Shown here piece after piece: positions 1-64,000 of a stretch of DNA of 64,000 nucleotides. Numbering within the stretch: position 1 is the stretch's first letter; every line of letters starts with the position of its first letter. Below the pieces are notes generated by a model. The model saw only the letters and a list, made by a program, of their open reading frames with translations. It was not told where the DNA came from and made no database searches. This DNA comes from Deltaproteobacteria bacterium (GTDB taxonomy: Bacteria > Bdellovibrionota_B > Oligoflexia > Oligoflexales > Bog-1112), in contig JACPKR010000033.1 in NCBI GenBank assembly GCA_016186945.1, positions 1-64,000 on the forward strand. Reading direction: 5' to 3'. The position numbers were made by a program, and so were the translations under genes.

Positions 1-134
1 GAACCTTTTCATGGTTGCAGAGAAAATTTCGACGAATTGCTGTTCGTTGGGAAAGACTTCCGAGCTGCTTTGACGGATTTGTTGCCTTGGCAATCATCAT
101 GCTTTGGATCGGAAAAATCTGTTTAGTGAGATAG
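1..134 (+). pseudogene. IS5-type transposase, 3' end (cut by window edge)
   Basis: A reading frame open from the window edge ends with TAG at 132-134 and encodes about 43 residues. It contains a Trp-Leu-x-Arg stretch, then RRIAVRWERLP, and a hydrophobic end (GFVALAIIMLWIG). This layout is typical of the C-terminus of IS5/IS4-superfamily DDE transposases, after the catalytic Glu. The 5' part lies outside the window, so intactness cannot be judged. It marks the region as mobile-element rich. Confidence 0.6.
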
Positions 135-285
135 GTTCATATAACGTTGCAGCTTCTCGGGTCATGAGGCCTCCTTAGGGCTTTGGCAATATCTGTTTAT
201 TACGTGGATGTCTTAAATAGATATTGCTTCATTTAATTCATCCATGTCAAACTAAATCTTGAAAAAATTGTTGTGAGGTTTTTTC
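135..285. other. non-coding stretch before the XRE gene
   Basis: AT-rich sequence between the transposase tail and the XRE gene. It should contain the right end of the IS and the XRE promoter. I could not fix a terminal inverted repeat without the left end. A GTGAGG Shine-Dalgarno-like stretch lies just before the ATG at 286. Confidence 0.4.
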
Positions 286-654
286 ATGGGTACTCGCAGC
301 ACCGACGCTTTCATTGAGGCTTTGAGAAAGTATTTAACTGAAATTCGAATTGAGAGTGACTTGACTCAGGTTGAGTTTGCTAAGCGTGGAGGCAATCAGC
401 ACCAATCAGTGATTGCAAGAATAGAAACTGGTGCTTCGAGTAACTTCGGCGTGCGCACTCTGTATGAGATAGCTCAGGGCACTCCCTTTAGTTTGTGGGA
501 AATAATAAAAAAAGCCGAAGGCGATGAAAAAAATATGGAGAAAAGCACAAAAGACGATGATTGGACAAAAATAAATAAAGAGATCGAATTACTTTCTTCA
601 AAAAAAAGGAAATGGCTAGCCAAAATTGTCAGATCTGTCCTTGCTGACAGCTGA
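286..654 (+). CDS. XRE-family helix-turn-helix regulator
   Basis: A 122-residue protein. Residues about 10-70 form a lambda-repressor-like HTH: LTQVEFAKRGG, then HQSVIARIETG as the recognition region, followed by an aromatic hydrophobic helix. The C-terminal third is charged (Lys/Glu/Asp) with no recognisable domain. Such small XRE proteins usually act as autoregulated repressors or antitoxins of mobile elements. No partner toxin lies immediately next to it. The last codons and the stop run into a 21-bp inverted repeat (645-708), which could be an operator or a 3' RNA hairpin. The family call is sound; the target is unknown. Confidence 0.75.
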   Translation: MGTRSTDAFIEALRKYLTEIRIESDLTQVEFAKRGGNQHQSVIARIETGASSNFGVRTLYEIAQGTPFSLWEIIKKAEGDEKNMEKSTKDDDWTKINKEIELLSSKKRKWLAKIVRSVLADS

Positions 655-708
655 CAATGCTGACACTGTTGTATATTTCTTACTCATTGTCAGCATTGTC
701 AGCTGTCA
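645..708. repeat. 21-bp perfect inverted repeat built of TGACA units (copy 1)
   Basis: The arms are 645-665 and 688-708, perfectly complementary, with a 22-bp spacer. Each arm is three TGACA motifs separated by 2 and 4 bases (spacers GC and ATGC). The left arm contains the stop codon of the XRE gene. No T-tract follows, so a Rho-independent terminator is unlikely. A second element with the same TGACA spacing but different spacer bases lies at 1681-1732. Confidence 0.85.
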
Positions 709-854
709 CTTAATAGAGATCTCCCCTCTTAAGAAGAAGGGCAATCTCTAAAAAAACAAAAAAACTTACTTGCCTAGAAGTTCCCAATAGCTTAAATTTA
801 TGACCTAGCAGGGTTTCTGATAAAAATATATAATAATTTCAGTGAGTTAAGCTG

Positions 855-902
855 CTCATAACCCGAAGATCGGGGGTTCAAATCCCTCCCCCGCTACCAA
901 AT
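855..902 (+). repeat. tRNA-fMet 3'-half, att-like direct repeat (copy 1)
   Basis: 48 bp identical to 1858-1905. It begins at the first base of an anticodon loop with CAT, then reads through the anticodon 3' stem (CCCGA), the T-stem and loop (GGTTCAAATCC) and the acceptor strand, ending in CCGCTACCA. The CTCATAACCCGA context is typical of initiator tRNA. The 5' half is absent, so this is not a functional tRNA. Cutting at the anticodon loop is the classic footprint of tyrosine-recombinase integration. Confidence 0.8.
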
Positions 903-919
903 GTAGCAAAGTTAAAAGG

Positions 920-955
920 AAACCCCGGTTGATTCACTGAAACGCTGGGGTTTTT
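920..955 (+). terminator. Rho-independent terminator
   Basis: The stem AAACCCC (920-926) pairs with GGGGTTT (947-953) and runs into a T-tract. It lies just downstream of the first tRNA 3' fragment, where a tRNA terminator would be expected, so it may be the original tRNA terminator. Confidence 0.65.
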
Positions 956-970
956 CGCTATGGAAAACCG

Positions 971-1357
971 ATGGTATCAATTCCGCTTAATCTCTCTCAG
1001 TTAAAACGCGCTCTGGAATCACTGAAAAAGTCAATCGATCAACCTAAGGATGAATTCACAAGGGATTCAACGATTCAAAGGTTTGAGTATAGCTTCGAAT
1101 TGAGTTGGAAAACATTGAAACGCTATTTCTCCCTCAATCAGGGACTAGATGAGTCGAATGTTAAAAACTTATTCCGGGAAGCCGGGAAACAAAAACTCAT
1201 CGATTCTATCGATAGCTGGTTTGAATACCTTCGGGCAAGAAATCTCACTTCACATACTTACAACGAAAACACTGCTGAAGAGGTATACAAAGCGGCTTGT
1301 CGGTTTTTCGTTGACGCCAAAGAACTTCTGACCCGCTTGGAGAAGCTCGTTGATTAA
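971..1357 (+). CDS. HepT-like HEPN toxin (nucleotidyltransferase substrate-binding, HI0074 family)
   Basis: A 128-residue all-helical protein. Near the C-terminus it has the intact HEPN RNase motif Rx4HxY, read as RNLTSHTY. This family is the RNase toxin of HepT/MntA-type modules and forms dimers with the small nucleotidyltransferase encoded next to it. The downstream gene overlaps it by 8 bp, the usual toxin-antitoxin coupling. Known biology: the partner AMPylates the Tyr of this motif to silence the RNase. Both partners keep all key residues, so the module looks active. It sits between two tRNA-fMet 3'-end copies, suggesting it arrived as cargo. Confidence 0.85.
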   Translation: MVSIPLNLSQLKRALESLKKSIDQPKDEFTRDSTIQRFEYSFELSWKTLKRYFSLNQGLDESNVKNLFREAGKQKLIDSIDSWFEYLRARNLTSHTYNENTAEEVYKAACRFFVDAKELLTRLEKLVD

Positions 1358-1646
1358 AGGTCTGTCTCAAAAAGAGGTCGATTTTATTTTGGCAACCCTC
1401 CATCAACATGTTCCCAACGCTCGCATTCTTGCTTTCGGCTCACGAGTGTCGGGTACACCGAAAAAATACTCCGACCTTGATATTTGCCTCGACAACGGTG
1501 CTCCACTGGAACTCTCCAAATGGGATCTCCTCGATGAAGCGTTTGAGGAAAGCGATCTGCCCTTCAAAGTCGATATCAGTGATTATCATCGGATCAGCGA
1601 AGATTTTCGCAAACTGGTTGAGCAAACTTCTGTCGACATAGCGTGA
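1350..1646 (+). CDS. MntA-like minimal nucleotidyltransferase antitoxin
   Basis: A 98-residue protein starting at a TTG that overlaps the end of the HEPN gene. It carries the minimal nucleotidyltransferase motif GSx10DxD (GSRVSG, then SDLD) and a later Asp (KVDI) that can complete the catalytic triad. In HepT/MntA systems this enzyme transfers AMP to the HEPN toxin. Its size is normal for the family. The close overlap means co-translation. A TGACA-type inverted repeat follows the stop codon. Confidence 0.85.
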   Translation: MIKGLSQKEVDFILATLHQHVPNARILAFGSRVSGTPKKYSDLDICLDNGAPLELSKWDLLDEAFEESDLPFKVDISDYHRISEDFRKLVEQTSVDIA

Positions 1647-1680
1647 AAGCCTTGATCAACATCAATGTCTCTTTGTTCCG

Positions 1681-1732
1681 TGACATGTGACAGCGCTGAC
1701 ACTGGGTGCATTGTCAGCGCTGTCACATGTCA
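1681..1732. repeat. 21-bp perfect inverted repeat built of TGACA units (copy 2)
   Basis: The arms are 1681-1701 and 1712-1732, perfectly complementary, with a 10-bp spacer. Each arm has three TGACA motifs with spacers of 2 (TG) and 4 (GCGC) bases. This is the same geometry as 645-708 but with different spacer bases that co-vary between the arms. It follows the MntA-like gene. Confidence 0.85.
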
Positions 1733-1857
1733 TCGACTCTTCCTTGCTCTCCCTTTCTAAAATGGCTATAGTAGGTTTTAAGTAGCCGAAAAGTGGCACA
1801 GTGGATTTTTTTGGTCTTATGATGCAAAAACAATTATCAAATTATATCAGATACTCA

Positions 1858-1905
1858 CTCATAACCCGAAGATCGGGGGTTCAAATCCCTCCCCCGCTAC
1901 CAAAT
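1858..1905 (+). repeat. tRNA-fMet 3'-half, att-like direct repeat (copy 2)
   Basis: Exact 48-bp repeat of 855-902 in the same orientation. Together they bound a unit of about 1 kb (903-1857) holding the terminator, the HepT/MntA pair and the second TGACA inverted repeat. No integrase lies between them. Confidence 0.8.
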
Positions 1906-1950
1906 ATGTTATAATAAGAGCCGAGCTCTTTTAGTTTGTGGAGTATGGGA

Positions 1951-2307
1951 ATGAACGCAGCTCGCGCAAGAAACGTTGCCCTCGAAAAGCTCACCGAACT
2001 CCGTTCCATCATTCTTGAGCACATTATCAAAGCCTCCGCCTTGTCGGACCACCAGGCCGTCAGTCATTGGCAGAAAGAAATCCACTCCTACCAAACAAGA
2101 CTGCATCGCTACCATAAAGGCAAGGGGGTAAAGCCCAACTACACGAAAGACCTTCTTTGGGAATATCTGTGGGAAGACCAAGTGGATGAACTCCCACTTG
2201 GGTTCATTGAAGAGTATGGTCTAAAGGATTTGAAGCTCGATGTTGAGGACATCAAAGCTAAACTTAAGACCTTTATTGATGGTGTTATGAAATCTTCCGG
2301 AAAATAA
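1951..2307 (+). CDS. small protein, possible DUF29 relative
   Basis: A 118-residue protein from the ATG at 1951, which has a GTGGAG Shine-Dalgarno 8 bases upstream; a TTG at 1936 is possible but worse placed. It is helical and charged, with a segment running from LxxIILEHIIKA to HWQKEIHSYQTRLHRY. That recalls the helical core of DUF29 proteins, but the match is by eye and weak. It lies directly after the second tRNA fragment and so belongs to the accessory zone. Function unknown. Confidence 0.5.
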   Translation: MNAARARNVALEKLTELRSIILEHIIKASALSDHQAVSHWQKEIHSYQTRLHRYHKGKGVKPNYTKDLLWEYLWEDQVDELPLGFIEEYGLKDLKLDVEDIKAKLKTFIDGVMKSSGK

Positions 2308-2371
2308 ATCGTCAATCCTCCACATATTAAGCAATAAGTTCAAGCTTAGGCTCTGGTCTTGGGGTGGGGCG

Positions 2372-2584
2372 GCTCCATACGGTGATCACGGCGTAGATCG
2401 TCATTACTTGGGGTTCAAGTGCGACCGCGATGTCAATGCAGCCCTTGTTATTTTGCAGTATGCATTAAGCAAAGTATCGGGTCAGGAACTGGCCTTAGGT
2501 GTGGAGAAGGTGCAGGGTGTTTATCTTGTGTCTTTGCTGAAGCACGAAACTCCATTCATACCGCAAGCTGCGTTCAGCAGCTGA
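2372..2584 (+). pseudogene. TnpB/OrfB (IS200/IS605-type) C-terminal remnant
   Basis: This frame, ending with TGA at 2582-2584, reads FKCDRDVNAALVIL near its start. That is the last zinc-finger Cys plus the final RuvC Asp motif (DRDxNAA) of TnpB proteins. A C-terminal tail ending in a KHETPF-type sequence follows, also typical of IS605 OrfB. The upstream three-quarters of the protein and the other Cys residues are missing, so it is a dead fragment. It fills the gap between the small protein and the histidine kinase. Confidence 0.6.
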
Positions 2585-2607
2585 GGATTGAGTGGAGTAG
2601 TTCATAG

Positions 2608-3837
2608 CTAATTCTTCACCGATAGTCCCCGAGACAACGATGAGGGGTCAATCTCCTTTTTTTCTCTAGAATCAGGCAGGGTAAAGAAAAATGTTGCACC
2701 ATGATCGACCTCCGCCCTCGCCCAGATCCGCCCCTTATGGCGTTGGATTATTCTCTGAGCAGTCGCCAGACCGATACCATTTCCTTCAAATTCAGAAGAG
2801 GTATGCAAACGCTGAAAGGGTAAAAAAAGTTTTTTTGAATAGGCCATGTCGAAACCGGCGCCATTGTCTGAGATAAAGTAGACTCGTTCCCCATTCATTT
2901 TCGTAACGCCCACCTCTATTTTTGGATTTAACGTTTTTCTGGTAAACTTCCATGCGTTACTAATTAAGTTAGTCATAACGGCTTCGAAGAGACGAGCATC
3001 GCAGTACACAATAAGTTGATCTGCGATCGTAACATTCAGTTGACGCTCTGGATCCGTCGCCCCGATCTGTTCCAGTATTTTTCTTGCCTGCTTACTTAAA
3101 TCAACTTCGCTGCAATTCAGCTCCCCTCTGGTCATTCTTGATAGATTGAGTAAGTCATCAATGAGCGATCCCATATATTTGCTGGCGGAAAGTACCCGTT
3201 GTAAATAGTCTTTACCTTGTTCGTCAAACTTTTCTCCATATTCCTCCTGAAGCATTTGGCTAAATCCTTCTATGCTGCGTAGAGGGGCTTTGAGATCGTG
3301 TGCGACGGCGTAGCTGAAAGCCTCGAGTTCTCGATTCTTGTATTCGATCTCACCTAGTAAATCATTTCTCAGCTCAGCGAGATCTCTCGCTTCTTTTTCC
3401 CGAGTCTCAAGATCCTTCGCCTGTCTTTTTAAAAGGCTTGATATTCGCGCTAATTCAGTAAACACGCTAACTTTTGATCGTAGAATCTCTGGATCCACTG
3501 GCTTAAAAACATAATCTACAGCTCCAACCGAATATCCCTTGAAAATATGGTGTTCACTTTTGTTGCTAGCAGTAATAAAAATGATAGGGGTGTTCCGTGA
3601 AAATTCGCGCTCTCGAATAAAACTCGCAGTTTCAAGACCGTCCATGATTGGCATCTGAACATCCATTAAGATCAAAGCAAATTCGGTACTCAAAACATGT
3701 CGTAGAGCTTCTTCGCCCGATTTAGCCAGAACCAGATTTTGCTCAAGGGGTTGAAGTATGGCTTCGAGGGCCAAAAGACCCTGGTCCTGATCATCCACCA
3801 ACAATATGTTAACTTTGTCTTTGGCGAAGTCATTCAT
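2608..3837 (-). CDS. REC-histidine kinase fusion
   Basis: A 409-residue protein. Residues 9-125 are a receiver domain with acidic pair DD15-16, phospho-acceptor Asp59 (LMDVQMP) and Lys112 (FKPVD). A coiled coil (130-170) leads to a HisKA dimerisation helix with His180 in the AHDLKAPLR form typical of the phytochrome-type kinase group. A C-terminal HATPase_c follows (N box ISNAWKFT, G boxes DNGAGFD and GNGIGLA). There is no transmembrane segment, so it is cytoplasmic. It is the last gene of the operon and overlaps cheB by 8 bp. It probably relays phosphate from the giant upstream kinase. Confidence 0.9.
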   Translation of the reverse strand: MNDFAKDKVNILLVDDQDQGLLALEAILQPLEQNLVLAKSGEEALRHVLSTEFALILMDVQMPIMDGLETASFIREREFSRNTPIIFITASNKSEHHIFKGYSVGAVDYVFKPVDPEILRSKVSVFTELARISSLLKRQAKDLETREKEARDLAELRNDLLGEIEYKNRELEAFSYAVAHDLKAPLRSIEGFSQMLQEEYGEKFDEQGKDYLQRVLSASKYMGSLIDDLLNLSRMTRGELNCSEVDLSKQARKILEQIGATDPERQLNVTIADQLIVYCDARLFEAVMTNLISNAWKFTRKTLNPKIEVGVTKMNGERVYFISDNGAGFDMAYSKKLFLPFQRLHTSSEFEGNGIGLATAQRIIQRHKGRIWARAEVDHGATFFFTLPDSREKKEIDPSSLSRGLSVKN

Positions 3838-4417
3838 CTTTGCGATCCCCGTTCCTTAAGGAAAGTTTTAGCAAAAAGGGTGCAATTTCCGGTAGGGGTA
3901 AAATCGCATCTACGGTTCCAACCGATTTTATAGCTGCAGCGGGCATAGTTGCGCATTCGGCAGAAACGGGGTCCTCTACGATAATCGTTCCCCCTCGGGT
4001 TTTAATGAGAGCGGCGCCCTTCGCCCCGTCGTTACTCGCCCCTGTTAAAACAACTCCGATCGTTCGCGAGCCAAAAGCATCCGCTGCCGACTCGAAAGCG
4101 ACGTCGATCGACGGGCGTGCATGTAAAACAGGCTGGTCAACCGAAAGGCAAAATAAAGATGAATCTATGAGCAAATGATAGCCTGCGGGAGCTACATAGA
4201 CCCTCCCCGCGATAATGTCCTCCTTATCTTCGGCCTCGGATACTCGCAGCTTACATGATTGCTGCAATTGCTTCACAAGAGAAGCATCCAACTCATTGCT
4301 CCGATGCTGGACGATTACGATTGGCAATCTAAAATCCTTCGGTAAATTTCCAAGCACAAGATTCAAGGCTCTTAGACCTCCTAATGATGCCCCAATCACT
4401 ATGATGCCTGGCATCAT
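3830..4417 (-). CDS. cheB: CheB-type methylesterase domain protein
   Basis: A 195-residue stand-alone CheB catalytic domain with no receiver. The catalytic triad is visible: Ser11 (GASLGG), His38 (VQHRS) and Asp130 (GASNDGA). CheB removes methyl groups from, or deamidates, glutamates of signalling proteins. The gene follows cheR with a TGATG stop-start overlap. No methyl-accepting chemotaxis receptor, cheA or cheW is in the window, so the likely substrate is the giant HAMP-array kinase. That pairing is inference from gene order. Confidence 0.88.
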   Translation of the reverse strand: MMPGIIVIGASLGGLRALNLVLGNLPKDFRLPIVIVQHRSNELDASLVKQLQQSCKLRVSEAEDKEDIIAGRVYVAPAGYHLLIDSSLFCLSVDQPVLHARPSIDVAFESAADAFGSRTIGVVLTGASNDGAKGAALIKTRGGTIIVEDPVSAECATMPAAAIKSVGTVDAILPLPEIAPFLLKLSLRNGDRKDE

Positions 4418-5256
4418 CAGGCCGTCCTGCGATACAGTTTTTGAGAGACATCCACTTCCTCATAATTGTTCTCGCGTGGGGTAAACCGGAGCGTTTCTTT
4501 TTCCCCCAATCCTAAATATCCAAAGTGTATAAGGCTGTTAAAAAAGAGTTCATGGGTCTTGTTTTGTAATTCCCTCTTAAAATAGATCATCACGTTTCTG
4601 CACAGAATAACATTGAACTCATTGGGTGAAGCGTCCGTAACAAGGTTATGCTTAGCAAAGACAATGTTTTCTTTGAGATGGGAGCTGAAAAGTGCGTTGT
4701 CGTACTGAGCTGTGTAATAGTCTGAAAACGACTCGATCCCACCGGATTTAAGATAATTTGACGTAAATTCCTTCATCATGTTCATGGGAAAAATTCCAGA
4801 CTTTGCTTTTTGAATGACATCTTCGCTTATATCTGTCGCATATATGATGCTGCGTTTGTAAATACCTTCTTCATGCAGAAGGATAGCCATCGAGTAAACT
4901 TCTTCGCCAGTTGAGCACCCTGCGTGCCAAATACGCACAAAAGGATAGGTCTTAAGCTGAGGGACGACTTTCTCCCGGAAGCACTTATAGAATGATGGAT
5001 GACGGAACATCGAGGAAGCATGCACAGTGAAATGCAAAAGCAAACGTGCCATACATGCCGGGTCATTTTGAATTTTATCCAACAGACCAGAGATGGAAGC
5101 AACCCCTTCTGTTGCAACCGAATTTAAAATACGACGCTTGACTGATGGATACGCGTAGTCGCGGAAATCGTATCCGTATTTTGCGTAAACGACATCGAGA
5201 AGCAGTCGGACTTCCGATACCTCAACATCATCATATATTTCTTCACTGTCATTCAA
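4417..5256 (-). CDS. cheR: CheR-type protein-glutamate methyltransferase
   Basis: A 279-residue protein with an N-terminal helical domain (about 1-75) and a SAM-binding Rossmann domain with motif I WHAGCSTGEEVYSMA, followed by YATDIS and VILCRNVMIYF, all diagnostic of CheR. It methylates receptor glutamates using S-adenosylmethionine. It begins 16 bp after the giant kinase and overlaps cheB, so the three are co-translated. Length is normal. It lacks the C-terminal TPR seen in some non-chemotaxis CheR proteins. Confidence 0.9.
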   Translation of the reverse strand: MNDSEEIYDDVEVSEVRLLLDVVYAKYGYDFRDYAYPSVKRRILNSVATEGVASISGLLDKIQNDPACMARLLLHFTVHASSMFRHPSFYKCFREKVVPQLKTYPFVRIWHAGCSTGEEVYSMAILLHEEGIYKRSIIYATDISEDVIQKAKSGIFPMNMMKEFTSNYLKSGGIESFSDYYTAQYDNALFSSHLKENIVFAKHNLVTDASPNEFNVILCRNVMIYFKRELQNKTHELFFNSLIHFGYLGLGEKETLRFTPRENNYEEVDVSQKLYRRTA

Positions 5257-5272
5257 TAGCGTTCCTTACCTA

Positions 5273-8200
5273 CTATTGATAAAGCCAGACACGTAGAAGA
5301 GACAGGAGTTGATCCATATCGACAGGCTTGGTTATATAATCCGACGCCCCCGCTTCAAGACATTTTTCGCGGTCACCTTTCATAGCTTTGGCAGTCAATG
5401 CTATGATTGGCATTTTCTTGTACTTCGATATTTTGCGTATCGCTCTCGTCGCCTCGTATCCATCCATCTCAGGCATCATAATATCCATAAGCACGACATC
5501 GAAATCAGCAGATTTTTTAAGCAAAGAGAGGGCATCCTTCCCATTTTCGGTATAAGTGACCGACATTTTTTGTCGTTCCAAAACCGCCGTAAGGGCGAAA
5601 ATATTACGGACATCGTCATCGACAACAAGAACTTTCTTACCTGCCAGTACCGGATCGTTTTTTTGAATTTTCTCCAGCATGCGCTGTTTACTTTCCGGGA
5701 GGTTGGCTTCGATGCGATGTAGGAAGAGGGTCGTTTCATTGAGCAGGCGTTCTGGTGAGGCAGCATCTTTGATGATAATAGAATCCGCATACCGTCGCAG
5801 TTCCGTCTCTTCTCTTTTTGTCAATTCTTTACCCGTGTAGACAACTATGGGTATCGGTCGTTTTTCCAGCTCCGACTTCATTTTTTCGATAAGCTCAAAC
5901 CCGGTCATGTCAGGCAACTTAAGGTCCAAGATCATGCAGTCGATTTCATATTTTCCCAGCATCTGTAAAGCCTCTTCTCCTGTTGAAACAGCTTGAGTCT
6001 CAATATCGTTGTCACCAATCAATTCAACAATACTCTTACGTTGAACATCGTCGTCTTCAATGATGAGAAGCTTTTTCAAAGGACGTTCAATAAACGCTGT
6101 TATTTTTGTAAAGGCCTGCTCCAAAGCCTCTTTCGTTGTTGGCTTTTGTAGGAACGCGAAAGCACCTTGTCGGATTCCACGCTTAATATCATTCTCAATC
6201 GAGATAATGTGAACGGGGATGTGTCTTGTTTCTCGGTCGTGCTTCAGTCGGTCCAAAACACTCCAACCATCTCTATCTGGAAGTCTGAGGTCAAGTGTAA
6301 TGGCTGCCGGTTTATATTTTCGCGCGAGGCTAAATGCATCTATTGCCCGTGAGCAAACGACTCCCAGAAATCTTCGTTCCCGGCCAATATCGAGCAGAAT
6401 TTGTGCAAATTTCGGGTCATCTTCAACAATAAGCAGCACGCGGTCTCCCGTTTTGATCATGGTTCTGTCATCTTTGACCGCCTCCTGCTCAACAACGATT
6501 TCCTCTGGATATGCCTCGGTCTGGCTAGCAACAGGGTATATTGACAATTCAGGTTTCAGATCCTCACCCCGGGCCTGTCGCTTTTCTGGTTTGGGTGGGA
6601 CGGTGTAATGGATGGGGAGGTATAGAGTGAAGATGCTGCCTTCACCAGGAGAACTCGCAAGACTAATTACGCCGCCCAGCATCCGTGCTATTTCTCTACT
6701 GATAGATAGTCCTAGTCCCGTTCCCCCATATTTTCTGCTTGTACTACCATCAACTTGTTGGAACGCTTCAAAGATAACGCGATGCTTGTCTTTTGGAATA
6801 CCAATTCCGGTATCGCTCACGGAAAAGGCTACAACAGTTGAAGCTTGGTCCAACGCTGTCCCCTCAGGCCACGCACCGGCTGCAGCCATGCTTATTTTCA
6901 GAGAGACAGAGCCTTTTTCTGTAAATTTGAATGCGTTGGAGAGCAAATTTTTGATGACCTGTTGAAGGCGCTTACCATCGGTCTTGATGGCATGTGGCAG
7001 TATCGAATCGACCTCATTAATAAAGGTCAGCGACTTAGCTTCCGCAATGTGACGGAAGGTCCGCTCGGAAAATTGGACGATGTCGGAGAAGAATATATCT
7101 CCTATATCTACGGTGATGGTTCCAGATTCGATTTTAGCAAGATCAAGAATGTCATTGATCAGTTCGAGAAGATCACTGCCGGCGGAATGGACCGTCTTAG
7201 CGTATTCAATTTGTTTCGGAATGAGGTTTCCTTCTTCATTGTCAGCGAGCATCTTCGATAAAATGAGAAGGCTGTTGAGAGGTGTTCGTAGCTCATGAGA
7301 CATGTTGGCAAGAAATTCTGACTTATACTTCGATGTCATTGCCAACTGTTCTGCTTTTTCTTGCAAAGCTTGTCGCGCTTGTTCTACCTCGCTATTTTTA
7401 TTCTCAACTTCCGCGTTCTGCTGACCGAGGAGTTGCGCCCTTTCCTCGAGTTCCTCATTGGCTTGTTGTAGTTCGTTCTGTTGTTTTTTAAGGAGTTCCT
7501 CGGATTGCTGTAATGTTTTTGCCTGTGCCTCTAGTCGATTATTGGTCTCTGTCAGTTCTTCTTGACCGGTTTGAAGTTCTTCGGTCAGTGCTTGCGATTG
7601 TTTCAATAATTCTTCGGTTCTCATCGTCGCAGAAATCGTATTGAGTACGATGCCAATGCTTTCCATTAGTTGTTCCAGGAAGCCCAAGTGAGTGTCTGTG
7701 AAGCGATTGAAAGATGCAAGCTCGATGACCGCTTTCACTTCATTTTCAAACACAACAGGAAGGACGACTACGTTTAAGGGAGAGGATTCTCCGAGACCGG
7801 ATGAAATTTGAATGTAATCGCCTGGAACATTCGTAAGGAGTATGCGCTGTTTCTCAATTGCAGCTTGCCCCACCAAACCCTCGCCTAAGAGTACCCGATT
7901 CGCAGAGGTTTTTCGTTCCTTGAATGCATAGCTTCCTAACAAACGAAATATCTTCTGACCCCCATCCTCACCAGCAATATAAAACACCCCGTACTGAGCG
8001 GATACGAGAGGAGCAAGTTCTGCCATCACTTCCTTAGAGACGGTGAGCATGTCACGCTGTCCTTGCAACATTCGTGTAAACTTCGCGAGATTGCCCTTGA
8101 GCCAATCTTGTTCCGTACTTCTAAATGTCGTCTCCTTAAGATTTCGAATCATTTCATTGATATTGTCTTTAAGGGCCGCAACCTCCCCGGCTGCTTGAAC

Positions 8201-11200
8201 GGTAATGGAACGTGTCAGATCTCCCTTGGTTACAGCGGTTGAAACCTCGGCAATAGCACGTACTTGGGTTGTAAGATTGCTCGCTAATTGATTTACGTTC
8301 ATAGTTAGATCGCGCCATAGACCCGAAGCTCCTGGAACATTTGCCTGACCACCTAACTTGCCTTCGATGCCGACTTCACGAGCTACGGACGTTACCTGAT
8401 CGCCAAAAACTGCGAGAGTATCTATCATGCTATTGATAGTTTCTGCGAGTTCAGCTATTTCACCCTTTGCCTCAAGGACAAGCTTGCGTTTAAGTTCTCC
8501 GTTGGCTACTGAGGTGACAACCTTGGCAATACCTCGTACCTGTGTTGTCAAATTAGATGCCATTGAATTTACGTTATCGGTAAGGTCTTTCCAGGTTCCC
8601 CCCACTCCTTTGACGGAGGCCTGACCTCCAAGCTTCCCATCGGTCCCGACTTCGCGTGCCACACGCGTAACTTCGGAAGCAAATGCGTTCAACTGATCGA
8701 CCATGGTATTGATGGTAATTTTAAGCTGAAGAATTTCCCCTTTAACATCGACCGTAATCTTCTTGGAAAGATCCCCGTTGGCGACTGCCGTCGTTACTTC
8801 CGCAATATTTCTAACCTGACCTGTAAGGTTATTTGCCATGTTATTCACGTTTTCTGTCAGATCCTTCCAAGTTCCCCCTACGCCTTTTACGAAAGCCTGA
8901 CCTCCCAGGCGCCCCTCAGTCCCCACTTCCCTAGCGACTCGGGTAACCTCGCCGGCGAAAGCGTTAAGCTGGTTGACCATCGTGTTCATGGTATTTTTTA
9001 ACTCCAGGACCTCACCCTTTACGTCTGCGGTGATAGTTTTAGAAAGATCACCGTTAGCAATCGCTGTAGCAACTTCTGCAATATTTCGCACCTGGTCAGT
9101 GAGGTTACTTGCCATATTGTTCACACTATCGGTTAGGTCTTTCCAAGTACCGGCCACGCCTCTGACGATCGCTTGACCTCCGAGCTTTCCTTCGGTTCCG
9201 ACTTCTTTCGCTACGCGCGTTACCTCACCCGCAAAGGTGTTGAGCTGGTCCACCATCGTGTTGATCGTATTCTTAAGTTGAAGGATCTCACCCTTGACGG
9301 CTACGGTAATTTTCTTACTCAAATCTCCATTCGCTACGGCAGTGGTAACTTCCGCAATATTTCGAACCTGGGAGGTAAGGTTTGTCGCCATGAGGTTCAC
9401 ATTGTCCGTCAAGTCTTTCCAAGTTCCCGCTACCCCAATCACAGATGCCTGTCCTCCGAGTTTACCTTCCGTCCCCACTTCTCTCGCTACCCTGGTAACC
9501 TCCCCAGCAAAGGAATTGAGCTGGTCCACCATCGTGTTGATCGTAGTTTTTAGATCCTGAATTTCACCTTTTACATCGACGGTGATCTTCTTACCAAGAT
9601 CTCCATTGGCTACCGCTGTTGTAACCTCTGCAATATTTCTCACCTGGCTCGTAAGATTCGATGCCATAAGGTTCACATTGTCTGTCAAGTCTTTCCAGGT
9701 TCCTGCGACGCCTCTGACAACAGCTTGACCTCCAAGCTTACCCTCCGTACCTACCTCCTTTGCTACCCTGGTAACCTCTCCAGCAAAGGAATTAAGTTGG
9801 TCCACCATCGTGTTTATAGTATTTTTAAGATCTAGAATTTCACCCCTTACGTCTACAGTGATCTTACGCATCAAATTTCCGCCTGCGATGGCAGTCGCAA
9901 CTTCCGCAATATTTCGTACCTGAGCAGTAAGATTATTGGCCATAAGATTGACACTATCCGTAAGGTCTTTCCAGGTTCCACCTGCGCCACGAACAACAGC
10001 TTGGCCTCCGAGTTTGCCTTCTGTCCCTACTTCCCGAGCGACCCTTGTCACCTCTACGGCGAACGAACCAAGCTGCTCAACCATGGTGTTGATCGTGTTT
10101 TTCAATTCAAGAATCTCTCCCCGAACGTCGACGGTAATTTTCTTGCTGAGATCGCCGTTGGCTACCGCTGTAGTAACCTCTGCTATATTTCGCACCTGGC
10201 TTGTCAAGTTTGAAGCCATCGAGTTCACACCATCTGTCAGATCTTTCCACGTCCCCCCTACGCCCTTTACCTGCGCTTGCCCACCAAGTTTTCCTTCCGT
10301 CCCTACCTCGCGAGCAACACGCGTAACCTCAGAAGCAAAGCCATTCAGTTGGTCGACCATGGTGTTGATGGTGTCTTTAAGCTCCAGTATCTCTCCTTGC
10401 ACATCCACTGTAATTTTCTTCGATAGATCGCCATTTGCAACAGCAGTGGTCACTTGAGCGATATTGCGCACCTGAGCCGTAAGGTTATTTGCCATAAGAT
10501 TTACACTGTCTGTGAGATCTTTCCACGTTCCTGCTACGCCCTTCACTTCAGCCTGCCCACCAAGCTGCCCTTCCGTCCCGACCTCGCGAGCAACACGCGT
10601 AACCTCAGAAGCAAAGGAACTCAATTGGTCCACCATGGTATTAATGGTTTTCTTCAACTCTAGAATTTCTCCTTGCACATCCACCGTAATCTTCTTCGAT
10701 AAATCCCCGTTTGCGACGGCGGTCGTTACTTCCGCAATATTTCGTACCTGCAAAGTGAGGTTGCTTCCCATAAGATTCACGTTGTCAGTAAGATCCTTCC
10801 AGACACCTGCAATACCTTTCACATTCGCCTGCCCACCTAGTTTACCCTCCGTCCCTACTTCTCGAGCAACACGTGTAACTTCTTCCGCAAAGGACCCTAA
10901 TTGAGACACCATGGTATTGATGGTCTTCTTCAACTCTAGAATTTCTCCTCGAACTTCCACGGTGATAGTCTTGCTTAAATCTCCGTTAGCAACAGATGTT
11001 GTTACTTCTGCAATATTTCTCACCTGCAAGGTGAGGTTGGAGGCCATCGAATTCACACTATCGGTGAGGTCTTTCCACGTTCCTGCTACTCCCTTCACTT
11101 CAGCCTGCCCACCAAGTTGCCCTTCTGTACCTACTTCCCTTGCAACACGAGTCACCTCCGACGCAAACGATCCTAACTGATCCACCATGGTATTGATGGT

Positions 11201-12739
11201 CTTCTTCAGCTCGAAAATCTCCCCCCGAACATCGACGGTGATCTTCTTACCAAGATCGCCGTTTGCTACAGCAGTCGTTACTTCTGCTATGTTTCTAACT
11301 TGAGCCGTAAGGTTTGATGCCATAAGATTCACGTTGTCAGTAAGATCCTTCCAAACCCCCGCAACATCTTTTACGGTTGCTTGCCCCCCCAATTTCCCCT
11401 CAGTGCCGACTTCTTTCGCTACGCGCGTTACCTCCGATGCAAAGGAACCTAACTGGTCGACCATGATGTTTATGGTATTCTTAAGCTCGAAAATCTCCCC
11501 TTTAACATCGACTGTAATTTTTTTAGAAAGATCACCGTTAGCTACTGCCGTCGTAACGTCTGCTATATTGCGAACCTGTGCCGTAAGATTGTTGGCCATG
11601 GAATTGACATTATCCGTCAAATCCTTCCAGGTTCCAGCAATCCCCGGAACCTCCGCTTGACCACCAAGTTTTCCTTCCGTCCCGACCTCACGAGCTACTC
11701 GTGTTACCTCCGACGAGAAAGAGCGTAATTGATCGACCATCGTATTTATCGTGTTCTTAAGCTCAAGAATTTCACCTCGCACATCGACCGTAATCTTCTT
11801 ACCGAGATCCCCGTTAGCCACGGCGGTTGTTACATCGGCGATATTACGTACTTGCGACGTAAGATTAGAGGCCATCGAATTAACACTGTCTGTTAAATCC
11901 TTCCACGTCCCACCCACACCCTGAACCACCGCTTGACCACCAAGTTTTCCTTCTGTTCCTACTTCCCGAGCAACCCTTGTCACCTCCGAAGCGAAAGCTC
12001 TCAGTTGGTCAACCATCGTATTGATCGTATCTTTGAGTTGTAAAATCTCACCCCGGACATCGACAGTGATTTTCTTAGAAAGATCTCCGTTTGCAACCGC
12101 AGTTGTAACTTCTGCTATGTTGCGTACTTGGTCGGTCAAATTTGTCGCCATCGAATTCACGTTTTCCGTCAGATTCTGCCAAGTTCCGCTCAGACCCTTA
12201 ACAACAGCCTGGCCACCGAGTTTGCCTTCCATCCCTACTTCTCGTGCAACACGATTCACCTCAGAGGCAAACGTCGAAAGCTGCTCGATCATACCGTTGA
12301 CAACCGTAGCAGTTCTCAAAAACTCACCATGAAGCGCACGACCCTCAATTTCTATCGTCATGGACTGAGAGAGATCCCCTTTCGCAACGGCTCCGATAAC
12401 TCTTGCTGTTTCGAGAGTGGGCTGGACGAGGTCAGCTATAAGAGTATTGACCGATTTCACCAAGGTTCCCCAGCCCCCAGCCGCGTTGGAGATCGTCACG
12501 CGTTCCGAAAGCTGTCCTTCCCGTCCTACCGCATTACCGACGCGCTCATATTCTTTGACTATGCGTTGCTTGTTTTCAATAAGTTCATTGAGAGTATCCG
12601 CAATCTTACCGGCTATCCCCGTTCGGTCGATTGGCATACGTACCGAAAAATTCCCTTTTTTAACTTCCATCAAGACATTAAGGAGTTGAATCGCATCGAG
12701 TTCGTTGTTGTCCGGAACTATTGTAGACTCTTCTTTCAT
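5273..12739 (-). CDS. giant HAMP-array hybrid histidine kinase
   Basis: A 2488-residue protein. The ATG at 12739 is preceded by GGGGGG; the open frame extends 28 codons upstream only because it reads through a dispersed repeat. Order: divergent HAMP-like units (1-166), fifteen tandem 92-residue units each starting near [11 protein letters not shown] (167 to about 1540), GAF (about 1565-1700), coiled coil (1705-1800), HisKA with His1815 ([10 protein letters not shown]), HATPase_c (about 1915-2045, GTGLGLSIS), then three receiver domains (about 2098-2215, 2222-2340, 2368-2488). No transmembrane helix or periplasmic sensor is seen, so it is probably soluble and senses through GAF or HAMP conformations. 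The architecture resembles bacterial relatives of fungal group III kinases, but with an unusually long array. It heads the operon with cheR and cheB. Confidence 0.92.
8102..12241 (-). repeat. 15 x 276-bp in-frame tandem repeat (HAMP pairs)
   Basis: DNA region encoding the fifteen 92-residue HAMP units of the giant kinase. The middle units are nearly identical in protein ([38 protein letters not shown]) but differ more at the DNA level, mainly at third positions. The first and the last two units are the most divergent. Confidence 0.9.
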
Positions 12740-13055
12740 ATGACCCCCCGAACCTTTCGGATCGAATAAAAATCGCAAGCCCCCGACGAATCGTAATGGT
12801 AATGCGTAAGCCACTTGGGGCAAATGGGGAGAGGGGGGTTTGGGGGGGCGAGTGAAGCGTCGCTTCCCCCATAGATTTTTCTTGGAGGAACCAGCTGCGC
12901 AGTTTCCTCCAAACCACCTCCTTGCCCCAAGTGGCTCACGCGTTACTCGTGATCTCCACCTTCGGCATCCATTTTAAATAATTTAGCGTATTTTATATCT
13001 AGGCGATGTGGGGGATCAGTGCTCTGATTTTACTGAGTTTTATTCAAAAGTGTCT
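12740..13055. other. leader region of the giant kinase operon
   Basis: The gap between the kinase start and the upstream minus-strand gene. It holds one complete copy of dispersed repeat A (listed separately) and an AT-rich stretch (12960-13055) that may contain the promoter. No gene is visible. The repeat would be transcribed as a structured 5' leader if the promoter lies above it. Confidence 0.5.
12804..12942 (-). repeat. dispersed repeat A, copy 1 (complete)
   Basis: About 140 bp bounded by 20-bp terminal inverted repeats: GCGTAAGCCACTTGGGGCAA on the left and its near-perfect complement (TTGCCCCAAGTGGCTCACGC) on the right. Inside is a G-rich arm and a second dyad (TTGGAGGAA facing TTCCTCCAA around TGCGCAG). 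It is non-coding. Related copies occur near 33119, 34777, 39597, 43939, 57391, 60094 and 62253. Confidence 0.85.
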
Positions 13056-14075
13056 TTATTGAATCGTAATCTTCGCGGGGTCAGTATATTCCCACCGACC
13101 AGAGACCTCCGAGAACGCACCGATACGAATGTCGTAAGCTCCTCCCATGACATTCTGTATCTGCATTTGTGTTCCGCTAGTGGCAAAGCGGTACGTGGGG
13201 TTGGCCCAACCTTGGTTTGAAATCTCGACTCGGTAATAAGTTACATTTGTGTCACCGGACCAGTTGACCATTCCCCCTTCCTTGGCCAATGTCGAACCAG
13301 CCACCGGGATTAGCAGGGCAATCTTTCGCTTGATAGGGGGATTGATACGGAACATGCGGATCTCACTTTTTCCGCTCCCGTTCACAATGCGCCAGTACCA
13401 CACGCCTGGCTCTGGTCGTGCGAAGCGATACCGATTTCCCTTCACCCAGACTTTTTGAATTAGAGGTTGCATGGAAGGATTGCGAGAGAATTGAATCCAC
13501 GACCCTGGCCCACCCGTCCATGTAAACTCTGCATGATTCGCAGTCTCATCATAGTTCCGAGCAGACCCGTTCTCAGGGCCCTTGAGGGAGGGTGCAACCA
13601 CTGTTACAGGCGGAGCAGGTTCAGCTACGCTGGGCTCCGGCGCAAATACGGGCGAGGGTGCTGCTTTCATAGACTCCTGAGCACTTGCCTTTTCGGGAGC
13701 CTGAGTAGGTACAACTTTTTTCATCAAATCAGCTTTAATCGGCTCGGCCTGCCCTGGCTTTGGTTCTGCAGGAAGTTTTTTAGGCGCACCTGCTTCCCTT
13801 TTTGAAATAGCAGGCTCCGTGATTTTGTCCTCATCCATGACAAGGAGTTCATCCTCAGGCGCTATTTCCTGCTCCGTATAAAAATAAATACCCCCGGCAA
13901 TGATGAGACCAAGGACGAGTGCAGCAATGATAAAACGCATGCGATTTCCCGGCCCACCACCCAGGAGACTGCTTATCCCCTTTGATGTTTCTCCCAAGTC
14001 GGAAAATTCGTCTCTCATCCCTGACTGAAACGAGGAATCATCCTTTGATTGTTGAAATGGATCACGTTGGCCCAT
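13056..14075 (-). CDS. membrane-anchored protein with Pro/Ala-rich linker and two beta domains
   Basis: 339 residues from the ATG at 14075, chosen because GGAG lies 8-10 bases upstream; a TTG five codons earlier is also open. There is a short cytoplasmic N-terminus (1-46), one transmembrane helix (about 48-66), a Pro/Ala/Lys/Glu-rich linker (about 75-160), and two C-terminal beta-rich, Fn3/Ig-like repeats with FTWTGGPGSW and MVNWSGDTNVTYYRVEI. This suggests an inner-membrane protein spanning the periplasm towards the wall or outer membrane. I do not recognise a named family. It lies downstream of lpxK with its own probable promoter. Confidence 0.7.
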   Translation of the reverse strand: MGQRDPFQQSKDDSSFQSGMRDEFSDLGETSKGISSLLGGGPGNRMRFIIAALVLGLIIAGGIYFYTEQEIAPEDELLVMDEDKITEPAISKREAGAPKKLPAEPKPGQAEPIKADLMKKVVPTQAPEKASAQESMKAAPSPVFAPEPSVAEPAPPVTVVAPSLKGPENGSARNYDETANHAEFTWTGGPGSWIQFSRNPSMQPLIQKVWVKGNRYRFARPEPGVWYWRIVNGSGKSEIRMFRINPPIKRKIALLIPVAGSTLAKEGGMVNWSGDTNVTYYRVEISNQGWANPTYRFATSGTQMQIQNVMGGAYDIRIGAFSEVSGRWEYTDPAKITIQ

Positions 14076-14112
14076 AGCGATTGTCTCCAAAGGGAAAGCT
14101 TCTTCTGTTTTT

Positions 14113-14142
14113 ATTATAATTTTTTTGGGCTTATACTCGCAA
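14113..14142 (-). promoter_or_regulatory. sigma70-like promoter for the membrane-anchored protein
   Basis: On the minus strand TTGCGA (14137-14142) is followed, after 18 bases, by a perfect TATAAT (14113-14118). It lies 38 bases upstream of the ATG at 14075 and inside the lpxK-to-gene gap, so this gene can be expressed separately from the lpx operon. Confidence 0.55.
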
Positions 14143-14174
14143 GCTGGCTAGGCAAGTCACAGCTTTGGAAAAGT

Positions 14175-15272
14175 CTAAGTTGTAGCAAACTTGGCTTTGA
14201 TTCTAAAGTTTTTGGGATGGGAGACCTGCTCAAACAAAAGTTCTTCATCAGACTCGGAAATTTTCAAATCCAGACCTGCAATAAAAACAGAGAGTGGGAG
14301 CTTTTCAAAGATGGAGGGATTACGCCAATAGTCCTTAGCACTTGTGACCACCGCTCGACACCCTTGCAATTTTTTCCGTATGATCTCTTTTTTAAAATTA
14401 CCATGGTCCGCCACAAAGTACGTGCAGCCTAGTTTAATCCCCTGATCTTGTAAGGTTTGTTTCAAGCTCTCAGGTCTAGCAATCCCACACATCAATAAGA
14501 CCGGCTCAAGGTCCTTTGAGAAACTTTCCCCTGAAAGAGAGGTAGTGAGCTGGGTGTGAAAGCGTATGAGAATCTGGGGCGCACTCGCATTGAATCTGCG
14601 CAGTAACGTCTGCGCCTGATCGGTAGGATAAGACCCACCCGCCCGCGTGAAACAAAGTATGTCTGCTCTCCTCACACTAGACGTCGGTTCCCTTAGCGGA
14701 CCTACGGGAAGCAAGGAGTGGCCGGCCTCACAGCTTTCAGCATCAAAGAGGACGATATCGACATCACGCTCTATACGACGATGTTGGAACCCGTCATCCA
14801 AAATCCAATGGGTGGGACGATACGTTTGTGATTCCAGAAAATTGCGCGCTCCCCTGACGCGATCTTTGCCGACAATCACAGGGACCAAGGGAAGCATCTG
14901 GGACTGCATCATTGCCTCATCAGCAATGTGAGCGGCAGAACCAGACAAGAGCTTGCCTCCCAGAAGGACCAAGCTAACTGGTTCTGAAGCAAAACCTCCA
15001 TACCCCCGTGTGAGAATAGCAGGCCGATACCCTTTCGCAAGCAGGCGAGAGGCAAGCATGATGACGAAGGGAGACTTGCCCGTTCCCCCGACACTCAGAT
15101 TGCCGACGGAAATACAAACCCCGTCTAGTCTGTGAGTAGGCAAAACTTGCCTATCGTAAAGTGTGTTTCGGATGCGAACAATAAGTTCATAGATCAGGCT
15201 AAACGGTCTCATGATGAACCGAAACCATAGCGGAGGGATAGGTTCGTAAATGTAATTGCTAAGCGGACGCAT
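14175..15272 (-). CDS. lpxK: tetraacyldisaccharide 4'-kinase
   Basis: A 365-residue inner-membrane-associated kinase that phosphorylates the 4' position of the lipid A precursor to give lipid IVA. The N-terminus carries a hydrophobic, membrane-facing region. A P-loop VGNLSVGGTGKSP sits near residue 60, followed by LTRGYGG and the LDDGFQHRRI motif characteristic of LpxK. Its start overlaps the end of the msbA-like gene by 14 bp, as in many lpxK-msbA pairs. It is the last gene of the long minus-strand operon. Length is slightly above the usual 320-350. Confidence 0.93.
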   Translation of the reverse strand: MRPLSNYIYEPIPPLWFRFIMRPFSLIYELIVRIRNTLYDRQVLPTHRLDGVCISVGNLSVGGTGKSPFVIMLASRLLAKGYRPAILTRGYGGFASEPVSLVLLGGKLLSGSAAHIADEAMMQSQMLPLVPVIVGKDRVRGARNFLESQTYRPTHWILDDGFQHRRIERDVDIVLFDAESCEAGHSLLPVGPLREPTSSVRRADILCFTRAGGSYPTDQAQTLLRRFNASAPQILIRFHTQLTTSLSGESFSKDLEPVLLMCGIARPESLKQTLQDQGIKLGCTYFVADHGNFKKEIIRKKLQGCRAVVTSAKDYWRNPSIFEKLPLSVFIAGLDLKISESDEELLFEQVSHPKNFRIKAKFATT

Positions 15273-17166
15273 TGCTGAATACCTGAAAACGTTGTTTGCT
15301 CATCAGGTCTTCGAAATTACCCACCACTTCGACGGTACCATTTTCCACGAACCAAAACTCATGAAAATGACGCAAGAGTTTCATATGATGAGTAACAGCC
15401 ACAATCGTATGTTTCTGCTCGCGGATCCAAGTCATCAAGTTGCTAATAATCTCTTCTTCCATCGTCGGATCAATCGCGGACGTAGCCTCATCGAGCAAGA
15501 GCAGGGAGCGTTGTCGCAATAACGCCCGTGCCAGGACAAGTCTTTGCTTCTGCCCACCGGAAATGTTGCTGCCGATCGCATGAACATGCGTCTGTAAACC
15601 ACTCGGCAAAGCGTCCACCTCCCGGTCCATCTGCACGAGTTTGAGGAAGCGACCCATCTCGTCACCAGCGCCTGTGCTTCGCAGGCCGTAGGTTAGGTTT
15701 TCCCAAAGCAGATCGTCGAATAAAAAAGGCGTCTGGCTTACAAAGGAACTAGACGACGCAAGTTGCCCAGGAAGAAGGTTGGCTTGCCACTTCTCAGGAC
15801 TGAGAAGGCCCGAAAGGGTGCGGATGAGGGTGGACTTGCCTCCACCACTCGGGCCGATCACAGCGACGGCCTTCCCTGCTTGGAGGGTCAAACCCTCCGC
15901 CCGAATCTTTATCCGCTCATATCCCGTCAATAGCGAGTCGATCCGCACCGGCTGATCTGCGGTCTGGTCTTCTCTCTTCGGCGCTGCTGCTTTCCCTGCT
16001 TCCACACCCTTTGCTTTGCTCAGCTGCACGATGAGCTGGAAGCTTTTAGCAATGGCACCCCGTGTTTCGTGGAACTTTGTAAGCTGTTCCCCTATATTTT
16101 TCAAAGGTCTCAGCATGGCCCCTACTGCGGCAAAAAAAACGATCAAATTCACCGAAGAAGAGGGGTCGAAGAAGACGCTATGTGTTGTAATGAAAATCAC
16201 CCCAGCAAGGATTGCAAATCCAAGAAATTCCAAAATAGGGGCAAAGGCAGAACGCAAGAGTATGGATTTCCTGATGAAGTGGTAATATTCGTTGTTAGCT
16301 TCCGTGAACCGCTCCTGCTCGCGACATTCTCCTGCGTGTGCTTTGATAAACTCGAAGCGTTTCCGCATATCGAGTATAAGATCTGCGATAGATGCCAGGC
16401 GCTGCTGAAACGCTTCCGCATAGAATGTGATCTGCTTCCCTAACTTGCCAATGCTCCACGCCAGAAACGGGGAGAGAAACAAAGTTCCCACCGCCGTCTG
16501 CCAGTGGACAAACAACAAAGTGAGAAAAGCGGAAACAATCATAATCGAATCGCGCAAAAGCCCATTCACAATATCTGAGAACTTGGTCTGCAAAAACAAA
16601 ACATCATTCATTAGAGCGGACATCCACTCCGCAGCAGATTTTTGCGCTATGACCCGGTACGGTTGATGAAGGATGGCGATAAATAGCCGGTCTCTAAATT
16701 CCTTGGCAATGAGAAGGCCTAAGAACCCAGACACCAGCTGATAGACATAAGACGCAATATTTTTCAAAAAAGCTGCAAGCAAAAGGAGAAGAGGAACGCA
16801 ATAACTTAACAGGTCCTTCCGAATTCCCATCTCACTAAGGAAAGGAAACCACTGTCCTAAATGAGAAGGAAAAAAATCTTTGCCATAGACCAAATCTCCG
16901 CTGGATTCCAAGGAAAAGATCGTCTTTAGAAAAGGTCCGAGCAACAAAAGAAACAAGCTTTGCGCCAAGGCAAGAACAATGAGCGAAGAGAACAATAGGA
17001 CAAGTCTCGACTTCTGACGCAGAAGAGGCTGCAGAAAGGTCGCTTTGAAAACGTTTCTATAGTATTTGGGAAAAAGAATTTGTGGAGAGGACCTTTTTTG
17101 AAAAAAAGTTCCCCTCCACACCTCCCCCCAAAAAACTCTAAATACTGAATTAATTATCTTGAACAC
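15259..17166 (-). CDS. msbA: MsbA-like lipid A / lipid ABC exporter
   Basis: A 635-residue half-transporter: about six transmembrane helices (roughly 55-330), then a nucleotide-binding domain with Walker A GPSGGGKST, signature NISGGQKQRLVLARALL and Walker B LLLLDEATSAID, and the switch His (VTHHMKLL). The position between lpxB and lpxK supports lipid A-core flipping. Oddity: residues 7-36 are encoded by a copy of dispersed repeat B. The next Met codon is residue 113, inside the transmembrane region, and the only GTG option also lies in the repeat. Translation therefore almost certainly starts in or before the repeat. The ATG at 17166 overlaps the end of lpxB by 17 bp. Confidence 0.85.
   Translation of the reverse strand: MFKIINSVFRVFWGEVWRGTFFQKRSSPQILFPKYYRNVFKATFLQPLLRQKSRLVLLFSSLIVLALAQSLFLLLLGPFLKTIFSLESSGDLVYGKDFFPSHLGQWFPFLSEMGIRKDLLSYCVPLLLLLAAFLKNIASYVYQLVSGFLGLLIAKEFRDRLFIAILHQPYRVIAQKSAAEWMSALMNDVLFLQTKFSDIVNGLLRDSIMIVSAFLTLLFVHWQTAVGTLFLSPFLAWSIGKLGKQITFYAEAFQQRLASIADLILDMRKRFEFIKAHAGECREQERFTEANNEYYHFIRKSILLRSAFAPILEFLGFAILAGVIFITTHSVFFDPSSSVNLIVFFAAVGAMLRPLKNIGEQLTKFHETRGAIAKSFQLIVQLSKAKGVEAGKAAAPKREDQTADQPVRIDSLLTGYERIKIRAEGLTLQAGKAVAVIGPSGGGKSTLIRTLSGLLSPEKWQANLLPGQLASSSSFVSQTPFLFDDLLWENLTYGLRSTGAGDEMGRFLKLVQMDREVDALPSGLQTHVHAIGSNISGGQKQRLVLARALLRQRSLLLLDEATSAIDPTMEEEIISNLMTWIREQKHTIVAVTHHMKLLRHFHEFWFVENGTVEVVGNFEDLMSKQRFQVFSNASA
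17058..17149 (+). repeat. dispersed repeat B, copy 1 (inside the msbA 5' end)
   Basis: About 92 bp: left end TATAGTATTTGGG, a long hairpin (TGTGGAGAGGACC with T6, then A7 and TTCCCCTCCACA), then CCTCCCCCCAAAAAAC and right end AAATACTGAA. The ends are imperfect inverted repeats around AGTATTT. This copy lies entirely within coding sequence, giving about 30 residues of the MsbA-like protein. Confidence 0.88.
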
Positions 17167-18319
17167 TATAAACTCTTTTTTTTCTATAGAGTCCCAAAAG
17201 GTCCCCGATGCGTGTCACGGCACTGACAGACGAGGGGGCGCTTAGTTTTTTCTTCAACTGTTGGAATTCAAGTCGCATGGATTGCCTCTCAGAATCACTC
17301 AGTAGGAGTGTGACAAGTTCATGCGCAACACTTTCGTCAGAGAAGTGTTGAATAAACTCTCTCACCACAGCCTTTTCTTGCAAGATATTGACGAGACTGA
17401 CCCAAGGAATCTTAACCTTTCGCTTAGCAAGCCAATAGCTAAAAGGACTCATCGCATAGACAACCACAAGTGGGGTTTCAAGCAATGCACATTCAAGTGT
17501 TGCTGTCCCTGATGCGACGATGGCTGCATCTGCCACAGCCATCAATTCCAGACTCATGTTGTCGGTAAACTGGAAATTCTCTTCTTCCATATTTTCCAGC
17601 AAGGTTTTCAGCCTTTTTCTTATATTTGGCTGTATGGGAACAACAAACTGGGTGTCAGGAACTTGATCCTTGATCCGTTGCGCGATGCTTTTCAGACGGG
17701 GGAGGAGTCGTTGAACTTCCTGCACTCTGCTTCCAGGCAGTGCGGCTACGAGATGTTTGTCATGCGCATACCCCAAGGCTTCCTTCGTGAGCTGAATCCG
17801 TGCTGTACGGTCCGCGATCGGACAGCCAACATAGTAGCAGGGCACTCCTCGCTGCTGGAAATAGTTCTCTTCAAAGGGAAACGTGGAGAGGACGAGGTCA
17901 AAGTCTCTTTTGAGTCGGGCGATTCGGTGCTCCCCCCAAGCCCAAAGCTTAGGCGCAACGTATTGAATCGTTTTAATGCCCCGCATTTTCAACTCTTCAG
18001 CAAGTTGGAAATGGAATCCAGCAGAGTCCACTAGAATTGCCGCTGAGATAGGGTGGGTGTCGATATAGGACAGAACCTTGCTTTTTAACATCTTGATACG
18101 AGCAAGGTTACGGAGAACTTCCACCACGCCCATGACGCTTAACTCGTCCATTTCCGCCACAGGATGGACGCCTAGGGTAAGCAAGGCTGGGCCGACAATC
18201 CCACTGAAGTGTAAGTGGGGATCAAGCTCCTTCAACTGCTGGACAAGGTATGCTGCCATGAGATCGCCTGAACTTTCACCCACACTTATAAACAAGTGGT
18301 CGGTGAAACTCATCGGCAA
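17150..18319 (-). CDS. lpxB: lipid-A-disaccharide synthase
   Basis: A 389-residue GT19 glycosyltransferase joining UDP-2,3-diacylglucosamine and lipid X to make the lipid A disaccharide at the inner membrane. Family landmarks are present: an N-terminal SVGESSGDLMAA motif, a middle ALLPGSR-type motif read here as VAALPGSRVQEV, and the C-terminal ASGTATLECALLETPLVVVY region. Its start overlaps the end of lpxA by 10 bp, the normal lpxA-lpxB arrangement. Length is typical. The 3' end overlaps the msbA-like start. Confidence 0.94.
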   Translation of the reverse strand: MPMSFTDHLFISVGESSGDLMAAYLVQQLKELDPHLHFSGIVGPALLTLGVHPVAEMDELSVMGVVEVLRNLARIKMLKSKVLSYIDTHPISAAILVDSAGFHFQLAEELKMRGIKTIQYVAPKLWAWGEHRIARLKRDFDLVLSTFPFEENYFQQRGVPCYYVGCPIADRTARIQLTKEALGYAHDKHLVAALPGSRVQEVQRLLPRLKSIAQRIKDQVPDTQFVVPIQPNIRKRLKTLLENMEEENFQFTDNMSLELMAVADAAIVASGTATLECALLETPLVVVYAMSPFSYWLAKRKVKIPWVSLVNILQEKAVVREFIQHFSDESVAHELVTLLLSDSERQSMRLEFQQLKKKLSAPSSVSAVTRIGDLLGLYRKKRVYSVQDN

Positions 18320-19089
18320 ATTCCTCTGGAACTTCGCTGTAGGAAAGAGAGGAACAGCTTCGCTTCGGGAACGCTCTGTTTTGTAAGAGCCTCCTTAACT
18401 TCATCGAGGGAGAGGGCGCTATGGTAAATCATTTTGTAAACCGACTTGACATGCGCCATCGCTTCTTTATTGAAAGCGGCTCGTTCCATCCCCGTTCGGT
18501 TCAAACCTGTCGGGCGCGCACGATTTCCGTTGACCATGACAAAAGGGGGCACATCCTGACTTACCATGGAACCTGCGGCGAGCATCGCAAAAGTACCGAT
18601 CTTGACAAACTGGTGAACACCTACCAGGCCGCCAATGACTACGTTATCATCGACTTCAATATGTCCTGCGAGTGAGGACCCGTTAGCGATGATGCAGCGG
18701 TTACCTATCTTACAGTCATGAGCAACGTGAGTGTTCATCATGAAAAGGTTTCCGGAACCTATAGAGGTGGTGCCACCTCCTCCGTCCGTACCGATCGACA
18801 CGTTTGCATATTCACGGAAAAGGTTGTCCTCTCCGCAGACGAGGGCAGCATCTTCCCCCCTGTACTTAAGGTCCTGTGGAATGGCCCCTACGCTTGCAAA
18901 AGGCCAGATCGTCGTCCTAGCGCCGATCGTTGTACGGCCACTTACAACGGCATGGGAGTACACTCTGACCCCATCTCCCAATTTTACCTTAGGTCCGATC
19001 AATGCATAGGGGCCGATCTCTATTCCTAACCCCAGTTCAGCACCTTTTTCCACGATAGCTGTGGGGTGGATTTTGACTTCCTTATTCAA
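18310..19089 (-). CDS. lpxA: UDP-N-acetylglucosamine acyltransferase
   Basis: A 259-residue left-handed beta-helix acyltransferase, the first step of lipid A synthesis. Imperfect hexapeptide repeats run from about residue 5 to 190 (for example IHPTAIVEKGAELG, GPYALIGPKVKLG). The catalytic His is in the MNTHVAHDCKIGN segment, and the GLNRTGMERA motif at the start of the helical C-terminal domain is diagnostic. It follows fabZ by 11 bp and overlaps lpxB. Normally lpxD lies just upstream of fabZ; here it is missing. Confidence 0.95.
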   Translation of the reverse strand: MNKEVKIHPTAIVEKGAELGLGIEIGPYALIGPKVKLGDGVRVYSHAVVSGRTTIGARTTIWPFASVGAIPQDLKYRGEDAALVCGEDNLFREYANVSIGTDGGGGTTSIGSGNLFMMNTHVAHDCKIGNRCIIANGSSLAGHIEVDDNVVIGGLVGVHQFVKIGTFAMLAAGSMVSQDVPPFVMVNGNRARPTGLNRTGMERAAFNKEAMAHVKSVYKMIYHSALSLDEVKEALTKQSVPEAKLFLSFLQRSSRGICR

Positions 19090-19100
19090 ATGGATATCCT

Positions 19101-19550
19101 TTATTTCATTAAAGCGGAGAATTTTACATGGGCCACAAGACTGTCCCCGACTGACGCTTTTCCATCGAACCAGAAAAAATCTCCCCTCTGTCGTTCGACG
19201 ACTAATTCGTAATGAAGTGTCTCGCCGGGTTCAACTTTTTTCCTAAAGCGGGCTTTTTCGATCTCCGTCAAAAGGACGGTGTTCACAGCTATCCCATTAC
19301 GGGAATAGACACCGAGAACACCCGAGGCCTGAGCTAGGCCCTCTACGATCAGGACACCGGGGTAGATAGGATGGCCGGGGAAATGTCCTTGCAAGATGGG
19401 GTCAGAGCCGGAAATGGCTTTCAGCGCATGCACAGACTCGCCTGGCGTCAGGGCCACGACTTTGTCTATCAACAGGAACGGGTAGCGGTGCGGCAGGCAT
19501 TTTTCAATCGCCGTGACATCCAGCGGAAGAACAAGCTTGGGAATTTCCAT
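19101..19550 (-). CDS. fabZ: 3-hydroxyacyl-ACP dehydratase
   Basis: A 149-residue hot-dog-fold dehydratase of type II fatty acid synthesis. The pattern HRYPFLLIDKV near the start, the active-site His in GHFPGHPIYPGVL and the Glu in EGLAQASG match FabZ. It balances acyl chains between phospholipid and lipid A, which explains its place between the skp-like gene and lpxA. Length is normal. Confidence 0.94.
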   Translation of the reverse strand: MEIPKLVLPLDVTAIEKCLPHRYPFLLIDKVVALTPGESVHALKAISGSDPILQGHFPGHPIYPGVLIVEGLAQASGVLGVYSRNGIAVNTVLLTEIEKARFRKKVEPGETLHYELVVERQRGDFFWFDGKASVGDSLVAHVKFSALMK

Positions 19551-19562
19551 GGCACCCCTTTC

Positions 19563-20123
19563 TCATGAATTTGGGTCAGGTTTCTTTTCCTTAGACTCAG
19601 AAGGCTTTACGGGTGAGCTTGCGTTGTATTTCTTGATCACATCTTCAGTCAAGTCGACACGCTGCTTGGCATACATTAGACCGGAGCTGTTGGTTTCAAA
19701 CACAGCGTCAAGTTTCTTCTCATCTGCCAGTGTGGTCACCAGGCCAGAAACTTTGACAGCAATTTTTTGTGTTTCCTGATTCTCTTTCTTTTTTATCTCA
19801 GCCTGAAACTCCATCTCAGAATTGCGCAATTGAACGAACTTTTCCTGGAACTCCTGTTGTTTGCGAATCCTTGCTTCTTCACTGAGAAGAGGGGACTGGT
19901 CCTTCCAGTCTTTGTTCATCTTGTCGAGCTCCTGTTTCTGCTTGAGAAACTCGCTTTCCTTTGCCTTAATTTCAGCTTCCAGTTTTGACCGTGCTTCTTT
20001 TCCCTCATCCACAGTCAAGATGATTCTTTGCATATCGACCGTGCCGATATTGAATCCGTCTTCTTTGGCAAAGGCTGTATTTGTTAAAAAGAAAACCGCT
20101 AAAAGAGTACGCGAAAATTTCAT
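19563..20123 (-). CDS. skp: OmpH/Skp-like periplasmic chaperone
   Basis: 186 residues from the ATG at 20123, chosen because a signal peptide (hydrophobic 5-17, cleavage after AFA at about 20) begins there; an upstream extension has no such logic. The mature part opens with NIGTVDMQRII and continues as a long Lys/Glu-rich coiled coil (about 45-130), the tentacles of Skp/OmpH. It escorts unfolded outer-membrane proteins to BamA, encoded next to it. The C-terminus is Pro/Lys/Ser rich. Confidence 0.88.
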   Translation of the reverse strand: MKFSRTLLAVFFLTNTAFAKEDGFNIGTVDMQRIILTVDEGKEARSKLEAEIKAKESEFLKQKQELDKMNKDWKDQSPLLSEEARIRKQQEFQEKFVQLRNSEMEFQAEIKKKENQETQKIAVKVSGLVTTLADEKKLDAVFETNSSGLMYAKQRVDLTEDVIKKYNASSPVKPSESKEKKPDPNS

Positions 20124-20174
20124 AAAAAACCCCTTAATACTTGCGTGGGACGAGTGCCCCGTCATTCTGAATAC

Positions 20175-22475
20175 TCAGTAACCCAGTGTGAAGATAAACT
20201 GCAGTTCGCCTAAACGTTTCTTCTCATCATCGTAGGGATAAGCCCATTCAAATCGGAAAGGAGCAAGGGGTGTGAGCCAGCGAAAGCCAAAGCCGACATC
20301 CTTCTTGAATTCCCCAAACGAAATCGACTCATCTTCCTTATACACTCGCCCTGCGTCTGCAAACACAAGAGACTTGATGCCTGCCTTGGGAATGAGAGGC
20401 ACAAAGTACTCAAATTGAAAGTAAACTTGCTTATCCCCGCCAAGTTCATAGTCGTAATAGGCATTTCTCGGTGAACGCATCCTCCTCTGTGTGGGCCCCA
20501 CAGACCAATAAGGATAACCCCTTAGGCTGTCAAAGCCCCCTAAACGGTAACGCTCAGAAGGGGGGAGTTCTTGACCTTGAAACTGCCATAATTTACCAAG
20601 AACACCGCGAAGTTTAAAGTAGGTCCTGAATTCCTCTGTATAATCAAGTGGGAGATAAACGGCGCTATCTACCTGAGATTCCTGATATTGGTAATCACCC
20701 TTGAGAGGCCCGCCCGAAAAGTTGTGTGAAAGGGATACGATAGAACCCTGGCTCGGGTCCAGGTAATTGTCCACGTCCTTACGGGAAATGCCAAGGGTAA
20801 CGCTTTTTTGCACCCCGCCAGCGACATATCCTTCGAAAATATAGACTTCCCGCAACTGACGAATTTTACTGTAACGCAAGGTCAGACTTCCGCGGATCAA
20901 CTCGATAATCTTCCGCCCTACGGTGACACTGACGCTTGATTTTGTCTCCGGAATTTCAATCCCAGCCGCGTAACGCCTCTCAAACCTGCTGTGGGAAAGA
21001 TAGGTGCCTAAGGACCAATCGCTGTCGTACACCTTGGGATCTGTAAAGCCAAGTTCGAGGTCATAATCGTCCGTCGTCGCCCAACGTGCGGAAAGGCTGG
21101 TATGCCAAGCTTTTCCCGACTGGTTGCTTTCATCATAACGCCCCTGACCAAACCATGACTGCTTCCGTTGCGTTTGCGGAGAAAAACCAATCGACGCCTG
21201 TAACTGACCTGTAGGTTTTTCCTTCACTTTAAGTTTAAGGTTAACAACATCTTCTTCTTGTTCGTCCCGCTCTTTGATGACTTGAACTTCTTCAAAAAAC
21301 CCAAGCCTGTTTACGTTTCGTTTTGTCAGAGAAAGTCTCGTTCCGCTATACAGTTCGGCGTCGGTAACTTCGAATTCTCTACGGATGACGTTATCCCTTG
21401 TCTTCGTGTTCCCGACGATCAACATTTCACCGAAGTAAACTTTCTGCCCTTTTGTGATTTCGTAGTTAATGTCGACGGTCCGGGCTTCATCGTTGAAGGT
21501 TGTTTTAGGGTTGACGTCGACGTAGGCGTACCCCAGGTCGCCATATTTATCCACCAACATTTCGACGTCTTTGGCAAAACGGGAATAGCGGAAGAGTTCG
21601 GTTTCCTTCAACAGCATAGCTTCCAGGAGTTCGTTTTCCTGATAAAGGCCTTCGAGGTCTCCGGAAACATGCAGTGTACCTATGTTATACTGCAAACCTT
21701 CATCAACTTGAAAGGTGACCCGCACGAAGTTTTGGTCCGTATCCATCTGAATCACAGGTTGAGCAACGCGGACGTTGGCAAATCCATAGTCTTTGTAATA
21801 GTAAGCGAGAAACTCAAGATCCCTGTTCACATAATCTTTTTGAAACAAAGACCCTGATCCATAAGCTCCCGATCGCGTATAGGGGCGTGTCGCTAACTTG
21901 TCTATAATGTCAGAGTCGGAAAAATATTCGTTCCCCAGTATGAAAACATCTCCGACGAGGACTTTTCCCCTTTCATTGACCTTAAACACGACCTCGACTT
22001 CATTGGCACTTTTATCCTCGATCGTGTAGTCGACCTTCGCCAGGTAGAAACCTTTTTCCGAGTACTTTTTCTCGATTAAGCGAACATCGGAGGCAATCGT
22101 TCCTTCGTTGACGATTGTGTAGAGTTTGGTTTCGAGGGTGTCTTTAAAATCATCCTCTTTCACCTCGTTCATACCCTCGAACCGGATATTGATGATCGCT
22201 GGTTTTTCGACAACCTTGATTTTGAGGATGAATCCATCGCCGCTATCGACACTCAGGAAACGGATGTCGGAGAAATAACCAAGTTTGTAAAGTTCCCGAA
22301 TATCATTTGCGATCGTCAAGCGATTGATTTCCTCACCTTTGCGAGAGGAAACTGTATTGAGGATCGCTTCGGATTCGACTTTCGCATTTCCCTCAACGCG
22401 AATATCTGTGATGCGTTGGGCGTAAGCGGTTATGCTCCAGAAACTTGCGAGGAGACAGTACTTTATCCAGTTCAA
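20175..22475 (-). CDS. bamA: outer-membrane protein assembly factor BamA
   Basis: A 766-residue Omp85 protein. It has a signal peptide (1-19, ending AYA), five POTRA domains (about 22-420, first one ITDIRVEGNAKVES) and a C-terminal 16-strand barrel with a VRGF-type motif (GFDSLRGYPYWSVGP) and a final strand ending FIFTLGY, matching the outer-membrane C-terminal signature. It is the catalytic core of the BAM complex. Its start overlaps lolD by 4 bp. Length is typical. Confidence 0.95.
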   Translation of the reverse strand: MNWIKYCLLASFWSITAYAQRITDIRVEGNAKVESEAILNTVSSRKGEEINRLTIANDIRELYKLGYFSDIRFLSVDSGDGFILKIKVVEKPAIINIRFEGMNEVKEDDFKDTLETKLYTIVNEGTIASDVRLIEKKYSEKGFYLAKVDYTIEDKSANEVEVVFKVNERGKVLVGDVFILGNEYFSDSDIIDKLATRPYTRSGAYGSGSLFQKDYVNRDLEFLAYYYKDYGFANVRVAQPVIQMDTDQNFVRVTFQVDEGLQYNIGTLHVSGDLEGLYQENELLEAMLLKETELFRYSRFAKDVEMLVDKYGDLGYAYVDVNPKTTFNDEARTVDINYEITKGQKVYFGEMLIVGNTKTRDNVIRREFEVTDAELYSGTRLSLTKRNVNRLGFFEEVQVIKERDEQEEDVVNLKLKVKEKPTGQLQASIGFSPQTQRKQSWFGQGRYDESNQSGKAWHTSLSARWATTDDYDLELGFTDPKVYDSDWSLGTYLSHSRFERRYAAGIEIPETKSSVSVTVGRKIIELIRGSLTLRYSKIRQLREVYIFEGYVAGGVQKSVTLGISRKDVDNYLDPSQGSIVSLSHNFSGGPLKGDYQYQESQVDSAVYLPLDYTEEFRTYFKLRGVLGKLWQFQGQELPPSERYRLGGFDSLRGYPYWSVGPTQRRMRSPRNAYYDYELGGDKQVYFQFEYFVPLIPKAGIKSLVFADAGRVYKEDESISFGEFKKDVGFGFRWLTPLAPFRFEWAYPYDDEKKRLGELQFIFTLGY

Positions 22476-23182
22476 AGGTTTCCCCTATCTATAATCATTC
22501 CATCTTCCATAATGATCTGGTGAGGAAGTCGTTGTGCCAGGTCAAGATCATGGGTGACGAGGAGCATCGTGGTCGTATAACTTTCACACAGCTCCAGGAG
22601 CAGATCCTGAATCGACAGGCTCGTTTTTCGGTCCAGGTTCCCGGTAGGTTCGTCGGCTAGGAGGACTGGGGGTGCCATTAGAAGAGCGCGGGCTATGGTG
22701 ACCCTTTGCTGCTCTCCTCCGGAAAGCTCCGCAGGTCGATGGCGTTCTCGATGAGAAAGTCCGACAGAATGCAGAACTTGTGCTGCCCGCTCTTTTACCG
22801 CACTTCGGGGAATACCAGCAATGAGACCAGGCATCATCACGTTTTCAAGAGCTGTGAATTCATTGAAAAGGTTTTTCATCTGAAACACAAACCCGATCGT
22901 GCTGTTACGAAAAACCGAGGTGGTGTAGTCGTTGAGGGTTGAAACATCCGTACCGTTAAGCCATACGCGGCCTTGACTCGGGCGGTCGATGGTGCCCACT
23001 ATATGAAGAAGGGTGCTTTTTCCTGCTCCAGACTTCCCAATCACGGCAATGATCTGACCGTTCTTAACAGAAAGGTTTATACCCTGCAACGCTTCGACCG
23101 GCTGAGCTTCCACGGAGTAGACCTTGTAAACGTCCTGCAGCACAATAACGTCTTCAACAATATTCCGCTTCTCTCGTTTCAC
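22472..23182 (-). CDS. lolD: lipoprotein-releasing system ATPase LolD
   Basis: 236 residues from a GTG at 23182 that overlaps the lolC stop as GTGA; an ATG further upstream would put 27 more codons inside lolC and exceed family length. It has Walker [11 protein letters not shown]-loop [21 protein letters not shown] signature, [11 protein letters not shown] Walker B and the H-loop. It powers extraction of lipoproteins from the inner membrane for delivery to LolA. It overlaps bamA by 4 bp. Confidence 0.93.
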
Positions 23183-24459
23183 AAAAACCTCAGTCCTGTC
23201 CCGGGATCCTCTCTTGCTGCGATGATAGAGGGGTAAAAGGTTGCAAAAAGGCTTAAAACCCACGCGCTCAGAACAATAACGACATACTCCAGCGGCAGAA
23301 ACTTGACCGGTAGTTTACTTTGGTAGTAAATCCCTGCCGGTAGGTCTATGAACTGAAAGTAATAAATCGCCCCGCATGTTAGCAAGCCAAGCAGCAGTCC
23401 CATGCCTGCACCTATGCTTCCGATCGTTAGGCCGATGCTGAGAAATAGTTTGGCAACGTCCTTACGGCTCATGCCGATGGCACGAAACAGTGCAATCTGG
23501 CTTCGCTTATGAAACACCGTCATCATGATTGTGCCACTAATGGAGAAGGCCGCAACCAAAACAATCAGGAGCAGGATCGCGCTCATGGTAAATTTTTCCA
23601 GTTTGAGAGCGAAGAGGAGGGACTTATTCGTGTCTTCCCATGTCACAGGCTGCAATTCAGGGAAGCTCTGGAGTCGTTTTTTGTACGTGCCGATCTCGTC
23701 GGGGTGAGTGAAGCTAATCGCTATTCCACTGACAAATTCTTCCTCATCGAGTGAGGCGTCGTAATCGGGAAGAAACTTTCGGCCGGCTTTGAGGGAGACA
23801 ACCGCATATTTATTGTCAAATTGTGGAAGATCCGTCTGGAAAACTCCTACGATACGGAAACGGCCTGAGATATGCCCTCCCCCGAGAACATCGCTTACAC
23901 TCGCGTGCGGGCTGAGGATAAAAAGGTCTTCGCCGATTCCAACCCCTAATTGAATCGCCAGGCTGTCACCAAGGAATATACCCCCTGCCAGATCGGAGTC
24001 ACCTGCATCCTCCATGCCGGAGAGGTCACCGGAATATGTTCCCGAGAAAAATCCCCACAGTTTGCCACCTAGTTTTGTGTCTATGCCAAAGAGGGTCGCC
24101 GAGGACAGATTTTTCCCGTGTTTCAGGACGACATCGGACTTTGTGAACGGTTCCACTCCGCTAGCCTCGGGAAAGATGCGGGTCATCTGCTCGCGGCTGT
24201 ACTGTTGAAGGCTGAACCCGGCAGCTGCGTTTTCCCCAAAAATTTCCATGTGGGGAAGGCCACGGAACATTTTATCGCGCAGGTCTGTTTCAAAGCCCCC
24301 CATCACAGAGAGGACCACAACCAGAGCAGCTACTCCTATGGTGACGCCGAGAATGGAAAATGCGGTCATGAACGAAAGACTTTTCCCTTTTGTCGACACC
24401 AGATAACGCCAGGCTATCCAAAACACTGGCAGCTTTGACCGACGGCGGGTCATCGTCAT
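23179..24459 (-). CDS. lipoprotein-releasing system permease LolC/LolE family
   Basis: A 426-residue FtsX-like permease: an N-terminal transmembrane helix (about 28-50), a large periplasmic domain (50-280) and three C-terminal helices. The ends IAWRYLVSTKGKSLSFMTAFSILGVTIGVAALVVV and the ALFRAIGMSRKDV loop are typical of LolC/E. Only one such permease is encoded, so a homodimeric LolF-like arrangement with LolD is likely. It overlaps both neighbours by 4 bp. Whether it is closer to LolC or LolE cannot be told by eye. Confidence 0.9.
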   Translation of the reverse strand: MTMTRRRSKLPVFWIAWRYLVSTKGKSLSFMTAFSILGVTIGVAALVVVLSVMGGFETDLRDKMFRGLPHMEIFGENAAAGFSLQQYSREQMTRIFPEASGVEPFTKSDVVLKHGKNLSSATLFGIDTKLGGKLWGFFSGTYSGDLSGMEDAGDSDLAGGIFLGDSLAIQLGVGIGEDLFILSPHASVSDVLGGGHISGRFRIVGVFQTDLPQFDNKYAVVSLKAGRKFLPDYDASLDEEEFVSGIAISFTHPDEIGTYKKRLQSFPELQPVTWEDTNKSLLFALKLEKFTMSAILLLIVLVAAFSISGTIMMTVFHKRSQIALFRAIGMSRKDVAKLFLSIGLTIGSIGAGMGLLLGLLTCGAIYYFQFIDLPAGIYYQSKLPVKFLPLEYVVIVLSAWVLSLFATFYPSIIAAREDPGTGLRFL

Positions 24460-25607
24460 CCCTTCTTTTGAACGAATCCTCGAACCACTGCAAGGATCGC
24501 TTCGGCGTCCTCGATACGGCTTCCCTCGCCAAAACTCAAGCGGATCGAGTTGGCGGCAACGTCTCTCGAATAACCCATCGCCGTCAACACTCGGCTGGGT
24601 TCGCTGCCACCTGATAGACAGGCACTGCCACTTGAAACCGCGATCCCCGCATTCTCAAAACGCAGCATGAGTTCTTCTCCCGCTACACCATGAATCGTGA
24701 AATTGAGGGTGGTCGGCAAACACCGACTAAGGTCCCCATGTATCTCCAGCCCAGGAAGCACTCGCATGCGCTCGACAAGATGGTTCCACAAAGTTCGCAA
24801 ATGGTTAAGCGGTTCTTTACGTTCGAGGATTGCCTTTGCCCGCAGTCCAAAGGATACGATGCCGGGCATGTTTTCCGTCCCCGATCGCCACCCGCGTTCG
24901 TGTCCGCCGCCATGCAGAAGGGGAAGGAGCGAAACTTCCGGCTTTTTATACAGGCAGCCGATCCCCTTCAGCCCTCCCACTTTGTGCGCAGATACGGAAA
25001 CCGAGTCGATGACTGAACGCCCGATCCACGTACAGTCCAACTTGCCCAAAGCCTGAACCCCATCGACATGAACATGAAGGTTCGGTTTTTTTCCTTTGGC
25101 GGCACGTGCCAATTCCTCAACCGGGTTGACAACCCCCGTCTCGTTATTGACGTAAATGATGGCTACAAGCACAGTTCGTTCGTTGATTGCTGAAAGTAAT
25201 GTGTCCTTTTCCAGGAACCCCTTCGAATGGATAGGCGCATAGGTAACGGTACAGAACCCGTACCCTTCCAGAAACTTTGCAACATTGTGCACGGATGAAT
25301 GCTCGGAGTTCGTTATGACAATGTGGGGACGTTCTCCCTTTTTGAAATGCTGAAAGACGACCCCCTTCAGACAGAAGTTGTTCGACTCGGTCGCTCCCGA
25401 CGTGAATACGATGCTTTTTCTCTCAGCACCGAACAGTTTCGCTACGTTTTCCCTAGCGTCCTCCATGAGTCGTTTTGCTTCGCGTCCAAAATGATGAATG
25501 GAGCTAGGGCTTCCAAAGCTTGCTTGAAGAATCTCAAAAACCTGATCCTCATGCCCACGAGGAGATGGGGTGGTGGCATTATAGTCTGCGTAAATAAGTT
25601 GCTTCAA
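24456..25607 (-). CDS. cysteine desulfurase (NifS/IscS family)
   Basis: 383 residues from the TTG at 25607, which has AAAGGAGA a few bases upstream; an ATG 11 codons earlier lies inside lon. It is a PLP-dependent aminotransferase-fold enzyme that takes sulfur from cysteine for Fe-S clusters or thio-modification. Visible are YADYNATTP at the start, TSGATESNN, the PLP Lys in SVSAHKVGG and the persulfide Cys in SSGSACLSG. The short Cys loop suggests the NifS/IscS group I. No iscU or fdx neighbour exists here. It is embedded between lon and lolC/E in the envelope operon. Confidence 0.9.
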   Translation of the reverse strand: MKQLIYADYNATTPSPRGHEDQVFEILQASFGSPSSIHHFGREAKRLMEDARENVAKLFGAERKSIVFTSGATESNNFCLKGVVFQHFKKGERPHIVITNSEHSSVHNVAKFLEGYGFCTVTYAPIHSKGFLEKDTLLSAINERTVLVAIIYVNNETGVVNPVEELARAAKGKKPNLHVHVDGVQALGKLDCTWIGRSVIDSVSVSAHKVGGLKGIGCLYKKPEVSLLPLLHGGGHERGWRSGTENMPGIVSFGLRAKAILERKEPLNHLRTLWNHLVERMRVLPGLEIHGDLSRCLPTTLNFTIHGVAGEELMLRFENAGIAVSSGSACLSGGSEPSRVLTAMGYSRDVAANSIRLSFGEGSRIEDAEAILAVVRGFVQKKG

Positions 25608-25626
25608 AGCTGTCTCCTTTGTCCTA

Positions 25627-28125
25627 TTAGGAGGAGGCAAAGAGTTCAGGAAATGTAGGAGTAGGAACGAGTGCGTTCCTACGGAACTTCACCGGAAGCT
25701 GCTCACGTCCGTCTTGTCGTGTGATCAGGCCAGTCAGGAACAAGGCTTCCATCATATGATCGATGGCGTAAATATGGAGGTCTTTGAGGACTTCGGGTGG
25801 AAGTTCTTCCAGTTCCAGCCAATTTTCGCGTGGTAGGATGATGTGTGTTTTTCCATAACGGTGGGCTGCCAAGAGTTTTTCCTTGATACCACCGACAGGA
25901 AGAACTTTTCCCCTCAGGGTTATTTCCCCCGTCATGGCAAAATGCACAGCGATTTCCTTTCCCGACAATAGGCTTACCATGGCACTGAGCAGGGCTACAC
26001 CGGCACTCGGACCATCTTTCGGAGTCGCTCCGTCGGGAAGGTGAATGTGTATGTTCGACTTCTCCATTTCGGCACGATCGACACCTAGGTGATCCGCTTC
26101 GGACAGGATAAAAGAATAGGCCGTCTGTGCGCTTTCCTTCATGACCTTCCCAAGGCTACCTGTGAGAGTCAGAGCACCCTTAGCTTCGCCCACAAAACGC
26201 CTCGACTCGATATATAGGATATCTCCTCCAAAAGCTGTGTAAGCAAGACCGATAGCTACCCCAGGTGACAAAGTTTTTGCATGAGGTTCCTCAAAATAGC
26301 GCTGCTGGCCCAAGAACCCACGCAGATTTTTCTCCGACACGACAAGGGAAGACTCCCCGGCTACGATCCTTTTCACAAGCTTCCTTCCGATGGCAACAAG
26401 CTCACGACGGAGTTGTCGCACCCCTGCTTCCCTTGTGTACTGACGGATGATCGTACGCATGAGTGTTTCCGAAAGGTCGAACTTCTGCAACTTCAGCCGC
26501 AAATCTCTGCATATAGACGGGACAAGCTGACTCGTCGCAATTTTAACTTTTTCCGATTCCGTATAGCTGGAAATTTCTACCATCTCCAGTCGGTCCATCA
26601 ATGGCTCACTTAACCCTTCTGTCGTGTTTGCTGTCGTTACAAAAATGACCTGCGACAAGTCGAAGGGGAAACCGAGATAATGATCGGTGAAAAACTTGTT
26701 TTGCTCCGGATCAAGAAGTTCCAACAAGGCAGCAGACAAATCACCCTGCCCCGGAACGGCTGCACCCAACTTGTCAATTTCGTCAAGAAGGATCAGTGGA
26801 TTGAATACGCCAGCGGTCTTCATTCCTTGGATGATCTTTCCAGGCATCGAGCCGATGTAAGTTCGTCGATGACCTCTTATCTCAGCCTCGTCTCGCACGC
26901 CTCCGAGAGATATCTGAACGAAGGGCCTTCCCAAAGCTTCTGCTATCGAGCGCGCCAGAGAGGTCTTCCCCACCCCTGGAGGGCCTACCAGCAAAAGCAC
27001 TTGCCCCTTCAAGTTGCCACGATGGTGAAGGACGGCGATATATTCCAGAATTCTGTCTTTGACCTTGCGTAAACCATAGTGACTCTTATTGAGCACACGG
27101 CTAGCAGCCTTAAGTTGAGGAATCTTGGCCTCACCTTTTTTCCTTTCGACCTCGCCCCACGGCAAATCTTTGATCCACGACAGGTAGGTCCAAGACACCA
27201 TATACTCGGGAGAGCCGGGGTGCATCATAGCCAGGCGCTCGGTTTCGCGAGTTATAATATTTTTAACTTCCAAGGGAAGATCAAGTTTTTCAAAGCTGGA
27301 TTGCAAGTCCTCTAGTTCATCAACCTCTCCGTCGATTTCTCCCAGTTCTCGTTTGATAGCAGCCATTTGTTCACGGAGGAAATTTCGCTTCAGCCCTTCG
27401 TGCATATCGTTGCGGACTTCTTCCTGAATGCGTGAGGAAATATTCAAGAGTTCAACTTCGCGCGACATGAACTTGATCAAGTGCTTCATGCGCGAACGGA
27501 TGTCGAAGTTGCTTAGGATAGCGAGTTTTTCTTTAGCCGTGATCGAAAGATAAGGAGTCATCAAATCACACATGAGAACCGGATCGTCCGTTGTATAAAG
27601 CAACGCGACCGCCTCCTGTGAAATAGCATGATTGAGCTTAATCACCTTGTTGACTAGATTCTTGAGAGCTTTGACTGAAGCCAGGAACTTTGCAGTTTGC
27701 CGAACCTGCTTGTCACCGACGATCATCACATGACCTGTGTAGCCTTCCTTCTTGTTACTGATCGAGTTGACCACAAGGCGGCGTACACCTTTCAGCACAG
27801 CCCCGAAACTACCGTCCGACATCTTGATGATCCCGGTGATGATCGCTTCCGTGCCGAAGAGAGAAAGATGAGCGCTCGGCTCCTTACCCTCGTCGAGCTG
27901 GGAAATCACTCCGACCCGCAGAAGTCCCTTCTGCGCAAGATGCAAGTCCGCACTTCTAAACCCTTCCAAAGACGAGATCGGCAAAGATTGCCCGGGAAAT
28001 AGAACGATCTTAGGTAAAATAATGAGAGGCAAATCGCTATGCTCTTCCAAAGACTCAAAACGAGTGGAAAGTTCCTTGAAAGATACCGAGGCAGGTGTCT
28101 GGGGTTGAATCTTTTTTTCGTTCAT
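25627..28125 (-). CDS. lon: ATP-dependent protease Lon
   Basis: An 832-residue protein. It has an N-terminal LON substrate domain (about 30-230, LPLIILPKIVLFPGQSLP), a coiled coil, an AAA+ module with Walker A GPPGVGKTS at 381-389, the GGVRDEAEIRGHRRTYIGSMPG pore region and LLDEIDKL. The C-terminal protease domain carries the Ser-Lys dyad (DGPSAGVAL, later GGIKEKLLAA). It degrades misfolded and regulatory proteins. It is the first gene of the minus-strand operon, 19 bp from the desulfurase. Slightly longer than E. coli Lon, with a C-terminal tail. Confidence 0.95.
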   Translation of the reverse strand: MNEKKIQPQTPASVSFKELSTRFESLEEHSDLPLIILPKIVLFPGQSLPISSLEGFRSADLHLAQKGLLRVGVISQLDEGKEPSAHLSLFGTEAIITGIIKMSDGSFGAVLKGVRRLVVNSISNKKEGYTGHVMIVGDKQVRQTAKFLASVKALKNLVNKVIKLNHAISQEAVALLYTTDDPVLMCDLMTPYLSITAKEKLAILSNFDIRSRMKHLIKFMSREVELLNISSRIQEEVRNDMHEGLKRNFLREQMAAIKRELGEIDGEVDELEDLQSSFEKLDLPLEVKNIITRETERLAMMHPGSPEYMVSWTYLSWIKDLPWGEVERKKGEAKIPQLKAASRVLNKSHYGLRKVKDRILEYIAVLHHRGNLKGQVLLLVGPPGVGKTSLARSIAEALGRPFVQISLGGVRDEAEIRGHRRTYIGSMPGKIIQGMKTAGVFNPLILLDEIDKLGAAVPGQGDLSAALLELLDPEQNKFFTDHYLGFPFDLSQVIFVTTANTTEGLSEPLMDRLEMVEISSYTESEKVKIATSQLVPSICRDLRLKLQKFDLSETLMRTIIRQYTREAGVRQLRRELVAIGRKLVKRIVAGESSLVVSEKNLRGFLGQQRYFEEPHAKTLSPGVAIGLAYTAFGGDILYIESRRFVGEAKGALTLTGSLGKVMKESAQTAYSFILSEADHLGVDRAEMEKSNIHIHLPDGATPKDGPSAGVALLSAMVSLLSGKEIAVHFAMTGEITLRGKVLPVGGIKEKLLAAHRYGKTHIILPRENWLELEELPPEVLKDLHIYAIDHMMEALFLTGLITRQDGREQLPVKFRRNALVPTPTFPELFASS

Positions 28126-28358
28126 CTTAACTATCTGAATGTTTTATTATTTTTTGTCTATAAAGGCACTCTTAGACCTGAAGTTAAACGATTGGCCCAG
28201 GGATAGCAAGCCTCACTTCCTGACTTTTTTCCCTCTCCACGATGAAGTGGTCTCGGGGGTAACGGCACCATGCTTTCCCTCAAGGGAATTCCTGCCCTAT
28301 GATTAAAGGTGGAAGAGAAACCCGGAATAAACTCGCGTATACGATAGACAGGAGATCT

Positions 28359-28928
28359 ATGTTATCCAAATATTTCCTCCATGTCTTAACCATCTTATGT
28401 TTTTTAACGCCACCAATCGAGGCTGAGGAGGCTGAGCATCCCAGGTCCTGGGACCGGGAAAAGATGAGAAAAAGGGCGGAAGGTCTCATCCTCACCGACG
28501 ATTATGTCCACCAGTGGCTCAACTATCCGGAGATACAGGGCAAAACCCTCAAGGGGGAAATGAAAACAGTGGATCGAAAATTCGGGACCGCCTATGTCGA
28601 CTTCTTCCTCGCCTCCTGGTGTATTCCCTGCCAGAAGATCACAAACAAATTCCTAGCCATCACTCAAAAATACGCCGGCGCAAATGTCAAATTTAACTAC
28701 ATATTCGCCCATGATCACAAACAAGATGCCGTCGCCTTTGCCAAAGTCTATGGAATTGAGGACGGACTTTTGGCTAACCACGACATTTTGAAAATATTCC
28801 ACAATCCGCCCCTGCCCACAATTTACGTAGGAGATCGGGACGGCTGGTTTTTGACCCGCTACATGAAGGCTAGTGAGAAAGACTTGGAAGAACTCGACGA
28901 GCTTCTAAGAGATACAGCAACATTTTGA
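28359..28928 (+). CDS. secreted thioredoxin-fold protein
   Basis: 189 residues from the ATG at 28359, which has AGGAGA just upstream; the frame is open earlier but that part lacks a signal. Signal peptide about 1-24 (hydrophobic 5-20, then AEEAEHP). The mature domain has a thioredoxin-type active site, SWCIPCQK near residue 90, and the cis-Pro region PPLPTIYVGDRDGWF. This suggests periplasmic disulfide exchange, TlpA/thioredoxin-like. It is divergent from lon and followed at once by a copy of repeat B. Redox partner unknown. Confidence 0.75.
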   Translation: MLSKYFLHVLTILCFLTPPIEAEEAEHPRSWDREKMRKRAEGLILTDDYVHQWLNYPEIQGKTLKGEMKTVDRKFGTAYVDFFLASWCIPCQKITNKFLAITQKYAGANVKFNYIFAHDHKQDAVAFAKVYGIEDGLLANHDILKIFHNPPLPTIYVGDRDGWFLTRYMKASEKDLEELDELLRDTATF

Positions 28929-28936
28929 CGAACCTC

Positions 28937-29029
28937 TATACTATTTGAGAAAAGGAATTTGTGGAGAGGACCTTTTTTGAAAAAAAGTTCCCCTCCACAC
29001 CTCCCCCCAAAAAACTTTAAATACTGAAG
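28937..29029 (+). repeat. dispersed repeat B, copy 2
   Basis: Same element as at 17058, left end TATACTATTTGAG, right end AAATACTGAAG. It begins 8 bp after the thioredoxin-like stop and ends 4 bp before the end of the next minus-strand gene. It forms an inverted pair with copy 3 around that gene. Confidence 0.88.
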
Positions 29030-29033
29030 GAAA

Positions 29034-29336
29034 TCAGTCTTCGGGAGTGATCGGCAATTTCTTCACCTCAGTATCAAGACTCTGTGCCGATTGAATCATT
29101 TCCGGCCGCCAATTCCTGCGAATCGTAACAAAGTCATAGGTCTGATCCACACTCGACTGATCCAGCATCGTTCCCATGGGGGACGTACGCTCCCCTTGGA
29201 TGGTGGCAGCATCGAAATCGTGGCGCGTGCGAAATGTCGGACCTTCCTGACCCGAGGGTTTGCTTTCCTTTTCTTGCGCGTGGAGAGGAGTGAGGAACAG
29301 CCCTAACGCAAGTGTTGCCGTGTTTTGGATCCTCAT
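29034..29336 (-). CDS. small secreted protein bracketed by inverted repeat B copies
   Basis: 100 residues from the ATG at 29336. Signal peptide 1-20 (hydrophobic ATLALGLFLTP, cleavage after LHA). The mature part is short, polar and without Cys or recognisable motifs (RTRHDFDAATIQGE, TYDFVTIRRNWRPEM). A longer frame upstream runs only through repeat B and is rejected. The gene is the sole content between two inverted repeat B copies (28937-29029 and 29346-29430). Function unknown; periplasmic location inferred. Confidence 0.6.
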   Translation of the reverse strand: MRIQNTATLALGLFLTPLHAQEKESKPSGQEGPTFRTRHDFDAATIQGERTSPMGTMLDQSSVDQTYDFVTIRRNWRPEMIQSAQSLDTEVKKLPITPED

Positions 29337-29345
29337 AAGTTTCCC

Positions 29346-29430
29346 TCTAAAGTTTTTTGGGGGGAGGTGTGGAGGGGAACTTTTTTTCAAAAAAGGTCCT
29401 CTCCACAAATTCCTTTTCTCAAATACTATA
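29346..29430 (-). repeat. dispersed repeat B, copy 3 (inverted)
   Basis: Reverse orientation of the element at 28937. Its left end faces rightwards and runs into ACTATATAATAG, so a perfect TATAAT (29429-29434) forms at the junction, 55 bp before the ATG of the next plus-strand gene. Confidence 0.88.
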
Positions 29431-29488
29431 TAATAGAATTAATGCCTCACGAAGGCAAACCAATGGAGACGCTAGCAAAGCAGTGATC

Positions 29489-30415
29489 ATGTCCGTTCTT
29501 GGCAAAGCACTGGTTATTAGCCAGTTTGTGATCACCTCAAACACACCCCTTGAAAAAAGGTGGGAGTACCTTCGTCCTTTTTTTTCACCAGAGTTTGGGA
29601 GTACAACGGAGTTTGATGCGGCAGAACTCAAGGATCATCGTGCCAGGAAAAGGGATGCCATCAGAGGCTACATCAGAGTCAGCCCACCACCAGGTGTAGT
29701 GTTCACGATCACCAGGAAAAAGGCCCTTTATGATTATAAAGTTTTAACTCCGACTCCCATCCCCTTTGAAGTAAGCGACCTGAACGAGAAGGGAACGTTC
29801 TCCTGGACGGTTCGCACCAGTAAGAACGATTTCGGCACCCCACTCACGTGGAAAACACCATACCGTCTCGCCCGCATCGTGACGGATGCGATGCCGTGGC
29901 CAGGCAGCCCGGACATGCGCATCATAGAACAGTGTGAGGCAAGCAAGACTCCTCTTGGTGAACGACGTATCTACATCACCTTCCTGAATGGCGAAAGCTG
30001 GGCGATTGCTTTCCCACCGAAGGATAGTCTTGTGCCTCAGCCTCCCTCACTTCCCAAACTTTTCATCCGCGGCTTCAGGGGCAAGGGCTTCGCCAAATCC
30101 GATCGAATTTATGGAAAAGCTCAGGAACCGGTCAAAGCTAAAAAAGAAAGCCACGGAGAAAAGACTGAAAAAGAGAGTAAGGAGGAAGTACCTCAGGAAG
30201 ATCTTCCTAATGAGGTCGTCTGGCAGATGGATCCCCACAAGTCTTTTGAAATGTCGGGCCAGTATTTTATCGGATCCGAAAGTCCTCCCCCGGGAGGACC
30301 GGGGAAATGTCGTTACCGTTACCAGGAGAAAGATGTCGACGCCGGTCTGCTGGAATGTCACGAAGTTTACGGGTTCCATTGGATCTACCTTCCCCTCACC
30401 TGCCTGAAAAGTTAG
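29489..30415 (+). CDS. hypothetical protein
   Basis: 308 residues from the ATG at 29489 (MSVLGKALVISQF); the frame is open through repeat B upstream, but that extension is repeat-derived. No signal peptide and no transmembrane helix are clear. The N-terminal two-thirds are mixed alpha/beta with many aromatics and prolines. About residues 205-245 form a Lys/Glu-rich low-complexity stretch, followed by a C-terminal part with two Cys. No Shine-Dalgarno stands out. I do not recognise the family. Expression may depend on the repeat-derived -10 box at 29429. Confidence 0.55.
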   Translation: MSVLGKALVISQFVITSNTPLEKRWEYLRPFFSPEFGSTTEFDAAELKDHRARKRDAIRGYIRVSPPPGVVFTITRKKALYDYKVLTPTPIPFEVSDLNEKGTFSWTVRTSKNDFGTPLTWKTPYRLARIVTDAMPWPGSPDMRIIEQCEASKTPLGERRIYITFLNGESWAIAFPPKDSLVPQPPSLPKLFIRGFRGKGFAKSDRIYGKAQEPVKAKKESHGEKTEKESKEEVPQEDLPNEVVWQMDPHKSFEMSGQYFIGSESPPPGGPGKCRYRYQEKDVDAGLLECHEVYGFHWIYLPLTCLKS

Positions 30416-30549
30416 GAAGAAAAGGAAGGGAACCTGCCTTCCACCCATCCTTAAGCGAGAAATCTTGTCAATTCACCAATAGTGCTGTCTCAATATCCAC
30501 TCAATGAAGCCGATCAATTGAAGGTCATCCACCAACCTGGAAACGAAGC

Positions 30550-31743
30550 ATGGACGCTCGGCTCTTAACCATCATACTTACTCTTTTCTTGTGGGCAAGC
30601 GGAGCAAAGGCGCAGGCGACCGATGAGCTTACAGAAGGGGGAGTTGTCTCTGTACTGGACGATAGCCCCTTCGCCTCGGCACGTGCCAGCAGTATGGCTG
30701 GCGCTTTGTCGACTCTTGCGGACGGAGTGCATGCTACTTACTACAACCCTGCAGGAATTGGTGGCCTACATTGGGGGAAAGAGAAATTGACCAATCCTCG
30801 TCAATTCTATTTCCCCTACGTGGGCGTATCTGCCAACAACAATACAATCGAGCTTGTAAAGGATTTCAGGAAAGCAGGCGCTTCCTCTGATAAGGCGATT
30901 GGTGAGGCCCTTGTGGATGCAAACGCAGGCAACCGACAATATGGGCGCTTGTCAGCTTTAGTAGGGCTGGGGATTGGTCGTCTCTATTTCCTTCAGTCGA
31001 CAGATATTCAAATCGCTGCCGTAAAACGAACAGGGGTAGCGGAAAATGAAGGATCCATCCAAGCGGAATATCTTCGTCAGTCGGGGAGTGGATTGGGGTT
31101 CAGTGCTACGGATCCGAAAGGTCGATTCTACATAGGAGCGTTCTCATCTTTCAATTCGCAGCAACGTTTTATCGGGAGTTTCGACTATCTAGAGATTTCA
31201 AACATCACGGACCGCGTCCAACTCATTTCTGATAATAGTGCCTCGTATTCCGGGATAAGTACGAACGTGGGGATGATTTGGGTTCTCTCGGACAAAGGAC
31301 GACCGGCGATTGGAATTGTAGCGCGTGATGTTGGTGACACGAAATATAAGGGCACAGACATTCCCGAAAGCGCAAGCGAAAACCAAGCAGCTTCCTATAA
31401 CAAAAAGGAGGATCTGAGTGTCGGCTTTTCTATCTCTCCTCCCGTGGGAAAACAGGGGGCTTTCAATCTCTTGTTAGAAGGAGGAAAGCTCACCAACTAC
31501 GACATCGCTCTTGCTAAGAAGCTCAAAGCAGGATTGGAACTTAACCTGGGTGGATTCGGGAGCGAGGCCAATTTCGGTCTGCGGACCGGGTTCAGTCAGG
31601 CCGGCGTGTCAGGAGGCCTTAGCCTTAACGTTGGCCTTGTTCAAATCGAAGCTGCCTCCCTTGCCGTGGATATCGGTTCGGAAAACAACAGCGTCGTGGA
31701 ACGAAGAAACGTAGCTATCCTCTCCATCAACGTGACCAATTAA
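30550..31743 (+). CDS. outer-membrane beta-barrel, PorV/UPF0164-like
   Basis: A 397-residue protein with a signal peptide (1-21, cleavage after AKA). The mature N-terminus reads ASSMAGALSTLADGVHATYYNPAGIGG, the hallmark of PorV/FadL-like barrels (gene family UPF0164). The rest alternates hydrophobic and polar residues with Gly turns, as expected for transmembrane strands. Such proteins sit in the outer membrane as transport or shuttle proteins. No secretion partner is adjacent. Exact function unknown. Confidence 0.72.
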   Translation: MDARLLTIILTLFLWASGAKAQATDELTEGGVVSVLDDSPFASARASSMAGALSTLADGVHATYYNPAGIGGLHWGKEKLTNPRQFYFPYVGVSANNNTIELVKDFRKAGASSDKAIGEALVDANAGNRQYGRLSALVGLGIGRLYFLQSTDIQIAAVKRTGVAENEGSIQAEYLRQSGSGLGFSATDPKGRFYIGAFSSFNSQQRFIGSFDYLEISNITDRVQLISDNSASYSGISTNVGMIWVLSDKGRPAIGIVARDVGDTKYKGTDIPESASENQAASYNKKEDLSVGFSISPPVGKQGAFNLLLEGGKLTNYDIALAKKLKAGLELNLGGFGSEANFGLRTGFSQAGVSGGLSLNVGLVQIEAASLAVDIGSENNSVVERRNVAILSINVTN

Positions 31744-31825
31744 GATAATTCGGAAGCATTAAAAATCTTGCCATGGTAATGTGCGAGCATCGTCTAAAAT
31801 CGTCGTAACTGCACGGAAGGAATGC

Positions 31826-33118
31826 ATGCAAGACCCTTGTATTTGGCGACTTAAAAACGGATTAGACAAACGTTTTCGATCGGGGCATCCCTGGGTGTAC
31901 TCGAACGAACTTGCCTCAAGTCCCAAGGGAATCGATGCCGGTCAACTGATCGAACTGCAAGACAAATCTGGCCATTTTCTGGCAAAGGGTTATGGCAATC
32001 CTCATTCCCTCATTGCTTTTCGCGCCCTCAGTCGAAATCCACAAGTCGTTGATCCCATGTCACCTGATTGGGTCACGCACGCCCTCGTCAAGGCTGCTTG
32101 TTTAAGGAGGACGATAGGACTGTCAAAAGTTAGCCATCGATTGTGCTTTGGCGAGGCGGATGGAATTCCAGGTCTTGTGATCGATCGTTACCGAACCGAA
32201 AGCGGACAAGTTTTTGTCGTACAAGCACACACAGCCGGTGCGCAGCGGATTTGCAATTCGATATTAGGAATTCTAGAAACCTATACAGGTGACGTTACGA
32301 CCGATGTGCCATGGGATAAAACGTCCGTTGTTTTGCGCAATGACATCGGAGCAAGAAAGTTAGAAGGCTTAGAGGAAGAGGCACCGAATGCCATCAAAGA
32401 GGTGGACGGTGTCGATCTGAGTGCGCAAAATATCTTCGTTGCTTCAGCCGCCCGAGGGGATCAAGCTCTTTTGTTCAGCGTCGATCTCCTGTCAGGTCAA
32501 AAAACAGGATTTTTTTTGGATCAAGCCGCAAACATTGAACTTGCTGTTCTCAGATTCAAAGACCTGTTTAGACACGGAGATAGCCCCATCAAAATTCTTG
32601 ATCTTTTTTGCTATGTCGGTCAGTGGGGCACACAACTCGGATCTGCCCTAAAACGAGATGGTTTGAATGTATCTGTCACGGCAGCCGATGCATCAGCAAA
32701 GGCCTTGGAATTTGCCAAGAAGAATCTTGCGCGAAATGACCTTCCGTCCGAAACATTGAAAGCGGACTTAATCCGAGGACTGGCTTCGATTCCGGACAAA
32801 AGCTTTGACATTGTCATTTGCGACCCACCAGCTCTTATCAAAAGCAGAAAAGACATTGCTTCCGGTAGCCACGCTTACCTGCAGCTTGCAACCCAAGTGT
32901 TTCGAATCATCAAAGAAGGAGGGGGAGTGGTGTGCTGTTCATGCTCCCAACTTCTGCAAGAGGAACGTTTTCTCGAAGCCCTGGCGAAAGGATCTCGTCG
33001 CAATCATCGTCTCGTAAAGTGGATTGCACGCGGAACACCATCGGCCGATCATCCTATGCTGGCCGAATTTCCTGAGGGTCGCTATCTTAAAGCCTGGATC
33101 GGAATTGCTGATGGGTAA
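31826..33118 (+). CDS. SAM-dependent rRNA cytosine-C5 methyltransferase, RlmI-like
   Basis: 430 residues from the ATG at 31826, chosen for the AAGGA just upstream. N-terminal PUA-type domain (about 1-90, RFRSGHPWVYSNEL), central FGEADGIPGLVIDRY motif, then a Rossmann methyltransferase with FFLDQ, ILDLFCYVGQWG and motif IV CDPPALIKS, with the catalytic Cys in CCSCSQLL. This is the COG1092/RlmI layout (23S rRNA m5C1962 in E. coli). The stop codon is followed directly by a fragment of repeat A. Confidence 0.85.
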   Translation: MQDPCIWRLKNGLDKRFRSGHPWVYSNELASSPKGIDAGQLIELQDKSGHFLAKGYGNPHSLIAFRALSRNPQVVDPMSPDWVTHALVKAACLRRTIGLSKVSHRLCFGEADGIPGLVIDRYRTESGQVFVVQAHTAGAQRICNSILGILETYTGDVTTDVPWDKTSVVLRNDIGARKLEGLEEEAPNAIKEVDGVDLSAQNIFVASAARGDQALLFSVDLLSGQKTGFFLDQAANIELAVLRFKDLFRHGDSPIKILDLFCYVGQWGTQLGSALKRDGLNVSVTAADASAKALEFAKKNLARNDLPSETLKADLIRGLASIPDKSFDIVICDPPALIKSRKDIASGSHAYLQLATQVFRIIKEGGGVVCCSCSQLLQEERFLEALAKGSRRNHRLVKWIARGTPSADHPMLAEFPEGRYLKAWIGIADG

Positions 33119-33206
33119 AACGTAACCCGCTTGTAGCAAGGAGGTGGTTTGGAGGAAACTGCGCAGCTGGTTCCTCCAAGAAATCCCCTGGGGGAGCAAC
33201 CCTTCG
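33119..33206 (+). repeat. dispersed repeat A, copy 2 (partial)
   Basis: Contains the core GGCAAGGAGGTGG-type arm (here AGCAAGGAGGTGG), the TTGGAGGAA/TTCCTCCAA dyad and a GGGGGAG segment, but the right terminal repeat is lost. It fills the whole gap between two convergent genes and supplies the last two codons and the stop of the minus-strand one. Confidence 0.75.
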
Positions 33207-33207
33207 G

Positions 33208-34092
33208 CTAGGCTCCCTCGAAATACAAGAAGGGATCTTCCAAAACTTGTCTAAACGTCTCGATCCCCCCCCTTGCGGTAAGGCCATCGTCGATGCGTTC
33301 ATCGAAGGTAAATCGGACATGCAGCATCTTTCGAGCCAGAACCTGACCATCTATGCAGACGGGACGTTCCTCGATTTTTCCCACCATCGCGAACAGGGGA
33401 CAGTTGCCCCATTCGTACAAATGATGGAAGCCCGCTTTCATGTCCAGGCTCCCAAGATTTGCTAGGAATATGCTGGTGTAAAGCGCATCGTTCGCAATGA
33501 AGGCTGGTGGGAGTAAATTGTAGTAGTCAAGGACCCTGAAAAATCCTACGCAGAAACGAAGAATGGGGCGTGGGATGTGAAAGAAAAACCCTAGCTCCTT
33601 GTCCGCGTAAGTCGTTTCGTCGGAACGCTCCACATTAATGTTGCTCTGCACACTTGCACAAAGTTCCCGGAACTTGAAGTCTGGTTTGGCGACAATCTTC
33701 ACAGCGGCAAGTTTTGCTTTCTTGTTCTTTTTTATGCGCTTCATGCTAAAGGTCACCGTGATGTCTTTTCGCTGATAGAGGCGCCTGCCCACAACAAACC
33801 TGTTCATCTCCGGATTTTCCCTAAGGGCTATAAACAATGCTCCCAAGAGGCAGTGGGTGATGTCCACTGGAAACTCCTCGTTTTTCTTTTCCAGGAAGGC
33901 GAGCAGATTTCCGGCATCTATGTATTCGTCAAAAAAAACAAGGGACTCATTCCTGGTGGGCATGATGAAACTCATGATCCTTCGGTAGGGGTGCATTTTT
34001 CGTATGATTTCACCGTCCGCACGTGAGGTTTTCAACTCTGCGACCAGAAATAATGCGATAATTATCAAAGCAATCATTACAGAACTAGTCAA
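33208..34092 (-). CDS. 2-oxoacid dehydrogenase E2 catalytic-domain-like protein lacking the active His
   Basis: 294 residues: an N-terminal transmembrane or signal-anchor helix (about 4-20), then a chloramphenicol-acetyltransferase-fold domain with no lipoyl or E1-binding domain. The C-terminal motif that is DHRxxDG in E2 and CAT enzymes reads FDERIDDGLTA here, so the catalytic His is replaced by Glu while the Asp and Gly stay. It may be a non-acyltransferase paralogue or use other chemistry. The 3' end runs into a repeat A fragment. Family call good, function open. Confidence 0.7.
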   Translation of the reverse strand: MTSSVMIALIIIALFLVAELKTSRADGEIIRKMHPYRRIMSFIMPTRNESLVFFDEYIDAGNLLAFLEKKNEEFPVDITHCLLGALFIALRENPEMNRFVVGRRLYQRKDITVTFSMKRIKKNKKAKLAAVKIVAKPDFKFRELCASVQSNINVERSDETTYADKELGFFFHIPRPILRFCVGFFRVLDYYNLLPPAFIANDALYTSIFLANLGSLDMKAGFHHLYEWGNCPLFAMVGKIEERPVCIDGQVLARKMLHVRFTFDERIDDGLTARGGIETFRQVLEDPFLYFEGA

Positions 34093-34286
34093 AATCTTTC
34101 TCCTTCATGATGACTGAAACGGTCCTGCTATCGTAGCAAATCAAATTCTGCTGCCCACTTAGTTTGTCAATTTTTTCTATGGCGAGATTTTTAGCGGTTT
34201 GCTAGTTGTCAGTCATCCTTGCTGTCTTTCTTGGACACTTTGTGGGAAAATTCACTTTTGAAATAATGACTTCCGCAGGAGGCACC

Positions 34287-34772
34287 ATGCGTTCCACAAA
34301 AAATGATTTGTCCCCAAAAATTCGCAAGCCCGTAGTCAAGCTTCTCAATGCAAATTTGGCGGACGCCATTCATCTGTCTTTGCAGGCCAAGCAGGCCCAT
34401 TGGAATGTGAAAGGTCAGCATTTCTTTTTCCTTCATGGTTTGTTCGACAAGGTTTATGAAGAGTCAGTCGAGTGGGTTGATGCCCTCGCTGAGCGTGCGG
34501 TTCAACTGGGAGGTGTGGCTGAGGGCACGCTGGATAGCATTCAAAAAAGAACCAGGCTAGCCGCTTACGATCTGGAATGGACGAGCGGCAAGGAACACCT
34601 GGAAGGATTATCCAATGGCCTTTCTGTATTCGGGAAGGAAGTACGTGAGGCCATAGGAAGTGCTGTTGAACTTGGCGATGCCGATACTGCGGATTTATTC
34701 ACCGAAATTTCGCGTGAAGTCGATAAAATGTTATGGTTCTGCGAATCTCACTTGGGGGAAGTTAAAACGTAA
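34287..34772 (+). CDS. dps: Dps ferritin-like DNA-protection protein
   Basis: 161 residues from the ATG at 34287, which has GCAGGAGG at 34275-34282; the open frame upstream is longer than the family allows. Ferroxidase-site residues are visible in LQAKQAHWNVKG, then FLHGLFDKVYEESVEWVDALAERAVQLGG. Dps dodecamers oxidise and store iron and coat DNA in stress. Its 3' part (34656-34742) is duplicated within the repeat A copy that follows. The stop lies 4 bp before that repeat. Confidence 0.93.
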   Translation: MRSTKNDLSPKIRKPVVKLLNANLADAIHLSLQAKQAHWNVKGQHFFFLHGLFDKVYEESVEWVDALAERAVQLGGVAEGTLDSIQKRTRLAAYDLEWTSGKEHLEGLSNGLSVFGKEVREAIGSAVELGDADTADLFTEISREVDKMLWFCESHLGEVKT

Positions 34773-34776
34773 AGAA

Positions 34777-35013
34777 GCGTAAGCCACTTGTGGCAAGGAG
34801 GTGGTTTGGAGGAAGTGCTGTTGAACTCGGCGATGCCGATACTGCGGATTTGTTCACCGAAATTTCGCGTGAAGTCGATAAAATGTTATGGTTCTGCTTG
34901 TGGCAAGGAGGTGGTTTGGAGGAAACTGCGCAGCTGGTTCCTCCAAGAATATTCATTGGGGGAGCGACGCTTCACCTGCCCCCGGCTCCCTTCTTGCCAC
35001 GAGTGGCTTACGC
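34777..35013 (+). repeat. dispersed repeat A, copy 3 (compound, carrying a dps fragment)
   Basis: About 237 bp bounded by terminal inverted repeats GCGTAAGCCACTTGTGGCAA and its near complement (right end TTGCCACGAGTGGCTTACGC). The element's GGCAAGGAGGTGGTTTGGAG arm occurs twice, separated by 87 bp copied from dps. The rest (dyad, G-rich segment) matches other copies. It separates dps from trmD. Confidence 0.88.
34811..34897 (+). pseudogene. 87-bp dps 3' fragment inside repeat A
   Basis: Matches 34656-34742 of dps over 87 bp with two differences, CTT/CTC and TTA/TTG, both silent Leu third-position changes. It lacks start and stop. Flanking repeat A arms on both sides show it arose by duplication involving the repeat. 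Confidence 0.92.
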
Positions 35014-35020
35014 TTTATAC

Positions 35021-35698
35021 CTAAAGCAAGTCGGGTCTTTTCTTCTTCGTCTGGGCGAGAGATTCTCGCTTCTTCCATTCCTCTATTTTCCGATGGTCCC
35101 CCGATCGCAGAACGTCGGGAACGCTCAAGCCTTCAAAGACTTCCGGCTTTGTATAAAGAGGATGTTCCAAGAGGCCTGCCATAGCGGGTGTGAAAGAATC
35201 AAGCTCCGGGCTTCTCTGATCCCCCAAGACACCGGGACTCAAACGAAGGATGGAGTCGAGGATCGCCAGGGCTGCGAGTTCCCCCCCAGACATGACGAAG
35301 TCTCCAAGGGAAATTTCCTCATCCACATAGTGAGAAATCAAGCGCTCGTCGACACCGCCAAACCTTCCGCAAATCAGCGCGATTGGCCTTGCTAATGCCT
35401 GAAGTCGCCGAGCGTCGTTTTGCTTCCAAACTTTCCCCTGCGGGCTAGTGAGAATCACATAAGGTCGCTCCGGCAGGCTTTTGATGGCTGCAGCAAGGGG
35501 TTCTGGGCGCATAACCATCCCATCTCCCCCTCCAAAGGGGCGACTGTCCACAGTTCCGTGGCGATCAACAGCGAAGTCTCGAAGATTCATCGGAGTGATA
35601 CGGGCGACTTTTTTGTCGATAGCTGACTTTAATGTGCCAAAGTTCAGATAGGCTTCGATGAAGGAAGGGTGGATGGTGATGATGTAGAACTCTCTCAT
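35021..35698 (-). CDS. trmD: tRNA (guanine-37 N1)-methyltransferase
   Basis: A 225-residue SPOUT-class enzyme that methylates G37 of tRNAs reading CNN codons, preventing frameshifts. Landmarks: DFAVDRHGTVDSRPFGGGDGMVMRPEP near residue 45, the SAM knot segments ILTSPQGKVW, ICGRFGGVDERLI and ISLGDFVMSGGELAAL. It overlaps rimM by 1 bp. rplS, the usual next gene, is absent; repeat A and dps lie there instead. Confidence 0.95.
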   Translation of the reverse strand: MREFYIITIHPSFIEAYLNFGTLKSAIDKKVARITPMNLRDFAVDRHGTVDSRPFGGGDGMVMRPEPLAAAIKSLPERPYVILTSPQGKVWKQNDARRLQALARPIALICGRFGGVDERLISHYVDEEISLGDFVMSGGELAALAILDSILRLSPGVLGDQRSPELDSFTPAMAGLLEHPLYTKPEVFEGLSVPDVLRSGDHRKIEEWKKRESLAQTKKKRPDLL

Positions 35699-36201
35699 TA
35701 AAACCAGAAGTCAGCAAAGTGACTGCGGGGGACTTTCAGAGCCAGGCAAGATGTGTCGCCCTGCTTTTCAATCGCCCGGTCAAAGTAGTTGTCGATAAAC
35801 GGGATTTCAAGGCGGCGTTTATTAGCATCCGCGATGACGAGAAGATCGCACGCTCCGTAGTTGCATATGTCCGTGACCGTGCCCATGAGATGACCATCAC
35901 GATCCAGCACCTTGCAGGTCAGGTACTTGGTTTCGGCAGGTGCTTTCCCTTTCACCCAGAGGGCCTGACCCTGTAGGTGCAGGATCGAGTCCCGGTCATT
36001 GACGCCGTCTATTTTGAAGGTCGCGCGCTGCGGGTTCCCTAATCGTTCGACAGTTATGGGAATGCCACAGCCCGGCTCGCCCCCCAAACTGGCGTCAAAT
36101 GTAGGGCGTTGCTCAAACGCTCCCCTAGCGCTTAAAAAGAAATGCCCCCCCAAACCGTGGGGGCGGCCGATTTGACCAATTTTTTGCCAATGTGTTTTCA
36201 T
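35698..36201 (-). CDS. rimM: 16S rRNA processing protein RimM
   Basis: 167 residues from the ATG at 36201; the frame is open much further upstream only because the 23-bp tandem repeat has no stops on this strand. It has the IGQIGRPHGLGG start, a beta-barrel N-domain and a C-terminal PRC-barrel (LMGTVTDICNYGACDLLVI, EIPFIDNYF). It helps 30S maturation around the 16S head. It is co-transcribed with trmD and probably rpsP. Confidence 0.92.
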   Translation of the reverse strand: MKTHWQKIGQIGRPHGLGGHFFLSARGAFEQRPTFDASLGGEPGCGIPITVERLGNPQRATFKIDGVNDRDSILHLQGQALWVKGKAPAETKYLTCKVLDRDGHLMGTVTDICNYGACDLLVIADANKRRLEIPFIDNYFDRAIEKQGDTSCLALKVPRSHFADFWF

Positions 36202-36227
36202 GAGATTAAATTCAAATATGGATCCCG

Positions 36228-36466
36228 CGGTCATGCCGCGGGATGACAAATATGGATGCCGCGGGATGACAAATATGGATGCCGCGGGATGACAAATATG
36301 AATGCCGCGGGATGACAAATATGAATGCCGCGGGATGACAAATATGAATGCCGCGGGATGACAAATATGAATGCCGCGGGATGACAAATATGAATGCCGC
36401 GGGATGACGGATGACAAATATGGATGCCGCGGGATGACAAATATGAATGCCGCGGGATGACAAAGG
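36228..36466. repeat. tandem array of ten 23-bp units
   Basis: The unit is GCCGCGGGATGACAAATATG plus AAT or GAT, ten copies head to tail, with one interrupted unit near 36407 that repeats GGATGAC. At 36223-36246 the end of the array forms a hairpin (ATCCCGCGG facing CCGCGGGAT). There are no spacers between units. It lies in the rpsP-rimM gap, 8 bp from the rpsP stop codon, so it would be transcribed in the ribosomal operon. Confidence 0.92.
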
Positions 36467-36471
36467 CGAGC

Positions 36472-36756
36472 TTATTTCTTTTTTTCCGAAGGCTTGGTGG
36501 TTTGCTCACGTGTGAGCGTAAGACCTTTGATTTTCACCAATTTCTTAGCCGTCTGGGAAAGTTGCGCGCCTTTACTGAACCAGTACTTTGTACGTTCTTC
36601 ATCAATCTGAATGGCCGAAGGTTCTATGTTAGGGTCATAATAACCTAATTTTTCAATGAATTGGCCATCCCGAGCCGATTTGTGATCGGACACGACCAGG
36701 TGAAAAAAGGAACGATTCCTTGTCCCTCGTCTCTGCAATCGAATATGAACCGCCAT
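36472..36756 (-). CDS. rpsP: 30S ribosomal protein S16
   Basis: 94 residues from the ATG at 36756. VHIRLQRRGTRNRSFFHLVVSD at the start, the RDGQFIEKLGYYDPN motif and a Lys-rich tail identify bS16. It is the first gene of rpsP-rimM-trmD; ffh is not upstream, where a divergent gene begins instead. The tandem 23-bp array starts 6 bp after its stop codon. Confidence 0.95.
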   Translation of the reverse strand: MAVHIRLQRRGTRNRSFFHLVVSDHKSARDGQFIEKLGYYDPNIEPSAIQIDEERTKYWFSKGAQLSQTAKKLVKIKGLTLTREQTTKPSEKKK

Positions 36757-36928
36757 GATAGATGCTCCCAAATTCTAACTTGAAGTTAGCCAGTTTACCT
36801 GATTTCATCTCGAAAACAAGTTTGGTAGCATAAAATTTCAATGTTTGCTAGACCGTTTCGTTCCCCTTCCCCGCGTACGGGGCATGATAGAATGCCTATA
36901 TTGGCTTTACAGGAAAGGTAATTACGGC

Positions 36929-38197
36929 ATGAAAAAACTCTTATTTTCCCTGTGGATCTTTCAGTTCGCCTCACTTCTTAATGCGGCGACGGTTTCAAGC
37001 GTCACGGCGGAACTCGAGGGCGATTACGAGAGCATCTTTCTGAGCATTACAATTTCAGATGCAAAGGCTACCGAAAGCACCTCGACCGTAGAAGCAGAAC
37101 TTTATAAGCACGTTGCCATTCGCCTTCCCAGCTCGGGAGACGACACCAACCCCATCCAATTCGGTACCCCTAGCAGCAAGCTCAGCGAGAAAATTAACGA
37201 CTACTTCTATTGGGAAGGAGTCTCTGCCAAGGCATCTGACCCCGACGCCAATGGAGTGCGCACCCTCACCATCGAAGCTCGCGTTAAAGCGAATACAACA
37301 ATTGCCAGTCCGAAGACTCTATCTGGCATTAAAGAAAGTGACGGATCCATAAAACTAGAAGTCGGCTTTAAAAAAGTGGCGGACGCAACGGCTGCGACCT
37401 TTAAACCCTTTGTGACGAAGATCATCATCGGTGGACCCAACGCTGCCCCGAGCAGCTTTACTGTGAGTGCCGACGACAAGAGCCTCATCGTAACGTGGAC
37501 TAAGGAAGACATCACCTACACCGATGGGACCAACAAACGTACCCCTAGCCGGGTTCTGATCATGGTCTTCAATACGGGCGCAGGCAATCCCTCCCTCAAA
37601 GCTTATGCAGGAAAGAAGGAAAACAACGATACAAGAGAAGTTAGCTGCAAGTACAACTCAGGTTCCGAAGACTGCATCGACTGCAGCGGTCTAACGGTCG
37701 AAGGAGAGACGTTTGTCTTCCTGGATGCGGACGGTGCACAATACCAGGGAAACTCCGACATTCAATTCTGGGCAGCAAAAAGCAACAACGGCTTTTTCAG
37801 AATTCCAGAACTCACCCCGAATGTCGAGTACACTACTGTCTTGCAGTATGAGAAAGGGTCTACACGGACCAAGTGCAAAACAGAAAAACCGATAGAGACT
37901 TTTAGCCTTGCTGAGTTGAACGGAGGTCAAGAGGGCAAACTTGGCGACCCTCGCTGTTTTGTCGTTTCAGCAGCCTATGGGTCATCGCTTGCCAAGGAGG
38001 TCGATACCTTCCGTTGGGCGAGGGATAGGTTTCTTCTCACGTCATCATGGGGGCCTAAGTTTGTGGACTGGTATTACGACCACAGTCAGCCTTTGGCGGA
38101 TGCGATCAAGGAGTTTCCGGTTCTGCAGATGATCTTTCGAGCACTGTTATGGCCAGTGGCTGGCCTCCTGAACCTGCTTCGATATTTCCTCAGCTAG
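36929..38197 (+). CDS. secreted protein with C-terminal CFI-box domain
   Basis: 422 residues from the ATG at 36929 (AGGAAAGG upstream). Signal peptide 1-19 (LLFSLWIFQFASLLNA). Middle: beta-rich, Thr/Ser-rich, with an Fn3-like segment (APSSFTVSADDKSLIVTW) and a four-Cys cluster near residues 245-255 (SCKY, DCIDCSG). C-terminus: CFVVSAAYGSSLAKEV, then RDRFLL, WYYDHSQPLAD and a hydrophobic tail, matching the CFI-box C-terminal region common in deltaproteobacterial secreted proteins. Probably envelope anchored; function unknown. Confidence 0.72.
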   Translation: MKKLLFSLWIFQFASLLNAATVSSVTAELEGDYESIFLSITISDAKATESTSTVEAELYKHVAIRLPSSGDDTNPIQFGTPSSKLSEKINDYFYWEGVSAKASDPDANGVRTLTIEARVKANTTIASPKTLSGIKESDGSIKLEVGFKKVADATAATFKPFVTKIIIGGPNAAPSSFTVSADDKSLIVTWTKEDITYTDGTNKRTPSRVLIMVFNTGAGNPSLKAYAGKKENNDTREVSCKYNSGSEDCIDCSGLTVEGETFVFLDADGAQYQGNSDIQFWAAKSNNGFFRIPELTPNVEYTTVLQYEKGSTRTKCKTEKPIETFSLAELNGGQEGKLGDPRCFVVSAAYGSSLAKEVDTFRWARDRFLLTSSWGPKFVDWYYDHSQPLADAIKEFPVLQMIFRALLWPVAGLLNLLRYFLS

Positions 38198-38199
38198 GG

Positions 38200-39507
38200 C
38201 TAGATTTCGATTTCTTTCCGCAATTTGAAGATTCCGTACAGATTTATCACAACTAGACATGCTCCCGAGATGGACATGATGGTGAGGGCTTTGGTTTGAT
38301 CTACGTAGGAGAACACGATGAACGCAATCGTTGCGTAGATGTGATAGACCGCACTACCCCATCGCGGCGAGAGAAATTTGGCGCACTTCAAACCGACAAC
38401 AAAGAAGGCGATGATCGTCGAATAGCCAAGGAGGAAAAGGAAAAACGGCATGAAGAAATTCATATAGGGAAAATATCGAGCCAGGGCGGTCTGTACAAGA
38501 TAAGCTGCAGAAATAGGTTCCTGCCACACGCCTGTCACGAAAACAAGCAAGGTGCTTAGAGAACAGATCACGAACGTGTCCAGAAAAATGCCAAAAATAG
38601 CAAGGCTAGCCTGTTGCTTCGGGTCCGCCTCTCTGCCCTCTGCCTGTACCACTGACGCATAACCAACACCTATGTCGCCCGTATAGCTTCCCCGCGCCAT
38701 ACCCTGCGAGATCGTCAACAAAACCCCGCTTCCTGCAAAGGCCCCCACAGCGGCGTGTCCGCTAAATGCTGTGCGGATCAATTCGCCAAACGCGGGCACA
38801 ATCTTTTCGCTGTTTTGAAAAAGCACCCAGGAGCTCATGATGAGGAAGGAAACGATAAAAAGAGGGATCATAACGCTGCTCAATTTTCCAACACGATCGA
38901 CCCCGCCTGCCGCTGCGTAAAAGACTAAGAAGAGAAGGCCGGCCACGACTAAGCCATGAGGGACCTCAAAATTTGTGACAATACTGTCCGTGACAACGTT
39001 GAACATGTAAATTTCGGTGCCATAAATCGCCAGGAAAACGGCGACCAAGACCGGAACCAAACGGGTGCGGAACACTCGCTGTAAATAAAACATCGGCCCA
39101 CCGTTATACCCACCGACAGCGTCCGGAATGCGAAACTTCACTCCCAGGTACACTTCGCTGTATTTGATCAACATCCCCAAAAAAGCAGCTACCCAGATCC
39201 AAAATATCGCCCCAGGCCCCCCTATCTGCACAGCGGTGCAAACTGCGACAATATTGCCAACCCCGATGCAACCGCCTATAGAAGCAAAGAAGGCACTAAG
39301 GGGATGGACACCCCGCTCCTCGGGATGGGATGCTTTGGAGCCAAGCATGGAGAAAAAAAGCTCTGTGACCTTGTGAAATTTGAGAAGTTGGGCGAAGCGA
39401 AATCTGAGAGTCAGGTACGTTCCCAAGAGAGCAATTAAAGTAAAACCGAGATAGCTCCAAAGAAAATTGTCGAGCAGCGCCAAATAGGCAAAAAAAGTGT
39501 CAAGCAT
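38200..39507 (-). CDS. AGCS-family sodium:amino-acid symporter
   Basis: 435 residues from the ATG at 39507; the upstream frame reads through repeat A and is rejected. About eleven transmembrane helices. Family marks: FASIGGCIGVGNIVAV, GGYNGGPMFYLQ and, in place of the usual RGxFSNEAGxGSA, the sequence GMARGSYTGDIGVGYAS. It imports alanine or glycine with Na+ in typical members; the altered motif suggests a divergent subgroup. It converges on the CFI-box gene with a 2-bp gap. Confidence 0.85.
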   Translation of the reverse strand: MLDTFFAYLALLDNFLWSYLGFTLIALLGTYLTLRFRFAQLLKFHKVTELFFSMLGSKASHPEERGVHPLSAFFASIGGCIGVGNIVAVCTAVQIGGPGAIFWIWVAAFLGMLIKYSEVYLGVKFRIPDAVGGYNGGPMFYLQRVFRTRLVPVLVAVFLAIYGTEIYMFNVVTDSIVTNFEVPHGLVVAGLLFLVFYAAAGGVDRVGKLSSVMIPLFIVSFLIMSSWVLFQNSEKIVPAFGELIRTAFSGHAAVGAFAGSGVLLTISQGMARGSYTGDIGVGYASVVQAEGREADPKQQASLAIFGIFLDTFVICSLSTLLVFVTGVWQEPISAAYLVQTALARYFPYMNFFMPFFLFLLGYSTIIAFFVVGLKCAKFLSPRWGSAVYHIYATIAFIVFSYVDQTKALTIMSISGACLVVINLYGIFKLRKEIEI

Positions 39508-39596
39508 GGATGGTTCCCAAGAAAGATTGTGGCTGAACTCGGCAAGATCGCCTTTCTTTGGGGGGCCGTCAAGGATTTTTCCAGAGTTCCCGTAAT

Positions 39597-39730
39597 GCGT
39601 AAGCCACTTGGGGCAAGGAGGTGGTTTGGAGGAAACTGCGCAGCTGGTTCCTCCAAGAATTACCTTGAGGGAAACCATCTGCGAAGTTTTCCCTCAAACT
39701 CCCTTCCTTGCTATTGCCCCTAGTGGCAGC
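39597..39730 (+). repeat. dispersed repeat A, copy 4
   Basis: Left terminal repeat GCGTAAGCCACTTGGGGCAA, core arm and dyad as in the other copies, then a different inner arm (TTGAGGGAAA facing TTTCCCTCAAA) and a degraded right end (TTGCCCCTAGTGGC). It lies between the divergent symporter and exonuclease genes, in the promoter region of both. Confidence 0.85.
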
Positions 39731-39773
39731 TTGTGTAAAAATACGTTTCTCCTGGAAAAGAAAGCGGATTGTG

Positions 39774-40463
39774 ATGTCAGCTCTCGATTATTCCGTCTTT
39801 AAGTTTGTCTTTTTCCCTTCCCTTGAAGAGTCTCGAGGTGAAGAGTCGTCACAAGACTTGCGTCTGCGCCGTGCCATACGCTTCAGTCTTGATAGTCAGG
39901 ACGACTTTCGTTCCTACCCTTTCGTCGTATTCGACCTAGAGACAACGGGTCTGGACAGCAACCGGGACAAGATTCTAGAAATCGGCGCACAGAAAATCGT
40001 CGGCTTCTCGGTCGTTGATGAAATGTCGACGCTTATCTCAGCCAAGATCCCGCCCTCGGCCCTGGCCACTGTCGAGCGAATTTCAGGCATCACACCGGAT
40101 ATGCTGACGGGGCAACCTAGCGTTGAGGAAGTTTTGCCTCGGTTCCTGGAATTCATAAAAGGTTCCATTCTCGTCGCCCATAATGCCTCCTTCGATATGG
40201 GGTTCATTCGGGCGGAGTGCCTCCGTCAGGGAGTTGAACTGGATTGGCCCGTCTTTTGTACCCTTAAAATGGCTCGGGAAATCCTTGCCCGTCTGGCGCG
40301 GAAGAATCTTGATACTCTCGCCGAACATTACGGTTTTTCATTTGAAGCCCGCCACAGGTCCATCGGTGACGTCAAGGTTACCGTGGCAGTGTTGCGTGAA
40401 TTGTTGATGAAGGAAGCGTCGCACCTACTGAAGTGGGCGGATATGTCACCTTATAGAGCATAG
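39774..40463 (+). CDS. DnaQ-type 3'-5' exonuclease
   Basis: 229 residues from the ATG at 39774. DEDDh exonuclease: Exo [10 protein letters not shown] near residue 53, Exo [15 protein letters not shown], Exo [13 protein letters not shown]. This matches DNA polymerase III epsilon-like proofreading exonucleases. The first 45 residues are an extra, charged extension with no known domain, and no polymerase or GIY-YIG domain is attached. It lies 5 bp before the carboxylase operon and may be read with it. Confidence 0.85.
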
Positions 40464-40468
40464 GATCC

Positions 40469-42076
40469 ATGGTGAAGATCGACAGTGCTATCAAAACGTC
40501 CCAGCCAGAATTTAAAGCGCAATACAAATTTAACTTGAACAGTGTTGAAACCCTCCAGACTCTCATAGCAGAAGCCAAGCTAGGGGGCGGGGAACGTGCG
40601 ATCGCATCTCAAAATCAACGCGGTAAATTAACGGCACGCCAGCGTATCGAAACCTTGCTTGATAAAGACAGCTTCTTTCTGGAACTTTCGCCACTTGCCG
40701 GTCATAAGCTTTACAAAGACGCAGTCCCAGGGGCTAGCCTCGTAACCGGGGTTGGACAGATTAACGGCACACTTTGCATGCTTGTTGCCAACGACCAGAC
40801 AGTAAAAGGGGGGACCTACTACCCGATCACAGTCAAGAAGCACTTGCGCGCACAAGAAATTGCTCAGAAGAACAAACTGCCCTGCATCTATCTTGTCGAT
40901 TCAGGAGGAGCGTTTCTTCCCATGCAGGATGAAGTCTTCCCTGATCGCGATCATTTCGGTCGCATCTTCTACAATCAGGCGACGATGAGCGCAGAGGGGA
41001 TACCGCAAATTTCCGTCGTCCACGGCTTCTGCACTGCTGGGGGCGCCTACATTCCCGCAATGAGCGATCAGAGCATCATCGTTCGCAACACAGGGACCAT
41101 CTTCCTGGGAGGCCCTCCTCTTGTGAAGGCCGCAACGGGGGAAGAAGTCAGTGCGGAAGATCTTGGGGGCGCCTACGTTCACACGTCTATAAGTGGGGTG
41201 GCTGACCACATTGCGGAAGATGACGAGCACGCTTTGGGGATCCTTAGAGACCTTGTGTCTCACCTGGGCAGACGACAGCAGGCTCCTGTGAAACTGAAAG
41301 AACCAGCCTTTCCCGCTTACGATCCGGATGAATTGCTCGGTATTCCGCCTATAGACGCGAGCAAAGCTTTTGACGTCCGAGAAGTGATAGCACGAATTGT
41401 AGACGCCTCGGAACTTTTCGAATTCAAGAAAGACTATGGATCAACGCTCGTCTGCGGTTTTGCCAACATCTCTGGAATTCCCGTCGGAATTCTGGCAAAC
41501 AATGGAGTCCTCTTTTCCGAAAGCGCCTTGAAAGGTGCCCATTTTATTGAACTGTGCTGCCAGGAACATGTACCACTGCTTTTTCTGCAAAACATCACAG
41601 GATTCATGGTCGGGAAAAAGTATGAGCATGAGGGTATTGCCAAGCACGGAGCCAAGTTGGTTCACGCTGTGGCAAACGCGCGGGTTCCCAAGTTAAGCAT
41701 GGTCATCGGGGGAAGTTACGGCGCCGGGAACTATGGGATGTGTGGACGAGCATACGACCCAAGCTTTCTTTTCACGTGGCCTTCATCACGCATCGCTGTG
41801 ATGGGAGGGGTTCAAGCTTCCATGGTTCTTGTCACTGTAAAGGAACAGCAGCTTCAAGCTCAAGGGAAGACGTTCGATGAAGGAGAAAGGGAAGAATTGC
41901 GACAGAGTATCCTTCGTAAATACGATCTGGAAAGCAGCCCGTACTACGCAACTGCTCGACTCTGGGATGACGGCATCATCGACCCCCGGCAAAGTCGGGA
42001 TGTTTTAGCTAAGGCTTTAGCTTCCACCCTTCATCACGACTGGAACCGGACAGCATTTGGAATTTTCAGAATGTAG
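40469..42076 (+). CDS. acyl-CoA carboxylase carboxyltransferase (beta) subunit, MccB/AtuC-like
   Basis: 535 residues, the size of the methylcrotonyl/geranyl-CoA carboxylase beta subunit. Signatures: [15 protein letters not shown] near residue 50, [46 protein letters not shown] and [16 protein letters not shown]. It transfers CO2 from carboxybiotin to a branched acyl-CoA. The biotin-carrying alpha subunit is encoded at 44938. The set with AtuA and a hydratase points to leucine/isovalerate (Liu) or acyclic terpene (Atu) degradation; the substrate cannot be settled from sequence alone. Confidence 0.88.
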
Positions 42077-42087
42077 AAAGGCGATTT

Positions 42088-43929
42088 ATGAAACGCAAGC
42101 AGCCTCTCAAAATAGGAAATGCGGGCGGATATTGGGGAGATGACCCTACAGCACTGAAGCGCCAGGTAAGCAAAGGAAAGTTGGACTACATCACGATCGA
42201 CTTTCTCGCAGAAATCACTATGTCCATCATGCAGAAGCAGTTCCAGCGAGACCCGACGCAGGGCTATGCGTACGATTTCCTAGGTATGATTAAGGATGTT
42301 CTTCCGCAGCTCCTTGCCAATAAGACACGCCTGATAACAAATGCCGGAGGAATCAACCCGCAAGCTTGTGCCAAAGCTATTCTGGACCTTGCCAAGACGA
42401 TGGGACTTTCCCCCCGAATTGCAGTTGTCTATGGAGACAACATCCTGGGGAACATCGACGACCTTGAGAGACAAGGTGCCAACTTTCGCAATATGGAGAC
42501 CGGAGAAAATTTCTCCCACATCCGCAAAAACCTCGAAGCTGCGAACGTCTATTTCGGTGCCACTCCCGTTGTCGAGGCACTCAGACGCTGGCAACCGGAC
42601 ATTATCATCACAGGACGTGTCACCGACACGGGGATCACCCTTGCTCCCATGATTTACGAATTTGGTTGGGAGCTGAACGACTGGGACAAACTCGCCAGCG
42701 GAATTATTGCTGGCCACACCTTGGAATGCGGGGCACAGGCGACAGGAGGAAATTTCTCGGACTGGGAACTCGTGGAAAACTTCAACGAAATCGGGTTCCC
42801 AATTGCTGAAGTGAACCCAGACGGCAGCTTCGTGCTCACCAAACACGAGGAGACAGGAGGTTTGGTCAGTGTTAACACCGTTCGTGAACAGGTGTTCTAC
42901 GAAATGGGCGATCCCAAGAGTTATATTACACCCGACGTCGTTGCGGATTTCTCCACCATTCGCCTGCATCAGGAAGAAAAAAACCGCGTCCTCGTCAGTG
43001 GAATCAGGGGCTATGAACCGACGCCCCTTTACAAAATATCTATGGCCTATCAGGAAGGATTCCGTTGCAGTGGCACTATCCTCATTTCAGGCCCCTTCGC
43101 AAGGAAGAAGGCGGAACGTTTTGCGAGCATCTTCTGGAAACGCTGGGGTGACAATCCCCCCTTCGATGAAGTCAGCACGGAATATGTCGGCTGGAACTCC
43201 TGCCATCGCTCACTCGGACATGCAGAAGAAGGTGCGGAAATTCTCCTCCGGCTCGGCGTACGGTCCAAGAAGGAGTCCCTCGTGAAAGCCTTCCGACGGA
43301 TGATTGCCCCACTCGTATTAAGCGGCCCTCCCGGAGTTAGCGTACTGGCAGAAGGCTTGGGAAAAGTTCAGTCCGTCATCGGTTACTGGCCCGCTCTTAT
43401 TTCCAAAGAGCTTGTGACACCAAAAATTGCTCTTGTCGAAGATCTTGCCAACACAGAAGCAAACGTGGCTATACCCCTGATGGGATCCTTCTCACTATCC
43501 ACCCACCCCGATCAGGTTGCGGAATCTCCTTCACAAAATCTTGCAGAGTTTCTTGCCGAGCTAAACCAAGCAGACAGTTTTCCACTTTACCGCATTTGTC
43601 TGGCACGGAGTGGAGACAAAGGAGATACGGCTAATATCGGAGTGCTCGCTCGCAGCGAGAAAGCCTATGCGTTTCTGAAAGAATACCTTAGTGCCCAACG
43701 TGTTAAGGACTGGTTCCAGGAACTATGTCACGGGAAGGTTTCGCGTTATTCACTCGATGGCCTCCTCGGGTTGAATTTTCTGCTCGAAAAAAGTTTGGGG
43801 GGTGGAGGAAGCCGGACACTCAGGGCCGATGCTCAAGGAAAAACATTCTCCCAAGCTGTCCTGCGTCAAAAAGTTGTCATCCCCCGCGACGTTCTTAACG
43901 ATGTCAGCAGCAATCCATGGCGACCCTAG
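42088..43929 (+). CDS. AtuA family protein (DUF1446)
   Basis: 613 residues. The N-terminal DUF1446 region opens IGNAGGYWGDDP and includes LITNAGGINPQACA, TGRVTDTG and LECGAQATGGNFSDW. A C-terminal AtuA-like domain has SGDKGDTANIGVLAR. In Pseudomonas the family belongs to acyclic terpene utilisation, and relatives occur beside methylcrotonyl-CoA carboxylases. The biochemical role is not established. It follows mccB-like by 11 bp. The stop codon is 9 bp before a repeat A copy. Confidence 0.87.
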   Translation: MKRKQPLKIGNAGGYWGDDPTALKRQVSKGKLDYITIDFLAEITMSIMQKQFQRDPTQGYAYDFLGMIKDVLPQLLANKTRLITNAGGINPQACAKAILDLAKTMGLSPRIAVVYGDNILGNIDDLERQGANFRNMETGENFSHIRKNLEAANVYFGATPVVEALRRWQPDIIITGRVTDTGITLAPMIYEFGWELNDWDKLASGIIAGHTLECGAQATGGNFSDWELVENFNEIGFPIAEVNPDGSFVLTKHEETGGLVSVNTVREQVFYEMGDPKSYITPDVVADFSTIRLHQEEKNRVLVSGIRGYEPTPLYKISMAYQEGFRCSGTILISGPFARKKAERFASIFWKRWGDNPPFDEVSTEYVGWNSCHRSLGHAEEGAEILLRLGVRSKKESLVKAFRRMIAPLVLSGPPGVSVLAEGLGKVQSVIGYWPALISKELVTPKIALVEDLANTEANVAIPLMGSFSLSTHPDQVAESPSQNLAEFLAELNQADSFPLYRICLARSGDKGDTANIGVLARSEKAYAFLKEYLSAQRVKDWFQELCHGKVSRYSLDGLLGLNFLLEKSLGGGGSRTLRADAQGKTFSQAVLRQKVVIPRDVLNDVSSNPWRP

Positions 43930-43938
43930 CAAACCAGG

Positions 43939-44080
43939 GCGTAACCCGTAAGGCATTTGGGGCAAATAGGGAGAGGGGGGTTTGGGGGGGCGAGTGAAGC
44001 GTCGCCTCCCCCGGATTTCTTGGAGGAACCAGCTGCGCAGTTTCCTCCAAACCACCTCCTTGCCCCAAGTGGCTTACGCA
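43939..44080 (-). repeat. dispersed repeat A, copy 5 (complete, inside an operon)
   Basis: Left end carries a small duplication (GCGTAACCCGTAAGGCATTTGG); right end is TTGCCCCAAGTGGCTTACGC, with a G-rich arm and dyad as in copy 1. It sits between the AtuA-like gene and the enoyl-CoA hydratase gene, all on the plus strand, so it must be transcribed if the operon is continuous. Confidence 0.88.
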
Positions 44081-44107
44081 TCTGCGAGACGAGACACGGA
44101 GATCATC

Positions 44108-44941
44108 ATGAAACCTGAATCAGTACTATTGGAATTCCACCCCATCGACCCGTCCGAAAGGTTCACCTACGCAAGCATCACATTGAACCGACCAGACAAG
44201 GCAAACGCTTTAAACGGTGACATGCTCAAGCGTTTACGAGAGTCTTTTGCAAGTGTTGCTGAGGCCGATCATTGCCGTTTCCTAATCATACGCAACAATG
44301 GCAAACACTTTAGTGCCGGAGCAGATTTGGAATGGATGAAGTCGTCTGCTGAACTTTCCTACGAAGAGAATTTGCAAGACGCCGAACGCTTAAGCCAAGT
44401 TTTTGACGCGCTTTTTCAGCTCGAAGTTCCCACAATTGCTGTTGTAAGGGGGTTAGCTTACGGTGGAGCTTTGGGACTGATAGCCTGTTGCGACTTTGCG
44501 ATAGCTAGCGAAGCTAGTAAATTCAGTCTGAGTGAGGTGAAGCTTGGTCTGCTACCTGCTGTTATCCTGCCTTTCTTGAGTTTCAAGATGCAGGCGTCCA
44601 CATTGCGCAGGGTCGCTTTGACGGCAGAGGTATTTTCTGCAGAGGATGCCTGCAAAGCGGGCTTGGTGACTCTTGTTAGCCCTGAGGACAAATTGAGTGA
44701 CTACATGCAGACTCTCACCACTCAGCTTTTGCAAGGGGGGCCACACGCGCACCGGCGACTCAAAAACTTGCTCGGCTTGTTGACGAAGGAAAGGCAGAGC
44801 TGGTCAACTTTGCAGAAGTCTTGCTACCAAACCATAGCTAAAGCACGCACAGGGGAGGAAGGACAGCACGGTCTCTCTTCCTTCTTGTCCGGGAAAAAAC
44901 CTGCCTGGGTGCAAACCATGACAAACCTGGATCGTATATGA
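44108..44941 (+). CDS. enoyl-CoA hydratase, methylglutaconyl-CoA hydratase-like
   Basis: 277 residues from the ATG at 44108 with GGAG upstream; the longer frame runs through repeat A. Crotonase fold: NNGKHFSAGADLEWMKS (oxyanion hole and LiuC-like ADLxWM), then VRGLAYGGALGLIACCDFAIAS and SEVKLGLLPAVI. A Glu after the VKLGL turn is absent: LLPAVILPFL gives no obvious catalytic Glu. In the Liu/Atu pathway it hydrates 3-methylglutaconyl- or isohexenylglutaconyl-CoA. It overlaps the next gene by 4 bp. Confidence 0.85.
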   Translation: MKPESVLLEFHPIDPSERFTYASITLNRPDKANALNGDMLKRLRESFASVAEADHCRFLIIRNNGKHFSAGADLEWMKSSAELSYEENLQDAERLSQVFDALFQLEVPTIAVVRGLAYGGALGLIACCDFAIASEASKFSLSEVKLGLLPAVILPFLSFKMQASTLRRVALTAEVFSAEDACKAGLVTLVSPEDKLSDYMQTLTTQLLQGGPHAHRRLKNLLGLLTKERQSWSTLQKSCYQTIAKARTGEEGQHGLSSFLSGKKPAWVQTMTNLDRI

Positions 44942-46947
44942 CAATAAGGAAGAAACCGATCCGCAAACTCTTTATCGCTAACCGTGGTGAAATATGCCGG
45001 CGCATCGCTTCGACTGCGAAACGGATGGGGATAAAGACAGCTTGTGTGACAACGGGTGCTCCTCCTCCACGCTTCCTCGTAGGCCTGATCGACACCTTTG
45101 TGCCTGTTGATAAGGAGAATGTAGCTCTCTATTTGAACGCAGACAGAATGCTAGCACTTGCCAAACAGGCGGGTGCAGATGCACTACACCCAGGTTTTGG
45201 CTTTCTCTCAGAAAATGAGAGCTTCGCAAGACTTGTCGAAGAAGAGATCGTATGGGTCGGCCCTCCCCCCTCAGCGATGGAAGCCATGGGGCACAAGTCA
45301 GAGGCAAGGAAGATTGCAGAGCGCCTCAAGATTCCGTCTATCCAAGGCGCCAGTGTCCCCGAAAATGTAGATGAGCAAAGTCTACGTAAACTTGCGGAGA
45401 AAGTGGGCTATCCCCTGCTCCTGAAAGCTGCAAAAGGAGGTGGAGGGAAGGGCATGCGAGTTGTGCATGTTCCTCAAGACCTGTGGACGGAAGCTCAGAG
45501 GGCTTTTTCCGAAGCAAGCAGTTATTTCGGGGACGGAACCCTCCTCATCGAGCGTTATCTGGAAAAGGCTCGACATGTAGAAGTGCAAATCCTCGGAGAC
45601 CAACACGGGAACCTCATCACTCTCGGCGATCGCGACTGTTCCGTTCAACGACGCTACCAGAAAATTATAGAGGAGGCACCCGCCCCCGCTTTGACGGAAA
45701 AAACAAGGGAGGCGCTGGCGCAGCAAGCTGTACGCCTTGCCAGGGAGGTAGGCTACTATTCCTGCGGGACCGTGGAATTCCTGCTCGACTGGTCGGAAAG
45801 ATCTCGCACGGCAGAACTTCAGTCGTTCTATTTTCTGGAGATGAACACCCGCCTACAGGTGGAACACCCCGTCACCGAAGCTGTTCTTGGCCTTGACCTT
45901 GTGGAGTGGCAATTGAGAGTAGCCATGGGAGAGGCACTGCCCAACAAGATGCAGACGTATCGGACGCAAGGCCATGCAGTGGAAGCGAGAGTCTATGCAG
46001 AGGATCCCGGACGGAATTTTTTTCCCTCTCCCGGAGCTGTTGCCCACTTTGAGCCATGCCACATCACGGGTGTGCGTTGGGACGTCGGGATTGATAGCGT
46101 CGATGAAATCACACCAGAGTTCGACCCCATGATCGGGAAAGTCATAGCCTGGGGAGAGAACCGACACGCTGCTATTGAACGGCTTAAAGACTCTCTGGAG
46201 AGAACGTTCCTGGCAGGTCCCCCCAACAATGTAGAGTATCTTGTAGAACTTCTTGGCTCCCCTGCTTTTCAGTCAGGTCCTGTCGACACGCAATTTCTTG
46301 TGCACCACCATGAGACCTTGCTTGAGGACCTTCGGAAAAAAAGGGAGGAGCAAGCTTTGGTCGCACAAGAAGTTTTTGAAGTCCTTGAACAGGAAAAGGG
46401 AACTTTTGGCAAGCACGCTCACCATGATCGCCTGTCAGTCCCCGACCTGAGCACCATGATTTTCGGACAGAATTCCAAAGTCGAAAGCTTCCACCCCTCG
46501 CACCCCATTCAGTTGATTTACGAAAACAGGAAGCAGACCATGAGTCGTCCCCCTCTTGTCATTTTCGATGGCCAACTATTGTGGGGCGTTGGGGAGAAAC
46601 AACGCCTGGTCTCGTATACGTCGGTGAAGGAAGGGTCCACCCGCCATCTCTTTGTAAAGGTCGGCGGGCATCATTTCGTTCGGCATCAGGCGGTGCAGAA
46701 TACGCAAAAACGCGGGGCAAACACTCAGGCCCAGACTCATGTCGTTGCACCTGTTCCGGGGAAAGTTGTGCGCATCAATGTGCGGGCAGGCGAGGTGGTT
46801 CAAGCTCACCAGTCACTTTTTGTCCTTGACTCGATGAAGATGGAGTTTAACGTGACTTCCCTCGGAACGGGAACCCTCAAGGAGGTGATGGTGAAAGAAG
46901 GCGAGCAAGTCGCGTCAGGACAAGTGTTGGCGGAAATGCAAAGTTAA
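44938..46947 (+). CDS. acyl-CoA carboxylase biotin-carrying (alpha) subunit, MccA/AtuF-like
   Basis: 669 residues. Biotin carboxylase domain (about 8-455: KLFIANRGEICRRIASTAKRMG, ATP-grasp KAAKGGGGKGMRV, HPVTEAVLGLDLVEWQL), a linker, then a biotinyl domain (about 600-669) with biotin-Lys in DSMKMEFN. It carboxylates biotin with ATP and bicarbonate for the beta subunit at 40469. The N-terminal lobe differs from common members (TTGAPPPRFLVGLIDTFVPV where others have a YSDADR-type motif). Isovaleryl-CoA dehydrogenase and HMG-CoA lyase are not in the window. Confidence 0.9.
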   Translation: MTIRKKPIRKLFIANRGEICRRIASTAKRMGIKTACVTTGAPPPRFLVGLIDTFVPVDKENVALYLNADRMLALAKQAGADALHPGFGFLSENESFARLVEEEIVWVGPPPSAMEAMGHKSEARKIAERLKIPSIQGASVPENVDEQSLRKLAEKVGYPLLLKAAKGGGGKGMRVVHVPQDLWTEAQRAFSEASSYFGDGTLLIERYLEKARHVEVQILGDQHGNLITLGDRDCSVQRRYQKIIEEAPAPALTEKTREALAQQAVRLAREVGYYSCGTVEFLLDWSERSRTAELQSFYFLEMNTRLQVEHPVTEAVLGLDLVEWQLRVAMGEALPNKMQTYRTQGHAVEARVYAEDPGRNFFPSPGAVAHFEPCHITGVRWDVGIDSVDEITPEFDPMIGKVIAWGENRHAAIERLKDSLERTFLAGPPNNVEYLVELLGSPAFQSGPVDTQFLVHHHETLLEDLRKKREEQALVAQEVFEVLEQEKGTFGKHAHHDRLSVPDLSTMIFGQNSKVESFHPSHPIQLIYENRKQTMSRPPLVIFDGQLLWGVGEKQRLVSYTSVKEGSTRHLFVKVGGHHFVRHQAVQNTQKRGANTQAQTHVVAPVPGKVVRINVRAGEVVQAHQSLFVLDSMKMEFNVTSLGTGTLKEVMVKEGEQVASGQVLAEMQS

Positions 46948-46949
46948 CG

Positions 46950-47894
46950 ATGGGAGAGCAGATGAATCTTTCAAGGTTTATGAAAGAGTCAGGGTTTAAG
47001 GTCCTCGCCATGGCGAAACTCAGCTCTTGCGAATACTCCGCAGTTTTGCATCTTATGAATTGCAGTGTTTCGGGAATGGACGAAATCATCACAACATACT
47101 CGGAACTTGCTTCACTCATCGGATACGAGGAAGACGAGCTGGAGGAAGCCCTCCTATCCCTCGCTGAGCGTTTTATAATCAAGTTGAAAGAAGGCGAGTT
47201 ACATGACGCGGACTCCCCAGCGTCAATTAGTCTCGGGATTGAATTCGATTTTCATAAGTGGAATTTGAAAGCTCAGGAAGATTTGACCCCGCAGGATGCC
47301 ATTGTCTACCCCTTCCTTAGGAACAAGAAAGGGCCGGTTACTTTGCATGAAGTCGGCTCACTAACAGGTGAGAAAAAGCAGGAAGCTTGGGAGAAAATTC
47401 TCTCTGAATACGTTAAGCAACGAAGTTTGAATGCTAAAGAACTTGCGAAAGAGGAAGCTTCCGCACGTACATTGGCAGAAACCCATCCACTTGACCACAT
47501 CATGCTTATGCTCGATCATTTCAGAAAACGCATTCGCAATCTGAGCTTACTGGCAAGTTCCTGGCAGCATTACCAAGAACTTTACGAAAGTGAGACCCAC
47601 AAAGTCGATTTCATGCAAGCACGCAAGAAGCACCAGCTCCTAGACGAGCAGTTGAAGAAGTCTGCCCGCGAATGGCTTGCTGACTTCGCAAAGCATAGTC
47701 TAGGACAGGAGGAAATCGCTGTCCTCAAGATGATTATCAAGCACCAGCACCCCCGGCGTCAGCTATATTGGGCCTATCAGGCCCGCGACCGCTTCAGCAA
47801 ACTCACACCGTTTTTCAAGCAAAACGCTGATTTCATGCTTTCCGTGACAACGACGGGCGCGATTGTCAGAAAGAACAAACCCTTGGATGACTAG
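46950..47894 (+). CDS. hypothetical protein, possible winged-helix N-terminus
   Basis: 314 residues beginning 3 bp after the carboxylase stop. Residues about 25-75 (YSELASLIGYEEDELEEALLSLAERFII) look like a winged-helix unit of the DnaD type. The rest is mostly helical and charged, with no transmembrane segment and no catalytic motif I recognise. Its place at the end of the operon suggests co-transcription, but a metabolic role is not supported by sequence. It is followed by a repeat B copy. Confidence 0.6.
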   Translation: MGEQMNLSRFMKESGFKVLAMAKLSSCEYSAVLHLMNCSVSGMDEIITTYSELASLIGYEEDELEEALLSLAERFIIKLKEGELHDADSPASISLGIEFDFHKWNLKAQEDLTPQDAIVYPFLRNKKGPVTLHEVGSLTGEKKQEAWEKILSEYVKQRSLNAKELAKEEASARTLAETHPLDHIMLMLDHFRKRIRNLSLLASSWQHYQELYESETHKVDFMQARKKHQLLDEQLKKSAREWLADFAKHSLGQEEIAVLKMIIKHQHPRRQLYWAYQARDRFSKLTPFFKQNADFMLSVTTTGAIVRKNKPLDD

Positions 47895-47928
47895 CAAGTC
47901 CGAAGCTGTCTGAGATCTTAGGAATTGG

Positions 47929-48021
47929 TATAGTCTTTGAGAAAAAGAATCTGTGGAGAGGACCTTTTTTGAAAAAAAGTTCCCCTCCACACCTCCCCCC
48001 AAAAAACTTTAGATATTGAAG
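47929..48021 (+). repeat. dispersed repeat B, copy 4
   Basis: Left end TATAGTCTTTGAG, hairpin core identical to the other copies, right end TTAGATATTGAAG, followed by TTTTTGAAAA that is shared with copy 6. It forms an inverted pair with copy 5 around a single small membrane-protein gene. Confidence 0.88.
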
Positions 48022-48078
48022 TTTTTGAAAAGGGGCTTGGGGAACTTGAATACTATACTGATTTGTTGCGAAAGGACG

Positions 48079-48084
48079 TATAAT
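48079..48084 (+). promoter_or_regulatory. TATAAT -10 box for the DoxX-like gene
   Basis: A perfect TATAAT 24 bp before the ATG at 48109, within the small cassette between the two inverted repeat B copies. No good -35 hexamer stands at 17 bp, so the promoter may be weak or activator dependent. Confidence 0.4.
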
Positions 48085-48108
48085 AGAAAAAACTCAAGGA
48101 GGTTTTCG

Positions 48109-48489
48109 ATGGCATTACTCACAACGGTTATCGCTCGGATTTTGTTTTCTATCCCGTTTTTAGTCTTCGGCTCGATGCATTTTATGATGCCGGAGAAAAT
48201 GGTGATGGTGGTGCCCGCTTGGGTGCCAGGTGGGGGGCTTTTGTGGGTTTATGTCATAGGAGCCTGTATCTTGGCCGCAGGCGTCAGTATCGTTACTAAG
48301 AAATTCGGAACCATCGCCTGCCCTCTTTTGGCAGCTCTTCTTATGACGTTTGTTGTCACCATTCATATTCCTGGGCTTATGAATCCTGAAATGATGGCGA
48401 TGGCGATGACAGCGATGTTGAAAGACATAGGGTTGGCGGGTGGTGCTTTAACTTGGGCTGGAATCTTCGCAAAAGAAGCTAAAAAGTAG
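48109..48489 (+). CDS. DoxX-like small membrane protein, bracketed by inverted repeat B copies
   Basis: 126 residues from the ATG at 48109, preceded by a strong AAGGAGG. Four hydrophobic segments (about 5-25, 42-62, 68-88, 100-120) with the DoxX-type opening ARILFSIPFLVFGSMHFMMPE. DoxX-family proteins are inner-membrane quinone-linked or redox-accessory proteins; the specific role is unknown. It has its own TATAAT and ribosome-binding site, so gene plus promoter form a self-contained unit between repeat B copies 4 and 5. Confidence 0.75.
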   Translation: MALLTTVIARILFSIPFLVFGSMHFMMPEKMVMVVPAWVPGGGLLWVYVIGACILAAGVSIVTKKFGTIACPLLAALLMTFVVTIHIPGLMNPEMMAMAMTAMLKDIGLAGGALTWAGIFAKEAKK

Positions 48490-48498
48490 TCACCTAAA

Positions 48499-48591
48499 CT
48501 TCAATATCTAAAGTTTTTTGGGGGGAGGCGTGGAGGGGAACTTTTTTTCAAAAAAGGTCCTCTCCACAAATTCTTTTTCTCAAAGACTATA
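48499..48591 (-). repeat. dispersed repeat B, copy 5 (inverted)
   Basis: Reverse orientation of copy 4, from CTTCAATATCTAAAG to CTCAAAGACTATA. It begins 10 bp after the DoxX-like stop and ends 20 bp before the end of the convergent acidic fusion gene. Confidence 0.88.
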
Positions 48592-48610
48592 GAATAATGC
48601 CTTGGTGCTT

Positions 48611-49942
48611 TTAAGCGGCACGTCGAGGTATGGTGAGTTTCAACTCGTCGACTTCGACAACGACTCTGAGTGGTGAAGAGAAAATATGGATGGTCTTGTC
48701 ACCAACTGCGAGTTGGCGTTCGCCATTGCGCATCATGTCAAGGTTGATATTTATGGAAGCTCCGCTATCAAAGCTAATAAAGAGTTCCTGTTGAGGAGAA
48801 AGGTCAACGCTCTTAACCTCCCAGGAGGAACTCGCCAGTTCCGTTCCCTGAGCCTCCTTACGTCGGAAGGTGTCTTCCACAATACGAAGTGTTTCCCGCC
48901 TTTTTTCCCTGTCGGGATCATCGGGAATAGATTCCATTTCCTCCACACCACTAGCTAATTTTTCCTCAAAGACTTCTTCCTCAGAAGGGGCTTCCTCTAG
49001 AAATTCTTCTTCCTCAAACTCCTCTTTTTCTTCTGGCAGGAGGCCCGAGTCGTCGATCTGCACTTCCTCCTGATTCTCGTCCCTATAAACAGGTTTCTCG
49101 AATGGTTTCCTCTCTGCGCTTTCTACGTCGCCTTCCTCTTCAATGAAAGTTTCTCCGGTTTCTTCAATTTCAATTTCCGGAGCCTCGAGTTCGGCTTCTT
49201 CGCTAGTTTCTACTATTTCCAAAGACTCTTCTGGACCCAGGCTTTCTCCTGATTCCTCCTCCATAGGTTCTGAAAAATCAGCCCCACCGCCTGCTGCGTC
49301 TTGGCTATATGGCTTCAGCACATCAACAAACGGTGACACACCCATGCGTTCGATGACATCACCCAGGGATTCCTCATCCTGTACATTTTTGTTGTACAGC
49401 TCCAAAATTTTCTTAGTAAGGTTAGGCACATCGGATTCAGGAATATCTTCAGCTATGAAACTTGAAAGCTCTGGAAAACCGCTCGTCCTGCCTCCTATAT
49501 ACATTCTATACCCGCCATCGTCGCCAATGAGGGAAATGTCCAGCGTATGAGAAGGGACACAATTGCGCATGCATCCATTGATGCCTATCCTGAGTGGACT
49601 AACGGTTTCTACGTCTTTCAACGCTTCGGTGATTTTTACGGATAGTCCTAAAGCGTCCTGCTGGGCAAACGTGCAAAGCTCTCCGATACAAGTCTGGGGT
49701 TGGTGAAGCCCATTCTGGTAGTGCCGCAGCCCGAGACCCACCTCATTGACACGCTTGGCGACAGCAGAAAGCTCTGCTTCGGGAATGTAAATGCCGACCC
49801 TTTGATCTTCAGTCAACTTTGCAATAATAGATTTTTCATCACAAAGCTTGGCTATGCACTCAAGCTGGGAGGGGTTGTATATTCCACCAGGACTCTCTAA
49901 GGCCAGGAAAATGGATCCATTTTTTAGGGCGAAGGTTCCCAT
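48611..49942 (-). CDS. nitrite/sulfite-reductase-like domain fused to a long acidic region
   Basis: 443 residues (AAGGAAC precedes the ATG). Residues 1-75 resemble the ferredoxin-like half of nitrite/sulfite reductases. The next part carries CIGELC and, about 45 residues later, GCMRNC, which recall the four [4Fe-4S]-siroheme Cys of that family, though the first spacing is Cx4C. This is only one half of the usual duplicated enzyme. Residues about 220-345 are extremely Glu-rich, and the last 90 form a small beta-like domain (ELFISFDSGASININLDMM). No partner reductase gene is near. It may bind an Fe-S or siroheme group without full reductase chemistry. A new-looking fusion. Confidence 0.65.
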   Translation of the reverse strand: MGTFALKNGSIFLALESPGGIYNPSQLECIAKLCDEKSIIAKLTEDQRVGIYIPEAELSAVAKRVNEVGLGLRHYQNGLHQPQTCIGELCTFAQQDALGLSVKITEALKDVETVSPLRIGINGCMRNCVPSHTLDISLIGDDGGYRMYIGGRTSGFPELSSFIAEDIPESDVPNLTKKILELYNKNVQDEESLGDVIERMGVSPFVDVLKPYSQDAAGGGADFSEPMEEESGESLGPEESLEIVETSEEAELEAPEIEIEETGETFIEEEGDVESAERKPFEKPVYRDENQEEVQIDDSGLLPEEKEEFEEEEFLEEAPSEEEVFEEKLASGVEEMESIPDDPDREKRRETLRIVEDTFRRKEAQGTELASSSWEVKSVDLSPQQELFISFDSGASININLDMMRNGERQLAVGDKTIHIFSSPLRVVVEVDELKLTIPRRAA

Positions 49943-50073
49943 CTAAGTTCCTTGACATGATCGTCTCTCTTTAATTTCATCGGTGGAAGTCGGGGAGAGT
50001 TGAGTGCAGAGGTATTTTTATGTAACAATACTCTATGAGATCAATATGTTAAAAAGACGGCAGTGAACTGTCG

Positions 50074-50109
50074 CTAGTTGTGATGTTCCATCTAGTTGCG
50101 ATGTTCCAT
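50074..50109 (-). repeat. 18-bp tandem duplication at the end of the XRE-IrrE gene
   Basis: Two adjacent 18-bp units (50074-50091 and 50092-50109) differing at one base. The right-hand unit encodes the last five residues MEHRN plus TAG; the left one repeats MEHHN plus stop just after it. Confidence 0.85.
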
Positions 50110-50991
50110 ATAGTCCGCAAGTCGCTTGTTCATGAGAGACTTGGAGACCCAGAACGCGTTTGCCAATTGTAAGACCACATCAAAGGAGCTGTCGATTTTC
50201 TCCATCTCCCGGCGCAATAGAGCAGGAGGAATCAGAAGCATGCCCGCAAAAATATTTCCACGAATGTCAGTCACTTCCTCAGGAGCCGTTATTAAATCCG
50301 CACAATATTCATGGTGACTCCGGTACAGGAAGAGGAAGAGTTGCTTGGCAGCAAGATAGCGAACGTAAGGTCGCATTTCGGAATCTTTGTAACGAACAAT
50401 CATTCTGAGAGAGGTCTGATCCCCGTGAGACTCAACTGCAAAATCTTCGTTAAGCTCGGGCGTAACTACCAAGTCAATGCCGGGAATGCGACCAAAAATC
50501 TCAGGCAGGTAAACAGGAGCCTCATCTGTGCGATCCCTGAGAATATAAGAAACGACTCGTGCCACTCCTTCCCTATTGAGATCAAACAACTCTTCAAAGG
50601 TTCTTCTCTCACCTTCTTGTTGCCATTTTTCCGGATGTTTAAAAAAGTCTTTCTTGAAATTTTCCAGACTGGCTCCGCTCAGCGAAAAATTTCCGTAACC
50701 CTTGTATTCAAAAACTGCTTCTGTAAGGTCCATTTTTCCCGCTGCTATATCTATCAGTAACCTTTCATCAATCTGAAGGTAATCGGCAAGACTTTTAAGG
50801 GTAGCCAAGGCTCGAATGTTTTTCTTCCCTTTTTTCCAGTGACTGCAATCCGCGGGGTCATAACCGAGGATAGCTCCTACGTCTTGATCAATGATCTTCC
50901 CGTTCCCATCGTAACGAAGAGCCAAGGCTTCCTTACAGAACTTGAACAGATTAGCTGAATGTGGGTAGCGATTTTCAGCAATTTTTTTCAT
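50092..50991 (-). CDS. XRE-HTH plus degenerate ImmA/IrrE domain regulator
   Basis: 299 residues from the ATG at 50991, with GGAG six bases upstream. N-terminal HTH-like region (about 10-85: DQDVGAILGYDPADCSHWKKGKKN). C-terminal ImmA/IrrE-like fold: the segment that should read RFxxAHExxH reads RYLAAKQLFLFLY, so the zinc-binding HExxH is lost (KQxxL). The later family marks NIFAGMLLIPPALLRREM and the closing helix are kept. IrrE/ImmA proteins cleave repressors under stress; this one should be proteolytically dead and may act as a ligand-binding repressor. Its target is unknown. Confidence 0.7.
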   Translation of the reverse strand: MKKIAENRYPHSANLFKFCKEALALRYDGNGKIIDQDVGAILGYDPADCSHWKKGKKNIRALATLKSLADYLQIDERLLIDIAAGKMDLTEAVFEYKGYGNFSLSGASLENFKKDFFKHPEKWQQEGERRTFEELFDLNREGVARVVSYILRDRTDEAPVYLPEIFGRIPGIDLVVTPELNEDFAVESHGDQTSLRMIVRYKDSEMRPYVRYLAAKQLFLFLYRSHHEYCADLITAPEEVTDIRGNIFAGMLLIPPALLRREMEKIDSSFDVVLQLANAFWVSKSLMNKRLADYMEHRN

Positions 50992-51200
50992 CGAAGCTCC
51001 TATCCTGAAAAAAGACGTCGCCACAAACAGCGAAACATGTTCCCTAGCATCCTGCTGGGGTAGCATTATTAATTTGTTATGATTTTCTTCTTAATATTTA
51101 TTAGAAGCTAAATTCTCAAAACAGTCAACCTGCCGGGGGGAATGCTTATCGCGGTTGGGTTGATCCCAATCAAAAAAGAAAGGGACCATGGCCCGCAAAG

Positions 51201-51692
51201 CTATTTTTTGGTTTTTTTTACGGGTTCCAGAAGAAGCATGGCGATAGGGCCAGGGATGCGGTTAACTTTACAGTCGACGGCTTGGACAACCTTTTCAAGA
51301 AGTTCATGGGCACGTTCCGGATTTTCTCGTTCACGTCCCTTGAGTTTGATGGAAACTTTAACTTTGTCTCCTCGCTCCAGGAATTTATTAATCTTGGCAA
51401 GCTTGGTGGCAAGGTCGTGCTCGGAAATATTCACTTTGAATTGAATTTCCTTAAGTGAACTCACAGGCTGTTTTTTAGCTTTTTTAGCTTTCTTTTTTTC
51501 ATACTCCAATTTCTTGAAGTCTTCGATCCGGACCACCGGAGGTTTTGCTTCTGGGCTAACCATCACGAGGTCAAGCCCTAACTCTTCCGCCCTTGTCATC
51601 GCGTCTCGGATAGTTACGATTTCGTTCATACCTGAGCCGACGATTCTCACTTTGTCAAAACGATACGCAATTGACCTGCCAATAATTTCCAA
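51201..51692 (-). CDS. infC: translation initiation factor IF-3
   Basis: About 163 residues. N-domain (ATIRDAM-type, here VTIRDAMTRAEELGLDLVMVSPEAKPPVVRIEDF), a Lys-rich linker, and a C-domain with FKVNISEHDLATKLAKINKFLERGDKVKVSIKLKGRE. It prevents subunit joining and proofreads initiator tRNA. The best start is a TTG at 51692 with AAGGGGAA seven bases upstream; ATT codons two and three triplets later are possible, as infC classically uses AUU. rpmI and rplT do not follow, which is unusual. Confidence 0.92.
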   Translation of the reverse strand: MEIIGRSIAYRFDKVRIVGSGMNEIVTIRDAMTRAEELGLDLVMVSPEAKPPVVRIEDFKKLEYEKKKAKKAKKQPVSSLKEIQFKVNISEHDLATKLAKINKFLERGDKVKVSIKLKGRERENPERAHELLEKVVQAVDCKVNRIPGPIAMLLLEPVKKTKK

Positions 51693-51849
51693 ACATTCCC
51701 CTTTCGTAGGTTAAAGAAATTTCGTTTCAGTTTACCATTCATACCTCAATTGCGACAGAAATGACAAGGGTTCCCCTGTCTTGCCTCTTGGCGTAGGTAG
51801 GGCTAAAGTTTTGCGGGATGGTTCACGATCTTATTACATGGTGGAGAAC

Positions 51850-52065
51850 GATACGCTTTTTGTATGATTCTAGGAATAATTCTTTGAATTCAGAGAATTA
51901 TGGATTTTGGCTGGTATCGGGTTTCGTTCTTCAGAGATGCTTAGGAGCACAGACGGTGCTTGCGTGTCTGGTGCTTCGCGAAGATACCTCAGAGAAGGTA
52001 TAGCCCTGCAAGATGGGTCAGAAAGTAGGGATAGTCTGAGAGAAAGACTGTCCCTCTTCTTTTTT
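51850..52065 (+). ncRNA. candidate structured non-coding RNA
   Basis: The intergenic region on the plus strand has three hairpins in series: 51946-51954 with 51966-51975 (one bulge), 51984-51988 with 51997-52001, and a Rho-independent terminator at 52027-52065. No plus-strand gene precedes the terminator, as the neighbours infC and phoH are both on the minus strand. So the terminator must end an independent transcript. The 5' end is not determined. It does not match tmRNA, RNase P, SRP or 6S RNA motifs I know. Confidence 0.4.
52027..52065 (+). terminator. Rho-independent terminator
   Basis: AGGGATAGTCT (52027-52037) pairs with AGACTGTCCCT (52045-52055) with one G-U pair, followed by CTTCTTTTTT. 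It ends a plus-strand transcript from the 51.7-52.0 kb gap. Confidence 0.7.
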
Positions 52066-52073
52066 ACAGCTTT

Positions 52074-53417
52074 TTACAGCAGCTCTGCTGCAAGGGTCGC
52101 CAACTCACTGCGTTCTCCCTGCTTGAGGGTTATGTGAGCAGCTATTTTGGAATACTTGAATCGTTCGATGACGTAGGTCAGTCCGTTATTGGTCGAGTCG
52201 ATATAGGGGTTGTCGATTTGGAAGGGGTCACCCGTAAGGACGACCTTCGTCCCTTCGCCCGCGCGCGTTAGGATGGTTTTTATCTCGTGCGGAGTAAGGT
52301 TCTGCGACTCGTCCACCACAAAGAATGCGTTGGGCAGGGAACGGCCGCGGATATAGGTGAGCGGTTCAATAGCGAGCAGTCCTTGGTTAACAAGTTCCTG
52401 ATAACTTTTCCCGAAGCGTTTTTGCCTCGCCGCTACGCCGCCTCCTAGTAGAAAATCGAGGCTGTCGTAAATCGGCTGCATCCAGGGGTTCAACTTTTCA
52501 TCCAGGTCACCGGGGAGGAAACCTATATCGTTCCCCATCGCAAAAATGGGCCGGGCGACCAAGAGCTTCTGATAAATATCCTCGTCTGTCGTCTTAGCCA
52601 AGCCAGCAGCGATTGCTATCAGCGTTTTTCCTGTCCCGGCACCTCCCGAAAGAGTCACCAGTTTGATGCGGTCATTGAGGAGGGCCCACAAGCCAAAATT
52701 CTGCTCAATGTTACGAGGATGCACTCCCCAGACACCTTCCGTCTTCGATTGGAGCAAGCTGATTTTTTTCATTTCCAAATCATACAAGCCATGAGCGTAT
52801 TGCCCATGATCAGACTCGTCTTCAATGATAAAAAACTCATTCGCCGCAACAGGTCCGGCTATCCCAAGGGAGTCTGAGTCGATATGTCCGCTTGTGTAGA
52901 GTTCGTTGATAAAGCGCGAGTTGACTTTCACCTTTCGAACGCCGGTGTAAAGATGCGAAATGTCGACCTTGTCCGCTTCGAAATCTTCCGAAGAAAGACC
53001 GAAGGCGTCCGCTTTGATGCGCAGGTTGGAATCTTTTGTGATAACAACTACTTTTCGCTTTTCCTTGAATTTCTTCTGGAGGGAAAGCCCAATCGCCAGA
53101 ATATGGTTATCGGTACTGTTTTCCAGCAACTCTGGAAGAATATCCATGTCCTGCCCAAGATAAACAAACAGCCGACCCGAGTCGGAACGGTCCTCGAAGA
53201 GAGGAATGCCTGCTGACAAGGTGCCCCGCTGGCGCAAACGATCTAGGATACGAGAGACCTCCCTGGCGTTTCGCCCGGTCTCTGTTTGATCTTTCTTAAA
53301 ATGGTCGATCTCCTCTATTACAGAAATGGGAATCACAACATCGTTGTCTTCGAATTTGAAAACACTGTTTGGACCGCTTAACAAAATGTTCGTATCGAGG
53401 ATAAAGATTTTTTTCAT
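52074..53417 (-). CDS. phoH: PIN-PhoH family ATPase
   Basis: 447 residues from the ATG at 53417 (GGGGA upstream); the longer frame runs through repeat B. N-terminal PIN domain (about 1-140, KIFILDTNILLSG with acidic residues of a Mg-dependent RNase), then the PhoH P-loop domain with Walker A SGGAGTGKTLIAIAAG, FVVDESQNLTPHEIKTI and VVLTGDPFQID. PIN-PhoH proteins are RNA-linked helicase-nucleases of the YlaK/PhoH2 type. It is divergent from prkA, with a repeat B copy between them. Confidence 0.88.
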   Translation of the reverse strand: MKKIFILDTNILLSGPNSVFKFEDNDVVIPISVIEEIDHFKKDQTETGRNAREVSRILDRLRQRGTLSAGIPLFEDRSDSGRLFVYLGQDMDILPELLENSTDNHILAIGLSLQKKFKEKRKVVVITKDSNLRIKADAFGLSSEDFEADKVDISHLYTGVRKVKVNSRFINELYTSGHIDSDSLGIAGPVAANEFFIIEDESDHGQYAHGLYDLEMKKISLLQSKTEGVWGVHPRNIEQNFGLWALLNDRIKLVTLSGGAGTGKTLIAIAAGLAKTTDEDIYQKLLVARPIFAMGNDIGFLPGDLDEKLNPWMQPIYDSLDFLLGGGVAARQKRFGKSYQELVNQGLLAIEPLTYIRGRSLPNAFFVVDESQNLTPHEIKTILTRAGEGTKVVLTGDPFQIDNPYIDSTNNGLTYVIERFKYSKIAAHITLKQGERSELATLAAELL

Positions 53418-53434
53418 ACGTCCCCAGCTCTCCA

Positions 53435-53526
53435 ATAGTAGTTGAGAAAAAGAATTTGTGGAGAGGACCTTTTTTGAAAAAAAGTTCCCCTCCACGCCTC
53501 CCCCCAAAAAACTTTAGATATTGAAG
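53435..53526 (+). repeat. dispersed repeat B, copy 6 (phoH-prkA divergent promoter)
   Basis: Same element; left end AATAGTAGTTGAG, right end TTAGATATTGAAG plus the TTTTTGAAAA tail shared with copy 4. It starts 17 bp upstream of the phoH ATG and so is transcribed in, or forms, the phoH leader. Confidence 0.88.
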
Positions 53527-53545
53527 TTTTTGAAAAAGTGTTCTT

Positions 53546-53554
53546 TGCTATAAT
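53546..53554 (+). promoter_or_regulatory. extended -10 promoter for prkA
   Basis: TTGCTATAAT contains TGC plus a perfect TATAAT at 53549-53554, an extended -10 element, 39 bp before the prkA ATG at 53594. No -35 at the proper spacing is obvious. The upstream edge is repeat B. Confidence 0.5.
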
Positions 53555-53593
53555 GGAAAAAAGGCACGAGGTAAATTTGTTGGGCGAGGCAAT

Positions 53594-55903
53594 ATGCAAA
53601 ACGATTACAGATTTCTCGATGAACTTACGCAAAACTTCCGTGATATTCATGTAAAACGAAACATTCTCCTGACGTTTCCTGATTTTCTGGACTTGCTTGC
53701 GACAAACCCTCGCAAATTCATCCGCAGCTCAACAAAGTACATTCTGGACACATTCGACTTTTTTGGGTCTATGACTGTAGACAACTTATACCCCGCAAAA
53801 ATAGAACGCTTCAAACTGTTCGACATCGGTACGGAAAGGTCCGGTCCGATCATTGGTGGCGAACAGTTTCAGGATGAACTTTATTATATCCTAAAAAACT
53901 TTGAACGTAGCGGATTTAATTCACACCTGACGTTATTCCACGGGCCTAACGGTTCCGCAAAGTCTTCCACCGTCGAAACGATCGCAAACGGTATGGAGCG
54001 CTACAGCAAAACCGACGAGGGGGCGATCTACCGGTTTAACTGGGTATTTCCCAACGACCGTGATGCCACCCCTTCGGTTACCGGCGATTCGCAAGCGATA
54101 GGCTTCCAGAAGAGAGGTGCGACACAATTCGGCAAGAGTTCCTCCTTCGCCTTGCTGGAGGAGCGAAAAATTTCCGCCAAGCTGAGTTCCGAATTTCGGG
54201 AAAACCCCCTTTTTCTCATCCCCCCACCCTATCGGGAAGAGCTGCTGCGCCAATGGATCGCCGAGCGCGAAAACATTCCCCCACAAGAGGTCACCCTCCC
54301 CCCCCACATTTTAGGGAACGGTCTCACAAAGAAGAATCAAGAAGTCTTCGAAAACCTTCTTAACTCGTACAAAGGAGATCTGTCGCAAGTTTTTCGCCAT
54401 GTGCAGGTCGAACGTTTCTTCTTCTCGAAACAGTACCGTGTGGGTATCTCCGCCGTCGAGCCTCAGATGTCGATCGACGCCATGGAAAAACAACTGACGA
54501 TTGACAAGAATTACACAAACCTCCCTTCCGTCCTTCAAACGATCAGCTTCCACCAGACGAACGGCCCCCTGGTGGAATCCAACCGCGGTTTGCTGGAGTT
54601 CTCCGACCTTCTCAAACGCCCTGTGGAAACATTCAAATACCTTCTCAGCACCATCGAAAAAGGGACCATCAACCTACCGTCAGGGACGGCAGCTCTCGAC
54701 ATTGTGTTTGTCGGCACCACGAACGACAAACACCTCGATGCGTTCAAATCCGTTCCCGATTTCAGTTCCTTCAAAGGACGGATCGAGCTGGTGACAGTCC
54801 CCTACCTTCTCGTTCCTGAAAAGGAGGAGAAAATTTTTGCCTCTGACGTAAAAACGCTCACAAAAATCAAACCGCTTGCACCCCATTCCGTTCGCCTACT
54901 CTGCACGTGGGGGGTCTTGACTCGACTGAAACAACCCGATCCGGAAAAATATCCTCTCAAATATCGTTCCCTTGTCGGACGCCTGGATCCGCTCTCTAAA
55001 CTGAGGCTCTTTCAAAAACTGCCGTTGCAACCGGCATTCTCACAAGACGAACAGAAGATGCTTCTCGAAATCCGGGAGAAAATTATAACCGAATCTCAAC
55101 GCACCCTGATTTACGAAGGAAGATTCGGAGCGTCCCCCCGTGAGCTGCGAGGAGTCCTGCGAAAGGCAGGTCAGAACCCTCGCTTTTCCGACCTTACACC
55201 TATGGCCGTGTTTGAGGAAATCGAGAACCTGATCAAAGACAGGACCGTTTACGAGTTCCTCCAATTCGAACCAAGAGCGAGGTACCACGACGTTACTTTT
55301 TTCGTTGAGAAGTTAAAGGAAGAGTTTGCCTATACTTTCGAACATGAAGTGATCCAGTCGATGTCCATGGTGGGGGAAGATGAGTACAGCCACCTCTTTG
55401 AACGCTACATCTCCCATGTTGTAGCACATGTCAAAAACGAAAAAATATGGGACGAAAGCAGCCACTCAAACGTACTCCCCTCCCTCAAAATCATGAGCGA
55501 TGTCGAAAAAATCCTGGGCGTCAAGGGACCTACGGAAGAACACCGAAATGCACTCCTCAGCCGAATAGCCGCATTCAAAATCGAAAATCCAAAAGAAGAT
55601 ATCAACGTCAGCGAGCTTTTTCGTGAATACCTACACGCTGTAAAGGAACACTTCTACAACGAAAAAAGAAAGGTCATTGAGTCGAACATCACGGCAATGA
55701 TTGCGTTTCATCGCGATGAACTGAGGGATGAAAAGAGCAAGATTCTCGCTGAAACGACCTACAAAAACATGAATGCTCGCTTCGGTTACTCCGCCTCAGC
55801 CACATACGACTGCCTTCGCTTTGCCTTGCAACAAAAAAAGCAAGTCAGTAATGGATCGGGGACGTCATCAGACGTTTTGCACGCTCAGCGTCCTTACTCT
55901 TGA
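53594..55903 (+). CDS. prkA: PrkA-family serine protein kinase
   Basis: A 769-residue protein. It has a large AAA+ PrkA domain with Walker A-like FHGPNGSAKSSTVE near residue 120 (the classical form is GPVGGGKSS), an internal region with IGISAVEPQMSIDAMEK-type sequence, ILDIVFVGTTNDK-type Walker B/sensor (here ALDIVFVGTTNDKHL), and the PrkA C-terminal kinase-like region. Longer than the 640-residue YeaG/PrkA type. The usual partners yeaH (DUF444) and spoVR are absent. The last 59 bp overlap tail to tail with the HD phosphohydrolase gene. Confidence 0.82.
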   Translation: MQNDYRFLDELTQNFRDIHVKRNILLTFPDFLDLLATNPRKFIRSSTKYILDTFDFFGSMTVDNLYPAKIERFKLFDIGTERSGPIIGGEQFQDELYYILKNFERSGFNSHLTLFHGPNGSAKSSTVETIANGMERYSKTDEGAIYRFNWVFPNDRDATPSVTGDSQAIGFQKRGATQFGKSSSFALLEERKISAKLSSEFRENPLFLIPPPYREELLRQWIAERENIPPQEVTLPPHILGNGLTKKNQEVFENLLNSYKGDLSQVFRHVQVERFFFSKQYRVGISAVEPQMSIDAMEKQLTIDKNYTNLPSVLQTISFHQTNGPLVESNRGLLEFSDLLKRPVETFKYLLSTIEKGTINLPSGTAALDIVFVGTTNDKHLDAFKSVPDFSSFKGRIELVTVPYLLVPEKEEKIFASDVKTLTKIKPLAPHSVRLLCTWGVLTRLKQPDPEKYPLKYRSLVGRLDPLSKLRLFQKLPLQPAFSQDEQKMLLEIREKIITESQRTLIYEGRFGASPRELRGVLRKAGQNPRFSDLTPMAVFEEIENLIKDRTVYEFLQFEPRARYHDVTFFVEKLKEEFAYTFEHEVIQSMSMVGEDEYSHLFERYISHVVAHVKNEKIWDESSHSNVLPSLKIMSDVEKILGVKGPTEEHRNALLSRIAAFKIENPKEDINVSELFREYLHAVKEHFYNEKRKVIESNITAMIAFHRDELRDEKSKILAETTYKNMNARFGYSASATYDCLRFALQQKKQVSNGSGTSSDVLHAQRPYS

Positions 55904-57326
55904 CGTATATTCGTTGCAATTGAATGGTTTGTTCCCCCATGATGGAGGAAAAATCTTCAAGAGCTTCAACCCGAGGCATTGACTGAGTACCCCTTTTGAT
56001 CAGGCGGAGGGAATGCTGACTTTTTTGACCCTTCTTTCGGGGACGAAATTTAGTCATCACGTTGACAGAAGAGATAAGCTCAGACTCAATATCTTCTTCC
56101 TCGAGGCGCTTTACAATCCTTTCGATCTCCGCATCATCCTTCTTTCCCCCATGCTCCCAAACTAATTTCCACAGTCGCCGGTTCAGGATGAGATCCGCCA
56201 AAACGGATTCGACTTCAGTGGCAACTTGGGGGCGCATCTCCTTCCCCGATTGAATCATGTAAGGCATCATACTGTACTCGTCGATCTTGTAGTAATCGTC
56301 GGCAGAGGCGGGAAGGCGCCTCCGAAGCTTTCTGTCCAAATGCTGTAGCATCGCCTCGCAAGAAACAGATGTCTTATGAAAGTAAAGCTGTCGAAACATG
56401 GACTGTCGCGCACGCAAGTAATCTTCAAACGCAGCAAGTCCGTTATCCTGAACAGCAAGATGCACAGCTTCATCGTCAGGATTATAATAAATGGCAAGGG
56501 AATCCATGATACGGTCAATATCAAAGAGGCCATATGCCACCCCGCATTCTTTCGCATCACGACACAGATAGTCCATGCGGTCGATATCGACTTCACCTGA
56601 GACTAACTCATGGCACATGCGGTGTACCCCATGAGCTTTGAGTTCAGAATGCGGGCTAGGAGCAAGTTCGGGAAGGATCACCGACACGACATCTTGAGGG
56701 TCGATCCGCAAGGCGTCCTTGCCATGTTCTCGGTTGATCTCGCTTAACATCTTGTCGGCAAGGATCACGGTCATGATCTCGTGGCTTGCGACCGAATCGA
56801 CTCCCTCCGCCTTCTCTACCATGTAGGCTTTCAAGTACTCAGGAAGCTGGGGGTTTGCCTTCAGTATAAGCTTGAAGGTGGGGAGAAAGCGTTCACCGCT
56901 GTGAGAAAAGGGCGGATGGCCGACATCGTGAAGCATCGCTGCCAGTCGCAAAGTTTGGAAAACGTAATCCGACGAGAAGATGTCGTCGATCCAGGGAAAG
57001 GTTGGTGCCAACAAACCATGGATCAAACCCGGACTCGCCTCCCTCTCAAGCTTTTTGAAATCCTGATAGGAGGAACAAAGGAAACGAAGCCTTGTTTGGT
57101 TGTCTTTGATCTTCCCCCACGCCCAACCCGCTAGATGCAAGACACCAAGCGAATGCTCGAAACGCGTATGAGACGCACCCGGGAAAACGTAACTCAGAAA
57201 GGCTGTCTGCTTGATCCGTCGCAACCTCTGAAATATCGGATGAGCAATCACACGGTCTTCCAACGCCGATATATCAATGGAACCATAGAGATTTCCGCGA
57301 ATTCTTCGTCTTATTTCCAGTGCCAT
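55845..57326 (-). CDS. HD-domain phosphohydrolase (COG1078, dNTPase-like)
   Basis: 493 residues from the ATG at 57326 (GGGGGTGG upstream). N-terminal VIAHPIFQRLRRIKQTAFLSYVFPGASHTRFEHSLGV, then LAAMLHDVGHPPFSH give the H...HD metal site of the HD superfamily; SGEVDIDRMDYLCRDAKECG is the later conserved Asp segment. These resemble SAMHD1-like dNTP triphosphohydrolases. The substrate is not settled. Its 3' end overlaps the prkA 3' end on the opposite strand by 59 bp. Confidence 0.88.
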   Translation of the reverse strand: MALEIRRRIRGNLYGSIDISALEDRVIAHPIFQRLRRIKQTAFLSYVFPGASHTRFEHSLGVLHLAGWAWGKIKDNQTRLRFLCSSYQDFKKLEREASPGLIHGLLAPTFPWIDDIFSSDYVFQTLRLAAMLHDVGHPPFSHSGERFLPTFKLILKANPQLPEYLKAYMVEKAEGVDSVASHEIMTVILADKMLSEINREHGKDALRIDPQDVVSVILPELAPSPHSELKAHGVHRMCHELVSGEVDIDRMDYLCRDAKECGVAYGLFDIDRIMDSLAIYYNPDDEAVHLAVQDNGLAAFEDYLRARQSMFRQLYFHKTSVSCEAMLQHLDRKLRRRLPASADDYYKIDEYSMMPYMIQSGKEMRPQVATEVESVLADLILNRRLWKLVWEHGGKKDDAEIERIVKRLEEEDIESELISSVNVMTKFRPRKKGQKSQHSLRLIKRGTQSMPRVEALEDFSSIMGEQTIQLQRIYVKSKDAERAKRLMTSPIHY

Positions 57327-57390
57327 CAATCCACCCCCATCTTGCCTAATCGCATTTTAGTGAATCCACCTGCTCGTGACAAGGAGAACG

Positions 57391-57437
57391 AGGCAAGGAG
57401 GTGGTTTGGAGGAAACTGCGCAGCTGGTTCCTCCAAG
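57391..57437 (+). repeat. dispersed repeat A, copy 6 (core fragment)
   Basis: 47 bp matching the GGCAAGGAGGTGGTTTGGAG arm and the TTCCTCCAAG half of the dyad; both terminal repeats are missing. It lies between the divergent HD and coiled-coil genes. Confidence 0.8.
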
Positions 57438-57451
57438 TATGAATGTTGGGC

Positions 57452-57457
57452 TATAAT
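57452..57457 (+). promoter_or_regulatory. TATAAT box directly before the coiled-coil gene
   Basis: A perfect TATAAT ending only 7 bp before the ATG at 57465. If used, transcription would start at or next to the A of the start codon, giving a leaderless mRNA. No Shine-Dalgarno sequence precedes the ATG, which agrees. Confidence 0.4.
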
Positions 57458-57464
57458 AAAGAAA

Positions 57465-59483
57465 ATGATTATCCAATCCATCAATGCAAGCTTGGCTGAC
57501 ACTCCCCGTGCCTACGAGTGGAAATTCCATCAAGGCATCGGAGCGATGAGTCGAACATGGGTGTTTCACGGACGCCCCTACGAACTCGAACTCATGCGAA
57601 AAGCCTGTGATGCGCTTTGCTCTGCGAATGTTCCACAAGAATTTGGCGAGATCACATTCAGAATACAAGACGACGGAGGAAAAACCCTGACACTGGAACG
57701 AAATCAGAATAGTGACCACCTCCCCATCCACTCCCTCATACGAGAAGCGTGGGACAATGGCGTCGGCCTGTCTTCAAGCAAGAGATCGTTCGCCACAAAA
57801 CACTATATTGTTCAGGCCGGAAACCCTCCGCTCGCTTTCCTGGCAGACCTGTTTACAGGAGAGAAGAGACTTGCCAAAGATTGGGTCGAAAACGAACTGA
57901 CTGAGAACCTAAAGAAGCTTCAAAAACTCTGTCAAACCCAAGACCTTCCCACGATCTCCCTTGTGAAAAAACTCATGCAGGAACTCGTTCCCCTTCACTC
58001 GCTTTTACTCCTTCTGGACAAGCACTACGGAAAATACCTGCACAACAAGAACACCCTTGGAGCCTTGCCCGAGCGCCGAAGAAAGTTACGGGAAGAACTC
58101 TCCACCCTGGACAAGGTCGAAGCCACTCTCCTAACAATCGAGACGCAATCCAAACTCTTACTCACTCCGGAAGAAGAAGAAAATATCCGCAACAGAGTTG
58201 CAAAAAATCTTAAGGACTGTCACCTGAACGCAGCTCCTTCTATTTCTGATCTCCCGTCGTGGAGCGACCTCATACGCTGCCTTGGGGAAATCAAATTCAG
58301 TGAGAAAATCATTCAGCTTTCCACCCGCCTAGGTGAGTCATACGACAACAAAATCAAGTCGTTTCTCCTTGACTACAAAAATCAAAAAAAAAATCTGCAA
58401 GAGGGAAGTCAAAACCTTCTTAAACAGTTAGGACAGCTCAAAGCCGTACTTGTGGACGACTCTGCACAGGGTTCCTCCCCTTGGAACTTACTTCACTCAG
58501 CTCGCAAAGCTCTTAGCCCAGGAAACAAGGAACTCGTTACCAAAATTCGAGAGGTGGAAGCCAAACTCCGCAAATTCACAGAAAGCTTTCCCACAGAGAA
58601 GGATTTTGTCCTACCCAGGGAAAAACTAAGCGACTTTCTTGGCGAAGAGGCAAAAAAGCTTGTCGAGCTAAAGGATAAATGGAAGACGCTCACCAATATG
58701 CCCCTCCAGGACGGTCTTGCTGACTTCTTCCGCTATGGACTCCAGTATTTTGAACTCCTCTGGTACAATCAAATTTTGACTGAAAATCAAAGGATTAAGG
58801 CTCACATTGAAGACGCTCTATCGGCTCTGAACCGTCTCCTTGATGGACAGCATCCCCAAGCCTCATTCCCAGAAGCTCGGTCCCCGACGACCATGCTACG
58901 TAAAGCCTCTGAGCTTGTAGCCGATCGACCCGCTCGGATGAAAAAACTTGAACGTTTGGAACAACATATCGCAAAGCTAAACACCCGCCATGAAATCCGA
59001 ACCGAACTCGGACAAAAAAAACAAGAAACAACCCAAAGGTGGTCTTCGCTTCTCTCAGATGCGAAAATGGCATCCTTGAATCCTGGATCACCGGAGAGCG
59101 ATGAGTTTTTCGCACTCGGCCACGCAATCTTGTCTCTTGAGCAATTGAAGGCGCGATGTGTTGAAACCATTGATCTTTTCCCCCACGAAGCTCCCGCACA
59201 CCTGTGCTCATGGTCTATAGATCTGAGCGCGTGGAGTCCCTCCGAGAAAGAGATACTGCTAAAAAAAGTGGAGAAGCTACCTAGTCAATACCTCAACCTC
59301 GTCCTGACAGGCGATCAGGAGCTTTCCGATCTCATGAGAAGGCGATCCTTGGGCTGGATTGAGCAAAATTTGAAACACACAAGCAGCCAGTCGAACAAAA
59401 TTCCGACCATAAACGATCCGATTGATACAAAAAAAGGAAGAGGAGAGAAAATCGTTGATCTACTTAATGGAAACAGAATCTAA
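57465..59483 (+). CDS. long coiled-coil protein, unknown (SMC/YhaN-like outline without P-loop)
   Basis: 672 residues from the ATG at 57465; an open frame further upstream passes through repeat A and is rejected. N-terminal 110 residues are globular (WVFHGRPYELELM). A long central region (about 190-600) is heptad-rich coiled coil (LREELSTLDKVEATL, LVELKDKWKTL). A short C-terminal globular part has QYLNLVLTGDQELSDLM, vaguely like the ends of SMC/YhaN ATPases. No Walker A is visible, so ATPase activity is unlikely. The family is not recognised. Confidence 0.6.
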   Translation: MIIQSINASLADTPRAYEWKFHQGIGAMSRTWVFHGRPYELELMRKACDALCSANVPQEFGEITFRIQDDGGKTLTLERNQNSDHLPIHSLIREAWDNGVGLSSSKRSFATKHYIVQAGNPPLAFLADLFTGEKRLAKDWVENELTENLKKLQKLCQTQDLPTISLVKKLMQELVPLHSLLLLLDKHYGKYLHNKNTLGALPERRRKLREELSTLDKVEATLLTIETQSKLLLTPEEEENIRNRVAKNLKDCHLNAAPSISDLPSWSDLIRCLGEIKFSEKIIQLSTRLGESYDNKIKSFLLDYKNQKKNLQEGSQNLLKQLGQLKAVLVDDSAQGSSPWNLLHSARKALSPGNKELVTKIREVEAKLRKFTESFPTEKDFVLPREKLSDFLGEEAKKLVELKDKWKTLTNMPLQDGLADFFRYGLQYFELLWYNQILTENQRIKAHIEDALSALNRLLDGQHPQASFPEARSPTTMLRKASELVADRPARMKKLERLEQHIAKLNTRHEIRTELGQKKQETTQRWSSLLSDAKMASLNPGSPESDEFFALGHAILSLEQLKARCVETIDLFPHEAPAHLCSWSIDLSAWSPSEKEILLKKVEKLPSQYLNLVLTGDQELSDLMRRRSLGWIEQNLKHTSSQSNKIPTINDPIDTKKGRGEKIVDLLNGNRI

Positions 59484-59692
59484 GACTTAACGTTTTGTTT
59501 TCAATATTGATTTTTCTTTATGTGGCTGTTTGATCGCTTACAAAAAAGAAAACTAGCAAAATTTTTTTAAACTTTTTGGCTTGTTGGCCTAAATTTTCAA
59601 AATCATTTTCCGACGTAACATTATCGGAAGGTGAAACGCACTTTCAGCTTTGTGTGGGAAGTGCTGAGTTCAACTACATAAGGAGAAGGTAG
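59484..59692 (+). promoter_or_regulatory. AT-rich upstream region of the histone-like gene
   Basis: No gene. Runs of A and T, and a small dyad TTCCGA/TCGGAA at about 59610-59631. AAGGAG lies shortly before the ATG at 59693. The promoter itself cannot be fixed with confidence. Confidence 0.35.
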
Positions 59693-59956
59693 ATGTTAGG
59701 ATTAGCTTCCACACGTAAAAAACGAAGGTCATCTAAACGTCGAAGGAAGGCTAGCAGCAAAAAAGCTGTAGCTAAGAAAGCACCTAGAAGAAAGAAAAGG
59801 AGGAAGGCATCCGCGAAAAAGAAAGTCGCTAAGAAAGCTTCGCGACGAAAGAAAAGGAAAGCAGCTTCCAAGGCTCCTGCGAAGAAACGTCGTAAGAAAA
59901 AGGCGAGATCCGCAGCAAAGCCAAAGAGAAAGAAAGCTCGTCGAAAGAAGCGATAA
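59693..59956 (+). CDS. histone H1/Hc1-like basic protein
   Basis: 87 residues made almost wholly of Lys, Arg, Ala and Ser, with repeated AKKA, RRKKR and KKVAKKA units resembling the C-terminal tail of eukaryotic H1, chlamydial Hc1/Hc2 and AlgP-like proteins. Only the first six residues (MLGLAS) are not basic. A good Shine-Dalgarno precedes the ATG. Expected to bind DNA or RNA non-specifically in the nucleoid. The antisense frame is also open but is an Arg/Leu/Phe shadow. Function by composition only. Confidence 0.75.
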   Translation: MLGLASTRKKRRSSKRRRKASSKKAVAKKAPRRKKRRKASAKKKVAKKASRRKKRKAASKAPAKKRRKKKARSAAKPKRKKARRKKR

Positions 59957-59970
59957 GAAACCGTTCCACT

Positions 59971-60045
59971 CTCCCCCTTATCGCCAAATAGACGAGGGAG
60001 CATTCCTTTCTCGCGCTGTCTGAATAAGGGGGACTTTCTCTTCAT
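59971..60045 (+). terminator. possible terminator after the histone-like gene
   Basis: TCCCCCTTAT pairs with ATAAGGGGGA across a loop of about 43 bases, followed by a T-rich TTTCTCTTCATTTT. The long loop makes it a weak call. Confidence 0.35.
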
Positions 60046-60093
60046 TTTGCTTTGATTTCCCAGCCAAAGTCATTATAAATTTCCACCAAGAAC

Positions 60094-60137
60094 TAACCCG
60101 TAAGCTATTTGTGGCAAAAAGGGAGAAGGAGAGGTTT
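60094..60137 (-). repeat. dispersed repeat A, left half, at the 5' end of hppA (copy 7a)
   Basis: TAACCCGTAAGCTATTTGTGG and the following GGGAGAAGGAGAGGTTT align with the left half of copy 5 (43942-43984). The matching right half lies after hppA at 62253. Its G-rich arm provides the AGGAGAGG ribosome-binding site of hppA. Confidence 0.65.
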
Positions 60138-60140
60138 AAG

Positions 60141-62246
60141 TTGACTATCTATTTCATTTACTCGTGCGCCATCATTGCTTTGGTCTCAGCTTTTGTCTAT
60201 TCCCGCTTGGTTTTAAAGATCCCGCTCGATGGAAAAAGTGAAGAAATCGCCCGTTTTAAAACCATTTCAGAAGCCATTGCCGAAGGGGCCATGGCTTTTT
60301 TAAAAGCTGAGTACAAGTATGTTGCTTTATTTTGTACTTTTTTCGCTGTTCTTCTCTATATCTCGCTCAATTCCGACCAAACCGCCATACACGAGGGTTT
60401 ATTTAGCGCGCTAGCTTTCCTTGCAGGGGCTTTTACCTCAAGCCTTTCCGCCTTCCTCGGGATGAGCATCGCGATAAAAGGTAATGTGCGTACGACCATT
60501 GCCGCTCGCAAAAGCCTACCGGATGCGTTCCGAGTCGCTTTTAACTCAGGTGCTGTTATGGGTTTTGGTTTAGTTGGTCTGGCAGTCTTAGGTCTGATCT
60601 CCATATGCCTCCTTTTTGTCGAATTGATTGGCGAAAGTCACTTGGCAATGGAAATGGTTGCTGGCTTCGGTTTAGGCGGCTCGACGGTTGCCCTTTTCGG
60701 TCGGGTTGGTGGTGGCATCTATACCAAAGCGGCCGATGTTGGTGCCGACCTCGTTGGCAAGGTGGAAGCTGGTATACCTGAAGACGATCCGCGGAATCCT
60801 GCGGTGATAGCAGACAACGTTGGGGACAATGTTGGCGACATCGCTGGTATGGGCGCCGACCTCTTTGGCTCTCTTGCAGAAGCCACCTGTGCTGCTCTTG
60901 TGATCGGATCTTCTACTTATGCGATCTCCAATTCCATTGAAGCCCTCTATTACCCCATCTTGATTTCAGCAACAGGGATACCTATATGTTTGCTCACAGC
61001 ACTTTTTGTCAAAGTAAGTGATCAGCCTATTTCCGTAGAAAAAGCACTCAAGCGCCAACTTCTGGTCTCAACTGTTTTAATGAGTATCGCCCTCTATTTT
61101 GTCACCAAGTGGGCTATGGTTGAGCAATTTACCACACACGATCAAACTGTGACTCGCAATGGAGTTCTCATCTCCGTCCTTGCTGGCTTGTGGGGAGGCT
61201 TATTGATCGGTTACGTGACCGAGTACTTTACGTCTCACTCATATAAACCTGTACGGCAAGTGGCAGACGCCTCCAAAACAGGAGCAGCAACTAACATTAT
61301 CTACGGCCTTAGTGTCGGTTATATGTCTTCCGTGATCCCCGTTTTGACGATCGCCTTGATTGTCTATTTATCCTGGTCCTTCGCAGGTATGTATGGGATC
61401 GCGATGGCAGCCCTTGGAATGATTTCTACAATCGCTGTCAGCCTTACCATTGACGCCTACGGGCCAGTTTCCGACAATGCAGGTGGTATTGCAGAAATGT
61501 GCGAGCTGGAAAAGGGTGTCCGACAACGAACAGACATTCTTGACGCAGCCGGGAATACAACAGCAGCGATTGGGAAAGGTTTTGCAATTGGCTCTGCTGT
61601 TTTGACGGGACTTGCGCTTTTTGCTGCCTTCCTGACAAGGTCAGGTATCCCCACTTTGAACTTACTGACTCCGAAAGTTTTCGCAGGTCTTTTCGCAGGC
61701 TGCTCCCTACCGATGCTCTTCACCGCACAAACAATGCGAGCCGTGGGACGAGCCGCTTTCGCAATGATCGAGGAAGTACGCCGACAGTTCCGGGAAATTC
61801 CAGGTCTGATGGCCGGAAAAGGAAAACCGGAATACGGTAATTGCGTGTTCATTTCCACTCAAGCCGCATTGAAAGAAATGGTGGCCCCCGGACTTCTCGT
61901 CATCCTCAGCCCCCTTTTGTTTGGTCTACTCTTCGGAGTGGAGGCCCTTGCAGGGATGCTTGCCGGAGCGTTAGGCGTCGGCATTGTTATGGCCATCTCC
62001 TCATCCAACGCTGGTGGTGCCTGGGATAACGCTAAGAAATATATCGAGACAGGCAAACACGGAGGGAAAGGTTCCGACACTCATAAAGCTGCCGTTGTCG
62101 GAGATACAGTCGGTGACCCTATGAAAGATACCTCGGGACCCTCACTCAACATTCTAATGAAATTGATGGCTATTCTTAGCCTGGTCTTCGCACCCTTCAT
62201 CGCCCGAGCACATGAATGGCTGACAAGCCTCCTCGGTATCTCCTAA
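60141..62246 (+). CDS. hppA: K+-dependent membrane-bound pyrophosphatase
   Basis: 701 residues from the TTG at 60141 (AGGAGAGG seven bases upstream); a GTG at 60111 would add ten repeat-encoded residues. About 16 transmembrane helices. PPi-binding signatures: [39 protein letters not shown] and, near the end, [12 protein letters not shown] with [14 protein letters not shown]. The segment [16 protein letters not shown] has Ala where K+-independent enzymes have Lys, so it should be K+-dependent. It pumps H+ or Na+ at the expense of PPi; the ion is not decided here. It lies between the two halves of a repeat A copy. Confidence 0.93.
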
Positions 62247-62252
62247 AGAGAA

Positions 62253-62275
62253 TTCTTGGAGGAACCAGCGCAAGT
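62253..62275 (-). repeat. dispersed repeat A, right-half fragment after hppA (copy 7b)
   Basis: TTCTTGGAGGAACCAGC followed by GCAAG matches the central dyad of copy 5 (from about 44018). It begins 6 bp after the hppA stop, in the same orientation and order as expected for the missing half of the copy at 60094. Confidence 0.6.
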
Positions 62276-62291
62276 TTTTTTTGTCCAAGGA

Positions 62292-63689
62292 CTACTTGGC
62301 GAAAACCTTCCGAACCTCGTTTTCATCTAGCGGGCTATTGACTACGATGACAGGATCAAAGTTGTTGCCGTCAGCCAAACGCAAATCCCCGGCTTGGGCA
62401 TCATAGGATGCGTACCTGAAATGCTTGCTAGGTGGAAGAAATCGGTTCTCGTCTAATCGCTCCTTCAACTTTCTGACTATGTCTTGTGGCGGGGTGGTTT
62501 CATCAAATTCAAAGCTAATGTAACGGACCGTAAGTGGAGCAGAGAAGCTGGTTCCATCTGTTACCGTCAAAAAGTTCAGTGGGTTGCTAGTCACAACGCG
62601 ACTTCCAAGATTGAAGAGGGTAACGCAGCTTCCATAATTGCTAAACGAGCTTACTTCTTTGTAAGTTATATTATAACTTCCGACCAAAATATGTTGTAGG
62701 TAACGTGAACAATAGGGCATGTCCAAACGGTTTTCTATGGCCATCCCCTCATTACCTGCGGACTGTATGGTAATATACGGAACTTGATCATAATTCATAC
62801 CGTCCTTATTCCTTATGCCCTCCTTAATTTGCTCTTTACCAGCGAGAAAAGTCATCATCGGTTTTTTTAGTTCCAACGAACAACTAGACTGTTTCAACAT
62901 CGAGGAAACATCAGCTGCACTGATTCCGTAACTTTTGTTCACCAAATTTACGTTATATTTCATAGCTAATTTATGGAGCAGACTACTTTCGCTGTCCCTA
63001 CACCTTTCGATAGAAACGTTCGTATAGTCCTTATCATCACCGAGGTTCCATCGAGGGGATTGTTCTTCCAACTGTTTACACAAAAGCCTAGGATAATGAC
63101 TACTTTCCTGCTTGTTTTCCACAAGGACAAATTTTACATTTGGATTCCTGTAGGCTACCATTGCAGTTGTGCTAGTACCGTGATATTGCAACACGTCTTC
63201 TCTAAGATATTTTTCGATTTCAAAGGCTTCAAAGTATTCTAATACTCCCGTCTTTCGTTCTTTGATAGAAAGATTCCATCTGTCTCTTAAAGAAAGCAGG
63301 TCATCTGAAGGGGATTCGGCACTGATCTCTATTCCTTCTTTCAACTCGCAAGAAGCTTCAAATTCATCCCCCTCCTTTATGTTCGCAATGATCTTCTTTT
63401 TTAGCTCATCCGAACTCATTTCGGACAAATCCCCTGCATTACCTGCATCAAAGGAAGGCGGAGTGCAGCTCAATGTGTAGCTCGCAATCACTTTATCTTT
63501 GTAAGCTTTGTGATTTGGATCAATCCCACCATCAATCATCATCACTATGTGATTATGAAGCTGGGCGGGTTCTGGGTCGGAATCCTGCGGAAGCGTGATT
63601 AGCTCATTTGGCTTCAACCACGTCTCCCCCGTTCTTTCCCTTGATGAACAGTTTGCCAATAGGCAAAAAATTAAAAAAACAAATCTCAT
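62292..63689 (-). CDS. subtilisin-family (S8) serine protease, exported
   Basis: 465 residues. Signal sequence 1-14 with a lipobox-like LANC; Asn before the Cys is unusual, so lipidation is uncertain. Catalytic triad: Asp in MMIDGGIDPNH (about 53), His in QYHGTSTTAM (about 170) and Ser in TDGTSFSAPL (about 390); the oxyanion Asn is in SAGNEG. The gap between Asp and His is longer than usual, with an inserted charged region. Likely a periplasmic or surface protease. It converges on hppA. Confidence 0.82.
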   Translation of the reverse strand: MRFVFLIFCLLANCSSRERTGETWLKPNELITLPQDSDPEPAQLHNHIVMMIDGGIDPNHKAYKDKVIASYTLSCTPPSFDAGNAGDLSEMSSDELKKKIIANIKEGDEFEASCELKEGIEISAESPSDDLLSLRDRWNLSIKERKTGVLEYFEAFEIEKYLREDVLQYHGTSTTAMVAYRNPNVKFVLVENKQESSHYPRLLCKQLEEQSPRWNLGDDKDYTNVSIERCRDSESSLLHKLAMKYNVNLVNKSYGISAADVSSMLKQSSCSLELKKPMMTFLAGKEQIKEGIRNKDGMNYDQVPYITIQSAGNEGMAIENRLDMPYCSRYLQHILVGSYNITYKEVSSFSNYGSCVTLFNLGSRVVTSNPLNFLTVTDGTSFSAPLTVRYISFEFDETTPPQDIVRKLKERLDENRFLPPSKHFRYASYDAQAGDLRLADGNNFDPVIVVNSPLDENEVRKVFAK

Positions 63690-63916
63690 GACTCTTCTTT
63701 CTAAGAAGGAATCCTAACCTGTGGTTTTCATATTCACAGGTCCATTTTAACAATGGCGAAAACTTCGCGCAATAGCTCTTCTCTTTTCACCACGACGTAT
63801 TATCCTGAATATAATAGATCTTTCATTTTCTTCTAAAGTCCGTAGTTGGCTACGTACCGTTATTGAATATAGAGGTTGGAGAGAGAACATAACGCAACCT
63901 TAAAAAGGAGGTTCTT
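63690..63916. promoter_or_regulatory. divergent promoter region
   Basis: It contains a hairpin CCTGTG/CACAGG (about 63718-63742) near the protease start. On the plus strand there is a sigma70-like promoter, TTGGCT (63846-63851), 16 bp, TATAGA (63868-63873). The -35 lies in a small dyad CGTAG/CTACG (63841-63854) that could bind a regulator of the thioredoxin-like gene. Confidence 0.45.
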
Positions 63917-64000
63917 ATGGCTACAAAAACCGAAAAAAGAAAAGTTGAGGTTTTTAGTGCTGGTTGTCCGTGCTGTGAACAGGCGCTTGACCTGGTTAAC
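63917..64000 (+). CDS. thioredoxin-like protein, N-terminus only (cut by window edge)
   Basis: 28 residues are visible from the ATG at 63917 (AAGGAGG at 63905-63911). After a basic start comes VEVFSAGCPCCEQALDLV: a beta strand, then a Cys-Pro-Cys-Cys active site, as in small thioredoxin/glutaredoxin-fold proteins. The rest lies outside the window, so the family is provisional. Confidence 0.55.
   Translation, partial: MATKTEKRKVEVFSAGCPCCEQALDLVN

Follow-up and report, generated by a model that had tools for sequence, protein, structure and literature searches.

Repeat B, a short non-coding sequence scattered through this genome, is most probably (about 0.88) an IS630-type MITE, two copies of which landed around a resident CglF-like gene and now face each other across it (pair 1). 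The window, i.e., the whole stretch of 64,000 nucleotides that was analysed, holds a second arrangement of the same kind (pair 2), for which the balance of evidence is different. The initial annotation had taken the two arrangements for a non-autonomous composite element. The non-autonomous half of that proposal stands, on the terminal inverted repeats, the high copy number, the mostly intergenic positions and a same-genus transposase remnant with a matching end; the composite half falls for pair 1.

The complete unit of repeat B measures 167 bp: among the 33 copies (of 61) in which a script recognized both ends, 17 have exactly this length. Its left end begins TATAGTATTTGRG, its right end finishes CTTGAAYACTATA, and the two make up imperfect terminal inverted repeats of ∼28 bp. 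When the consensus of 22 full-length sample copies is folded, three hairpins occupy the interior and the terminal repeats pair to close the structure (−53.7 kcal/mol). The sequence at either end is TATA, as a TA target would give. The target duplications that had been looked for did not extend, by eye, beyond TA at the ends of full-length copies, and the flanks of 28 such copies gave one one-sided match elsewhere, with no empty site recovered. Short, non-coding, bounded by terminal inverted repeats and present in many copies, repeat B has the features of a MITE. Literature searches, which could not use its sequence, found no paper on it. No known RNA family reaches the gathering threshold in the window; five weak hits at four loci, of which L067 is without repeat B, are hairpin look-alikes below the cut-off, and an RNA-family reading was dropped.

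How abundant is this element? Its core matches the 2.66-Mb draft genome 151 times (86 + 65, with at most three mismatches) and the reversed control 0 times, far above chance. A profile found 77 copies in an 864-kb sample, roughly one third of the genome, made up of the window and 40 stretches, which extrapolates to ∼237 for the genome at a density that may be slightly high: 20 of the stretches are the initial 20 kb of contigs known mostly via their matches to repeat B, and the remaining 20, at round coordinates, were picked after the list of core matches had been seen. The two counts place repeat B at roughly 150−240 copies in this genome. Only 15 of the 77 midpoints fall inside ORFs of at least 150 aa, though such ORFs make up 85% of the sample DNA; repeat B avoids genes and is mostly intergenic.

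Many copies are truncated. Away from the edges of the stretches (74 copies), 36 keep both ends, 25 the left only, 11 the right only, and 2 neither. A strong bias toward loss of the right end, suggested by a first sample read by eye (∼15 vs 2), was abandoned on these larger counts: the bias is weak, and partly driven by the window, which supplies 4 of the 25 copies. The terminal pattern matches 199 times genome-wide, and all 30 matches read by eye are repeat B or mosaics with another palindromic module. Such mosaics, in which repeat B ends surround the other module (TGTCATCCCGCGG...CCGCGGGATGACA), were seen at L041, L044, L045, L180, L185, L190, and L206, and they show more than one junction.

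In the window, copy 1 (17058−17170, plus strand) has both ends and is internally deleted, as is copy 4 (47929−48057, plus strand; 129 bp), which has both terminal repeats. Copies 2 (28937−29029, plus strand), 3 (29346−29430, minus strand) and 5 (48496−48591, minus strand) retain the left end, hairpin 1 and the middle, and have lost the right end, in copy 3 beside the ATG of the neighboring gene; copy 6 (53435−53540, plus strand) has lost its right end as well. Copies 2 and 3 make up pair 1 and enclose one remotely CglF-like gene of 100 codons plus stop (29034−29336, minus strand), with a signal-like N-terminus by eye. Copies 4 and 5 make up pair 2, around a 126-codon gene for a small membrane protein, so named by eye (48109−48489, plus strand). 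The inverted geometry described in the initial annotation is real at both sites. At pair 1, arms of 83 nt (28937−29019 and 29348−29430) are 99% complementary with 328 nt between them, and the gene is separated from the repeats, as counted by eye, by 4 bp at its stop and 9 bp at its ATG. At pair 2, arms of 96 nt (47929−48024 and 48496−48591) are 98% complementary with 471 nt between them. The arms so detected are parts of repeat B, not whole units.

Which enzyme could move such an element? The genome itself, a draft that is 91% complete, gives no match to DDE_3 (PF13358), so that the partner transposase is missing, lost or unassembled, and the transposase with matching ends that might have been expected was not found there. 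An autonomous copy of repeat B in the own genome was discarded on the same DDE_3 result; Y1_Tnp and DDE_3 were the families searched there. DDE_3 occurs in 17 of the 56 genomes compared, the own one included. In a genome of the same genus, G001, one matching end was found: locus L281 carries a remnant ending in the C-terminus of a DDE_3 (IS630-type) transposase, and bases 16 to 43 past its stop read, on the reverse strand, TATAGTTTTCGGGAAAATTAATTTGGGG. This sequence agrees with one right-end variant of repeat B at 24 of 28 positions, with the right-end consensus at 23, and with two left-end variants at 23 and 22, whereas 19 of 28 was the highest agreement with the first right-end variant in 20,000 single-base shuffles of the L281 end. 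Only this one end of one broken IS630-type element is seen in G001. Because it matches the ends of repeat B at 22−24 of 28 positions, an IS630/Tc1-mariner-type MITE is the best reading of repeat B; mobilization in trans and a TA target would follow by analogy with the transposase family.

The next best matches in the G001 DNA examined, 21 and 20 of 28, come from the opposite ends of another element, on contig C142, a 146-bp sequence (L232, 1811−1956) with repeat-B-like ends and a different interior. L285, the other DDE_3 locus of G001, lacks an end of this kind on the one side examined. A scan of 15 DDE_3 loci gave near matches of 13 bases in several, and only that of L281 sits, in our reading, as the end of an element.

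The core of repeat B was found in 1 of the 56 genomes, the own one. Three contigs of G001 stop within 19−21 bases of the repeat B left end, so that repeat B probably exists in G001 and was lost in assembly; given these breaks, no restriction of repeat B to one species is proposed. Genome G008 offered 12 matches to the terminal pattern as candidates. None of the 10 loci viewed is repeat-B-like, and 7 of them have in common a repeated ORF, by eye similar to a transposase gene.

The same relative is informative about pair 1. Locus L066 of G001 reads lon (−), a thioredoxin-like gene (+), the orthologue of the enclosed gene (−; 57% over 58 residues), a 308-aa gene (+) and the next gene (+), and order and strands are identical in the own genome. 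The profile finds no repeat B in this locus at E values up to 10. At 16 of 18 further loci, from members of the family and the order, a relative of the pair 1 gene lies near the orthologue of the 308-aa gene (E ≤ 0.01). The gene itself scores 32.1 bits against NCBIfam NF033764 (gliding protein CglF), under the 90-bit cut-off. Judged from these sequence comparisons, the gene family is old and the pair 1 arrangement is no gene cassette: since the G001 orthologue stands in place without the repeats, the repeats came to the gene, and not with it.

The sequence of events would then be as follows. A transposase supplied in trans would recognize the terminal repeats of repeat B, which would have spread to its roughly 150−240 genomic copies, mostly between genes. 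Two of them, copies 2 and 3, would have inserted into the short spacers flanking a CglF-like gene inherited vertically, and would have lost their inner ends after insertion. The structure and copy number of repeat B, the conservation of the gene in place, the chance-level pairing and the transposase end in the same genus are observed; the movement by a transposase, the duplication of the TA target, and the separate insertion of copies 2 and 3 are what we infer.

Other explanations can be weighed against this one. Repeat B could belong to the REP/BIME elements and owe its mobility to a RAYT (Y1 tyrosine) transposase: a GGAG-like head stands ahead of a hairpin, presumably a point for this reading, and the genome has four Y1_Tnp stretches, one of which has a degenerate copy of repeat B to one side, while two have repeat A within the flanks examined. 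However, none of the four has repeat B on both sides within the flanks examined, and the terminal inverted repeats are clear and match an IS630-type end; on this survey and this match the idea was rejected as very improbable. Just as hard to sustain, and if anything even less probable, is the idea that pair 1 moves as a composite unit and transports its gene via its outer ends. These ends are indeed left terminal repeats, both facing out, and copies 2 and 3 have in common a variant found in only 4 of 93 copies, but the in-place G001 orthologue, the 16 further loci and the pairing of repeat B all speak against it. Neighboring copies less than 500 bp apart number 2 in 864 kb, both in the window, against 4.1 expected; those facing as in pair 1 number 2 against 1.0 (P = 0.29), and pairs within 2 kb number 9 against 12.6. 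The expectations come from a Monte Carlo placement, uniform and with genes included, at the sample's own count of copies, so that the test is little affected by sampling bias. Close pairs do not exceed the chance level, and orientations in the sample are mixed; the non-random pairing implied by the initial annotation did not emerge. Random pairing and an enclosed gene conserved in place without the repeats, both seen for pair 1, are the observations that the initial annotation had named as refuting its proposal. A more plausible variant, doubtful but worth keeping in mind, concerns how the two copies arrived: by a short-range hop or by gene conversion between the arms, not by two long-range insertions. 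The members of each pair are 97.6% identical over 84 nt (among 93 copies chosen by their core, so that identities apply to core-bearing copies), and this higher likeness, with the shared rare variant, means that copies 2 and 3 may not be fully independent; still, 11% of all repeat B pairs are equally similar.

With the arrival of two copies around a resident gene as the preferred reading of pair 1, the next question is whether pair 2 (47929−48591) has the same origin. Copy 4, the 126-codon gene and copy 5 lie in a 716-bp spacer between two convergent genes, one of 314 aa and the other with a sulfite/nitrite-reductase domain. In G001 these genes are adjacent: the tblastn alignments end 56 bp apart, with ∼15 bp between the stops by eye, and the profile finds no repeat B at the site. 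The locus (L172) contains paired unknown bases; one such pair lies in the final part of the 314-aa gene, and none between the stops. The gene and the repeats of pair 2 are thus missing from the same spot in one genome, and G001 is the only comparison because the reductase gene does not adjoin the 314-aa gene in any other relative that has the latter, a hit in L170 being weak and partial. Searches with the 126-codon gene gave nothing in G001 and six further family genomes (G001 to G007), and 24%-identity hits in only 2 of 55 relatives, with the same outcome over 58 phylum genomes, the own one included. Its product, with a four-helix, DoxX-like look by eye, belongs to no Pfam or NCBIfam family; searches for its origin gave two plasmid records at 25−27% identity, and no viral contig. 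Neighbors that stand end to end in G001, a gene without close kin and intact outer terminal repeats would all suit a composite MITE whose insertion placed the membrane-protein gene, in one block, in the convergent spacer. Against this, the gene is present as a single copy in the own genome, and the GC content (47.8% for pair 2 vs 48.2% in the sample) is near the sample value and so gives no foreign signature. The one genome available for comparison is 75% complete, loss in G001 or a separate gain of the gene would fit as well, and chance alone should produce about one facing pair this close in the sample. Arrival as one block is a tentative and rather unlikely reading. The wider proposal, in which two outward-facing ends of an IS630-type MITE composite carried a lineage-specific membrane-protein gene and high-copy MITEs would serve as gene carriers, is a shade less likely again.

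The window has other repeats. Repeat A forms a further family of very high abundance, ∼150 bp long, with ends GTAATGCGTAAGCCACTTGGGGCAA and two hairpins by eye; it lies at 12799−12946, 33115−33195, 34777−34962, 39592−39672, 43941−44079, and 57372−57452, and the 864 kb contain 128 matches to its hairpin and 78 to its end. The genome therefore has at least two abundant MITE-like families, repeats A and B. An exact 48-bp direct repeat (855−902 and 1858−1905), similar by eye to the 3′-half of a tRNA although ARAGORN reports no tRNA, encloses a gene pair for a nucleotidyltransferase and a substrate-binding (HepT-like) protein; hairpins of the GACAGCTGACA type lie at 631−722 and about 1685−1734, and the region looks like a tiny tRNA-associated island with a toxin-antitoxin-like pair. 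On the minus strand, a 2516-codon ORF (5273−12823) contains ∼14 tandem 276-bp units that are 61−79% like the reference units, and a 23-bp tandem array at 36210−36484 is related to the CCGCGGGATGAC palindrome. At locus L220, a 1355-bp direct duplication (10610−11963 and 14139−15492; 94% identical) sits in two large ORFs that flank a GTPase-like gene, these names being given by eye.

What do these observations mean? In a MITE-rich genome, inverted pairs of repeats around single genes can arise by chance, and an orthologue that stands in place in a relative provides a test that separates chance pairs from real gene-carrying units. The genome of a relative also ties the high-copy repeat B to a transposase family. 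If pair 2 were a true composite, gene carriage would extend from Tn3-derived MITEs to those of the IS630 type.

Known systems offer several parallels. Mobile insertion cassettes consist of a passenger gene between transposon ends without a transposase; the gene of pair 1 is instead resident, while pair 2 is a candidate. Correia elements start with a TATAG-like sequence. In outline, the Correia/NEMIS family resembles repeat B in its length below 200 bp, TA-ended terminal repeats, more than 100 copies, stem-loop transcripts and internal length variants; repeat B differs in having a matching IS630-type end in the same genus, and the two are likened here by description, not by sequence. Correia/NEMIS of Neisseria are described as TA-ended MITEs below 200 bp, of 107 and 155 bp (PMC2229807), with a copy number over 100 (PMC10969869). 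RUP of Streptococcus pneumoniae, a 107-bp MITE with 108 intergenic copies, has IS630-Spn1 as its proposed mover (PMC2229807); it shares with repeat B the intergenic copies, the IS630-type ends and the TA target, but the partner transposase of repeat B lies in a related genome and not in its own assembly. QMITE2 and Chunjie have many truncated copies, as does repeat B (PMC10969869). Finally, TIME-COMP elements place two MITE copies in the same or opposite orientation around passenger genes (PMC4133298). They are Tn3-derived, with 5-bp duplications and demonstrated transposition, whereas pair 2 is known from its sequence alone; in their architecture, they offer a possible parallel for pair 2.

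Follow-up and report, generated by a model that had tools for sequence, protein, structure and literature searches.

A piece of the dps gene, 83–88 bases long, was found a second time inside a hairpin-forming repeat (repeat A) that lies beside dps in the window, i.e., the whole 64,000-nucleotide stretch of DNA analyzed here. This copy probably originated as a local duplication across the edge of the element, provoked by the hairpin through template switching, and events of this kind probably recur at other repeat A copies. The first-pass annotation had described the piece as captured by the element; host sequence does lie inside the repeat, but its origin in the adjacent flank, the crossing of the element edge by the event, and the presence of the piece at this locus only speak against capture. 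Host sequence enters repeat A copies locally, and nothing indicates that it is carried away.

ORF and profile searches showed dps to be intact up to its stop codon. The gene and the parts of the neighboring element are arranged as follows:

34206..34772, + strand: dps gene (ferritin-like), donor of the copied piece (ORF; PF00210 Ferritin, E 2.9e-26)
34655..34742, + strand: source stretch within dps, 88 bp, of which AGGAA (34655–34659) is common to the element arm
34775..34814, + strand: left end of repeat A plus left arm, first copy (inverted end GCGTAAGCCACTTGTGGCAAGG followed by GGAGGAA, the 5′ hairpin strand)
34787..34814, + strand: first copy of the duplicated 28-bp arm, with the departure point after GGAGGAA
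34815..34897, + strand: inserted copy of dps 34660–34742, 83 bp, with two silent differences
34897..34924, + strand: 28-bp arm, copy 2, running on into the intact hairpin
34915..34947, + strand: hairpin core TTTGGAGGAAACTGCGCAGCTGGTTCCTCCAAG, folding stably as DNA (−10.9 kcal/mol, z −4.27)
34948..35015, + strand: right half of repeat A with the right inverted end (GTGGCTTACGCTT)

The two copies of the dps stretch (34655–34742 and 34810–34897) form a direct repeat of 88 nt with a spacing of 155, identical at 86 of 88 positions (98%), which confirms the 87-bp dps copy reported earlier for the third copy of repeat A. The piece is indeed sandwiched between two arms of the repeat itself, both 28 nt in length and 100% identical (34787–34814 and 34897–34924). 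Compared with its own upstream flank, the dps-derived spacer scored 78; among the flanks of 186 other elements, none scored above 12, the best value. A chance match is thus excluded. Among plasmid records, the only match was a dps gene of Stanieria. The outer inverted repeat of the element (34775–34801 and 34989–35015) was 93% complementary; no clear target duplication was visible by eye at this repeat A copy. ORFs crossing the dps copy (34790–35395) overlap trmD on the opposite strand and are taken as chance frames.

At the first junction, AGGAA (5 bp) is common to the arm and to dps, the arm going on with GGAAA, while at the second junction a single base, C, is common to dps and the arm. The first arm ends after GGAGGAA, where the loop of the hairpin would begin, and is followed by dps from 34660. 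After 83 dps bases, the sequence resumes at arm base 34787; thus, 44 bases were skipped, which comprise the end of dps, the intervening gap, and the tip of the element. Of the short shared bases suggested in the first-pass annotation, those at junction 1 are present, albeit as AGGAA and not GGAAG, but TTCTGC/TTG at junction 2 is not a microhomology, since just the one C is shared there.

These sequences and the two junctions are read directly from the DNA, as are the recurrence at other copies and the clustering at the hairpin described below. From the junctions, we infer that replication was probably the process and that a single event with two switches would have taken place, in the direction of synthesis given here. 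A MITE of ~130 bp would already have been inserted just downstream of dps. During one later round of DNA synthesis through this MITE, extension of the growing strand may have halted at the hairpin once ...GGAGGAA had been made, and the strand may then have paired anew with the AGGAA in dps, 155 bp upstream; having copied 83 bases of dps, the re-paired strand would have jumped forward to the arm at the one shared C, skipping 44 bases, and completed the element. The product would have the order arm, dps piece, arm, hairpin. The evidence supports the earlier proposal of host-sequence duplication through template switching at short stretches of shared bases, and other copies likewise hold pieces of their own flank between doubled arms.

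The two differences between the dps copies, 34673 T/C (CTT/CTC) and 34697 A/G (TTA/TTG), are both silent changes in Leu codons, as originally noted. For two changes placed at random in the 83 bases, the probability that both are silent is 0.04, or 0.11 if only transitions are considered. These values lean towards the suggested origin of the changes in functional dps, but the argument is weak. In the only genome of the same genus that was compared, dps had 61% amino acid identity and the contig ended before the copied region; dps of the named relatives had amino acid identities of no more than 46%.

Repeat A is a genuine MITE. Its census was based on 1.17 Mb of stretches, representing 44% of the 2.66-Mb genome, together with whole-genome patterns; the core GGAGGAAACTGCGCAGCTGGTTCCTCC had 160 exact occurrences in the 1.17 Mb. 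Full copies, mostly 134–137 bp between GCGTAAGCC ends, bear terminal inverted repeats GTAATGCGTAAGCCAC...GTGGCTTACGCATTAC, and in 14 of 28 full copies the two flanks agree in at least 8 of 9 positions (0.1% at random places). Inverted ends together with target duplications of 8–9 bp are the hallmark of MITEs that a transposase has mobilized; no convincing ORF was found within repeat A itself, and these features bear out the initial designation “MITE-like”. No mover or autonomous partner was found in the 44% of the genome sampled, where pairs of inverted ends 0.3–4 kb apart had no matching target duplications and the longest frames, judged by their beginnings, contained no obvious transposase. 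No match was found in Rfam. Y1 transposases were rejected as movers of repeat A because the PF01797 matches of the genome show no association with it: two had no core in their flanks and two had a core more than 1 kb away, as would be expected from the density of cores. A shortened hairpin core with the same loop, CTGCGCAGCTGG, was observed in two other genera of the family (L050–L057, loci of G005 and G007), its stem carrying compensating changes on both sides (TTGGGGAA/TTCCCCAA). A narrow search with one exact pattern revealed no doubled arms in the two related genomes whose core is similar.

In a scan of the 1.17 Mb that was not seeded on the arm, 42 local direct repeats were detected in the neighborhood of 197 hairpin cores. 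Of these repeats, 23 end at the hairpin (consensus positions 10–39), 21 of them at positions 10–29. When the search was seeded on the arm, 34 arms had a second arm within 200 bp, and 27 of the 34 doubled arms break at positions 15–29, i.e., within the 5′ hairpin strand and the beginning of the loop, a range towards which this seeding biases the search; 151 of 204 other copies reach the end of the core. According to the first-pass annotation, its reading would lose support if no other copy carried host sequence; in five further, independent copies, the doubled arms were found to enclose a piece of the element’s own upstream flank:

L123 (C15): flank piece TTAGCGCTCTTTTG; CTGCG shared, 7 bases skipped
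L132 (C56): flank piece CAAGATCGCGCT
C6:5717: flank piece CAAATGTATG
C68:9600: flank piece AGATTGCC
C75:51283: flank piece TTATGG

Against the flanks of other elements, these matches had p values of 0.005–0.011 each, uncorrected, with ~30 spacers tested. The copy at L123 has the two-jump form seen in dps: five bases are shared at junction 1, flank is copied, and the skip of 7 bases lies at junction 2. The dps piece was the longest found among the flank-derived pieces.

Many doubled-arm spacers do not match their own flank. The spacers at C32:64721 and C52:21120 derive from the element’s own end; several non-flank spacers, starting with the element’s own end, look like nested insertions, and some GGAGGAAAC|GTAATGCG cases (C52:51247, C6:25773) look like a second element inserted in an older core. 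Cores at sample coordinates C52:51247, C6:25773, and C6:53354 are interrupted at one point, between GGAGGAA and ACGTAATGCG, by an apparent whole second element in either orientation, and this point is possibly a preferred target. A further repeat copy, L125 (G000:C20:62917), is broken by a run of ~30 C. Spacers unlike their own flank count against the proposed mechanism, as do the single-base second junction and the negative outcome of the narrow search for doubled arms in the two related genomes. In addition, the dps copy (83 bp) is far longer than the other flank pieces (~8–19 bp), so a different process may have produced it.

Two events instead of one could also account for the locus. If an ordinary 155-bp tandem duplication (34660–34814) delimited by AGGAA had been followed by loss of 44 bp from the second copy, precisely the sequence seen today would result, with a 5-bp and a 1-bp junction; at L132 and C68:9600, arm and flank together are duplicated in pure tandem form. 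We consider this course plausible but the less probable one; two steps are required, and a comparable skip is independently present at junction 2 of L123, which favors one event with two switches. The two-event course differs from the main explanation only in the number of events, and the hairpin may have provoked the first of them. That the structure is an assembly artefact at a repeat is highly improbable. The source genome is indeed a draft assembly of 76 contigs, assemblers fail at repeats of this kind, and a similar element (C59) has N gaps. However, the two dps copies, differing at two bases, are not one stretch joined twice, and the structure is found again at independent sites whose flanks differ.

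Capture driven by the element, with the transposition machinery taking up neighboring gene sequence and perhaps carrying it to new sites, would be compatible with the position of the dps piece inside the outer inverted repeats, with which it could in principle move; MITEs of the repeat A family clearly have moved, as seen from their target duplications, and TIMEs are known to mobilize DNA between two of their copies (PMC4133298). We nevertheless regard capture as very unlikely. The dps piece was found nowhere else in the genome assembly and thus gives no sign of mobilization; every matched piece originates in the element’s own flank, and whole-genome patterns with spacers of up to ~150 bases revealed no other copy with a gene-sized interior or a gene piece of comparable length. 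Host fragments moved to other loci, which characterize gene-capturing elements (Pack-type, TIME-like), were not found.

The most likely process, template switching during replication provoked by the hairpin, is ordinary in kind, yet the locus provides a clean and recurrent natural example. The flank pieces within this one genome range in length from a few bases to 83 and form a natural series of events; a single defined hairpin apparently provokes the duplications, so that the rules governing breakpoints and shared bases could be measured. Host sequence within a small repeat need not imply capture by transposition. It is conceivable, though rather unlikely, that the hairpin acts as a systematic generator of local duplications, seeding new sequence beside genes, and that MITEs lengthen into mosaics by copying host flank inward, which later transposition could spread. 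Two other repeats were observed in the window: a 23-bp tandem array (ATGCCGCGGGATGACAAATATGA, ~10 copies) at 36233–36464, among frames resembling trmD, rimM, and rpsP, and a long array of 10–11 units of ~276 bp, ~72% alike, at 8575–12271, probably representing a repeat protein gene.

Repeat A resembles REP palindromes and IS200-like (Y1) systems in being a short, abundant palindromic hairpin; unlike REP, full-length repeat A ends in inverted repeats and shows 8–9 bp target duplications, and no core was found near Y1 genes beyond the background, in contrast to REP/RAYT systems, where the palindrome flanks a Y1 transposase. TIMEs, which are Tn3-derived miniature elements with 5- or 6-bp target duplications and 38-bp ends, mobilize DNA segments as composites (PMC4133298). 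Repeat A shares with them the miniature size, the inverted ends, and the association with extra host DNA, but differs in its 8–9 bp target duplications and in the nature of the extra DNA, which is an internal local duplication. With bacterial MITEs, it has in common the short length, non-coding sequence, inverted ends, target duplications of fixed length, and many copies, whereas its frequent partial arm duplications are centered on an internal hairpin. In classic quasipalindrome events, one inverted-repeat arm is copied onto its partner across short stretches, while in repeat A the strand would switch to a direct position upstream and the flank is duplicated. In E. coli, the imperfect inverted repeat of a quasipalindrome is a hot spot for template switching of the growing strand at a hairpin (e.g., PMC7202029), and it is this switch at a hairpin that repeat A appears to share.
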